Assembly (NCBI GenBank): GCA_020725675.1 | Contig: DYEP01000142.1 | Location: 1-42,451 of the forward strand | Direction: 5' to 3' | Length of the DNA stretch: 42,451 bases | Origin: Symbiobacterium sp. | GTDB lineage: Bacteria; Bacillota; Sulfobacillia; DUSP01; DYEP01 | Part shown: one piece after another, positions 1 to 42,451 of the stretch | Layout of the letters: the number at the start of each line of letters is the position of its first letter | Position numbering within the stretch: position 1 is the first letter of the stretch | The notes under the pieces: model-generated | Seen by the model: only the letters and a program-made list of their open reading frames with translations | Databases searched by the model: none | Told to the model about the DNA's origin: nothing | Translations under genes and position numbers: made by a program

Positions 1-840
1 CCACAGATTCTGCAAGTCACCGAGCCTGCAATTGCGCCAGGTCACCGTGCCATGCAGCCTGCAAGGCTTGCACAATCAGGCGACCCGGCTGACCCAAAAA
101 GATTGAAAAACGGGGTGACATCTATCTCGCAAGACAACACCTTATCTCACACAAAATCCCGGACAAGGGCTTGTTCTAAAGGGGCTAGGGTTGTATCTCT
201 GCCAGGCATAGATGAGGAGACCTTTATTCGCATCTCTGAAGTCGATTACGAGGAGATATTGCACCAGACTGCCTATGTCTCTTTCGTTCTTGATAGGGGT
301 AAGACTGCAACGATCCTGGGGGAAAATGGTGAGAAGCTTACTATGGAGATAGGGGGGAGGAAGTCGGTTGTAGACACAGGCATGTATCATCGGAAAGGGG
401 ATTTTGGCAATCTGCCGGCGGGTGAAGCTTATATTGCTCCGGTAGAAGGAACTGCAAATGGTGTGGTCACGGTGGACGGAAGCATAGCAGGAGTCGGGTT
501 ACTTAATGAACCAGTGCAACTGGAGTTCACGAATGGTAGGGCTGTAGATATTCGAGGAGGCGAAGCTGCAGCGAGCCTGTACCGGTTAATTCAACCTGTA
601 GGTGAAATGGGCACGAACCTTGCTGAATTGGGCGTCGGAACGAACAGTGCTGCCAGACTTACAGGGCTGATACTGGAAGATGAAAAAGTGGCTGGCACGG
701 TTCATGTTGCACTTGGGGCTAATGCCACATTTGGTGGCAAGGTTCAGGTTCCGTGTCATCTAGATCTTGTAATTAGAAAGCCTACAGTATTGATTGACGA
801 GATACTCTTGATAGATAGAGGAAGCCTAATTGTTCAGTAG
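1..840 (+). CDS. M29 (aminopeptidase T-like) family protein, 5'-truncated by window edge
   Basis: Frame is open from base 1 to TAG at 838-840; motifs NTLSHTKSRxxACSKGARVVSLPGI, GNLPAGEAYIAP and HLDL are typical of M29 metallopeptidases. The true start is probably upstream of the window. Confidence 0.75.
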   Translation, partial: PQILQVTEPAIAPGHRAMQPARLAQSGDPADPKRLKNGVTSISQDNTLSHTKSRTRACSKGARVVSLPGIDEETFIRISEVDYEEILHQTAYVSFVLDRGKTATILGENGEKLTMEIGGRKSVVDTGMYHRKGDFGNLPAGEAYIAPVEGTANGVVTVDGSIAGVGLLNEPVQLEFTNGRAVDIRGGEAAASLYRLIQPVGEMGTNLAELGVGTNSAARLTGLILEDEKVAGTVHVALGANATFGGKVQVPCHLDLVIRKPTVLIDEILLIDRGSLIVQ

Positions 841-897
841 TCCCTGCTTTCTGGATTGGCATCTGACCATCGACATTCTTATGAGGGAGTGAGTCTA

Positions 898-2217
898 GTG
901 GTGAGCCAAGAGATTGGGAGCCAATTAATTGATGTTCATGGGGATCATGCAGTCACTCCTGTAACGCCAGCAGAGCGAAGAAGCACTCTCGATGTAGCAT
1001 TGGTTGCTGCCGGTTTCTGTATATGCATGTCCGGCTTATTTACCGGGGCCGCAATGGCCGCTGGCCTAAACCTGCGGCAGGCAGTTCTTGCCACGATTGT
1101 CGGAAACCTCATTTTGGCTTTGTACGGGGGTCTATTAGGAGCTGCAGGAGCGCGTGAGGGTGTAGGAACAGCTATGCTCTCAAGGCATTCCTTTGGACGA
1201 AAAGGCTCAATGGTAATTGGTGCCGTACTAGCAATAACCATGCTGGGGTGGTACTCTGTTCAGGTTGGGTTCTTCGGAATGACGATTAATGCCATGTTTT
1301 CTAATGGGGGGTTTATTACAGCACCTAAAGTGGCAGCACTTTGGGGCGGAGTCCTGATGATGATAACCGCTTACTACGGCTACAAAGGTTTGAGCGTTCT
1401 TAGCAAGATTGCCATTCCTGCTATCATCGTGACTTCCATAATAGGCATTGGTGCTGCTGTAACACAGTCAGGTGGCTGGTCAAGACTCCTTGCTGTAGAA
1501 CCCCCTTCAGAAATGAGCATCAGTGCGGGAATTGTATTAGCTGTTGGATCGTTTGCCGCTGGGGCTTCCGCACAGGCTGATATAACCCGTTATGCAAAAT
1601 CATCTTCGGCTGCGTGGATTGCAACGATATTTGGATTTGTGGTGGCAAACACGTTTGTCATCATTGCCGGCTCCATTACTAATTTGGCCACAGGGTCAGG
1701 CGATCTACCTTCTGCCATGCTGTCTCTTGGACTCGGTTTCCCGGCTTTGATCGTCTTGATTGCAGGCCAGTGGACTACCAACGACAACAATCTTTATACA
1801 TCGTCTTTAGGTTTGTCTAATATTTTCAAAGCAAAAAAGTCCAGAATTGTACTACTTGGCGGATCTTTAGCCACGCTTATAGGTGTAGCAGGTCTTGCAG
1901 ACTACTTTGTATCCTGGTTGATTCTGCTGGGAGTCACAATTCCGCCCATGGCAGGGATCATTATTGTCGATTACTGGATAGTTAAGAAGGGCCAATACCA
2001 CTACGGTCCAGGTACCCAATACTCAGACGTATACTGGCCGGCCTTTGTTGCCTGGCTCTTAGCTTCACTAGTTGGCTATTATGCTACAATTGGCATCGCC
2101 TCCCTCACCAGTTTGGTTTTAGGAGGTGTGTTCTACCTTGCCATTCATTACGCAGTCAAAGCAGCCAAGATAAGCGGTGCCATAGGAAGTACCATAGAAG
2201 ATGAGACTGGTTTCTAA
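898..2217 (+). CDS. NCS1 family nucleobase/cytosine-purine permease (CodB-like)
   Basis: Multi-TM protein with AGFCICMSGLFTGAAMAAGLNLRQA and GQWTTNDNNLYTSSLGLSN motifs typical of the NCS1 family; GAGGGAG SD before GTG 898/901 (ORF track extends to TTG 856). Confidence 0.85.
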   Translation: MVSQEIGSQLIDVHGDHAVTPVTPAERRSTLDVALVAAGFCICMSGLFTGAAMAAGLNLRQAVLATIVGNLILALYGGLLGAAGAREGVGTAMLSRHSFGRKGSMVIGAVLAITMLGWYSVQVGFFGMTINAMFSNGGFITAPKVAALWGGVLMMITAYYGYKGLSVLSKIAIPAIIVTSIIGIGAAVTQSGGWSRLLAVEPPSEMSISAGIVLAVGSFAAGASAQADITRYAKSSSAAWIATIFGFVVANTFVIIAGSITNLATGSGDLPSAMLSLGLGFPALIVLIAGQWTTNDNNLYTSSLGLSNIFKAKKSRIVLLGGSLATLIGVAGLADYFVSWLILLGVTIPPMAGIIIVDYWIVKKGQYHYGPGTQYSDVYWPAFVAWLLASLVGYYATIGIASLTSLVLGGVFYLAIHYAVKAAKISGAIGSTIEDETGF

Positions 2218-2249
2218 GTTACCGAGTCATCTCTTGGGGAGGTAATGAT

Positions 2250-3296
2250 ATGCCTACACGTCTTGACTTGGAATTAAGTGCTGCCGCACATAAACTGATT
2301 CGCGAGCAGATCAGGCTAAGACCTAACGAGAGTGTTCTAATTACCACTGATTCGGTTAGTGATTTCCGCGTGGCAGAAGAGATAGCCAAAGCAGCAGAAA
2401 GTGCTGGGGGAAGAGTGATGCTGGCATGGCACTCAACCCCAGAGGGCTATGGTCGAGTGACTGAAGCCTACCTGCCAGAACCTCTTCTGGCTTGCACTTC
2501 CAGCACAGATGTGTGGATTGAATTGAACAATCAGTGGCTGCTCTACTCTAGTCCCTGGAATAAAGCAGTAACCAATGGAAGAACTCGCCAGGTTATGTTA
2601 GGCGGCTTGACCGTGGAACAACTCGTCCGGTGTATTGGAAAAATAGATATTCAAGCACAGAAAGAATTTCAGGACAAGATAGTTGCTCTAACTAAAGGAG
2701 CCAAAAGAATGAGAATAACAAATGATGCTGGCACGGACGTGTCCTTTGAGAATGACCCGAGAAGACCAGTGACAAACGAGATCATGTACGATAAACCGGG
2801 AGGACATTTCCTTTTGGGGCAAATCGGCTGGGCACCTGTAGAGGAGACAATTAACGGGACAATTGCATTTGACGGAGCAATATCTGGTGGAGGAGAGGCA
2901 GAAATAGGGGTTCTTGATGAAGTTATCGTCTACTTAGTAGAAAAAGGTACTATCAAGGATATTCAGGGAGGGGCTAAGGCAAATATCATAAGGAGGTGGT
3001 TTGAAAAGCTTGCTGATCCCAACATGTATGTAGCTGCGCACGTATGCTACGGATTTAACCCGGGTGCTAGGCTTGAAGGGACTACTACCGAAGATGAGCG
3101 GGTATGGGGAAGCACAGAATGGGGCTTTGGTTATCAAGGGCCAATGTATTCTGGCGGTGATGCCAGGGAAGCCAAAAGCCACATAGACGGGGTATGTCTC
3201 AATTGCTCTGTTTGGCTCGATGACCAACAGTTACTAGACCGTGGCAGGATTGTCCACCCTGAAGTGGTAAACCTCGCAAGTAGGCTACGAAAGTGA
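2250..3296 (+). CDS. M29-like metallopeptidase/NicX-like family protein
   Basis: 348 aa, GGGAGGT SD; SVLITTDSVSDFRVAEEIAKAAESAGG, GxGEAEIGVLDE and H-x-D near the C-terminus resemble the COG2309-type fold; about co-linear with the next ORF pair. Confidence 0.7.
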   Translation: MPTRLDLELSAAAHKLIREQIRLRPNESVLITTDSVSDFRVAEEIAKAAESAGGRVMLAWHSTPEGYGRVTEAYLPEPLLACTSSTDVWIELNNQWLLYSSPWNKAVTNGRTRQVMLGGLTVEQLVRCIGKIDIQAQKEFQDKIVALTKGAKRMRITNDAGTDVSFENDPRRPVTNEIMYDKPGGHFLLGQIGWAPVEETINGTIAFDGAISGGGEAEIGVLDEVIVYLVEKGTIKDIQGGAKANIIRRWFEKLADPNMYVAAHVCYGFNPGARLEGTTTEDERVWGSTEWGFGYQGPMYSGGDAREAKSHIDGVCLNCSVWLDDQQLLDRGRIVHPEVVNLASRLRK

Positions 3297-3319
3297 CAAT
3301 GCGGTCGGGGGGCTTGGAT

Positions 3320-4364
3320 ATGTCAATTCGTTTTGGACTAGAACTAGCACGGTGCGGCTGGACCGTATCAAAGCACCTAGCCTGTGTGAAAAAAGGTGAG
3401 AGTGTTCTCATCACAGTTGATTCTTCGGGAGATTTCAGGGTTGCTGAAGAGATAGCAAAAGCCGCGGCGAGTTTAGGCGCAAAGGTTTGCGTTGCATGGC
3501 ACTCAACGCCAGGGGGTTACGGGAAGGTTGCTGATGCTAGCCTGCCTGATGCTGTCAAGAGTGCTGTTGAAAATACCGACGTATGGATTGAACTCAATGA
3601 CCAGTGGTTGATGTTCTCGAGCCCCTGGGAGCAAGCAATGAACAATAGACGCACCAGGTATTTGTTCATGGGGGGCTTACGTACGGAGCATGTGGTAAGG
3701 TGCATATCCAGGTTGAATTTTGAGGTTCAGCGGGATTTTCAGAACCTGCTTGTAAAGAGAATTAGTGAGACAAAGACAATGCGTTTCACTACTCCTGCAG
3801 GGACTGACGTTGTATTCGAGAACAAACCTTCAAGACCAATTGCCAATGAAATCTGCGCAGATACACCTGGCCCTCACTACCTGATCGGCCAGATAGGTTG
3901 GGCACCTGATGAGAGTAGTATTAATGGCAAGGTGGTACTAGACTGTTCCTTCTATGGTGGTGGTGAAGCCGACTTAGGTATACTTGAAGAACCGGTGGAA
4001 CTTATTATAAGGGGGGGGAGAAATAGTACAGATATCCGGAGGGCGAAAGGCAGAGTTCATCTCCAGTTGGCTGGAGAGTTTTGGAGATAAAGGAATGTAC
4101 ACTGTTGCTCATGTCTCGTTTGGATTCTTGCCGCACGCGAAGCCTAGCGGCATCTGTACAGAGGATGAGCGCACATGGGGAATCAACATGTGGGGCTTTG
4201 GTTATCAGGGACCTATGTACTCTGGAGGAGAACCGAGGGCAGCTTCCACTCATGCAGACGGAATAGGGTTGAATACATCTGTATGGATGGACGGCGAATT
4301 GATCATGGATAAGGGCACGATGGTAGATAAGGAATTGAGGGGCCTGGAATTGCTTCTCAGATAA
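3320..4364 (+). pseudogene. Second M29-like paralogue, split by a +1 frameshift in a G8 tract (ORFs 3293-4090 and 4095-4364)
   Basis: Removing one G from 4011-4018 restores LIIRGGEIVQISGGRKAEFISSWLESFGDKGMYTVAHV..., co-linear with the intact upstream paralogue (VYLVEKGTIKDIQGGAKANIIRRWFEKLADPNMYVAAHV). Confidence 0.8.
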
Positions 4365-4390
4365 AGTACTGCAACGGAAACAACATTATT

Positions 4391-4435
4391 GGAGGCTGGC
4401 GACATATCCAACTGTGGCCAGCTCCTTGTTTGTAG
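4391..4435 (+). terminator. Putative intrinsic terminator of the M29/NCS1 cluster
   Basis: GGAG(g)CTGGC ... GCCAGCTCC stem (one bulged G) followed by TTGTTTGT, just after the last stop codon. Confidence 0.5.
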
Positions 4436-4790
4436 GCCGACATGAGCGTTAACTTAGTAGGGACAATCTACTGCAGGTAAGGCAGTACCCGCGTTCAGTT
4501 CATAGGCAGCATTGACCGTATTTGGGCTGTTTCAAGTCATTAACAGGAAAGTTTTGGTATGACGTGTTGTAATCCGTTTTCCTTTATAATGATACAGAAG
4601 CTCTACTCTGATCAAACCACTACTCCGCGCGCCGATGCTGCCGAACGCCAACTAGACCCTCGTCATTTTCTAACGTACCCTTGAAGTACAGCTTCGTACG
4701 CGCCTTAGCCCACGGTCCGCACTGACAGAATTTGAATCTTGGTCGGGTCAATGATAATAACGCAACACCTTAATATAATTAATATAGAGC

Positions 4791-4820
4791 TTGACATTAT
4801 TGATTTTTGCAGGTTAAAAT
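4791..4820 (+). promoter_or_regulatory. Putative sigma-A promoter for the DUF2089 gene
   Basis: TTGACA (4791-4796), 18-nt spacer, TAAAAT (4815-4820), just upstream of AGGAGG. Confidence 0.55.
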
Positions 4821-4831
4821 GATCCCAGGAG

Positions 4832-5221
4832 GTGGTAATCCTGACTATAAGGGAGGCGCCGGGCACTTGTCCCGTATGCGGCCATAAACTAGAGATTAAA
4901 CGCCTGCATTGCAGGCACTGTGATACAGCGCTGGAAGGCAGTTTTTTGACTTGCAGGTTCTGTCAGCTGAACAAAGAACAGCGGGAGTTTGTTGAGATAT
5001 TTATCAAGTCAAGGGGGAACATCAAAGAAGTCGAAAGGGAGATGGGCATATCTTACCCGACTGTGCGGAACCGTCTTGATGGGGTGATCACTGCTCTTGG
5101 GTACAAGATAGAGCCTCAGCCTGAAGAAGAAAAGGTGAATACGAAGAGGAAGGAGATTCTTGACGCAGTTAGCCGCGGGGAGATGAGCGCTCAGGAAGCG
5201 CTGAAGCTACTAAAGAAATGA
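4832..5221 (+). CDS. DUF2089 domain-containing protein (zinc-ribbon plus HTH)
   Basis: CPVCGHKLEIKRLHCRHCDT zinc ribbon, then REFVEIFIKSRGNIKEVEREMGISYPTVRNRLDGVITALGY HTH; SD AGGAGG at 4827-4832 suggests the real start is downstream, possibly CTG 4841. Confidence 0.85.
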   Translation: MVILTIREAPGTCPVCGHKLEIKRLHCRHCDTALEGSFLTCRFCQLNKEQREFVEIFIKSRGNIKEVEREMGISYPTVRNRLDGVITALGYKIEPQPEEEKVNTKRKEILDAVSRGEMSAQEALKLLKK

Positions 5222-5245
5222 AACACTCTGAGAGGAGATACTGAT

Positions 5246-5608
5246 ATGGAAGAAGAACGTCTACAGATACTCAGAATGGTACAAGAGGGTAAGGTGACGC
5301 CGGAGGAAGGAGCAAAACTGCTAGAGGCATTAGAATCTGAACCTCCAACAGCTAGGGCCACAAGCCAATGGCTTAGAGTTCGCGTCTTTGATGAAAAACA
5401 GAACAAGTTGAAAGTGAACGTTAACGTGCCCATTAACCTTGTCAAGTTGTTTGGTAGATTTATTCCCACCAAGGAACTGGAGGCAAAAGGCTTGGGCCCA
5501 CTTAACATGGATGAAATAGTAGAAATGGTGAAGACGGGTGCGCAGGGTAAGCTCGTCGATGTATACGACGATGAAGAGGGAGTACGTGTGGAGATATTTG
5601 TAGAATAG
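5246..5608 (+). CDS. YvlB/LiaX N-terminal SHOCT-like domain protein
   Basis: MEEERLQILRMVQEGKVTPEEGAKLLEALE N-terminal motif; GAGGAGA SD. Confidence 0.7.
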   Translation: MEEERLQILRMVQEGKVTPEEGAKLLEALESEPPTARATSQWLRVRVFDEKQNKLKVNVNVPINLVKLFGRFIPTKELEAKGLGPLNMDEIVEMVKTGAQGKLVDVYDDEEGVRVEIFVE

Positions 5609-5843
5609 CCATGTCGATAGGGTCTGAAGCTCAAAGAATGAATGATGCACTTTCCGTCAGTTGAAAAGCTCCGTTGTGCGGAAAGCATCCAGGAGCCCTG
5701 CCAACGTGCAAGGATCTGCCGGCTCACGACTATCCATTGAGGATCAATACACGAGCACTTGATAGATAAGACAAGATGTGTTTTTGCTACCGAGGGTGGC
5801 TCAAGACAAGATCCCCAGACGACGTGTTCTGGAGTGAATTGGT

Positions 5844-6194
5844 ATGAGGAGATTCCTTCATAGAGTCCTAGTTAACCTGATCGCTCTGTACCTGGCCTCT
5901 TTGCTCTTGCCTTCTGCTGTATACGTTCAGACAACGGGCACTCTGCTGTGGGCATCACTGGTGCTTGCAGTGGTCAACTCAGTGGTAAGGCCACTGGTTA
6001 TCGTTCTTACACTACCCATCAACTTTCTTACGCTCGGATTATTTACCTTCGTAGTCAACGGTCTCATGGTATACTTGACCTCAGTGCTGGTAACCGATTT
6101 CACTGTCGCGGGACTGCTTTCCGCAATTTTCGTATCTCTGACCGTCAGCGTGGTGAACCTGCTGCTGTCCACAACAGGAGGTAATAGGGCTTGA
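5844..6194 (+). CDS. Phage holin family 4-like (YvlD-type) membrane protein
   Basis: 116 aa, four hydrophobic segments, AVVNSVVRPLVIVLTLPINFLTLGLFTFVVNGLMVYL motif typical of the YvlD family. Confidence 0.8.
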   Translation: MRRFLHRVLVNLIALYLASLLLPSAVYVQTTGTLLWASLVLAVVNSVVRPLVIVLTLPINFLTLGLFTFVVNGLMVYLTSVLVTDFTVAGLLSAIFVSLTVSVVNLLLSTTGGNRA

Positions 6195-7159
6195 AGGTGT
6201 ATGTTACAAGGAGAATTCCTGAAGTAGGAATGGAACTGCTGAAAGAATTCGATGTGCGGGTCTGGCCGGGTGACGAACCTCCTCCGAGGGAAGTGCTGCT
6301 TGAAGAAGTCAGGGACGTGGACGGGCTGCTTTGTCTGTTGACGGATAGGATTGACGGAGAACTCTTTGACCGGGCGGAAAGGCTGCGAGTCGTATCCAAT
6401 TATGCAGCGGGCTACGATAATGTAGACGTGGAGGAGGCGACCAGGCGAGGGATACTTGTGACCAACACGCCCGGCGTACTTACTGACTCCACTGCGGACC
6501 TCACTTTCGCCCTGCTACTGGCGCTGGCAAGGAGGATACCTGAAGCAGAGGCGTTCATGAGATCGGGGCGATGGAGAACCTGGAGCCCCGACCTGCTCAC
6601 CGGGATAGAAGTTACCGGATCTGTGCTGGGTATAGTGGGGATGGGCAGGATAGGAGAGGCGGTGGCGAGGAGAGCTGCGGGTTTTTCCATGAAGATCTTA
6701 TATACTTCACGCACACGAAAGCCTGGTGCAGAACAAGCGTTCCAGATGGAATTCGTATCGCTCACCGAATTGCTTTCCGCATCCGACTTTGTCACTATTC
6801 ACGTGCCGCTCACGCAGGAAACCACGAGATTAATAGGAAAGGCCGAATTGTCCCTTATGAAAAGGGACGCATGCATCATAAATACGTCCCGTGGTGCTGT
6901 ACTCGATCAGAGAGCGCTGTGCGAGGCGCTCATTGAACGAAGGATCCGCGGTGCAGCGTTGGATGTCTTTGAAGAGGAACCTGTTCCCATGGATGACCCT
7001 ATCTTTACTACCCCGGGCCTCATTATTGTGCCTCACATCGGCAGCGCAACCACCAAGACCAGGCAGCGGATGGCCAAGATGGCTGCGCTCAACCTGAGAA
7101 ACTTCCTTTTGGGTCATCCCGTACCTAATCCGGTCAACCCCGTAGTACTAAACGCCTAA
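6191..7159 (+). CDS. D-2-hydroxyacid dehydrogenase (glyoxylate/hydroxypyruvate reductase-like)
   Basis: GIVGMGRIGEAVARRAAGF NAD-binding motif, NTSRGAVLDQRAL, HIGSAT; TTG start overlaps the previous stop. Confidence 0.9.
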   Translation: MKVYVTRRIPEVGMELLKEFDVRVWPGDEPPPREVLLEEVRDVDGLLCLLTDRIDGELFDRAERLRVVSNYAAGYDNVDVEEATRRGILVTNTPGVLTDSTADLTFALLLALARRIPEAEAFMRSGRWRTWSPDLLTGIEVTGSVLGIVGMGRIGEAVARRAAGFSMKILYTSRTRKPGAEQAFQMEFVSLTELLSASDFVTIHVPLTQETTRLIGKAELSLMKRDACIINTSRGAVLDQRALCEALIERRIRGAALDVFEEEPVPMDDPIFTTPGLIIVPHIGSATTKTRQRMAKMAALNLRNFLLGHPVPNPVNPVVLNA

Positions 7160-7283
7160 CTGAAGGGTCTTGTGCTGGCTCAGAGCTCAAAGCCCCCTGG
7201 CTCAGTCCTTTGTCGATAAGGGACCTCTCGAACCTGTGCACAAAGTCTGCCATCCAGCTTTGGCGGTGCTGCCGGTACTACCT

Positions 7284-7305
7284 AGGGTACGGGCAGCCGT
7301 ACCCT
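7284..7305. terminator. Perfect 9-bp hairpin between convergent genes
   Basis: AGGGTACGG-gcag-CCGTACCCT; convergent position, but no clear T-tract. Confidence 0.4.
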
Positions 7306-7320
7306 CCTTCAGAGTGATAG

Positions 7321-9429
7321 CTAGATCCGCACCTGATCCAGACGGTCCAGGTCATACTGTTTTATAAGATTGATCAGTTTGATCGGGTACTTGGAGTCGG
7401 TTGCATAGCCAGCTCGCCGTAACGCCCAGGCTCCCTGGGTGCTGTCATGCATCACTGCTCTGAAGGGTTCATACCTGCTGGCGGTGAGCAGCAACCGTTT
7501 GTGATCCGCCCAGCTCTCAGCCGTGTTGTTATACGCGCGAAACGCCGCATCGACGCGGTAAGCGACTCCGTTATACTCCTCCCAGGTATTGGAGGTTACT
7601 GAACCTGCGGGCCCCTGACCTTTGATGCCGAAGAGGTTGTACGAGACTTTACCCGTATACTTATCCACCGGCGTGTACTGCCCCCACCCTGTTTCAAGGA
7701 TCGCCTGGGCGACCTGAAGCGAAGCCGACATGCCAGTTACCCGTTGTGATTCCACGGCCAGTCCGGCTGCAAACTCAAGGAAAAGGTTCTTTTCTATGAT
7801 CGGCTTGGGCCCGTGTATCGGCCCGAGGTAAATGGTAACCGGCACAGCTTCGCTCAGGATCTTGTCTCCCGAGGAAGTGGTGCCTACTGCCTGAACCTGC
7901 CATGCGCCTGCATCACTCTGTGAAGGCGTGAAGGAGTATTCGGTATCGGGGTTGGTTCCGCCGGCGATGGTACGCCTCTCCCCGGTCTTCGGATTTATCA
8001 AGTGATACGTGATAGCGCTGAGTGAAACATTGGATGATGCTTTCAGGTTCACTGTTCCTGTCAGGACCTGTCCCGGACCGACGCCTTCAAGGAGGAGCCG
8101 CGGTTCGCCCGGAACCTGTACGGTAATGGCATTGCTGGTGTATGTGTTGCCTTCAGCATCGGTCACCCTGGCCAGTACCGACCAATTCCCGGCCTGTTCC
8201 GGAGTGGGAAACCACCTGTAGCTGGAATAACCGGCCATTCGGGCGAGGACTTGTTCCTCTTCCGTGCGGGTGTCCTTAATCACATATTCTACCTGGCTGA
8301 CTGGGAAATTCCGCGAAAGCCAGAGCGTAACGGGCTTTGCGACGCTGGCCCCGGGAGATACGCCACCGAGCGCGACTTTTGGCTCTGCTGCTACTCGGAC
8401 GTAAAAGATGTCACTTGAATATGGCTTGTCTGCACGATCGTAGGCAATGGCCCGGACCGTGATATAACCGTTGTCTGTTACCTGGGGGGTCCAGATGAAG
8501 GAGCCCTGAGGGTCCATTTCCTCCGTAACCATCACGCTGCCTGTATTGCGATTGATGATCTCATACTTCACATACTGAGCAACGAAGTTGAGGCCAACAC
8601 TTAGTGATACGCTATCTTTTACCACCTGTCTTTGCGTCAGACCCCGAAGTTCTACCCGAGGCAGGATACCTACCTCCACCGGTACAACCGTACCTGCCAC
8701 GAAGCGACCATCTTTGTCGTACGTCGCCGCGGCCAGTACACGAGCGCCATTGTGAGTGATGTCAGGGAGCCACCGGTAAGTGCCTTTGAGATCACTTCCA
8801 CGTGCGATAACGGGCCCCCGGCCTGTTTCAGGATCGAGTAATAGGTAGCGCACTTCGACTGCGGATGGGGGCATGCTACCATACTCGATCCGGAGATCGG
8901 TAATTCCGGTGATAAGTTGCCCCGGCCGAATCGATGGCAAAGTGACGTCGTAAAACGGCGTATATGCGCCGGGCGTTTTCGAATCAACATAAACGGTTCT
9001 TTCAATATCGCTCCAGGTCACTGTTATCCCCAGAGCGTTGCTTACAAGCCTTAATGGTACGAAAGTGCGGTCGCCAAAGATCTGCGGTGGGACGTCTGAC
9101 AACCCAAAGACGGTCGTGCCCATGGTATAGCTGAACAAGCGGTCGTCGATGGTCAACTTGACAGTGCGCTCGCCTTTTGTAACCACAACGGTTCTGGTCT
9201 CCGGATGCCACTGCACATCGGCCTTGAGTGCCTCAGAGAGAGCGCGCACAGGTACGAGAGTACGCCCGTTCTGAATCATGGGTGCGGGTGATAGAACAAC
9301 TCTTTGTCCATCGATCACTACATTTACTTCAGCGGCGACCCCCAAAGACGCTGGTAGAACAAGAAAAGCCAGTGCCAGGAAGAGCGCGTTTAGCACTCGC
9401 CGATGAAATAACATATCCCTGATATACAT
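7321..9429 (-). CDS. Secreted protein: copper amine oxidase N-terminal-like domain, Ig-like repeats, C-terminal glucosaminidase
   Basis: Signal peptide (RVLNALFLALAFLVLPASLGVAA), VVIDGQRVVLSPAPMIQNGRTLVPVRALSEAL, C-terminal SLQVAQAILETGWGQYTP...NLFGIKG; SD GAAGGGGTG before ATG 9429. Confidence 0.85.
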   Translation of the reverse strand: MYIRDMLFHRRVLNALFLALAFLVLPASLGVAAEVNVVIDGQRVVLSPAPMIQNGRTLVPVRALSEALKADVQWHPETRTVVVTKGERTVKLTIDDRLFSYTMGTTVFGLSDVPPQIFGDRTFVPLRLVSNALGITVTWSDIERTVYVDSKTPGAYTPFYDVTLPSIRPGQLITGITDLRIEYGSMPPSAVEVRYLLLDPETGRGPVIARGSDLKGTYRWLPDITHNGARVLAAATYDKDGRFVAGTVVPVEVGILPRVELRGLTQRQVVKDSVSLSVGLNFVAQYVKYEIINRNTGSVMVTEEMDPQGSFIWTPQVTDNGYITVRAIAYDRADKPYSSDIFYVRVAAEPKVALGGVSPGASVAKPVTLWLSRNFPVSQVEYVIKDTRTEEEQVLARMAGYSSYRWFPTPEQAGNWSVLARVTDAEGNTYTSNAITVQVPGEPRLLLEGVGPGQVLTGTVNLKASSNVSLSAITYHLINPKTGERRTIAGGTNPDTEYSFTPSQSDAGAWQVQAVGTTSSGDKILSEAVPVTIYLGPIHGPKPIIEKNLFLEFAAGLAVESQRVTGMSASLQVAQAILETGWGQYTPVDKYTGKVSYNLFGIKGQGPAGSVTSNTWEEYNGVAYRVDAAFRAYNNTAESWADHKRLLLTASRYEPFRAVMHDSTQGAWALRRAGYATDSKYPIKLINLIKQYDLDRLDQVRI

Positions 9430-9775
9430 CACACCATGCACCCCTTCAACAGACCTACCCGTGGACATTCCACCCTACTTTCCTTGGATGTTTAATGTCA
9501 TTGGAAAGTTCCCAGTTATGGAGAGAAAATCCGATCCATATCCTTCCTTTAAGACTTCGGAACCGTTCCAGAGGGTGGTATGCAGAAGGAGAATGAGCTC
9601 ATAATGGAAAAATATAGCAGAAACAATGTTCAGGGAGGGAGTTTCACAATGAAAACTACATTCAAGACCGTCTGACGCACCGCGCAAATCGACCTGATGA
9701 ATCACCCGGGGAGTCTCTGTATGGGTCACCGACCAAGAACAGGCCTGAACCCGTTGCCATTTGAGCCCCGATCTA

Positions 9776-9805
9776 TTGACATGTGTATAGAAAGACGATT
9801 ATCAT
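9776..9805 (+). promoter_or_regulatory. Promoter of the GntR-ABC operon
   Basis: TTGACA (9776-9781), 18-nt spacer, TATCAT (9800-9805). Confidence 0.6.
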
Positions 9806-9810
9806 GTAGC

Positions 9811-9830
9811 TGTACTACAATATTAGTACA
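9811..9830. promoter_or_regulatory. Candidate YtrA/GntR operator palindrome
   Basis: TGTACTA-CAATAT-TAGTACA perfect 7-bp inverted repeat just downstream of the -10 and 8 nt before the GTG of the GntR gene. Confidence 0.65.
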
Positions 9831-9838
9831 CTAAGAGA

Positions 9839-10264
9839 GTGACGCGGATGTGGCTGCATGTTGACCCTTCATCGGGGGTACCGATCTACCTTCAAATCGT
9901 TGAGCAAATGCGCCAGGCGGCGGCCACCGGGCTGCTGGCTTCCGGGGAGCAACTGCCTTCTGTGAGGGAATTGGCGCTTTCTCTCACAATCAATCCTAAT
10001 ACCGTAGCTAGAGCCTACCAGGAGCTGGAGCGGGATGGGGTCATTACCGTTGTGAGGGGCGTAGGCACGTTCGTTTCCGACAGCCCTCCCAGGTTGTCGG
10101 ATAAAGAGAGATATGAACGGATCCTGAAGGGCGCAAGGCAGCTGGCAGCACAAGCGTATAGCCTCCGGTTCTCTGCAGCAGAATTCACGAAGACGGTGAG
10201 GGATGCCGCCAGGGAAGTGTACCGCTCAGAACTCCAAGAGAATTCAGGTGAGAACGATGCGTGA
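9839..10264 (+). CDS. GntR family regulator, YtrA subfamily
   Basis: PIYLQIVEQMRQAAATGLLASGEQLPSVRELALSLTINPNTVARAYQELERDGVI wHTH; short C-terminal domain; precedes ABC genes. Confidence 0.92.
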   Translation: MTRMWLHVDPSSGVPIYLQIVEQMRQAAATGLLASGEQLPSVRELALSLTINPNTVARAYQELERDGVITVVRGVGTFVSDSPPRLSDKERYERILKGARQLAAQAYSLRFSAAEFTKTVRDAAREVYRSELQENSGENDA

Positions 10265-11156
10265 GTACGCCATTGAGACAGAAGAGCTTACCAAGGCTTT
10301 CGGCGACGTAAGAGCTGTGGATGGACTTAACCTCCAGGTTCCTGTCGGCAGTATTTTCGGGCTTCTTGGGCCCAATGGCGCGGGCAAGACCACCACCATA
10401 AAGATGCTGCTTGGATTGGTGGCTCCCACTTCGGGTTCTGCCAGGGTGCTGGGATTTGACGTCCGCACCCAGAGTGAGGAGATAAGGCGCAGGGTGGGCT
10501 ACCTCTCGGAGACCTCCGGCATGTACGGGTATATGTCAGTGGGCGAGCTGCTGTCTTTCACCAGGCGTTTGTACCCCAGATGGGACAAAGCAGTGGAAGA
10601 CAAGTACATCGATCTGTTTCGCCTGCCCAGGACCCGTCGCGTCTCGGCGCTATCGCGGGGAATGCGGACTCAGCTTGGACTAATCCTCGCGCTCGCTCCG
10701 TGTCCTGAGTTGATTGTGCTTGACGAACCTACCAACGGGCTTGACCCTGTGGGGGTCCGGCACTTTCTCCAGGTGATACTCGACGAAGTGTCGGGTTCCG
10801 GCCAGACGGTTCTGATGTCCTCTCACATGTTATACCAGGTAGAACGCGTGGCGGATCGGGTGGGTCTGCTAGTTCGCGGAAAGCTACTTCTATCAAAACC
10901 CATGGACCAGCTGAAATTGGGCCAAAAAAAGATCCAGGCGGCGTTCCAGGTTGATCCTCCCGACAAGATCTTAAAGATGCCGGGGATTGAGCGGGTAGAT
11001 CACGACGGCAGACGGTACGTGATTCACGTCTCTGATAACGTGGACGAGATCGTTGCCAAACTCAGAGAAATACCCCACTTCGCGGTGGAAGTGGTCGACT
11101 TGAATCTCGAAGACATCTTCATGGAATACGCGGGAAATGGGAGTGAGCCGTCATGA
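10257..11156 (+). CDS. ABC transporter ATP-binding protein
   Basis: Walker A GPNGAGKTT, Walker B LIVLDEPTNGLDP; overlaps gntR stop. Confidence 0.93.
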   Translation: MREYAIETEELTKAFGDVRAVDGLNLQVPVGSIFGLLGPNGAGKTTTIKMLLGLVAPTSGSARVLGFDVRTQSEEIRRRVGYLSETSGMYGYMSVGELLSFTRRLYPRWDKAVEDKYIDLFRLPRTRRVSALSRGMRTQLGLILALAPCPELIVLDEPTNGLDPVGVRHFLQVILDEVSGSGQTVLMSSHMLYQVERVADRVGLLVRGKLLLSKPMDQLKLGQKKIQAAFQVDPPDKILKMPGIERVDHDGRRYVIHVSDNVDEIVAKLREIPHFAVEVVDLNLEDIFMEYAGNGSEPS

Positions 11157-11911
11157 TCAGCAGTCCACTGTTTGTGAAAGAACTCAAGGAAGCGAAGTGG
11201 AAGATCATCACGGGGCTCCTAATCACCGGGATCACAGGCGCTTCTCTCCCGTTTCTTGTGGATTACCTGGGTGTTTTCGTAGAACAGATGGCTATGCCCG
11301 AGTGGGCGCGGTCTATCCTTGGGCAACAGCTGGGGAACTACCCGCTGTACCTCTGGTCCAACTGGTACGGTAAGAACCTGCTTCAGTTCTCAGTGGCGTT
11401 TGCGGTGATCATCGCTGGGCCTCTTATTGCGGGAGAGCGTGCCCGGAACACCCTGGAATTCTTGGCGTCAAGACCCCTGTCGCGCGTCCAGATTATACTG
11501 ACCAAAGCAGCGGCGGGTTCAGTTTCTTTGGGCGTAATCATACTGGTTTCAACTGTCATCACGCTTGTTGCAAGTTATGCCGCGGCCCGCCCGGTACCGG
11601 TGGCATGGTTCATGTCAGGACTGTTGCCCCAGTATGCCGGAGCGCTGGTGTTCTTTAACCTTGCGCTCATGCTTTCCGTACGTTCCGATGATGGACTCAA
11701 GGCCGCCGTCATTGCGGGTGGCATTGCACTGCTGTTGTTCGCGGCAGAATGGGTCGCTCCCCTAAGGGGCCGGACGGTCATATCGATGATGGCGGCCAGT
11801 AGGTCTTTCGTCACAGGTGACGTGCACTTCGGCCACCTATTCTTCATGCTGCTTTTGGCATTGGGGCTTCTGTGGGCAGCATTGACCGCATTCCGGCAAT
11901 CAGACGTATGA
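11153..11911 (+). CDS. ABC-2 type permease
   Basis: ATGA overlap with the ATPase gene; multi-TM; AGERARNTLEFLASRPLSRVQI motif. Confidence 0.85.
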   Translation: MISSPLFVKELKEAKWKIITGLLITGITGASLPFLVDYLGVFVEQMAMPEWARSILGQQLGNYPLYLWSNWYGKNLLQFSVAFAVIIAGPLIAGERARNTLEFLASRPLSRVQIILTKAAAGSVSLGVIILVSTVITLVASYAAARPVPVAWFMSGLLPQYAGALVFFNLALMLSVRSDDGLKAAVIAGGIALLLFAAEWVAPLRGRTVISMMAASRSFVTGDVHFGHLFFMLLLALGLLWAALTAFRQSDV

Positions 11912-11931
11912 AGGGTCAGGAGGGAGCCGGT

Positions 11932-12657
11932 TTGATCGAAATCAGGAACGTATCCAAAAGCTATAACAAGGGGCAGATCAAGGCAGTAGATGATTTGTCG
12001 CTGCAGGTGCAACCCGGGGAAATCTTTGGATTTCTCGGGCCCAACGGGGCCGGCAAGACCACCACCATCAAGATGATCGTGGGTCTTTTAGAACCGGACC
12101 GGGGCAGCATTGTGGTCAATGGCTACGATATCCGGAAGGATCCGATAAAGGTGCGAAAGTCTATTGGGTTTGTGCCGGACAATCCAAGCGTATACGAAAG
12201 GCTCACGGGCATCGAGTACCTGAATTTCCTCGGTGACATGTACGATGTGCCCAGGGCCGTAAGGACCAAGAGGGCGAAGGAGCTGCTCGAGCTGTTCGAG
12301 CTCACCGGAGACGTGGGAAATCTGATCCAGAGCTACTCCCACGGGATGAGGCAAAAGCTCGTGCTGATCGGAGCTTTGCTGCACGCTCCTGACGTATTTG
12401 TGCTGGATGAACCCATGGTCGGGCTTGATCCCAGGTCTGCGCACAACCTAAAGGAGATCATGAGCCGGCACTGCCAGGAGGGAAAAACGGTGTTCTTCTC
12501 TACCCACATCCTGGACGTAGCGGAAAGACTCTGTGACCGTATTGGCATTATCAGACGGGGAAAGCTCATCGCCTGTGGTACCATGGATCAGCTGAGGCAC
12601 ATGGCGAACAACAAGGAGACCCTGGAAAACGTGTTCCTGGAGTTGACAGAGCAATGA
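11932..12657 (+). CDS. ABC transporter ATP-binding protein
   Basis: GPNGAGKTTTIKM, VFVLDEPMVGLDP; AGGAGG SD before TTG 11932. Confidence 0.92.
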   Translation: MIEIRNVSKSYNKGQIKAVDDLSLQVQPGEIFGFLGPNGAGKTTTIKMIVGLLEPDRGSIVVNGYDIRKDPIKVRKSIGFVPDNPSVYERLTGIEYLNFLGDMYDVPRAVRTKRAKELLELFELTGDVGNLIQSYSHGMRQKLVLIGALLHAPDVFVLDEPMVGLDPRSAHNLKEIMSRHCQEGKTVFFSTHILDVAERLCDRIGIIRRGKLIACGTMDQLRHMANNKETLENVFLELTEQ

Positions 12658-14312
12658 AGACATGGAGGCTTGTTGTACTGCATATCAACCTGAACTTTGG
12701 CCTTTCGGTACTGCGCCATCACTGGAAAACGAAGGATAAAAAGCTGCTTGGCCAGGCAGGCATCACCGCTGTCGTACTGCTAACGGCGGCCACATTCGGG
12801 GGCATGTACTACGCCTTCCTGAATATGACCTACAACGCTCTGTCAGCGCTGGGTCACGGACAGGCCGTGCTCACTATGGGCGTGGTGACTTCCAGTCTGT
12901 TTGTAGTGCTCGCAGGGCTTGCTCTTGTAGTATCCGTGTTTTATTTCGCCGATGACCTTGAATTTCTGGTGAGTTTGCCGCTCTGGCCTCACCAGGTACT
13001 CGCTGGTAAGTTTGCCACAGTGCTGGTAAACGCCTACCTGATCGCCGCACCCTTTGCCATTCCCACTCTGGTGCTATTCTGCATCAGGGAAGGTATGGGC
13101 CCGTCCTACTGGCTTACGTCTGCGCTTGTGTTCTTGTTCATCCCCATACTTCCGCTGACTATTGCCTCTGTTGGCGTGCTCTTCATCATGTCTGTTACCA
13201 ACATCGGTAGGCACAAAGACGCGCTGAGGGTGGTGGGCCTGAGTCTTTTGCTCATGTTGGCTCTGGGTTTTAACTACCTCTTTTCGAGTGCTGCGGCAGG
13301 TATGGAGAACATCCAGTCTATACTGCGGGATAGTGAAGGGCTGGTAAGGATCGTGGGGCGCGCCTACCCGCCCGCAGTGTGGGCAACCCGGGCACTGAAC
13401 CCTGTCACACTGTCCTCCGGTGTTCTATACGCGGTATTGTTTGCAGTGGTATCAACAGCGGGGTTTGGACTGATGATGGTTGCAGCACATTACCTGTTTT
13501 ATAAAGGGCTTATCGCCGGGAAAGAAGTGAGTCCGGGCAGGAGGCTGCGATGGGACGAGTTGGACTTCCGGTTTTCTGAGGCTTCACCAATCCGTGCGAT
13601 CGCAAGAAGGGAAATCCGAATACTGGTCAGGACGCCGATCTTCATGTTCAACAGCGTTGCCATGCTGGTAATTCTTCCCCTCATATCCGTGTTCACTATG
13701 TTCATGCCCGGCAGCGACACCCTACGAGCGCTGATCCAAAGCGGTGTAGCGAGGCAGACTATAATGCTTGGCGCGGCGGGATTCATCGCAATAATGGGGA
13801 TGTTTGCTCCTTCTCCTGCCAGCGCCATATCCAGAGAGGGCAAGTTGTTTTGGATTTCAAAGATGATCCCGGTGACTGCTGCGGACCAGCTCAAAGGGAA
13901 ACTCGTTTACAGTTTCGCCCTGACTGCACTTGCCATCCCAATCCTTTATCTTTATTCACTCTTGGTTTTCTCATGGAGTGCGCTTGAGTTCGTCGCCATC
14001 ATCCTGCTCGGGATGGCGGGCTCGGCACCTGTCATTATTTCAAACCTGCTCATCGACCTGTTTAGGCCCTACCTGACATGGGACGACCCGCAGAAGGCGA
14101 TCAAGCAGAACTTCAATGTAGTGGCGGGGATGTTGGCCGGATCTGCAATTCTTTTCGTCCTTTATAAGGCGTTTGAAGGAGCGCTTGAGATGGGGCTTGG
14201 CTTTTGGCCCGCGTGGACGGTCGCAGGTGCCCTCGCTGTTCTGCTTGCATTGCTCATGTACGCGTATATGGTGAAAGTGTCTGACTCTTTGTACCGGCGG
14301 ATCCCGGTGTAG
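12654..14312 (+). CDS. Large ABC exporter membrane subunit
   Basis: 552 aa, many hydrophobic helices, ATGA overlap with the ATPase. Confidence 0.8.
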   Translation: MKTWRLVVLHINLNFGLSVLRHHWKTKDKKLLGQAGITAVVLLTAATFGGMYYAFLNMTYNALSALGHGQAVLTMGVVTSSLFVVLAGLALVVSVFYFADDLEFLVSLPLWPHQVLAGKFATVLVNAYLIAAPFAIPTLVLFCIREGMGPSYWLTSALVFLFIPILPLTIASVGVLFIMSVTNIGRHKDALRVVGLSLLLMLALGFNYLFSSAAAGMENIQSILRDSEGLVRIVGRAYPPAVWATRALNPVTLSSGVLYAVLFAVVSTAGFGLMMVAAHYLFYKGLIAGKEVSPGRRLRWDELDFRFSEASPIRAIARREIRILVRTPIFMFNSVAMLVILPLISVFTMFMPGSDTLRALIQSGVARQTIMLGAAGFIAIMGMFAPSPASAISREGKLFWISKMIPVTAADQLKGKLVYSFALTALAIPILYLYSLLVFSWSALEFVAIILLGMAGSAPVIISNLLIDLFRPYLTWDDPQKAIKQNFNVVAGMLAGSAILFVLYKAFEGALEMGLGFWPAWTVAGALAVLLALLMYAYMVKVSDSLYRRIPV

Positions 14313-14338
14313 AGTAATGTTCTAAGGGGGAATACGCA

Positions 14339-14641
14339 ATGTTGCTTTCAACCGTTGACCTGAGGACTGAGTATCAGGTGCTGGGGCTCGTGAAAGGCAG
14401 TTCAATGAAAGCCAAGCACCTGGGGAAGGACATCATGGCTGAGATCCGCAAGCTCGTCGGGGGAGAGGTGCGGGAATACGCCGAGCTCTTGACAGAAGCA
14501 AGAGAAGAGGCAATCGCCAGGATGATTGCCGAGGCAGATAAGCTCGGAGCCAATGCAGTTATCGGGGTGCGCTTTGCTACCAGCACTATTACCAGCGGCG
14601 CGGCGGAGATCATCGCATATGGCACTGCCGTGAAGATCTGA
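14339..14641 (+). CDS. YbjQ family (DUF74) protein
   Basis: EYQVLGLVKGSSMKAKHLGKDIMAEIRKLVGGEVREYAELLTEAREEAIARM...GANAVIGVRF. Confidence 0.92.
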   Translation: MLLSTVDLRTEYQVLGLVKGSSMKAKHLGKDIMAEIRKLVGGEVREYAELLTEAREEAIARMIAEADKLGANAVIGVRFATSTITSGAAEIIAYGTAVKI

Positions 14642-14647
14642 GGGAGA

Positions 14648-14677
14648 GCCCCTCGTACCGGGCGAGGTGCGAGGGGC
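14648..14677. terminator. Possible bidirectional hairpin between convergent ybjQ-like and SIMPL genes
   Basis: GCCCCTCG ... CGAGGGGC, 8-bp stem. Confidence 0.35.
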
Positions 14678-14690
14678 GCCGTTTGGTAGC

Positions 14691-15428
14691 TCAAAAAGAG
14701 AACTTCACGCGCAGCCTGGCAGTGATGGTCATATCGCCAGGCAGGATCACTGTGTCCTCCATTGCCTTTGCGGCAGAGTATCGGATGACGCCCGGCGGCT
14801 CACTGTAGGCCTCTTCTACTACCGTCACATCAGTGATGGTCGCACCGATTGTGGACGCGACGGTCTCGGCCTTTTTCCGCGCGTCAGCCATGGCGAGTTT
14901 GAGTGCTTCCAGCCTGGCAGCTGACGGGTCTTTCACGGTAAACTGCACGCCTTCGACAGAATTGGCACCTGCCGAGACCGCGGTATCAAGGATCTTGCCT
15001 ACGATATCGATTTTGTCCACGGTAATAGAGAGCGTGTTATGCACACGGAACCCGACTACACGCGGCGCGCCTTCCTTCTCAACTCGATAGTCCCATACTG
15101 GGAACAGGTTGAAGCCGGCTGTCTTCATATCGGACTCCCGTATCCCAAGGGTCTTGATTGCGGCCATTACCTGCTGCATTACCCGGGCATTTTCGGACTG
15201 TGCCTTCTGGGCAGTTTCTGCCTGGGTCTGCACTCCCAGTGTGACCACGGCCCTATCTGCCTTCAGCTGGACCTGCCCTTCACCGTCCATAACCATTACT
15301 CGTGGCTCCTTTTCCGACGCGGTAACCGGCTGTCTTCCGCCAAGCGATGCGACAAAGCCTGCCGCCAGAGCGATCGTCACCAAACAAATCATGAGTGGGT
15401 ACAACCTTCTCACAACAAGCGCCTCCAT
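14691..15428 (-). CDS. SIMPL domain (DUF541/YggE-like) exported protein
   Basis: Signal anchor RRLYPLMICLVTIALAAGFVASL; GEGQVQLKADRAVVTLGVQTQAETAQKAQSENARVMQQV; ATG 15428 or GTG 15413 start. Confidence 0.85.
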   Translation of the reverse strand: MEALVVRRLYPLMICLVTIALAAGFVASLGGRQPVTASEKEPRVMVMDGEGQVQLKADRAVVTLGVQTQAETAQKAQSENARVMQQVMAAIKTLGIRESDMKTAGFNLFPVWDYRVEKEGAPRVVGFRVHNTLSITVDKIDIVGKILDTAVSAGANSVEGVQFTVKDPSAARLEALKLAMADARKKAETVASTIGATITDVTVVEEAYSEPPGVIRYSAAKAMEDTVILPGDMTITARLRVKFSF

Positions 15429-15706
15429 TTCTAAGATAAAGTCAGCTGACTTTTGTCCCATTTGGACGTCACATCGTGGGAGAAGTTCCGGAGAGAGACG
15501 GATCATTCGTAAACCAAGGTAACGCTCTTTGCATTGAGAGAGCACCTTCCTCCATCTTAAGAGTGGGCAGTATGGACATCCGAATTGTTCACTGACATGC
15601 ATATGTTTTACTAGGAGGATTGTCCCAGGCTCCTGGATCATGCTTGAAGACCTGCCCGGTAGGAAAGGAGTCCGAAAGCGTAGAACAATGTTTTGGAGGG
15701 TCTACC

Positions 15707-16573
15707 ATGGTGCATGTGCTGTGCAACGTGTTGTCAGGCGGGGGGCGCGCCTCGCGCGTGCTCGCCACAGTGGTGGAATTGCTCAAGGAAAGGGGCGTAT
15801 CACCCAGGGTGCGTGTGGCCGTGACTATGGCCGATTGCAGAGCAGAAGCCCAGGCTACCCGTGATGAGGACCCGACAACGGTTGTTGTTGTAGGCGGCGA
15901 TGGCACGTTTCGAGAGGCAGGCCATGTCTTTGCCGGCACAGGCATACCGCTGCTGTTCGTTCCTGCAGGTACCGGAAACGGCCTGGCATACTCTCTGCGA
16001 CTGCCGCTTGTGCCCGAACGCTGCCTGGACCTCCTTGATACAGGACAGGTTCGGAGGATGGATGTCGCGCAGACGGGCGCAGGCCCATTTCTTAATGTGG
16101 CAGGGGTGGGTCTGGACGCCGAGGTAGCAGAGCGAGCGAAAAGACTCCAGTATATAAAGGGGCTGCCGGCGTACGTGGTGACGGTGCTTGAGGAGCTGCA
16201 CGACTTTTTGCCTTTTGAGTACAGCATCAGAACCGACGAGAACTATGTAATGCAGGGCAAAGCTATACTTGTGGCAGTGGGCAACGGAAGCTGCTACGGA
16301 AAGAACATCGGTATCGTACCCGGCGCTGAAGCGTTTGACGGCTGCCTGGACTTATGCGTGCTGGAGCAACTCAAGCCCCTGGAACTGAGTACAGTCATCG
16401 GTATGCTCATGACGGGACGGCTTCACCAACACCCAAGAGTCAAACGCCTGAGGGTCAAGAAGGCAGAGATCAGCACGGATCCGCCTCATCTTGTCCACTT
16501 AGACGGAGACGTGATGACGAGCACACCTGTGACTGTAGAGGTATGGCCGGGTGCGCTGTCGGTATTCGTCTAA
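15707..16573 (+). CDS. Diacylglycerol/lipid kinase family protein (YegS/BmrU-like)
   Basis: VVVVGGDGTFREAGHVFAGTGIPLLFVPAGTGNGLAYSL; GGAGGG SD before ATG 15707. Confidence 0.88.
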   Translation: MVHVLCNVLSGGGRASRVLATVVELLKERGVSPRVRVAVTMADCRAEAQATRDEDPTTVVVVGGDGTFREAGHVFAGTGIPLLFVPAGTGNGLAYSLRLPLVPERCLDLLDTGQVRRMDVAQTGAGPFLNVAGVGLDAEVAERAKRLQYIKGLPAYVVTVLEELHDFLPFEYSIRTDENYVMQGKAILVAVGNGSCYGKNIGIVPGAEAFDGCLDLCVLEQLKPLELSTVIGMLMTGRLHQHPRVKRLRVKKAEISTDPPHLVHLDGDVMTSTPVTVEVWPGALSVFV

Positions 16574-16588
16574 ATACAACACGCGGAG

Positions 16589-16969
16589 GTGATCGCACTG
16601 AAGAAGAGACTTTACAGGTCACGATCAAACCAAATGATTGCCGGCGTTTGTGCGGGCATAGCCGAATATCTGGATACGGACCCTACGGTTGTGAGGGTTA
16701 TTTGGGCTGTCCTTGCATTTGCAGGAGGGTTGAGCATACTCGTTTACGTTTTTGCCTGGATCATCATGCCGCTTGACCCGTCTCCTTCCGGGTCAAAACA
16801 GTCTTCCCAAGGTGACGCTGCTGTCATCGTGGGGGGCTTCTTAGTGCTTGTCGGTGGCATAATGCTGATGAGGACATTGTTCCCGTGGCTGCGCGTTGGC
16901 AACCTAACGCCCATCGCACTCATTACCATCGGCACGCTGCTTGTGCTGAACGGGCTTGGGAAGAAGTAA
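16589..16969 (+). CDS. PspC domain membrane protein
   Basis: KKRLYRSRSNQMIAGVCAGIAEYLDTDPTVVRVIWAVLAFAGGLSILVYVFAWIIMP; SD overlaps GTG 16589, so CTG 16598 may be the true start. Confidence 0.9.
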   Translation: MIALKKRLYRSRSNQMIAGVCAGIAEYLDTDPTVVRVIWAVLAFAGGLSILVYVFAWIIMPLDPSPSGSKQSSQGDAAVIVGGFLVLVGGIMLMRTLFPWLRVGNLTPIALITIGTLLVLNGLGKK

Positions 16970-16987
16970 CTGCAGGAGGAAACGACC

Positions 16988-17563
16988 ATGGTATACTGGG
17001 ACACTTTCGGACCATCGCAAACTGATAGCACACTAAACTGTGCGATTAACCGCGCAAAGGAGAGATCCGTATCTCACCTGGTGGTTGCCAGCACCACCGG
17101 AAAGACAGCGCGTCGCGCTCATGAGTTGATGCGCGAGCACAAGTTGGCGCATACTAAGCTTGTTGTGGTGTCGCATCATACGGGGTACCGGGAACCGGGT
17201 GTAAATGAGTTCGACCCGGGCATCCGTGAGGAACTGGCCTCAAGCGGTGTGCCAGTGCTTACTACCACCCACCTTATGGCGAACATCGAGCGGGGGATGT
17301 CAAGGAAATTCCAGGGAATTTACCCCGGGGAAATCGTCGCGTACACCCTCCGCATGTTCGGCCAGGGTACCAAGGTCTGTGTCGAGTGTTCCGTAATGGC
17401 GCTCGATGCTGGGCTTATACCCTATGGTAAGGAGATCGTGGCTGTGGCTGGTTCAGGGCGCGGAGCGGACAGTGCGCTCCTGCTTCGGCCGTCGCACGCC
17501 CACTCGTTCTTTGACACCGAGATACTTGAAGTGATCTGCAAGCCCAGGGTTTTGAAAGGGTGA
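16988..17563 (+). CDS. Stand-alone pyruvate kinase alpha/beta (C-terminal) domain protein
   Basis: VSHLVVASTTGKTARRAHELM..., 191 aa without a TIM-barrel catalytic domain; GGAGG SD. Confidence 0.75.
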   Translation: MVYWDTFGPSQTDSTLNCAINRAKERSVSHLVVASTTGKTARRAHELMREHKLAHTKLVVVSHHTGYREPGVNEFDPGIREELASSGVPVLTTTHLMANIERGMSRKFQGIYPGEIVAYTLRMFGQGTKVCVECSVMALDAGLIPYGKEIVAVAGSGRGADSALLLRPSHAHSFFDTEILEVICKPRVLKG

Positions 17564-17567
17564 TGTC

Positions 17568-18317
17568 ATGCGGCTTTCTCAGTCAGGACTACCCATATCG
17601 TTAGTAGGAACTGCTCTTTCATTCGGAGATGTACCCGAGGTGACGCCTCAAGTGAGGACGCTTGAGGAAATGCGTCCGCTTCTTTATAACCAGACAGCTA
17701 CTAGTCCTTCCCAGCTGTACTTCATGTACAGAGATGTAGGTTACAACGACCATAAGCGAAGGGGCGCATCGTACGACCTCCGCTATGATATTACTGTGCT
17801 GGTGCCGGGAACGGTGGGCGGCGAGTACGTAAAGACGGCCGGTCACTATCACCCGGACTCAGGAACGGCCGGACTCACCTATCCCGAGGTATACGAGGTC
17901 ATATACGGTACCGCCCATTACCTCTTACAAAGGCCCGGCACCGGTGGTGCGGAGGCGGTGCGTCTTGTTGAGGCGGTTGCGGGCACCAGAGTGATCGTAC
18001 CCCCTGGATGGGGTCACGTCACCATAAATGCGGGAGATACGCCTCTTGTCATGTCTAATGTGACCGAGCGGCATTTTAAGTCAGTATACGCGCCGTATGC
18101 AGAGAGGCACGGAGCGGCCTATTACGAAATAGTGGAAAACGACAGGAGTTTCCTGGTTCCCAATGAACACTACGAACATCACCCTGAACCAGTGCTGGCA
18201 ACACCGGCTGATATGGGGGGGCCCGCTCTTCCGGATCAACCCCTTTATACCACGTATGCCGAGCAACCTGAATTGCTCACGTGGCTTGTACGACCGTGGG
18301 AGTTCAATTGGGGATGA
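17568..18317 (+). CDS. Cupin-type (archaeal-type) glucose-6-phosphate isomerase
   Basis: TAGHYHPDSGTAGLTYPEVYEVIYGTAHYLLQRP and PPGWGHVTINAGDTPLVMSN motifs of cupin PGI. Confidence 0.85.
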   Translation: MRLSQSGLPISLVGTALSFGDVPEVTPQVRTLEEMRPLLYNQTATSPSQLYFMYRDVGYNDHKRRGASYDLRYDITVLVPGTVGGEYVKTAGHYHPDSGTAGLTYPEVYEVIYGTAHYLLQRPGTGGAEAVRLVEAVAGTRVIVPPGWGHVTINAGDTPLVMSNVTERHFKSVYAPYAERHGAAYYEIVENDRSFLVPNEHYEHHPEPVLATPADMGGPALPDQPLYTTYAEQPELLTWLVRPWEFNWG

Positions 18318-18347
18318 GTATGCGTTACTTTGACTGGGTGGTATGCC

Positions 18348-19283
18348 GTGACATCTTCAAGAGAAATTATTAATAAGATGTTTTTAGGACAAGCCGTTTC
18401 CGCTCTGCCGAGAGGCGAGATGAGCCTTTCGGATGGTCTTGTAAAGGCGCTTACAGGCTCAGCCCCGGTTTCTTTTGATACACACATCGAAGTGATGTCA
18501 CACCTTGGGTTCGATTACTGTTGTATCTCCACGCTCAGAGGGCGCGAAGGCAAGGCGCAGCTCCCCCCGGATTTCAAGCAGAAGGTAACGTCAGCGGAGC
18601 GAGCCGGGCTGTTTGTGTTTGCACTTGTAGGTGGCGTGCTAAGTGATCTCATGAACGAGACGGGATGGGTGTCTCTGCTCGTCAGCATAAGGAAGATGCC
18701 TGGTCACTACGCGGCTGCAGCACAGCTCAGGGCGGAGCGTGAAAGCAGCGTGATTCGCGCGTGCAAGGATGCAGGAGTGTCTGGGATCGTGGTAGGAGAT
18801 GACCTCGGATACAGCGCCGGCCCCTATATTTCACCACAGGACTACGACCGCCTGGTGGCGCCGGCTCATGAGGTGCTTGCGCAGGCAGCGCACCCGCTTC
18901 CGTGCGTGCTTCATTCCGACGGGGCCATTGGCAAACTACTCCATTCAATTGGGCGGGCGGGTTTTGCGGGAATACACCCTGCGGACGGAATTCTCCCGCG
19001 CGATGCGCATGAAGCAGGTCTTGTGGTGCTCGGCGGTTTCCCCTCTACCGATCTATGTCTCCTGAGCCCTGCGGAGGTATATGCTCGCGCCACACGCTAC
19101 GCGAAGGAAGCGGAAGGGCCGCATATTCTGGGCAGTTCTACGGGTTTTCTGGACGAGGAAATGCCGGCCGAGAATCTGCGAGCTCTGTACGAGGCACTGA
19201 GTGACGCCGAAAGGGAGTTGTACCCTGACGCAGGTCACACGAGGGTCCGGCCACGGCTGCAAACATCATTTGAGAACAGGTGA
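18348..19283 (+). CDS. Uroporphyrinogen decarboxylase family protein (URO-D/MtaA-like)
   Basis: TSSREIINKMFLGQ start, GIVVGDDLGYSAGPYISPQDYDRLVAPAHEVL, HSDGAIGKLL; GTG start. Confidence 0.7.
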   Translation: MTSSREIINKMFLGQAVSALPRGEMSLSDGLVKALTGSAPVSFDTHIEVMSHLGFDYCCISTLRGREGKAQLPPDFKQKVTSAERAGLFVFALVGGVLSDLMNETGWVSLLVSIRKMPGHYAAAAQLRAERESSVIRACKDAGVSGIVVGDDLGYSAGPYISPQDYDRLVAPAHEVLAQAAHPLPCVLHSDGAIGKLLHSIGRAGFAGIHPADGILPRDAHEAGLVVLGGFPSTDLCLLSPAEVYARATRYAKEAEGPHILGSSTGFLDEEMPAENLRALYEALSDAERELYPDAGHTRVRPRLQTSFENR

Positions 19284-19550
19284 CATAAAGCGCCGCCGGA
19301 TTCTTTCGTTGAGGATGGGATGTGCATGAAAGGAAGCAGAGATTGTCATCCTGGAAAACATGTGCCTGGACTCTCGCAGTCATCGACCTCGGATTTGAGC
19401 CTCAGCGGTCCCGCATGCAATATACCCCTGGTGCGCAACACCTATCCGGCTGCGAATGCTGGCTTTGCCCCCACCAGTCTGTGAATCATCTCCTGGTTGC
19501 CGCACGTATCATGCTGGACGGGGAAGAATAGTGGTTGGGGAGGTATTGAT

Positions 19551-20396
19551 TTGCAGCTTGTAGCGGATTACCACACGCACACCCGTTTTAGCCATGGCAC
19601 GGGTACAGTGGAGCAGAACGTCAGGGCAGCCTGGAGAAAAGGCCTGTCTGCAGTGGGCATAACTGATCACGGCCCGGATAGCCTCTTTATCGGGATGCAT
19701 CTCTCCCAGGTAGACAAACTGCGAGACCAGGCCAAAAGGGCGGAAGACAGGTACGGTATTAGGGTATTAGTAGGTATCGAAGCCAACGTCTTGTCAGAGG
19801 ACGGGACGCTTGATGTGCCTTACGCACTGTTGTGCCGGCTCGACATCCTGCTTGCAGGCATCCACTTTCAGGTTGTCCCCCGGAAGTCAGCCACAGCCAG
19901 GCTAATCTATATAAACCTCGCGTCGCGGTTTGACGAAAGATTAAAAGAATATGCCAGAGAGCTGAACACAAAGGCGCTGGTGGGAACGATCGAAAGGTAT
20001 CCTGTGGACATTGTGACCCACCCCGGTCTCCGGGCGGACATTGACACGGCCGAACTAGCGATTGCTTGCAGGAGAAGCGGGACTGCTCTTGAGATTAATT
20101 CGTCCCATCGAAGGATGACTCCGGAGTACGTACGGATTGCTGCCGCCTTGGGAGCAAGGTTCGCTATCGGAAGCGACGCCCATTCCCCCCGCAGGGTGGG
20201 AGACTTCGAGAGTGCGCTCCAGATCGCCGAAGCCGCAGGGCTGAATCCACGGATGGTGGTGAATTCACGTGAAGGAGAACGTATCGTAAAGCACGAACCT
20301 TCACTTGTTGGGGGAGTGGACGTTGGAACAACTGCAGGTGGTCATCATTACAGGCATGAGCGGAGCCGGCAAGACCCAGGCGCTCAGGAGCCTTGA
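19551..20396 (+). CDS. PHP domain phosphoesterase
   Basis: DYHTHTRFSHG, GITDHGPDSL, GSDAHSPRRVGDF; GGGGAGG SD before TTG 19551. Confidence 0.88.
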   Translation: MQLVADYHTHTRFSHGTGTVEQNVRAAWRKGLSAVGITDHGPDSLFIGMHLSQVDKLRDQAKRAEDRYGIRVLVGIEANVLSEDGTLDVPYALLCRLDILLAGIHFQVVPRKSATARLIYINLASRFDERLKEYARELNTKALVGTIERYPVDIVTHPGLRADIDTAELAIACRRSGTALEINSSHRRMTPEYVRIAAALGARFAIGSDAHSPRRVGDFESALQIAEAAGLNPRMVVNSREGERIVKHEPSLVGGVDVGTTAGGHHYRHERSRQDPGAQEP

Positions 20397-21207
20397 GGAC
20401 CTTGGATACTTTTGCGTCGACAATCTGCCGCCATCGCTCATATCCAAGTTCGTGGAGATATGTGCTCAATCGAGAGGACATGTAAAGCGCGTGGCTCTGG
20501 GGATCGATGTACGGGGAGGGGAGTTTTTCGAAGACCTCTCGTCAGCCCTTGAAGAGCTGGAAGACAGAAGCATATACTACGAGATCGTCTTCCTTGAGGC
20601 AAGCGACGAGACGCTGGTCAGAAGGTTCAAGGAAACCCGCAGGCGGCATCCTTTGGCGCTGCAGGGCTCCATCGTTGACGGTCTTAAGCTGGAGAGGGAG
20701 AAACTGGCCGGCCTGCGTGAACGCGCACGATACATCATCGATACCAGCGGTCTTTCTGCTTCGGGCTTGAGAGCCGAGATCATCTCGCTGTTTCGAAAGA
20801 GCACTCACTCAGAAGGATTCGAGATCAACCTGGTTTCATTTGGCTTTAAAAAAGGTCTTCCGCTTCATGCAGATCTGGTATTCGACGTGCGTTTTCTTCC
20901 CAACCCCTATTACATAGAAGACTTAAGACCTCTTGACGGCTCCCATAAGGACGTGAGGAACTACGTCATGAAATGGCCGGAAACCAGGCGTTTCATGTCA
21001 AAACTGGTCTCTCTGTTGAGATTTCTCATCCCATATTACAAAAGGGAAGGCAAGACACAACTTGTTGTTGGCATAGGCTGTACCGGAGGAGTCCACAGAT
21101 CGGTTTCTGTCGCCAACCGGCTTGCGGAGTACCTGAGACGGGACGGGCACTTCGTTACGGTCCAGCACAGGGACGCACGTGAAAGTGAGGCAAACGCAGG
21201 TACCTGA
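20323..21207 (+). CDS. rapZ: RNase adapter protein RapZ (YvcJ)
   Basis: VVIITGMSGAGKTQALRSLEDLGYFCVDNLPPSL; GIGCTGGVHRSVSVANRLAEYL; GGGGGAG SD before TTG 20323. Confidence 0.95.
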   Translation: MEQLQVVIITGMSGAGKTQALRSLEDLGYFCVDNLPPSLISKFVEICAQSRGHVKRVALGIDVRGGEFFEDLSSALEELEDRSIYYEIVFLEASDETLVRRFKETRRRHPLALQGSIVDGLKLEREKLAGLRERARYIIDTSGLSASGLRAEIISLFRKSTHSEGFEINLVSFGFKKGLPLHADLVFDVRFLPNPYYIEDLRPLDGSHKDVRNYVMKWPETRRFMSKLVSLLRFLIPYYKREGKTQLVVGIGCTGGVHRSVSVANRLAEYLRRDGHFVTVQHRDARESEANAGT

Positions 21208-22343
21208 TGGACGGCCTATTTGCGTATGCGCTTGTGCTTATCGTTCTGGCTGTCGTCGTTGCCATCGGGCGAGCATGCTACCGAGCTCTGACGGGCAGAG
21301 GGGCACCTGATGTGAGCGACGAGATCGGCCAGATCATTTATGACGTGCGGAGAAGAGCAAGAAAACTCCGGGTCGTGTGCATTGGAGGGGGAACAGGTCT
21401 ATCTACCCTGCTGCGGGGCCTTAAAGGGTTCAACCTGAAAATTACTGCAGTCGTCACAGTTTCTGATGACGGCGGCAGCTCGGGCAGGCTACGGCAGGAA
21501 CTGGGCATTCTCCCGCCTGGAGATATCAGAAACTGCATTTTGGCGCTGGCCGAAGCCGAACCCCTGATGAAACAATTGTTTCAGTACCGCTTTGAAAAGG
21601 GCCATCAACTGGCGGGGCATAGTTTTGGAAACCTGTTTATTGCGGCGATGACCGAAGTGAGCGGGGACTTTGAAGAGGCCGTGCGTCAGTTCAGCCGGAT
21701 TTTGAATGTGAGAGGGCAGGTCCTTCCGTCCACACTGTCCAATGTAGTGTTGGAAGCCGAGATGGAAGACGGCAGGCGCATACGAGGGGAAAGCAACATC
21801 TCGGGCGCGAAAGGCAGGATCAAGCGCGTGTACCTGATCCCCCACGACGCTCGGCCGGTGCCTGAGGCAGTGACTGCCATTTCTGAAGCAGACGTGGTGG
21901 TCATCGGCCCGGGCAGCCTATACACCAGCATACTCCCGGGTCTTCTTGTGTCGGGGATCGCGCAAGCTGTGCGAATGACCAAAGCGGTGCGGGTATTTGT
22001 GGTTAACGTCATGACGCAGCCTGGCGAGACGGACGGGTTTTCAGCGTCTGACCACGTTGACGCGCTCACTGAGCACCTTGGCCCGGGCATGGTAGATTGG
22101 GTGCTTCTGAATGGCCGGCGGCCCCCCGAGGAGGTATTAGCAAAGTACCGGGCGCAGGGAGCGCACCCGGTGATTCCAGATACAGCCAGGATGCGCCATC
22201 GCGCCTACTCAGTACTCGAAGCGGATCTCTTGGATTCGGGGGACCTGGCCCGCCACGACCCTGAGAAGCTGGCAAGGACCATTATCAAACTGGCCCTAAC
22301 AAGGAAAGGAAAAAGAAAAGCCAAGAGATGGAGGGGACGTTAA
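21207..22343 (+). CDS. yvcK: Gluconeogenesis factor YvcK/CofD-like
   Basis: VVCIGGGTGLSTLLRGLKGFNLKITAVVTVSDDGGSSGRLRQELGILPPGDIRNCILALAE. Confidence 0.95.
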   Translation: MDGLFAYALVLIVLAVVVAIGRACYRALTGRGAPDVSDEIGQIIYDVRRRARKLRVVCIGGGTGLSTLLRGLKGFNLKITAVVTVSDDGGSSGRLRQELGILPPGDIRNCILALAEAEPLMKQLFQYRFEKGHQLAGHSFGNLFIAAMTEVSGDFEEAVRQFSRILNVRGQVLPSTLSNVVLEAEMEDGRRIRGESNISGAKGRIKRVYLIPHDARPVPEAVTAISEADVVVIGPGSLYTSILPGLLVSGIAQAVRMTKAVRVFVVNVMTQPGETDGFSASDHVDALTEHLGPGMVDWVLLNGRRPPEEVLAKYRAQGAHPVIPDTARMRHRAYSVLEADLLDSGDLARHDPEKLARTIIKLALTRKGKRKAKRWRGR

Positions 22344-22345
22344 GC

Positions 22346-23740
22346 ATGTTGTCAAGGCCTCTGGCGGAGCCTTACCGTATCAAGATGGTCGAGCCGCTCA
22401 AGATAACCACTCGCGAGCAAAGACAGGAGCTGATCAAGTCGGCGGGTTATAACCCGTTCCTACTGAAGTCCCAGGACGTATACATCGATCTCCTCACCGA
22501 TAGCGGCACGTCTGCGATGAGCGACAACCAGTGGGCAGGTTTGCTGCTAGGGGATGAGTCCTACGCAGGCAGCAGGAGCTTTGACAGCCTAAGACAGGCA
22601 GTACAGGACGTGTTCGGATTTGATTATGTGCTGCCTACCCATCAGGGGCGGGCAGCTGAGAATATTCTCTTCCTTACCATGGTTAAGGAAGGTCAAATCG
22701 TACCGAACAACATGCATTTCGATACCACCAAGGCTCACGTCATACAAAAGCGCGGCAGGCCGCTTGACCTGGTGACAGACATCGCGTACGTGGCATCCGA
22801 TACCTCCCCGTTCAAAGGAGACATGGATACGCACAAGCTTGACCAGGTCTTAACCAACCAAAGGGACGACGTACCCCTGGTGATGCTGACAATAACCTGT
22901 AACAGCGCCGGAGGCCAGCCTGTATCCATGGCAAATATCCGGGAGGTCTCCAAAATCTGCAAAAAGCATGGGGTGCCTTTCTTTATAGACGCTTGCCGGT
23001 TTGCAGAAAACGCGTTCTTTATTCGTGAACGGGAACGTGGATACGAAAATGCGTCTATTGCGGACATCGTAAGAGAGATGTTTTCGTATGCTGACGGATG
23101 CACTATGAGCGCGAAGAAAGACGCGCTGGTGAACATCGGTGGATTTCTGGCAACCCGCGACGAGAAGATCTACAGGGCCGCGATGGTATGGTGTGTGTTG
23201 TTTGAGGGTTTTCCGACCTACGGTGGTCTGGCAGGACGGGACATGGAAGCGATAGCCAGAGGTCTTTACGAAGTGTTGAGCCTCGATTATCTGGCCGAGC
23301 GCATCGGGCAGGTGAGGTACCTCGCGGACAGGCTCAGGGAACAAGGAATCCCACTGGTGGAGCCTACGGGAGGCCACGGCGTGTATATCGACGCTCAAAA
23401 GATGCTATCCCACATCCCGAAGGAACAGTTCCCCGCATGGGCTCTATCAGTGGCGCTGTATGTAGAGGGGGGCGTGAGGGGCGTGGAGATCGGCTCCGTA
23501 TTATCTGGCAGAAGGCCCGATGGGGAGAATGATTACGCCAGGATGGAGCTGGTGCGGCTTGCCATCCCCAGGCGCGTCTATACCGACCGCCACATGGACG
23601 TCGTGGTAGCTGCCGCTGCAGCAGTCAGGGACAAGGCATCAGCCATCCCGGGATTCCGGTTTGTGGAGGAACCTCCGATTCTCCGACACTTCACCGCCAA
23701 GTTTGAGCCTGTAGGGGGGCGCACAGGTGTCCTTTTCTGA
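22346..23740 (+). CDS. Beta-eliminating lyase, tryptophanase-like (tryptophanase/tyrosine phenol-lyase family)
   Basis: GYNPFLLKSQDVYIDLLTDSGTSAMSDNQWAGLLLGDESYAGSRSF; MSAKKDALVNIGG PLP-lysine region; GGAGGGG SD before ATG 22346. Confidence 0.9.
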   Translation: MLSRPLAEPYRIKMVEPLKITTREQRQELIKSAGYNPFLLKSQDVYIDLLTDSGTSAMSDNQWAGLLLGDESYAGSRSFDSLRQAVQDVFGFDYVLPTHQGRAAENILFLTMVKEGQIVPNNMHFDTTKAHVIQKRGRPLDLVTDIAYVASDTSPFKGDMDTHKLDQVLTNQRDDVPLVMLTITCNSAGGQPVSMANIREVSKICKKHGVPFFIDACRFAENAFFIRERERGYENASIADIVREMFSYADGCTMSAKKDALVNIGGFLATRDEKIYRAAMVWCVLFEGFPTYGGLAGRDMEAIARGLYEVLSLDYLAERIGQVRYLADRLREQGIPLVEPTGGHGVYIDAQKMLSHIPKEQFPAWALSVALYVEGGVRGVEIGSVLSGRRPDGENDYARMELVRLAIPRRVYTDRHMDVVVAAAAAVRDKASAIPGFRFVEEPPILRHFTAKFEPVGGRTGVLF

Positions 23741-24638
23741 AGCAATCAAGGCCGAATTATCCCGACACTACCCGGAAAGAAGCTGTTGTGCCTGCGCGGA
23801 ACTTCTCGGGCTTCTTCGTACCGCCGGCCATCTTTACATAGTGGGGAACGGAGGCTGGAACCTTGAGGTATCCACCGAGTACCCCTCTGTGGCCAGGCAC
23901 GTATTCTCGATTCTTAAGGGTGAGTTTTTTGTGCACTCTGAGGTACTTTTTAGGAAAGAGAAGCGGCTCCGGCGCGCCAATGTATACCTTGTTCGGGTAA
24001 AAGGGAAAAAAGCCCTTGAGATAGTAGAGAAGCTCGGGGCGCTCACCACCGCGCCTCCAGGGACTGTATCCTGCCGCTGTTGTGCCATGAGCTTTCTAAG
24101 AGGCAGTTTCCTGGGTGGTGGGTCGCTCTCAAGTCCGGAGAAAGGCTACCACCTGGAGATCAGGCTTGGTACTAACGAAGATACCCTGCGTCTTGCAAAA
24201 CAGGCAAGCGCGCTTCTTGAGCTTAAGCCTGCCTTCCTTCAAAAGAAGGACGGCTTTATCTTGTATATCAAAGAATCCGAACAGATCTCGGATTTCCTGA
24301 AGGCAGTAGGGGCCAGCTCTACGTTGTTTCACTATGAGGAAGTGAGGGTAGTCAAGGATCTAAAGGGGATGGTCAACAGGCTTGTCAACTGTGAAACCGC
24401 CAACCTCAACAAGGCGGTAGAGGCTTCACTAAGACAGATCGAGGCGATCCAGGCTATAGAGGCGGCTGTAGGGCTTCACTCGCTCCCCCCGAAACTGCGA
24501 GAACTGGCAAAACTCCGCCTTTCCCACCCCGACCTTACCCTGAAGGAACTTGGTGAGAAGATGAACCCGAAGCTTGGGAAATCCGGAGTAAACCACAGGA
24601 TGCGACAGATCCTGAGCATCGCGCGCGCCTACCAGTAG
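23727..24638 (+). CDS. whiA: DNA-binding protein WhiA
   Basis: LGLLRTAGHLYIVGNGGWNLEVSTEYPSVARHVFSILK; NCETANLNKAV; C-terminal HTH LKELGEKMNPKLGKSGVNHRMRQI. Confidence 0.95.
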   Translation: MSFSEAIKAELSRHYPERSCCACAELLGLLRTAGHLYIVGNGGWNLEVSTEYPSVARHVFSILKGEFFVHSEVLFRKEKRLRRANVYLVRVKGKKALEIVEKLGALTTAPPGTVSCRCCAMSFLRGSFLGGGSLSSPEKGYHLEIRLGTNEDTLRLAKQASALLELKPAFLQKKDGFILYIKESEQISDFLKAVGASSTLFHYEEVRVVKDLKGMVNRLVNCETANLNKAVEASLRQIEAIQAIEAAVGLHSLPPKLRELAKLRLSHPDLTLKELGEKMNPKLGKSGVNHRMRQILSIARAYQ

Positions 24639-24801
24639 AATTATGCAGTCTTCTTGATGCTGCGCGAGGGACCACCAAACAGAAGTTCCTCAGGCATTCT
24701 CCTTGCAGCATTTGTGTACTGCCGGGCAGCGATCGTCGCGTAGATTATATTGGTAACATCCCACAAAGCTCGTATGGTTTGCAAATGGAGGTTTGACTGC
24801 C

Positions 24802-25665
24802 ATGCGCTCTGTGATGGTGGTGACCGACAGCATCTGCAACCTCCCTCCCCGGTTAGTATCGGGCCTGCCTTTAGTCGTGGTTCCCATATACATCATGGTG
24901 GGTGATGAAGTATTCCGGGACGGCGTTGACATTAGCCCAGAGCAGGTACTTGAGCATCTGGCCAGGGGAGAGTACCCCCGGTTCTCCCAGCCTGCCCCTG
25001 GAGATTTCGTAAATGCGTACCGTCGGCTCGGGGAGTTCACGGATCCTTCATGCCCCCACCCTTGCGTCGTATCCGTCCACGTCACAGCGAAGCTATCCGG
25101 GACGTGCAACGCGGCAGGGCTGGCTGCCGCCGGCTGCAGTGACCTCGATATTTCCGTCATTGACAGCGGGACAGGTTCCATGGCTACAGGCTGGGTAGCG
25201 CTAAAGGCCGCAAGAGCAGCCGCTGCGGGGGCAGACAAGGAGCACGTCATCCGGCTGGTAAGAAGTGCCATAGAACGCACGGTCATCTTTGTGCTCATTC
25301 CCGACCTTGCGTTTCTGCACAGAACAGGGCGCCTGGGAAAGGCGCAGGGCTGGCTCGGCGCAAATCTCTCACTGAACCCCATCGTTACTGCACACCGAGG
25401 TGTATTAGCGCCGTACCGCCTCGTACGCGGCCGCAAGCGAGGGCTTAAGATGCTGGCGAACGCAGCTGTGGACAAAATAGGCCGGGGTGCGGCGGTGCGC
25501 GCAGCCGTCGTACATGTGGCAGCGGAGGATGATGCCCAGACTGTTCTTCTGGCTGTACGCGAGAGCTTTTGCGTTCGCGAAGAGATGATTCTTCACGCGA
25601 CGGCCTCGGTAACAGCGGGCCTGGGTCCCGGAGCGATTGCGTTGTGCCTGCTGAAAGAAAACTGA
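24802..25665 (+). CDS. DegV family fatty-acid-binding protein
   Basis: VVTDSICNLPP, VVPIYIMVGDEVFRDGVDIS, SVHVTAKLSGTCNAA, LAFLHRTGRLG. Confidence 0.92.
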   Translation: MRSVMVVTDSICNLPPRLVSGLPLVVVPIYIMVGDEVFRDGVDISPEQVLEHLARGEYPRFSQPAPGDFVNAYRRLGEFTDPSCPHPCVVSVHVTAKLSGTCNAAGLAAAGCSDLDISVIDSGTGSMATGWVALKAARAAAAGADKEHVIRLVRSAIERTVIFVLIPDLAFLHRTGRLGKAQGWLGANLSLNPIVTAHRGVLAPYRLVRGRKRGLKMLANAAVDKIGRGAAVRAAVVHVAAEDDAQTVLLAVRESFCVREEMILHATASVTAGLGPGAIALCLLKEN

Positions 25666-25678
25666 TGACAAGACAACT

Positions 25679-26197
25679 TCAGAAAAACAGCGCTCCCAGA
25701 ACGCCGGCGCCAACCAGGATGAGGATCGGGTTTATCCTGGTCTTTGTGATCACGACAAACGCCAGCACTCCTACGGTAGCCGTGGGCAGATCCGTAACGG
25801 ACTTTCTGAACACGCTGAGCGCCGCAAGGAAGATCAAAGATACCACGACGGGTCTTATGCCCCTGAGTACACCGGCCACATGAGCATCATGCCGTTTCTT
25901 TTCAAACAGCGTGGCCAAGAGCAAGACTATCATGATGGAGGGCAGGATCACGCCCAAAGTAGCGGCGGCAGAACCTGCTGCACCTGCCACCTTGTAACCT
26001 ACGAATGTGGCGGAGTTAACTGCGATGGGACCGGGCGTCATCTCGGCGATGGCAATGATATCCACAAACTGCACCCTCTCAAGCCACTGGTGCCTTAAGA
26101 CGGTTTCAACCTCTATGAGGGGAATCATGGCATAACCGCCGCCGAAGCTGAAAAGCCCTATTCTAAAAAAGGTAGCGGCCAGTTCAAGCAGTTCCAC
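25679..26197 (-). CDS. Chromate transporter (ChrA family, short form)
   Basis: GLFSFGGGYAMIPLIEVETVLRHQWL..FVDIIAIAEMTPGPIAVNSATFVGYKVAG. Confidence 0.92.
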   Translation of the reverse strand: MELLELAATFFRIGLFSFGGGYAMIPLIEVETVLRHQWLERVQFVDIIAIAEMTPGPIAVNSATFVGYKVAGAAGSAAATLGVILPSIMIVLLLATLFEKKRHDAHVAGVLRGIRPVVVSLIFLAALSVFRKSVTDLPTATVGVLAFVVITKTRINPILILVGAGVLGALFF

Positions 26198-26747
26198 GAG
26201 AACCCCTCCTTTCGAGTATCACGCCGACCAGCGCACCACCGGCTACCGCGAGTGCCGGATGGACCCCTAAGGCCACTGCCAGAAATGCGGTGAGCGCCAG
26301 TATGAGGCCACGAATATCCTTGATCACGCGCCTTGCCACAGATATACCTGCAGAGAGGATGAGTGCCACCACTGCAGGCCGGATTGCACGAAATGCCGAA
26401 ACTACGGCGGGCAATTCGAGGTAACGCGCGCCACAGGCAACTATAGCAAGAATGGTCAAGAACGATGGGAGCACGGTCCCCAGCACAGACACCATCGCAC
26501 CTTTGAGACCTGCTATGCGAAGACCCGTATAAAGAGAGACGTTCACCGCAATAGGACCTGGAGCGCCCTGGACGAGAGCAAAGATATCTAAGAATTCATC
26601 GTCCTTTATGAGTTTGTATCTTTCCACCAGTTCTCTTCTCATCAGGGGGACCATGGCGTATCCCCCTCCAAAGGTGAAGGCGCCGATCAGAAAGAATACA
26701 CGAAATAGCAACAACAATTGTTTCAACCTATGCGACCTCCAGTCCAA
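26184..26747 (-). CDS. Chromate transporter (ChrA family, short form)
   Basis: GAFTFGGGYAMVPLMRRELVERYKLIKDDEFLDIFALVQGAPGPIAVNVSLYTGLRIAG. Confidence 0.92.
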   Translation of the reverse strand: MDWRSHRLKQLLLLFRVFFLIGAFTFGGGYAMVPLMRRELVERYKLIKDDEFLDIFALVQGAPGPIAVNVSLYTGLRIAGLKGAMVSVLGTVLPSFLTILAIVACGARYLELPAVVSAFRAIRPAVVALILSAGISVARRVIKDIRGLILALTAFLAVALGVHPALAVAGGALVGVILERRGSRGTA

Positions 26748-26868
26748 GAAAAAAACTAACTTTAGTGTTTCTCCTGCAAAAAGCGAAACCCTCCAGGAAA
26801 TACGTTAATCCCAGCATAATGTTGCGAGCACGTGGCAAAAGTGCAGTAGTTTTATGGGATTTGAAGGA

Positions 26869-26905
26869 ACATGCGTTGAGCATGTGGAATTGTGTTTGTT
26901 ATAAA
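26869..26905 (+). promoter_or_regulatory. Putative promoter with overlapping palindrome upstream of hdr-flx operon
   Basis: TTGAGC (26876-26881), 18-nt spacer, TATAAA (26900-26905); ACATGC-gttga-GCATGT (26869-26885) overlaps the -35. Confidence 0.45.
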
Positions 26906-26931
26906 TCCTCAAGACGAAGGGAAAGAGGCAC

Positions 26932-27549
26932 ATGAATCATCTCAACCTGTCCCGTTATGAGGGCGAATGGCTTTCATTTGCCCAGACGGTTGAGGCCGAA
27001 GGGGGGAAGAAAGTCCTAAGCTGTTACCAGTGCGGGAAGTGTTCGGCCGGCTGCCCCTTGTCGTTTGCCATGGAGCAGCAGCCGCATCAGGTGATGCGCA
27101 TGGTACAACTTGGGCTTTCCGACAGGGCCCTTCAGAGCCCCACCATCTGGCGATGCGCAGGCTGCTTTACATGCACTACTCGGTGTCCGCGCGGAGTGGA
27201 TATCGCAGGAGTCATGTCTGCGCTCAGGGTCATCGCTCTCGCAAGAAACGTCCGGACGTCAAGACGCGCCCAGGCGTTTCACAAGGTATTCCTTTCCCTG
27301 ATCAAGAGGTACGGCAGGATCAATGAGTTCGAGTTGGTGGTAAGGTACAAGCTCGCTTCCATGAACCTGTTTCAGGACCTGGACCTCGGGCTCCGCATGT
27401 TCATGCAGGGCAAACTGAAGCCACCACGGGGCATCGCCGGAGTGAGACAAGTACGCGCTCTGTTCCGGCACGAGAAAGGAGGAGGAAAGAGAAGTGGGCT
27501 ACGCCTACTACCCGGGTTGCAGCTTACACGGCACCGCGAAGGAGTATGA
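26932..27549 (+). CDS. hdrC: Heterodisulfide reductase subunit C-like 4Fe-4S protein
   Basis: CYQCGKCSAGCPLSFAM and CAGCFTCTTRCPRGVDI motifs; precedes hdrB. Confidence 0.9.
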   Translation: MNHLNLSRYEGEWLSFAQTVEAEGGKKVLSCYQCGKCSAGCPLSFAMEQQPHQVMRMVQLGLSDRALQSPTIWRCAGCFTCTTRCPRGVDIAGVMSALRVIALARNVRTSRRAQAFHKVFLSLIKRYGRINEFELVVRYKLASMNLFQDLDLGLRMFMQGKLKPPRGIAGVRQVRALFRHEKGGGKRSGLRLLPGLQLTRHREGV

Positions 27550-28339
27550 TATGTCTTCCCGGGCGTGCCTTGACTTCCTCGGCATCCAGTACCGGGAGCT
27601 CCCGGACTGGAGCTGTTGCGGCGCGTCCTCGGCCCATAGCGTCGACCACACGCTGGCCGTTTCTCTTCCTGCAAGAAATCTCACCCTTGCTGAACAAATG
27701 AACCTGCCTCTGATGACGCCCTGCGCTGCATGTTACAGTAGACTGCGCGGGGCTCACCATGCGCTCCGTAGCGATCCTGGTCTCGCAAAGAAGGTACTGA
27801 CAGTACTTGGCAGTGAGTACAAGGGCCGCTATGAGCCGCTTTCAATTCTTGACGTGCTTTACCAGTACGGCCCCGAAGCCGTGGGGGAAAAGGTCACAAA
27901 GAAGCTTAAAGAGCTGAGAGTGGCCTGCTACTACGGTTGTCTTCTGCTCAGACCCCCGGACTACGCCAAGTTCGATGACCCGGAGAACCCGGGCAAGATG
28001 GAGAGACTGGTCGAGACTACGGGGGCAAGCGCAGTTGATTGGCCCCACCGCACCGAGTGCTGTGGCGCAAGCCTTTCCTTGTCCGATACGAAGCTGGTAG
28101 TTTCGCTTGCTACCTCCATTGTGGACATGGCAGTTCGCCACGGCGCCGAGTGCATCGTCACAGCCTGCCCCATGTGTCAGGCAAACCTGGATATGAGGCA
28201 GCGCGGGCGGACAAAGTTGCCAGTGTATTACGTTACCGAGCTCCTGGGGCTGGCCTTCGGTCTTGAGCCGAAGCGTCTGGGTTTGACCACGCATATGGTC
28301 AATGCCATAAGCCTCCTCAGGGCAAAGCAGCTGGCATAG
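27494..28339 (+). CDS. hdrB: Heterodisulfide reductase subunit B-like (two CCG domains)
   Basis: YYPGCSLHGTAKEYD...WSCCGASSAHS...PCAACYSRL; CYYGCLLLRP...ECCGASLS...ACPMCQANLD. Confidence 0.93.
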   Translation: MGYAYYPGCSLHGTAKEYDMSSRACLDFLGIQYRELPDWSCCGASSAHSVDHTLAVSLPARNLTLAEQMNLPLMTPCAACYSRLRGAHHALRSDPGLAKKVLTVLGSEYKGRYEPLSILDVLYQYGPEAVGEKVTKKLKELRVACYYGCLLLRPPDYAKFDDPENPGKMERLVETTGASAVDWPHRTECCGASLSLSDTKLVVSLATSIVDMAVRHGAECIVTACPMCQANLDMRQRGRTKLPVYYVTELLGLAFGLEPKRLGLTTHMVNAISLLRAKQLA

Positions 28340-28351
28340 GGGGCGATACAT

Positions 28352-30328
28352 GTGATACGCGTTGGTGTATTCGTCTGCTGGTGCGGTTCGAACATCGCCG
28401 GAACTGTGGACGTGGGCAAAGTAGCGGAGGAGGCGGCGCGGATACCTGGCGTGGTGCACGTGGAACAGAATAAGTATACGTGCTCTGACCCGGGCCAGGA
28501 CTCTATCAGAAAGGCCATAAAAGAGCACCGTCTGGATCGGGTGGTGGTAGCCGCCTGTTCACCGCGGATGCACGAGAACACGTTCAGGAAATGTGCGGCG
28601 TCAGCGGGACTCAACCCTTACCTTGTAGAGATGGCGAATATCAGGGAGCATTGTTCCTGGGTACACAGCGATATGTCTGTGTCCACGCCCAAAGCGGTTG
28701 ACATTGTGCGCCGTGCTGTAGCGAAAGTGAAAAGATGTGTCCCGCTTCATCCCTCCACCATACCGGTGGAGAAAAGGGCCTTGGTCATTGGCGGAGGTAT
28801 TGCAGGGATACAGGCTGCGCTTGATATAGCGGAAGCAGGTTACGATGTGACTGTCGTCGAGCGGGAACCTACCATCGGAGGGCGCATGGCGCAGCTGGAC
28901 AAGACCTTCCCTACGCTTGACTGTTCCTCCTGTATCCTGACTCCCAAAATGGTGGATGCGGCTTCGCACCCCGGCATCCGCATATTGACGTATGCCGAAG
29001 TGGAGGAGATCAGCGGTTACGTGGGCAATTTTGAGGTGCGCGTGCGGAAGCGTGCAAGGTCCGTAGATGAAGCCCGGTGCACCGCATGCGGCATCTGCAT
29101 CTTGAAATGTCCTACCAGCCGGGATTCCGAGTTCAATATGGGCCTTGGTACCCGCAAGGCCATATACATGCCTTTCCCTCAGGCCGTTCCAAACAAACCT
29201 ACCATTGACAGGGAGATCTGCAGGCATTTTACTGCGGGCAAGTGTGGGATTTGTCAGAAGGTGTGCCCCTCCGGCGCCGTGGACTTCAGCCAGGAGGACC
29301 AGGTGCTGACGGAAAAGTTCGGAGCAGTGGTGGCAGCCACAGGCGCCACGCAATTCTCAGTGGAAGTATATGGTGAATACGGCTATGGCAGGTACCCGGA
29401 CGTGATCACAGGGCTTGAACTCGAGCGGCTCATCAGTTCCACCGGGCCTACTGACGGGAAGATCAGGCGGCCCTCTGACGGCAAGATACCCAAGACCGTG
29501 GTGTTCATAAAATGTGTGGGATCCCGGGATGAAAACAAAGGATATCCATACTGCTCCAAGGCCTGCTGCATGTACACGGCTAAACACGCCATCCTGCTCA
29601 AAGAGAAGATACCCAGCGCCAGCGCTTACGTGTTCTACATGGACGTGCGGGCCGGAGGTAAAGACTACGAGGAATTCTACAAGCGTTCCCAGGAAATGGG
29701 TACAAGGTATGTGCGAGGCAGGGTATCCCGGATTTATCCGCTGGACGGCAAATTGATCGTGCAGGGCGAGGATACGTTGCTTGGCGAGCGGGTAGAGGTG
29801 GAAGCGGACCTGGTTGTGCTGGCCGCTGCCATGGTACCCCAGCCCGATGCACCCGAGATGGCCAGGAAACTGGGCATTTCATATAACCAGTACGGCTTTT
29901 TCAGTGAAGCGCACCCGAAGCTGCGGCCGGTCGAGACCAACACTGCCGGCGTATTTCTGGCAGGTACGTGCCAGGGACCCAAGGACATACCCGAAACGGT
30001 GGCGCAGGCCAGCGCCGCGGCGGCCAAAGTGATATCCCTTTTTGCCAAGTCGGAGCTATCTACAAACCCCAACGTCGCCTCGGTGGATGAATCGCTCTGC
30101 TCAGGGTGCCTTTGGTGTTCAAATGTATGTCCATACAAGGCCATAGAAGAAAAGATTATTACGGAACGCGCGGGGAAAGAAACCGTCACCCGCACTGTGG
30201 CGTCGGTCAATACAGGGTTGTGTCAGGGCTGTGGTGCCTGCACGGTTGCATGCAGAGACGGCGCCATGAACCTCCTTGGATTCACTAATGAACAGATCCT
30301 GGCGGAGGTGGAAGCGTTATGTCTTTAG
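28352..30328 (+). CDS. hdrA: Heterodisulfide reductase subunit A-like flavin/iron-sulfur protein
   Basis: VGVFVCWCGSNIAGTVDV, ALVIGGGIAGIQAALDIAEAGYDVTVVEREPTIGGRMAQLDKTFPTLDCSSCILTPKM, several CxxCxxCxxxC motifs. Confidence 0.95.
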   Translation: MIRVGVFVCWCGSNIAGTVDVGKVAEEAARIPGVVHVEQNKYTCSDPGQDSIRKAIKEHRLDRVVVAACSPRMHENTFRKCAASAGLNPYLVEMANIREHCSWVHSDMSVSTPKAVDIVRRAVAKVKRCVPLHPSTIPVEKRALVIGGGIAGIQAALDIAEAGYDVTVVEREPTIGGRMAQLDKTFPTLDCSSCILTPKMVDAASHPGIRILTYAEVEEISGYVGNFEVRVRKRARSVDEARCTACGICILKCPTSRDSEFNMGLGTRKAIYMPFPQAVPNKPTIDREICRHFTAGKCGICQKVCPSGAVDFSQEDQVLTEKFGAVVAATGATQFSVEVYGEYGYGRYPDVITGLELERLISSTGPTDGKIRRPSDGKIPKTVVFIKCVGSRDENKGYPYCSKACCMYTAKHAILLKEKIPSASAYVFYMDVRAGGKDYEEFYKRSQEMGTRYVRGRVSRIYPLDGKLIVQGEDTLLGERVEVEADLVVLAAAMVPQPDAPEMARKLGISYNQYGFFSEAHPKLRPVETNTAGVFLAGTCQGPKDIPETVAQASAAAAKVISLFAKSELSTNPNVASVDESLCSGCLWCSNVCPYKAIEEKIITERAGKETVTRTVASVNTGLCQGCGACTVACRDGAMNLLGFTNEQILAEVEALCL

Positions 30329-30741
30329 ACTGGCAGCCGAAAATCGTAGGCTTTACGTGCAACTGGTGCAGCTACGCCGGAGCAGACCTTGCTGGAACCA
30401 GCAGAATGAGCTATCCTGCCAGCGTCAGGATCATCCGCGTTCCGTGTTCGGGACGGATAAACCCCGTCTTTGTGATCAGGGCGTTCCAGCGTGGTGCCGA
30501 TGGTGTGTTGGTGGCGGGCTGTCACCCGGGCGACTGTCACTACTCCACGGGAAACATGTATGCGCGAAGAAGGTTTCTGATCGCACGGAGGTTTATGGAA
30601 TACCTGGGGATGGACCCCGCGCGGCTTGAGATCCACTGGATCAGCGCCTCGGAGGGACAGAAATTCCAGGAAGTGATAAAGAACATGACAGATAGGATCC
30701 ACGCCATGGGACCCAACAGAAAGATGAGGGAGATACTATGA
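30319..30741 (+). CDS. MvhD/FlxD-like iron-sulfur electron-transfer subunit
   Basis: GFTCNWCSYAGADLAGTSRMSYP...RIIRVPCSGRINP...GADGVLVAGCHPGDCHYSTGN. Confidence 0.95.
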   Translation: MSLDWQPKIVGFTCNWCSYAGADLAGTSRMSYPASVRIIRVPCSGRINPVFVIRAFQRGADGVLVAGCHPGDCHYSTGNMYARRRFLIARRFMEYLGMDPARLEIHWISASEGQKFQEVIKNMTDRIHAMGPNRKMREIL

Positions 30742-31682
30742 ACGACTTGAGAGAACAACTGAAAGAAGCTGTGGCTTCGGCCTTCTCCCAGGGCAGGGTC
30801 CGTTCGTTTGTCTGCTTGGAAAGAGGTTTTTACCCGTTTGCCACAATGCCCGCCATACTGCACTCAGGAAGCGATGCAGACCGGGTCGAGATCGGTCTTG
30901 CAGACGCTCCGCTTTTGGCAAAGTATCTCCTGGACATGCCAAAACCGGCCGGTATTGTGGTCAGGAGCTGTGATGCGTTAGGCGTGTCCCGGCTCATCCG
31001 CGACAGGAGGGTAAAGCGGGAAGACCTATATATCATATCTATCAGCTGTCCCGGCGTGGTAGATACGGCGAAAATCCCAATGAGCATGCACCGGATCACC
31101 GCGCTTGAAAAGGCAGGCGACGCGCTCATTGTTCACACTGCTTTGGGCCCTACTGAGCTGCCGTGGTCGTCGGTGCTGCTTGACCGCTGCCTGGCGTGTG
31201 TATCAGGGGCGGCGTCGACCGATGCGGACGTGGTGTTGGACGACGGGAGAGGAAAACCGCCGGCGCCGGTGGATTACTCCGAAATCGATGAAGTGGAGCA
31301 TATGGCTCCGGATGAGAGATATGCCATGTGGGAGAAGGAATTCGCGAAATGTATCAGGTGTTTTGCTTGCAGGAACGCCTGTCCCGCATGCAGCTGCAGG
31401 AAATGCTCGCTGGATCTGCCAGAACCGGAATGGCTTTCGCGTGCGGTTATCTTACCCGAGCAGTTCATGTTCCATTTTACCCGTGCGTATCACGTAGCAG
31501 GGCGCTGCGTAGGCTGCGGGGAGTGCGAGCGCGCCTGCCCCGTAGGACTACCTCTTATGAAGCTGAACCGGAAGTTTACCAGGGATATCGAGACACTCTT
31601 CGGGGTGGATGACGCAAGGATACCCAGGGATGTGGAAGTGCTGGGTACCTTTTTGCCGGACGACCCCGAGGAGTTCTGTTAG
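30738..31682 (+). CDS. 4Fe-4S dicluster protein, FlxB/FlxC-type
   Basis: CIRCFACRNACPACSCRKC and CVGCGECERACPVGLPL; ATGA-type overlap; operon position. Confidence 0.75.
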   Translation: MNDLREQLKEAVASAFSQGRVRSFVCLERGFYPFATMPAILHSGSDADRVEIGLADAPLLAKYLLDMPKPAGIVVRSCDALGVSRLIRDRRVKREDLYIISISCPGVVDTAKIPMSMHRITALEKAGDALIVHTALGPTELPWSSVLLDRCLACVSGAASTDADVVLDDGRGKPPAPVDYSEIDEVEHMAPDERYAMWEKEFAKCIRCFACRNACPACSCRKCSLDLPEPEWLSRAVILPEQFMFHFTRAYHVAGRCVGCGECERACPVGLPLMKLNRKFTRDIETLFGVDDARIPRDVEVLGTFLPDDPEEFC

Positions 31683-31694
31683 GAGGTGGGCGCG

Positions 31695-32708
31695 GTGCTG
31701 CACATATCCAAGCACAATCTGTTGAGTTTACTTACGCACGCCTCGAGCAGCTGGCAAGTATTCTGCCCGTCAAAGCAGGGCTCAACAGTGAATTTCGGTT
31801 GGTTTGAAGGCACGGTGGACACGGTCGCAATTCCGGTCAATTCATGTAAGGGTGCGTTCCTTCCCCAGACTGAAGAGCTGTTCACTTACCGTGGGACGCC
31901 TGAGACAGGCCTTTCTCTCACAGGCGGGTTTGATGGGCAAAAGCCTGTACTGATCTTCTTTGCGCGTCCTTGCGACGCGAGAGCACTCACCCTCCTTGAT
32001 AGGGTGTTCCTTGAAGGAGAGTATGCCGATGACAGGTACAGGAGTCGTCGTGCCCGTTCGGTGGTTGTCACCGTTGGATGCAAGTCGCCGCTTGACACGT
32101 GTTTCTGCACAGCCTTCGGGATCGGTCCTGACAGCAAGGCAGGCAGTGACGTATTTGTATACGAGGACGAAACCTCCCTGTATTTCGAGCCGTTGACAGA
32201 GGGGGGCGCTGGATTTGTTGCTGCGCACTTAGCGTACCTAGCAGAGGGCGGTACACCTGTTTCAGTGATGGAAGAACTGCGGCGTGCTGAACTCCCTCTG
32301 GCCGGGCGGATATGGGTAGAGGGTATGGCGGAGATGCTCGACAGCATGTTCGACCACCCAGTGTGGGAGAAGATGTCTGCGCGGTGCCGAGGCTGCGGCG
32401 CCTGTACGTACCTTTGTCCCACTTGCTACTGCTTTTCAGTATTCGACGCTCCAAGGGGCACGCACGGCAAGCGATACAGGTCGTGGGACAGCTGCCAATT
32501 CTCCGATTTCATGCTGATGGCCGGCGGGCACAACCCGCGGCCGACCCGCAAGGAACGGGTACGCCAGCGCTTTATGCACAAATTCAACTACGGCGTAAAG
32601 AGGCAGGGCGACTACCTCTGTGTGGGCTGCGGCCGTTGCATCCGGGCGTGTTCTGTTGGGCTGCATGCGGCGTCAGCGCTTTTTGACCTGAAGGAGGCGG
32701 GACGATGA
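31695..32708 (+). CDS. 4Fe-4S dicluster protein, FlxB/FlxC or sulfhydrogenase beta-like
   Basis: CRGCGACTYLCPTCYCFSVFD and CVGCGRCIRACSVGLH; AGGAGG SD 8 nt before GTG 31695. Confidence 0.8.
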   Translation: MLHISKHNLLSLLTHASSSWQVFCPSKQGSTVNFGWFEGTVDTVAIPVNSCKGAFLPQTEELFTYRGTPETGLSLTGGFDGQKPVLIFFARPCDARALTLLDRVFLEGEYADDRYRSRRARSVVVTVGCKSPLDTCFCTAFGIGPDSKAGSDVFVYEDETSLYFEPLTEGGAGFVAAHLAYLAEGGTPVSVMEELRRAELPLAGRIWVEGMAEMLDSMFDHPVWEKMSARCRGCGACTYLCPTCYCFSVFDAPRGTHGKRYRSWDSCQFSDFMLMAGGHNPRPTRKERVRQRFMHKFNYGVKRQGDYLCVGCGRCIRACSVGLHAASALFDLKEAGR

Positions 32709-33532
32709 AAGCGCTCTTGATTCCAGGTCTGGCAAGGATCGAGTCGGTCAGGGACGAGACAGCTGCAGGGGATGTGAAGACCTTCACTGTCCAGTTCCTG
32801 GACGAAAAGGATAGATTCGACTACATGCCCGGACAGTGTGCCATGCTGTCAGTCATAGGCGTGGGTGAGTGCATGATATCGATCACTTCATCGCCCACCC
32901 GGGACCGGATGCAGTTTTCGGTGAAGAAATCAGGACGTGTGACCTCCGCCCTTCACGAGCTCGAGGCGGGACATACCGTGGGGGTTAGGGGCCCTTATGG
33001 GAACGGATTTGCTGTCAATGAGTGGCGGAATAAACGGCTGTTGTTCATTGCGGGCGGGATCGGTCTTGCTCCTTTGAGATCTGCTATCAATTACTGCTTG
33101 GATAACAGGGAGGACTATGGACCCATCCAGATTATATACGGGGCCAGGTCTCCGGGGGATTTGTGTTTCAAAGACGAGATCTTCAAGAACTGGCCTGGCT
33201 TTCCTGAAACACAGGTACAAGTGACTGTGGATAAGGGAGATGAAAGCTGGAATGGTCCTCAGGGATTCGTTCCAAGTTTCTTAAAAGAAATAGCGCCGAG
33301 TCCGGACAATGCGGTGGCGGTAACCTGCGGTCCTCCCATAATGATTAAGTTCGTATTACAGGCGCTTTCGGAATTGGGATTTGGCGACGAGCAGGTCGTG
33401 ACTACGTTGGAATTGAAGATGCAGTGTGGAGTCGGTAAGTGCGGGCGGTGCAACATCGGACACAAGTACGTGTGTGTAGACGGCCCCGTGTTCACGCTCT
33501 CTCAGCTCAGGGCTCTTCCCGCAGAATATTGA
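32705..33532 (+). CDS. FAD/NAD(P)-binding oxidoreductase, FlxA-type
   Basis: YMPGQCAMLSVIGVGE, LFIAGGIGLAPLRSAINY, IIYGARSPGDLCFKDE, C-terminal 2Fe-2S-like CGVGKCGRCNIGHKYVCVDGPVFT. Confidence 0.88.
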   Translation: MKALLIPGLARIESVRDETAAGDVKTFTVQFLDEKDRFDYMPGQCAMLSVIGVGECMISITSSPTRDRMQFSVKKSGRVTSALHELEAGHTVGVRGPYGNGFAVNEWRNKRLLFIAGGIGLAPLRSAINYCLDNREDYGPIQIIYGARSPGDLCFKDEIFKNWPGFPETQVQVTVDKGDESWNGPQGFVPSFLKEIAPSPDNAVAVTCGPPIMIKFVLQALSELGFGDEQVVTTLELKMQCGVGKCGRCNIGHKYVCVDGPVFTLSQLRALPAEY

Positions 33533-33583
33533 TGGGATGAGGTATGATAAAGCATTAGCTTTGCAGATCCGGCAGGTGATATC

Positions 33584-34549
33584 ATGCTAAGTCGATTTGA
33601 GGTGTTGCACGAATTACTATCAGACGAGCTGGCCTGTGTCGATACAGAGATTGGAGAGATACTTGAGTGCAACCACCACCTGCTTAATGAGGCCGTTCGT
33701 CACCTGCGGGAGAGTGGTGGAAAGAGGTTCAGACCTGCGCTGCTTTTGCTCACAGCCAGGATATCGGGTGCTTCCAGGGAAGCGAGGATCCCTGCAGCTG
33801 CGGCAGTCGAGATTATGCACATGGCCACGCTTATTCACGACGACATAGTGGACAACGCAAGGCTACGGAGGGGGCGGCCGACAGTCAACGCCCTCTGGGG
33901 TAATAACCTGTCTATTCTTTCAGGGGATTTTATGTTCGCGCGCGCCTTCTCCGCCCTGGCGGAGTTTTTCCGTCCCGAATTCCTGGTGAACATGAGCAAG
34001 GTAGTCTCTGAAATGTGCCTCGGAGAGATTCACCAGAATTTTCGGAAGGAAAGGTTAAACGTAACCGAGGAAGAATATTTGTTAAGGATAGAACAAAAGA
34101 CCGCTCTGTTTATCGGCGAATGCTGCCGTCTGGGTGCCATGCTGTCAGGGGCTTGCAACAGTTTGGCAGACAGGTTTTTTGACTACGGCAGGTTTATAGG
34201 TATGGCGTTCCAAATCACCGACGATCTGCTGGACCTGGGATACGGCGGTTCGTCAGGAAAGGAGGTGGGCAAAGACTTACAGCAGGGGGTACTCACACTG
34301 CCGGTCATTCACGCGCTGGGAGGACAGCATGGAGAGACGCTTCGGAAGATGCTTTCTGGAGATATTATACCTTCGGCCAGTCATGAGGTCCTCAGGATCC
34401 TCGAACTTGGTGGATCTATCGGATATGCGAGAGATATGGCACGCTCGTTTGCCGATAAAGCCAGGGAGGTCCTGACTGGTCTGCCGGAATCCCCAGAAAA
34501 GCGGGCGCTTGAGTCGGCGTGTGAGTTTGTTCTGGAACGTCACTCCTAG
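33584..34549 (+). CDS. Polyprenyl diphosphate synthase (heptaprenyl synthase component II-like)
   Basis: GGKRFRPALLLL, LIHDDIVDNARLRRGRPT, FQITDDLLDL (both Asp-rich motifs). Confidence 0.92.
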   Translation: MLSRFEVLHELLSDELACVDTEIGEILECNHHLLNEAVRHLRESGGKRFRPALLLLTARISGASREARIPAAAAVEIMHMATLIHDDIVDNARLRRGRPTVNALWGNNLSILSGDFMFARAFSALAEFFRPEFLVNMSKVVSEMCLGEIHQNFRKERLNVTEEEYLLRIEQKTALFIGECCRLGAMLSGACNSLADRFFDYGRFIGMAFQITDDLLDLGYGGSSGKEVGKDLQQGVLTLPVIHALGGQHGETLRKMLSGDIIPSASHEVLRILELGGSIGYARDMARSFADKAREVLTGLPESPEKRALESACEFVLERHS

Positions 34550-34571
34550 TTTATCTACAGGAGGGAGAGCG

Positions 34572-35198
34572 GTGCCGAGAAACAGGATACCCGAAGCAAC
34601 AATCAGGAGGCTTCCTATTTATCTTAGAACCCTCTCAGACCTGGTAGACGATCAGGTAGAGGTAATCTCATCGGCCGAGCTGGCTGAGAAGACGGGTTTT
34701 TCCTCTGAGCAAATCAGAAAAGATTTAGCCTATTTTGGTGCGTTTGGGGTGAGAGGTGTGGGATATTCCACATCTCACCTGAGCCAGTGCTTAAGAAGGA
34801 TCCTTGGACTGCACAAAGAGGTCAAGGCGGTGCTAGTTGGCGCTGGACACCTGGGCACTGCGCTCGCACGTTACAACATTACGAGGCATAAGGACGTGAG
34901 GATCACCGCGATTTTTGACTCGGACCCGCAAAAGACAGGGCAATACATTGAAGGGGTGCCTATCAGGCCAATCGGGGAGATGAAAGAGACCATTAAGCGG
35001 GAAGGTATAAAGATGGGTATCATCGCGGTGCCTGCGCCAGAGGCCCAGAAGGTAGCACTGAAGCTGAAGGAGGCGGGCGTTGAAGCCATTTTGAATTTTG
35101 CGCCAACCAAAATCGTGCCTCCGGAAGGGACTTTTGTTCAAAACGTAGATCTTACCCTGGAGCTGCAGAGCCTCGCTTACTATGTCAATCGCGAGTAG
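34572..35198 (+). CDS. rex: Redox-sensing transcriptional repressor Rex
   Basis: RIPEATIRRLPIYLRTLSDL...FSSEQIRKDLAYFGAFGVRGVGYSTSHL; VLVGAGHLGTALARY; GTG start after GGAGGGAG. Confidence 0.95.
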   Translation: MPRNRIPEATIRRLPIYLRTLSDLVDDQVEVISSAELAEKTGFSSEQIRKDLAYFGAFGVRGVGYSTSHLSQCLRRILGLHKEVKAVLVGAGHLGTALARYNITRHKDVRITAIFDSDPQKTGQYIEGVPIRPIGEMKETIKREGIKMGIIAVPAPEAQKVALKLKEAGVEAILNFAPTKIVPPEGTFVQNVDLTLELQSLAYYVNRE

Positions 35199-36352
35199 CA
35201 GGTAAGCGGCCGGCCCGAGGCCACCCGGACGACACACTTGTTGCAAGAAGTGCATGAAGGCTTTATTTGGGGGTTTCCCATCATTTTACCTACAATTGCA
35301 GGTTGCCTGATCAGCGGTCGGCTCATAGCAACAAGGTCTGCATATCCTCCGAGGATAAGCTCTTCCATGGTGGCGACGGTACGAATGCCTCCCACCACGA
35401 TGACGGGGATCGATACGTGTTGTTTCAAAAGCTGCGAGAAGTGGCGGAAATATGCCTCCTCAAAGCGCAGTTGCTTTCGCAGTGTATTAAGGTAATGTCG
35501 CGTGACGATCTTTCTTATAGGGGACGCGGCCTTCATGGCGTCGGTCTGCATAATATCTTCAACTGGAATGTCCCCGAGGGAAGTGCAAAAGCCTGTCTTG
35601 TAGGTGCCTGCGGTGACTTCGATGGCGTCCACGCCTTCCTTCACAAGGCAGGCTGACACGCGGAGGCCATCTTCTTCGGTGAGGCCGCCGCTTTCAAGGT
35701 CGGACATCGCCAGTTTTACGACTACCAGGAAGTCGGGTCTTACACGCCTGCGGACGGCGCGGCATACCTCAATGAGAAACCGGGCACGGTTTTCTGTACT
35801 GTTGCCGTACTTGTCACGCCTCCGGTTGGTAAGAGGCGACAGGAACTGGTGGATGAGATGCCCGTTGCAGGCGCTGATCTGTATGCCGGAAAAACCGGCC
35901 AGCTGTGCCCTCCGGGCGGCGTCTCCGAACGCTGAAATCAGCAATTCTATTTCGTCAATGGCCAGTTCCCTGGGTGCAGGAAGTATCGGGTCTCGGACAG
36001 ACGAAGGTCCAAGAGCCGGAGTACCATCGAACTTCTGGCGTCCACAGTGATAGATTTGGAGTAGTGGAACCGCGCCGCACAGAGAACAAGCTGCGGCCAG
36101 TTGGGATAGGCCCGGAATCTGTGCGTCTTGGTCTGCACCGATGACGCCAGGATAGCTCCGGCCGGAAATGTGAACGTATGCGCCTCCGGTGACTATGAGC
36201 CCGGCGCCTCCTTCGGATAGCGCGCTGTATAAAGTGATGAGATGGCTTGTGATGCGGCCGTCGGGCAGGGCCATGCTTTCCGCGGTCGACGAGCGGACAA
36301 CCCGGTTTTTGAGTAATGTCTTTCCAAGTTTAAATGGGGTGAATGTCTTCAT
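35180..36352 (-). CDS. NADH:flavin oxidoreductase (Old Yellow Enzyme-type FMN domain, short form)
   Basis: FKLGKTLLKNRVVRSSTAESMA, GGAGLIVTGGAYVH, HLIHQFLSPLTNRRRDKYGNSTENRARFLIEV; C-terminal CTSCNKC...C motif, no FAD/NAD(P) domain follows. Confidence 0.9.
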   Translation of the reverse strand: MKTFTPFKLGKTLLKNRVVRSSTAESMALPDGRITSHLITLYSALSEGGAGLIVTGGAYVHISGRSYPGVIGADQDAQIPGLSQLAAACSLCGAVPLLQIYHCGRQKFDGTPALGPSSVRDPILPAPRELAIDEIELLISAFGDAARRAQLAGFSGIQISACNGHLIHQFLSPLTNRRRDKYGNSTENRARFLIEVCRAVRRRVRPDFLVVVKLAMSDLESGGLTEEDGLRVSACLVKEGVDAIEVTAGTYKTGFCTSLGDIPVEDIMQTDAMKAASPIRKIVTRHYLNTLRKQLRFEEAYFRHFSQLLKQHVSIPVIVVGGIRTVATMEELILGGYADLVAMSRPLIRQPAIVGKMMGNPQIKPSCTSCNKCVVRVASGRPLTCYSRLT

Positions 36353-36540
36353 GACAGCATTTCTCCCCGGCAAATCTTGCTGTATCCGTTCTACTTCAGA
36401 CTACGTTTTCCTTTGGCTGGAAGTGAAAAATACTTTAAAGGGTAGCCAAGGAAGATTAAGGTTTTTAGAAAGGGCGAAAGGTATTGTATTGAAGTTTGTA
36501 GAACAACATCAGGTCAGGAAAACGTAAGAGGTGTCCGCAG

Positions 36541-37554
36541 TTGATCGAGGCTCTCAAATTCTTGAGTCTGGCTGATACGCTCATTGTGCTGGCCAGCATA
36601 GTGCTGGCTACTTATGTGTTATTGAGGCTATCGACCAAGCCGGGCTGGCCGATGGTGCTGGCAAAATGGCTTGGGCTTCTGGCTCTGTTTGTGTTGTCGG
36701 CTGTTGTTGTCATCGCACAATGGCCGCTGTTTTACGGAGCCCTCGAGCAGCTCAGGTTCTTGAGACCCCGTGATATACTAGTCGCCACGCTGGATATCTC
36801 CATCGTCGCGTTTGTGCTCTATAAGTTCTTCATGTTAATTAAGGGCACCCGAGCCATTCAATTAATCAAAGGCGTCATGGTGCTCCTGATCGCCACCACG
36901 GTGAGCCAGTGGCTTGGCCTTGTCACCATCAACTGGTTGCTTCGGAACACCAGGATGATGCTGTTTGTCGCGCTTCCCGTTGTGTTTCAGCCTGAGCTCA
37001 GAAGGGCGCTGGAGCAGATCGGGCGAGGCAGGTTCTTTGCCAGGTCTATCGTGCTTCTTGATGAGGAGGAGATGGCCCGGCTCATCGGCGAGGTGGTAAG
37101 GGCAGCTGAGATCATGTCCCGGAACAAGATCGGGGCTCTGGTCGTCATTGAAAGAGAGACGGGCCTGGGTGATTTCATCGAGACGGGGATCAGGCTTGAT
37201 GCAGTAGTGAGCGGCGAGTTCCTAGTCAACATCTTCATTCCCAATACCCCTCTTCATGACGGCGCCGTGATCATCAGGGGAGACCGGGTGATGGCCGCCG
37301 CATGCTTCTTGCCGCTTTCAGAATCGCCTGCTATTACCCCGGAAATGGGAGGCAGGCACAGGGCGGCGCTTGGAATCAGCGAGCATTCTGATGCACTGGC
37401 TATTGTGGTATCAGAGGAAACCGGCAACATATCGCTGGCTCAAGGCGGGAAACTCATCCGCAACATCGACTCAAAGACCTTGAGCGAAATGCTCGGTAGC
37501 CTGTGCCAACCGAAACACTCAGACAGGGGTTTTCATTTCTGGAACAGGGGGTAA
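36541..37554 (+). CDS. cdaA: Diadenylate cyclase CdaA
   Basis: N-terminal TM helices, FQPELRRALEQIGRGRF, PLHDGAVIIRGDRVMAAACFLPLSE, GGRHRAALGISEHSDALAIVVSEETGNIS. Confidence 0.93.
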   Translation: MIEALKFLSLADTLIVLASIVLATYVLLRLSTKPGWPMVLAKWLGLLALFVLSAVVVIAQWPLFYGALEQLRFLRPRDILVATLDISIVAFVLYKFFMLIKGTRAIQLIKGVMVLLIATTVSQWLGLVTINWLLRNTRMMLFVALPVVFQPELRRALEQIGRGRFFARSIVLLDEEEMARLIGEVVRAAEIMSRNKIGALVVIERETGLGDFIETGIRLDAVVSGEFLVNIFIPNTPLHDGAVIIRGDRVMAAACFLPLSESPAITPEMGGRHRAALGISEHSDALAIVVSEETGNISLAQGGKLIRNIDSKTLSEMLGSLCQPKHSDRGFHFWNRG

Positions 37555-38766
37555 GTGCCGTCCGTGGAACGCTGGTGGGAAAAAGACCTGACAGTAAAAG
37601 TGTTGTCTGCGGTGCTCGCACTTGTCATCTGGTTCCAGGTTATGAGTGAAGAGAACCCTGCGGTTGACCGTGAGTTCGAACGTATACCCATAATACTTGA
37701 GAACCTGCGCGAAGGCTACACTATTACGAATTTTGAACCAAAGAGCGTAAATATTGTGGTAAGAGGTCAACGTCGGCTCGTTACGGATCTGGACAGGGCT
37801 GATATTCGTGCCTCCGTGGATCTTCGTCAGGCTGCGGATGGCAGCGAGACGCTGCGGGTCGAAGTGTCAGTGCCTAAAGGGCTCACCGTGCTTGAAGTGG
37901 TTCCATCTCTGGTCACGGTGGGCCTTGACGCGATCACGCAGAGGGAGGCGAAAGTGAAGCTGGAGGTCGTTGGTACGCCTGCTGAGGATTACGTACCACA
38001 AGCTCCAGTAGCAGCGCTTCAGGAGGTCACTGTAACCGGACCGAGCAGGAAGGTGGCGCAGATCGAATATGTAGTAGGCCGGGTGGATGTAACTGGCGCG
38101 GCAGGTGAAATCACGGTGAACGTGCCACTGGTGCCTACATCGACGCAAGGCAAAGAAGTCACGGGGGTGACACTTTCGCCTGCGGAGGTAGCCGTCACAG
38201 TCCCGTTCAACAAGCTGCCCCCGGCAAAGTACCTTGTCGTTGAGCCCCGGGTCACCGGCGCACCTGAAGAAGGGTTTCGCGTTGTGAGCGTAGACGTAGA
38301 GCCCAAGACTGTAAAGATTCGTGCTCCTGAGAGTGTGGGGAGGACGCTTCATACTATCCAGACCATGCCCCTGTCCGTCCAGGGTGCCGCCTCGACGATC
38401 GTAAGGCTGGTGGACCTGGTGATACCAAAAGGAATTACCAGCATTGATATACAAAAAGTTACAGTCACAGTCCATATCGAAGAGGATATCATAAAGCGGA
38501 CGTTCGATAGTATCCCCATACTGATACAGGGCGTCTCTCCGGGGCTTAAGTGGGAGATGAACCCGGCAGGTGCGTCAGTTACGATAGAGGGCCTCCGGAA
38601 AATCGTTGAAGACACGCGCGCATCCGAGATCGAGCTCTTTGTGGACGCTTCCGGCTTAAGGAGCGGAGAATATAGTTTGAATGTAAAATACCGCACACCT
38701 GCAGGCATTAGCATAAAAACTATTGATCCTGCAACTGTCGACCTAATGCTATATCCCAGGAATTGA
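37555..38766 (+). CDS. cdaR: CdaR/YbbR domain protein
   Basis: DLTVKVLSAVLALVIWFQVMSE anchor followed by YbbR-like repeats; located between cdaA and glmM. Confidence 0.9.
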   Translation: MPSVERWWEKDLTVKVLSAVLALVIWFQVMSEENPAVDREFERIPIILENLREGYTITNFEPKSVNIVVRGQRRLVTDLDRADIRASVDLRQAADGSETLRVEVSVPKGLTVLEVVPSLVTVGLDAITQREAKVKLEVVGTPAEDYVPQAPVAALQEVTVTGPSRKVAQIEYVVGRVDVTGAAGEITVNVPLVPTSTQGKEVTGVTLSPAEVAVTVPFNKLPPAKYLVVEPRVTGAPEEGFRVVSVDVEPKTVKIRAPESVGRTLHTIQTMPLSVQGAASTIVRLVDLVIPKGITSIDIQKVTVTVHIEEDIIKRTFDSIPILIQGVSPGLKWEMNPAGASVTIEGLRKIVEDTRASEIELFVDASGLRSGEYSLNVKYRTPAGISIKTIDPATVDLMLYPRN

Positions 38767-38780
38767 AAGGAGAACACTGA

Positions 38781-40118
38781 ATGACAAGGCTTTTTGGAAC
38801 TGATGGAATAAGGGGTATCGCCAATGAGGAACTCACGCCGGAACTGGCGTTCAAAATAGGGAGGGCAACTTCGCAGGTTCTTAGGAACAAGGAGAAACAG
38901 AAGGTACTCATAGGCAGGGACACAAGGGCTTCGTCAAGCATGCTCGAAGCCGCCATGGCCGCGGGTCTTTGTTCATCGGGCGTGGATGTGGTGTGTGCAG
39001 GTACCATCACCACGCCGGGAGTGGCTTATCTCGTAAGGAACATGGGATTTGACGGGGGCGTGGTCATATCTGCCTCGCACAACCCGGCGAAGTATAACGG
39101 GATAAAGATCTTTGGTCCGGACGGGTTTAAGATCCCTGACGAAGCGGAAGACAGGATCGAGTCGCTTGTGCTGCAGGAGCAGGACCGGTTGCCGAGACCT
39201 TCGGCTGAAGGTGTAGGTGCCATAGAACACGAAAGAGAGCTGGTTGATGAATACGTGAGTTTTTTGATAGGTTCCGCGGGCACAGCACTGAGGGGCCTTA
39301 AAATCGTACTGGACTGCGCCAACGGCGCGGCTAGCCACATTGCACCTCGTGTGTTCAGAAGGCTAGGTGCTGAAGTGCTGGCGATGAACACAGAACCCGA
39401 CGGGTTGAATATAAATAAAGGGTGCGGGTCTACTCAAATGGAACCTATCTGCAGCATGGTAAGGCAGCAGGGCGCAGATTTGGGCCTTGCATTCGACGGC
39501 GACGGGGATCGCGTGCTCGGTGTAAGCGAAAAAGGTGAAATTGTAGACGGCGATCAGATACTCGCTATCTGTGCGATGGATATGATAGATAAGGGAGAGC
39601 TCCCGGAGAAAACTGTAGTGGGGACGGTGATGAGCAACCTGGGGCTTGATATCGCGCTCCGCCGTGTCGGCGGCAGGGTAATCCGAACAAGGGTTGGTGA
39701 CAGGAACGTGCTCGAGGAGATGCGCAGGAGGGAACTGGTGCTCGGAGGCGAGCAGTCAGGACACATCATCTTCCTTTCAAGGAGCACAACTGGCGACGGG
39801 ATACTGACAGGGCTTTTGCTGTCAGCGATATGTAAGTATACCGGTCGCCCGCTTTCGGACCTTGCGTCGGTCATGGAAAAGCTGCCGCAGGTGCTGGTAA
39901 ACGTGAGGTGTGCAAAGAGCGTCGAACTGTCAAGATGCCCTGCCACTACCCGGGCCATTGCGGACGCTGAGGCGGCTCTTGGGACAAGGGGTCGCGTGCT
40001 TGTAAGACCTTCAGGCACTGAACCGCTCATCCGTATCATGGTTGAAGGAGAAGACGAAGCGCTGGTAAAGAGGCTGGCTATTCACATCAAGGAGGTGGTG
40101 GAACAAGAACTGGGCTAA
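38781..40118 (+). CDS. glmM: Phosphoglucosamine mutase
   Basis: RLFGTDGIRGIANEELTPELAFKIGRA, GGVVISASHNPAKYNGIKIFG, AFDGDGDRVLGVS, VRPSGTEPLIRIMVEG. Confidence 0.97.
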   Translation: MTRLFGTDGIRGIANEELTPELAFKIGRATSQVLRNKEKQKVLIGRDTRASSSMLEAAMAAGLCSSGVDVVCAGTITTPGVAYLVRNMGFDGGVVISASHNPAKYNGIKIFGPDGFKIPDEAEDRIESLVLQEQDRLPRPSAEGVGAIEHERELVDEYVSFLIGSAGTALRGLKIVLDCANGAASHIAPRVFRRLGAEVLAMNTEPDGLNINKGCGSTQMEPICSMVRQQGADLGLAFDGDGDRVLGVSEKGEIVDGDQILAICAMDMIDKGELPEKTVVGTVMSNLGLDIALRRVGGRVIRTRVGDRNVLEEMRRRELVLGGEQSGHIIFLSRSTTGDGILTGLLLSAICKYTGRPLSDLASVMEKLPQVLVNVRCAKSVELSRCPATTRAIADAEAALGTRGRVLVRPSGTEPLIRIMVEGEDEALVKRLAIHIKEVVEQELG

Positions 40119-40164
40119 AAAGCATAATGGATAGTAAAAGAGCTGCAAGTCAGGTGTGGGCAGA

Positions 40165-40325
40165 CTTAATGAGCGCCTGAACTCGCTAGTTGTTGCGAGT
40201 GGACGAGGTCGGGGTTTATCGAAGATTCGGCGGATGCCCCGCGGCGGATCACCAGCCGTAAGACGTTCCTCAAATCCCTCGGGCGACCGTGGGGACAACA
40301 GGGACCGGGTGGCCAGGAAGAGCCT
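40165..40325 (+). ncRNA. glmS ribozyme: glmS ribozyme (GlcN6P-responsive self-cleaving leader)
   Basis: Conserved blocks in the glmM-glmS leader: AGCGCCtGAACT, GACGAGGtcGGGGTTTATCGAagaTTCGGCGGATGCCCC, CACCAGCCGTAAGacgTTCcTCAAA; predicted cleavage A40172|G40173. The 3' boundary is approximate. Confidence 0.93.
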
Positions 40326-40404
40326 GCGAACGTGTTTTGCCATGCACCCCTTGGGTACGCATGGCCTGTTTTGTTATATCACAAAGGAAAGAAGGGGAAA
40401 CGAA

Positions 40405-42231
40405 ATGTGCGGTATAGTGGGCTATGTGGGTGACAGGACTGCGTTGCCCTTCCTGATAGATGGACTGAAGAAGCTCGAGTACAGGGGGTACGATTCGGCA
40501 GGGGTGGCCATGGTGGACGGCAACTCGGCGCTGGTAGAAAAGTGCGAGGGCCGTATACAGGCTCTCGAGGAACGGCTCCTCCATAATCACATAGAAGGCA
40601 AGGTTGGGATCGGCCACACCCGCTGGGCGACTCACGGAAAACCCTCGGACACTAACGCTCATCCGCACACTGATTGTGCGGGCGAAATAGCTGTGGTCCA
40701 TAACGGTATCATCGAGAATTATGCCCGGATCAGGGAATTCTTGCAGAAGCGGGGACATGTGTTCAGATCTGAAACGGATACGGAAGTGATGCCCCACCTC
40801 ATCGAGCACTATTATGAGGGAAACCTTGAGAAGGCAGTGCAGCGGGCAGCGAAGGATCTCCACGGGAGTTATGCCATGGCAGTGGTAAGTACGAAGGAAC
40901 CTGACAAGATAGTCGCTGTAAGGAACCTGAGTCCGTTGATAGTAGGACTTGGGCAGGGTGAGAACTACCTCGCATCCGACATACCCGCGTTGCTCAATCA
41001 TACCCGGGAGACTATTGTTCTTGAGGATGGAGAGATGGCCGTGATCACGCGCGACTCGGTCCGGGTACTCAGCCTATCGGGTGAAGAGAGGGAGAAGAAC
41101 ACTTTCTTCGTACCCTGGGATCCAGTCCAGGCAGAACGCGGAGGTTACCCGCACTTCATGTTGAAGGAGATCCATGAACAGCCCGGGGCCCTGTCCGAAA
41201 CCCTGAGAGGCCGCCTGTCACCTGATGGCAGGGTGGTCCTGACAGAGATGACGATGACAGAGGCAGAAGCTCTGGCGATTAACAGAGTGTTCCTGGTGGC
41301 TTGCGGTACAGCATTCCATGCTGGCATGGTAGGGAAATACTTCATAGAACGCATCGTTGGCATCCCGGCTGAGGTAGACCTGGCCTCCGAGTTCCGGTAT
41401 AGAAATCCGGTCATAACACCTGGCTCTTTGCTGGTAGTTGTAAGCCAGTCAGGAGAAACCGCCGATACTCTCGCGGCCCTAAGAGAAGGCAAGGCGCGGG
41501 GTTGCAGGGTTATCGCCATCACTAATGTTGTAGGAAGTTCGGTAGCAAGAGAAGCGGACGACGTGATATACACGTGGGCGGGACCAGAGATCGCGGTGGC
41601 TTCCACTAAAGCCTACACTACTCAGGTAGAGGCGTTGAGCCTGCTTGCTCTCTATATCGCGCAAATGAGGGGGCACATGGACATTTATCAACTGAACGAA
41701 TACGTGATGCATCTTAGGATGCTTCCAAGAAAGGCGCAGGAGACTCTGGAGCGATGTGCGCCCGTACAAGAGCTGGCCAGGGAACTTGCAGCCCACGACG
41801 ACGTGTTCTTTATTGGCAGAGGGGTGGATTACGCATCGGCGCTTGAGGGGCAGCTGAAGCTGAAAGAAATCTCTTATATTCACGCCGAGGCCTACGCTGC
41901 GGGTGAGTTGAAGCATGGTACACTCGCGCTCATCACAGAGAACGTACCGGTGATCGCTCTTGCCACACAGAAAGAAGTGTTGGAGAAGATGATTAGCAAC
42001 ATCACCGAAGTGAGAGCGAGAGGAGCCCGCGTGATCATCATCACTGCAGACGGCTTAGAGGGGCTTGATGAGTACTCCAGCAGCATTATCCGCGTTCCTG
42101 ACACGCATCCTCTGCTCATGCCGGTGCTTACTGCCATTCCGCAACAGCTCCTCGCATACTACGCGGCTGTGTATCGCGGTTGTGATGTTGACAAACCGAG
42201 GAACCTGGCAAAGAGCGTGACGGTGGAGTGA
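40405..42231 (+). CDS. glmS: Glutamine--fructose-6-phosphate aminotransferase
   Basis: MCGIVGYVGDRTALPFLIDGLKKLEYRGYDSAGVA at 40405; GHTRWATHGKPSDTNAHPH; C-terminal LAKSVTVE. The ORF-track start at 40156 wrongly runs through the ribozyme. Confidence 0.97.
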   Translation: MCGIVGYVGDRTALPFLIDGLKKLEYRGYDSAGVAMVDGNSALVEKCEGRIQALEERLLHNHIEGKVGIGHTRWATHGKPSDTNAHPHTDCAGEIAVVHNGIIENYARIREFLQKRGHVFRSETDTEVMPHLIEHYYEGNLEKAVQRAAKDLHGSYAMAVVSTKEPDKIVAVRNLSPLIVGLGQGENYLASDIPALLNHTRETIVLEDGEMAVITRDSVRVLSLSGEEREKNTFFVPWDPVQAERGGYPHFMLKEIHEQPGALSETLRGRLSPDGRVVLTEMTMTEAEALAINRVFLVACGTAFHAGMVGKYFIERIVGIPAEVDLASEFRYRNPVITPGSLLVVVSQSGETADTLAALREGKARGCRVIAITNVVGSSVAREADDVIYTWAGPEIAVASTKAYTTQVEALSLLALYIAQMRGHMDIYQLNEYVMHLRMLPRKAQETLERCAPVQELARELAAHDDVFFIGRGVDYASALEGQLKLKEISYIHAEAYAAGELKHGTLALITENVPVIALATQKEVLEKMISNITEVRARGARVIIITADGLEGLDEYSSSIIRVPDTHPLLMPVLTAIPQQLLAYYAAVYRGCDVDKPRNLAKSVTVE

Positions 42232-42451
42232 CTTGTGAAGAGGACGATCGTTAGCTGATGTAACTCGCGTTTTACAAACAAACAAAGTCGTGGATCGGCA
42301 GCTGCCATGTTGGTCTCCTCCCCTCAGAGTCAAACTTCTACCTCCGAAGGGAACCATCGGCGGCTGCTTATATCACTACCCACTCCGGGGGATTTCCACC
42401 ACTATATAACCTTTGCGGCGATGGGGACAGATGGATAAAGAAAGGGTTGGA

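Follow-up and report, generated by a model that had tools for sequence, protein, structure and literature searches.

Introduction

FlxABCD-HdrABC complexes have been described in Desulfovibrio vulgaris Hildenborough (Ramos et al. 2015; Ferreira et al. 2023; both as cited in PMC5296606 and PMC10920352), where the seven-subunit complex, its partner DsrC and its reversal in fermentation have been published and genetic and proteomic data support its function (PMC10920352). Flx-Hdr is widespread in anaerobes; the partner is known only where DsrC exists, fumarate has been proposed for a second group, and fumarate-linked flx-hdr clusters have been published (PMC7282089; PMC6315080). It has also been pointed out that the presence of HdrABC homologues alone is not sufficient proof of bifurcation (PMC5861303).

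The operon studied here lies in the window, by which we mean the whole 42,451-nucleotide stretch of DNA analysed. Compared by description rather than by sequence, it is like the D. vulgaris system in having seven subunits in one cluster, with predicted NADH input, an HdrA flavin and HdrB CCG clusters, but its hdr genes come first and its host has no DsrC. The hdrCBA-flxDCBA cluster of Bilophila wadsworthia (PMC12125255) shares the order with hdr first and flxA last, but its host is sulfidogenic, and the flx genes of the window run D-B-C-A, though the naming of B and C may differ between papers. Syntrophomonas BUT1 (PMC6687939) likewise has a complete flx-hdr cluster in a Bacillota genome without DsrC, but it is a butyrate syntroph and was compared with the window by description only. 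Thus, neither the hdr-first order (Bilophila) nor flx-hdr without DsrC (Syntrophomonas) is new. The "succinate operon" of Pseudoclostridium thermosuccinogenes (PMC7282089) contains the same bifurcating module, but it is flanked by fumarase and fumarate reductase genes (type F, see below), neither of which is found near the operon in the window. The HdrA, HdrB and HdrC of the methanogen HdrABC-MvhAGD and FdhAB-HdrABC complexes (5odc, 7bkb, 8rvu) are homologous to those of the window and the fold of FlxB is FdhB-like, but the window has an NADH module, FlxA/FlxC, in place of hydrogenase or formate dehydrogenase catalytic subunits, and CoM-S-S-CoB is not expected in the host. The MetVF-HdrCBA-MvhD systems of Moorella and Sporomusa (PMC9430772) share HdrCBA and MvhD, whereas the window has no MetV or MetF and its HdrA is a 658-aa protein with an inserted ferredoxin domain rather than an enlarged HdrA. 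Finally, the sHdr-LbpA sulfur oxidation system combines hdrC1B1A-hyp-hdrC2B2 with LbpA, which has conserved N- and C-terminal cysteines; it is of interest here for a second locus of the host, contig C49, where by contrast a single HdrBC pair was seen and HdrA was missing from the part analysed.

Results

The host genome is a fragmented MAG of 2.56 Mb in 253 contigs (99.2% complete, 1.6% contaminated), in which the window is contig C116; the comparison set comprised three genomes of the host order and 154 of the host class. ORF calling, Pfam and NCBIfam found seven intact, tightly packed genes at 26932-33532 on the + strand (Table 1), with gaps from hdrC to flxA of -56, 12, -10, -4, 3 and -4 bp. 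The assignments to HdrC, HdrB with two CCG stretches, HdrA, FlpD/MvhD, two 4Fe-4S proteins and an FAD/NAD-binding subunit confirm the gene content proposed in the first-pass annotation, including both CCG domains of HdrB. Its order, with hdr first and flxA last, was also correct, and the middle pair that it had left ambiguous could be resolved: the fifth gene is flxB, the sixth flxC and the seventh flxA, which gives hdrCBA-flxDBCA. The protein lengths match those of relatives, and the grouping is not due to chance, because the complete set HdrC, B, A, FlxD, B, C, A occurs together in 19 other class genomes. For flxC, the in-frame GTG at 31695 is a more likely start than 31686, as judged from an AGGAGG about 8 nt before the GTG, and the true start of rex is probably further inside its open frame. 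Promoter and terminator scans of the operon gave results no better than shuffled sequence.

Table 1. Coordinates of the Flx-Hdr operon and adjoining genes in the window
Gene	Position	Strand	Features
hdrC	26932..27549	+	205 aa; two [4Fe-4S] motifs; long (type H) C-terminal part
hdrB	27494..28339	+	281 aa; two CCG domains; Pfam/NCBIfam
hdrA	28352..30328	+	658 aa; FAD domain, inserted ferredoxin domain, two C-terminal [4Fe-4S] motifs
flxD (MvhD/FlpD family)	30319..30741	+	140 aa; PF02662 2.3e-55
flxB	30738..31682	+	314 aa; putative FdhB-like electron-input subunit; two [4Fe-4S] motifs
flxC	31695..32708	+	HydB/AsrA-like Fe-S subunit; PF17179 1.5e-32; open frame from 31686
flxA	32705..33532	+	275 aa; FAD- and NAD(P)-binding; C-terminal [2Fe-2S] motif; Pfam/NCBIfam
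polyprenyl (heptaprenyl-type) diphosphate synthase	33584..34549	+	PF00348 2.9e-64
rex, redox-sensing repressor	34509..35198	+	NCBIfam 3.1e-80; open frame coordinates

HdrA matches M. thermolithotrophicus HdrA (5odc_A, 8e-223) over residues 3-655. In the latter, E356 and K409 separate bifurcating from non-bifurcating HdrA flavins (PMC9430772), and the alignment with 5odc_A places E358 and K411 of the window protein at these positions. Both residues were identical in 31/31 aligned HdrA rows, as were cysteines 388, 401, 405 and 406, so the absence of bifurcating-flavin residues, which had been named beforehand as grounds for rejecting the reading, is not what we found. HdrB matches 5odc_B (6.6e-42) and retains all ten CCG cysteines, C9, C41, C42, C77 and C80 and C149, C189, C190, C225 and C228, as ligands of its non-cubane clusters; they are also conserved in type H and type F relatives. 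HdrC matches archaeal HdrC chains such as 8rvv_C (1.5e-18), and flxD encodes the sole FlpD match in the host genome. FlxC and FlxA match the beta (9nez_B, 1.2e-37) and gamma (9nez_C, 8.5e-60) subunits of sulfhydrogenase 1, its NAD(P)H module.

The family matches of FlxB are weak, and its named relatives are mostly from uncultured Bacillota/Clostridia MAGs. A match to the FdhB of Hdr complexes (7bkb_E, 2.5e-22) covers its C-terminal part, and its AlphaFold model (mean pLDDT 80.7) gave Foldseek matches to 7bkb_E (TM 0.71) and 8rvu_E (TM 0.70). Because this fold resembles the FdhB-type subunit that docks on Hdr complexes, we infer from the model that FlxB sits at the electron-input position beside FlxD and HdrA. 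The operon thus encodes an HdrA with FAD domain, ferredoxin domains and the Glu/Lys pair, an HdrB with two complete CCG motifs, an HdrC with two [4Fe-4S] motifs, and FlxA, FlxB, FlxC and an MvhD-family FlxD clustered with hdrABC. By this predicted subunit composition it is an FlxABCD-HdrABC complex, a family already described, and the original reading is supported by the subunits, their motifs, HdrA E358/K411 and the HdrB CCG cysteines.

FlxB was found in 33/154 class genomes. After the DNA surrounding these loci had been labelled by BLAST against the proteins of the window and of locus L010, two kinds of hdrCBA-flxDBCA could be distinguished in the class. In type F (12 genomes), the operon is preceded by genes for fumarase and malic enzyme and/or followed by those for an Fe-S protein and a TfrA-like flavoprotein, wherever the contig reaches that far; in type H (19 genomes including the window), HdrC is longer and fumarate genes are lacking. 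The operons of the window's two order-mates are of type F rather than H. Six genomes whose HdrB is cut off at a contig end were typed by gene context (G141 and G148 as H; G078, G081, G152 and G153 as F). Further clusters in the class carry a very large HdrA of about 1,000-1,550 aa. In the HdrB tree, type F forms a clade with 100/99 support on a long stem, and the type H rows lie outside it; because the tree, which includes no D. vulgaris sequences, has a midpoint root and many type H forks are open, only the distinctness of type F is claimed. A linked FrdA (E below 1e-180) was detected in 13 genomes of the class, each of which also has FlxB, comprising 11/12 of type F and 2/19 of type H (Fisher p 1e-5, which like the class counts is uncorrected for relatedness). 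A polyprenyl diphosphate synthase gene lies directly after flxA in 15/19 type H genomes (the window and 14 others) from 9 families, which makes it a conserved neighbour of type H loci with a putative link to the complex, and rex also adjoins in 7 type H genomes. Rex-like palindromes were detected upstream of hdrC in 9/18 type H loci by a hand-made score (single-locus shuffle p up to 0.025, uncorrected). The same score found nothing at the window operon (p 0.9), and Rex control was rejected there.

The candidate partners of the complex were searched for in the host genome. The first-pass annotation had seen no DsrC gene nearby, and this extends to the whole genome, which has no PF04358 match at 99.2% completeness; DsrC, the partner in D. 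vulgaris but no defining feature of the family, was rejected as partner on this ground. It is present in 5/154 class genomes, four of which are type H carriers, and the window genome is not among them. Neither MetV nor MetF accompanies the operon, as had been noted, and MetF is absent genome-wide (no PF02219 match); on that ground methylene-THF was rejected as acceptor. Sulfite reductase was also rejected, because the protein behind the single NIR_SIR match has 288 aa and a PCP_red domain and is not DsrAB. No FrdA of the flx-linked type was found in the host genome, and fumarase and fumarate reductase are absent beside the operon; the best FrdA-like match (1.4e-48) sits in a nad gene cluster and resembles L-aspartate oxidase. 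The operon contains no lbpA and no [NiFe] hydrogenase MvhA/MvhG, the next genes being polyprenyl synthase and rex. The earlier statement that no hydrogenase gene accompanies the operon holds locally, but the genome has four [FeFe]-hydrogenase matches.

Contig C49, whose composition fits the host genome, carries the only other HdrB-like gene outside the lactate/glycolate-oxidase-type proteins. Its operon comprises an ArsR-type regulator, DsrE, DsrE, DsrH, a GcvH-like lipoyl protein, HdrC2, HdrB2 and a lipoate-protein ligase, and no near homologue of HdrB2 was found in the class (next best match 35%). The flx operon of class-mate G026 (locus L155) includes a gene whose lipoyl protein product shows 47% identity with the C49 protein; the order there is glcD-, glcF- and ldhH-like genes, lipoyl protein, HdrC-CCG fusion, hdrA, flxDBCA. 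The sequence ESGKW is common to the C49 and L155 lipoyl proteins and to the carrier of a genuine sHdr-like cluster (L166), but the C49 and L155 proteins do not have the pair of N- and C-terminal cysteines that LbpA of sulfur oxidisers is reported to carry.

Discussion

The operon itself is mostly ordinary and not surprising; what this analysis adds is its assignment to type H, the finding that the proposed partners are missing from the whole genome, an FdhB-like fold for FlxB and a lead to lipoyl proteins. From its gene content we consider it likely that the operon encodes an FlxABCD-HdrABC complex of the cytoplasm in which NADH is oxidised and its electrons are split between ferredoxin and a higher-potential, most likely disulfide-type acceptor. 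FlxA would accept the hydride from NADH, and the electrons would pass through the iron-sulfur clusters of FlxC and FlxB to the [2Fe-2S] cluster of FlxD and on to the HdrA flavin, where they would be bifurcated. One electron would move through the ferredoxin domains of HdrA to ferredoxin, and HdrC would relay the other to the pair of non-cubane clusters in HdrB, where the acceptor would be reduced. The reduced ferredoxin could feed Rnf or [FeFe] hydrogenase, and genes for both are present in the host genome. Complex formation, the use of NADH over NADPH, bifurcation and the direction of flow are what we infer from these sequences. At standard potentials, bifurcation from NADH is calculated to be downhill if the acceptor lies above about -220 mV, and with potentials taken as in PMC5861303 the reaction energy is about -29 kJ/mol for menaquinone, -49 for fumarate and -15 for CoM-S-S-CoB. 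Since there is no bifurcation without a high-potential partner, the fact that such a partner is not among the genes found counts against this model.

The complex may also operate in reverse in fermentation. That it runs mainly in this direction, with reduced ferredoxin and a dithiol or another donor near -200 mV reducing NAD+, seems unlikely to us on balance. The flx operon of G026 includes glcD/glcF/ldhH-type genes, and lactate, with a potential near -190 mV, would suit this confurcation. The window genome has glcD-glcF-LUD-ldhH genes as well, but they are on contig C222 and not on that of the operon. It has been proposed that the D. vulgaris complex runs backwards during fermentation (PMC10920352), but the direction of flow is unreadable from sequence.

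A second alternative, that HdrBC passes electrons to menaquinone instead of a disulfide and that the adjacent polyprenyl diphosphate synthase makes the quinone tail, we regard as quite improbable. It would agree with the recurrence of this synthase after flxA in type H genomes, with the favourable energy calculated for menaquinone, and with the top NCBIfam match of HdrB, which is SdhE of methylmenaquinol:fumarate reductase (205 bits vs 180 for CoB-CoM HdrB, both below cut-off). However, direct comparison matches HdrB to the soluble archaeal HdrB of solved complexes, and the operon has no membrane subunit; no SdhA flavoprotein or SdhB is found beside hdrB, though HdrB scores best with SdhE. The synthase could also be a neighbour through old synteny, as cdaA, ybbR, glmM and glmS further downstream are likewise conserved in some relatives.

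Fumarate as acceptor, through a TfrA-like FrdAB of the kind linked to type F operons, is the least credible and very improbable: the restriction of FrdA to Flx carriers, two of them of type H, its presence on another contig in order-mate G001, and the fumarase/malic enzyme and/or FrdBA genes adjoining the operon in 11 type F genomes including order-mate G002 speak for it, but it is already disfavoured because the window genome has no linked FrdA, its best match being the L-aspartate oxidase-like protein, and the window HdrB falls outside the type F clade.

For the disulfide-type acceptor of the preferred model, the lipoyl protein genes offer a weak lead that can be put to the test: lipoyl carriers may act as partners of Flx-Hdr modules. 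We speculate, with little confidence, that in DsrC-less Clostridia-like bacteria the thiol/disulfide partner of Flx-Hdr would be a lipoylated H-protein-like carrier. Lipoamide itself is unfit as a simple acceptor for bifurcation from NADH because it is too reducing at standard potentials (about +14 kJ/mol). In addition, the related Sporomusa MetVF-Hdr enzyme did not respond to free lipoate or dihydrolipoate (PMC9430772); both points disfavour the simple lipoyl-acceptor version. A search of the open-access literature, which leaves most subscription papers outside its scope, turned up no publication that connects a lipoyl protein with flx genes.

A genome that has the complete and conserved machine with neither DsrC nor a linked fumarate reductase turns the search for the acceptor into a concrete question that can be tested. 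In a single class, HdrB lineages with and without a fumarate reductase as genomic partner are separate, and one flx operon includes the gene for a lipoyl carrier. If the lipoyl proposal is true, the complex would be a lipoyl-protein-linked bifurcase or, more likely energetically, a confurcase.

Hdr-like and other genes of the window genome

An operon with HdrB- and HdrC-like genes lies on contig C49 of the window genome (Table), in the order ArsR, DsrE, DsrE, DsrH, lipoyl H-like protein, HdrC2, HdrB2 and lipoate ligase, and HdrA is absent from this operon stretch. The same contig also bears lysine fermentation-type genes (lysine aminomutase-like). On contig C27, a 288-aa protein fuses a PCP_red domain with a 4Fe-4S dicluster and a partial nitrite/sulfite reductase domain. 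Within the window itself, G+C content is about 48% over positions 1-6000 versus 53-58% across most of the remainder.

Table. Features located in the window, its genome and other genomes of the class
Feature	Location	Remarks
HdrBC operon	L029:8391-12752 (G000:C49)	
288-aa protein	L032:5022-5888 (G000:C27)	
glmS riboswitch/ribozyme	window 40161-40318	before glmS; Rfam RF00234, 96 bits
Rex-like palindrome upstream of hdrC	L135-L138, L140-L142, L144, L149	
flxDBCA without adjoining hdr genes	L153 (G004:C16); L039:9537-12826	
sHdr-like cluster	L166:7106-12110 (G097:C195)	HdrA, HdrC, HdrB, lipoyl carrier
flx operon	L155:549-12495 (G026:C3)	single gene run

Flx and Hdr clusters across the class

Rex-like palindromes were found 5' of hdrC at half of the loci of the window's flx-hdr lineage, type H (9/18, uncorrected), and none was found upstream of hdrC in the window. 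Second flx clusters occur on stretches L011, L012, L151, L152 and L158-L161, where they encode HdrA-like proteins of about 1,470-1,550 aa and carry extra HdrA/FlxD/HdrC-like genes. The host of the sHdr-like cluster, G097, is a class member without FlxB. The flx operon of G026 contains lactate/glycolate-oxidase-type genes (glcD, glcF and ldhH-like) and the gene of a lipoyl carrier, a GcvH-like protein, followed by an HdrC-CCG fusion, hdrA and flxDBCA.
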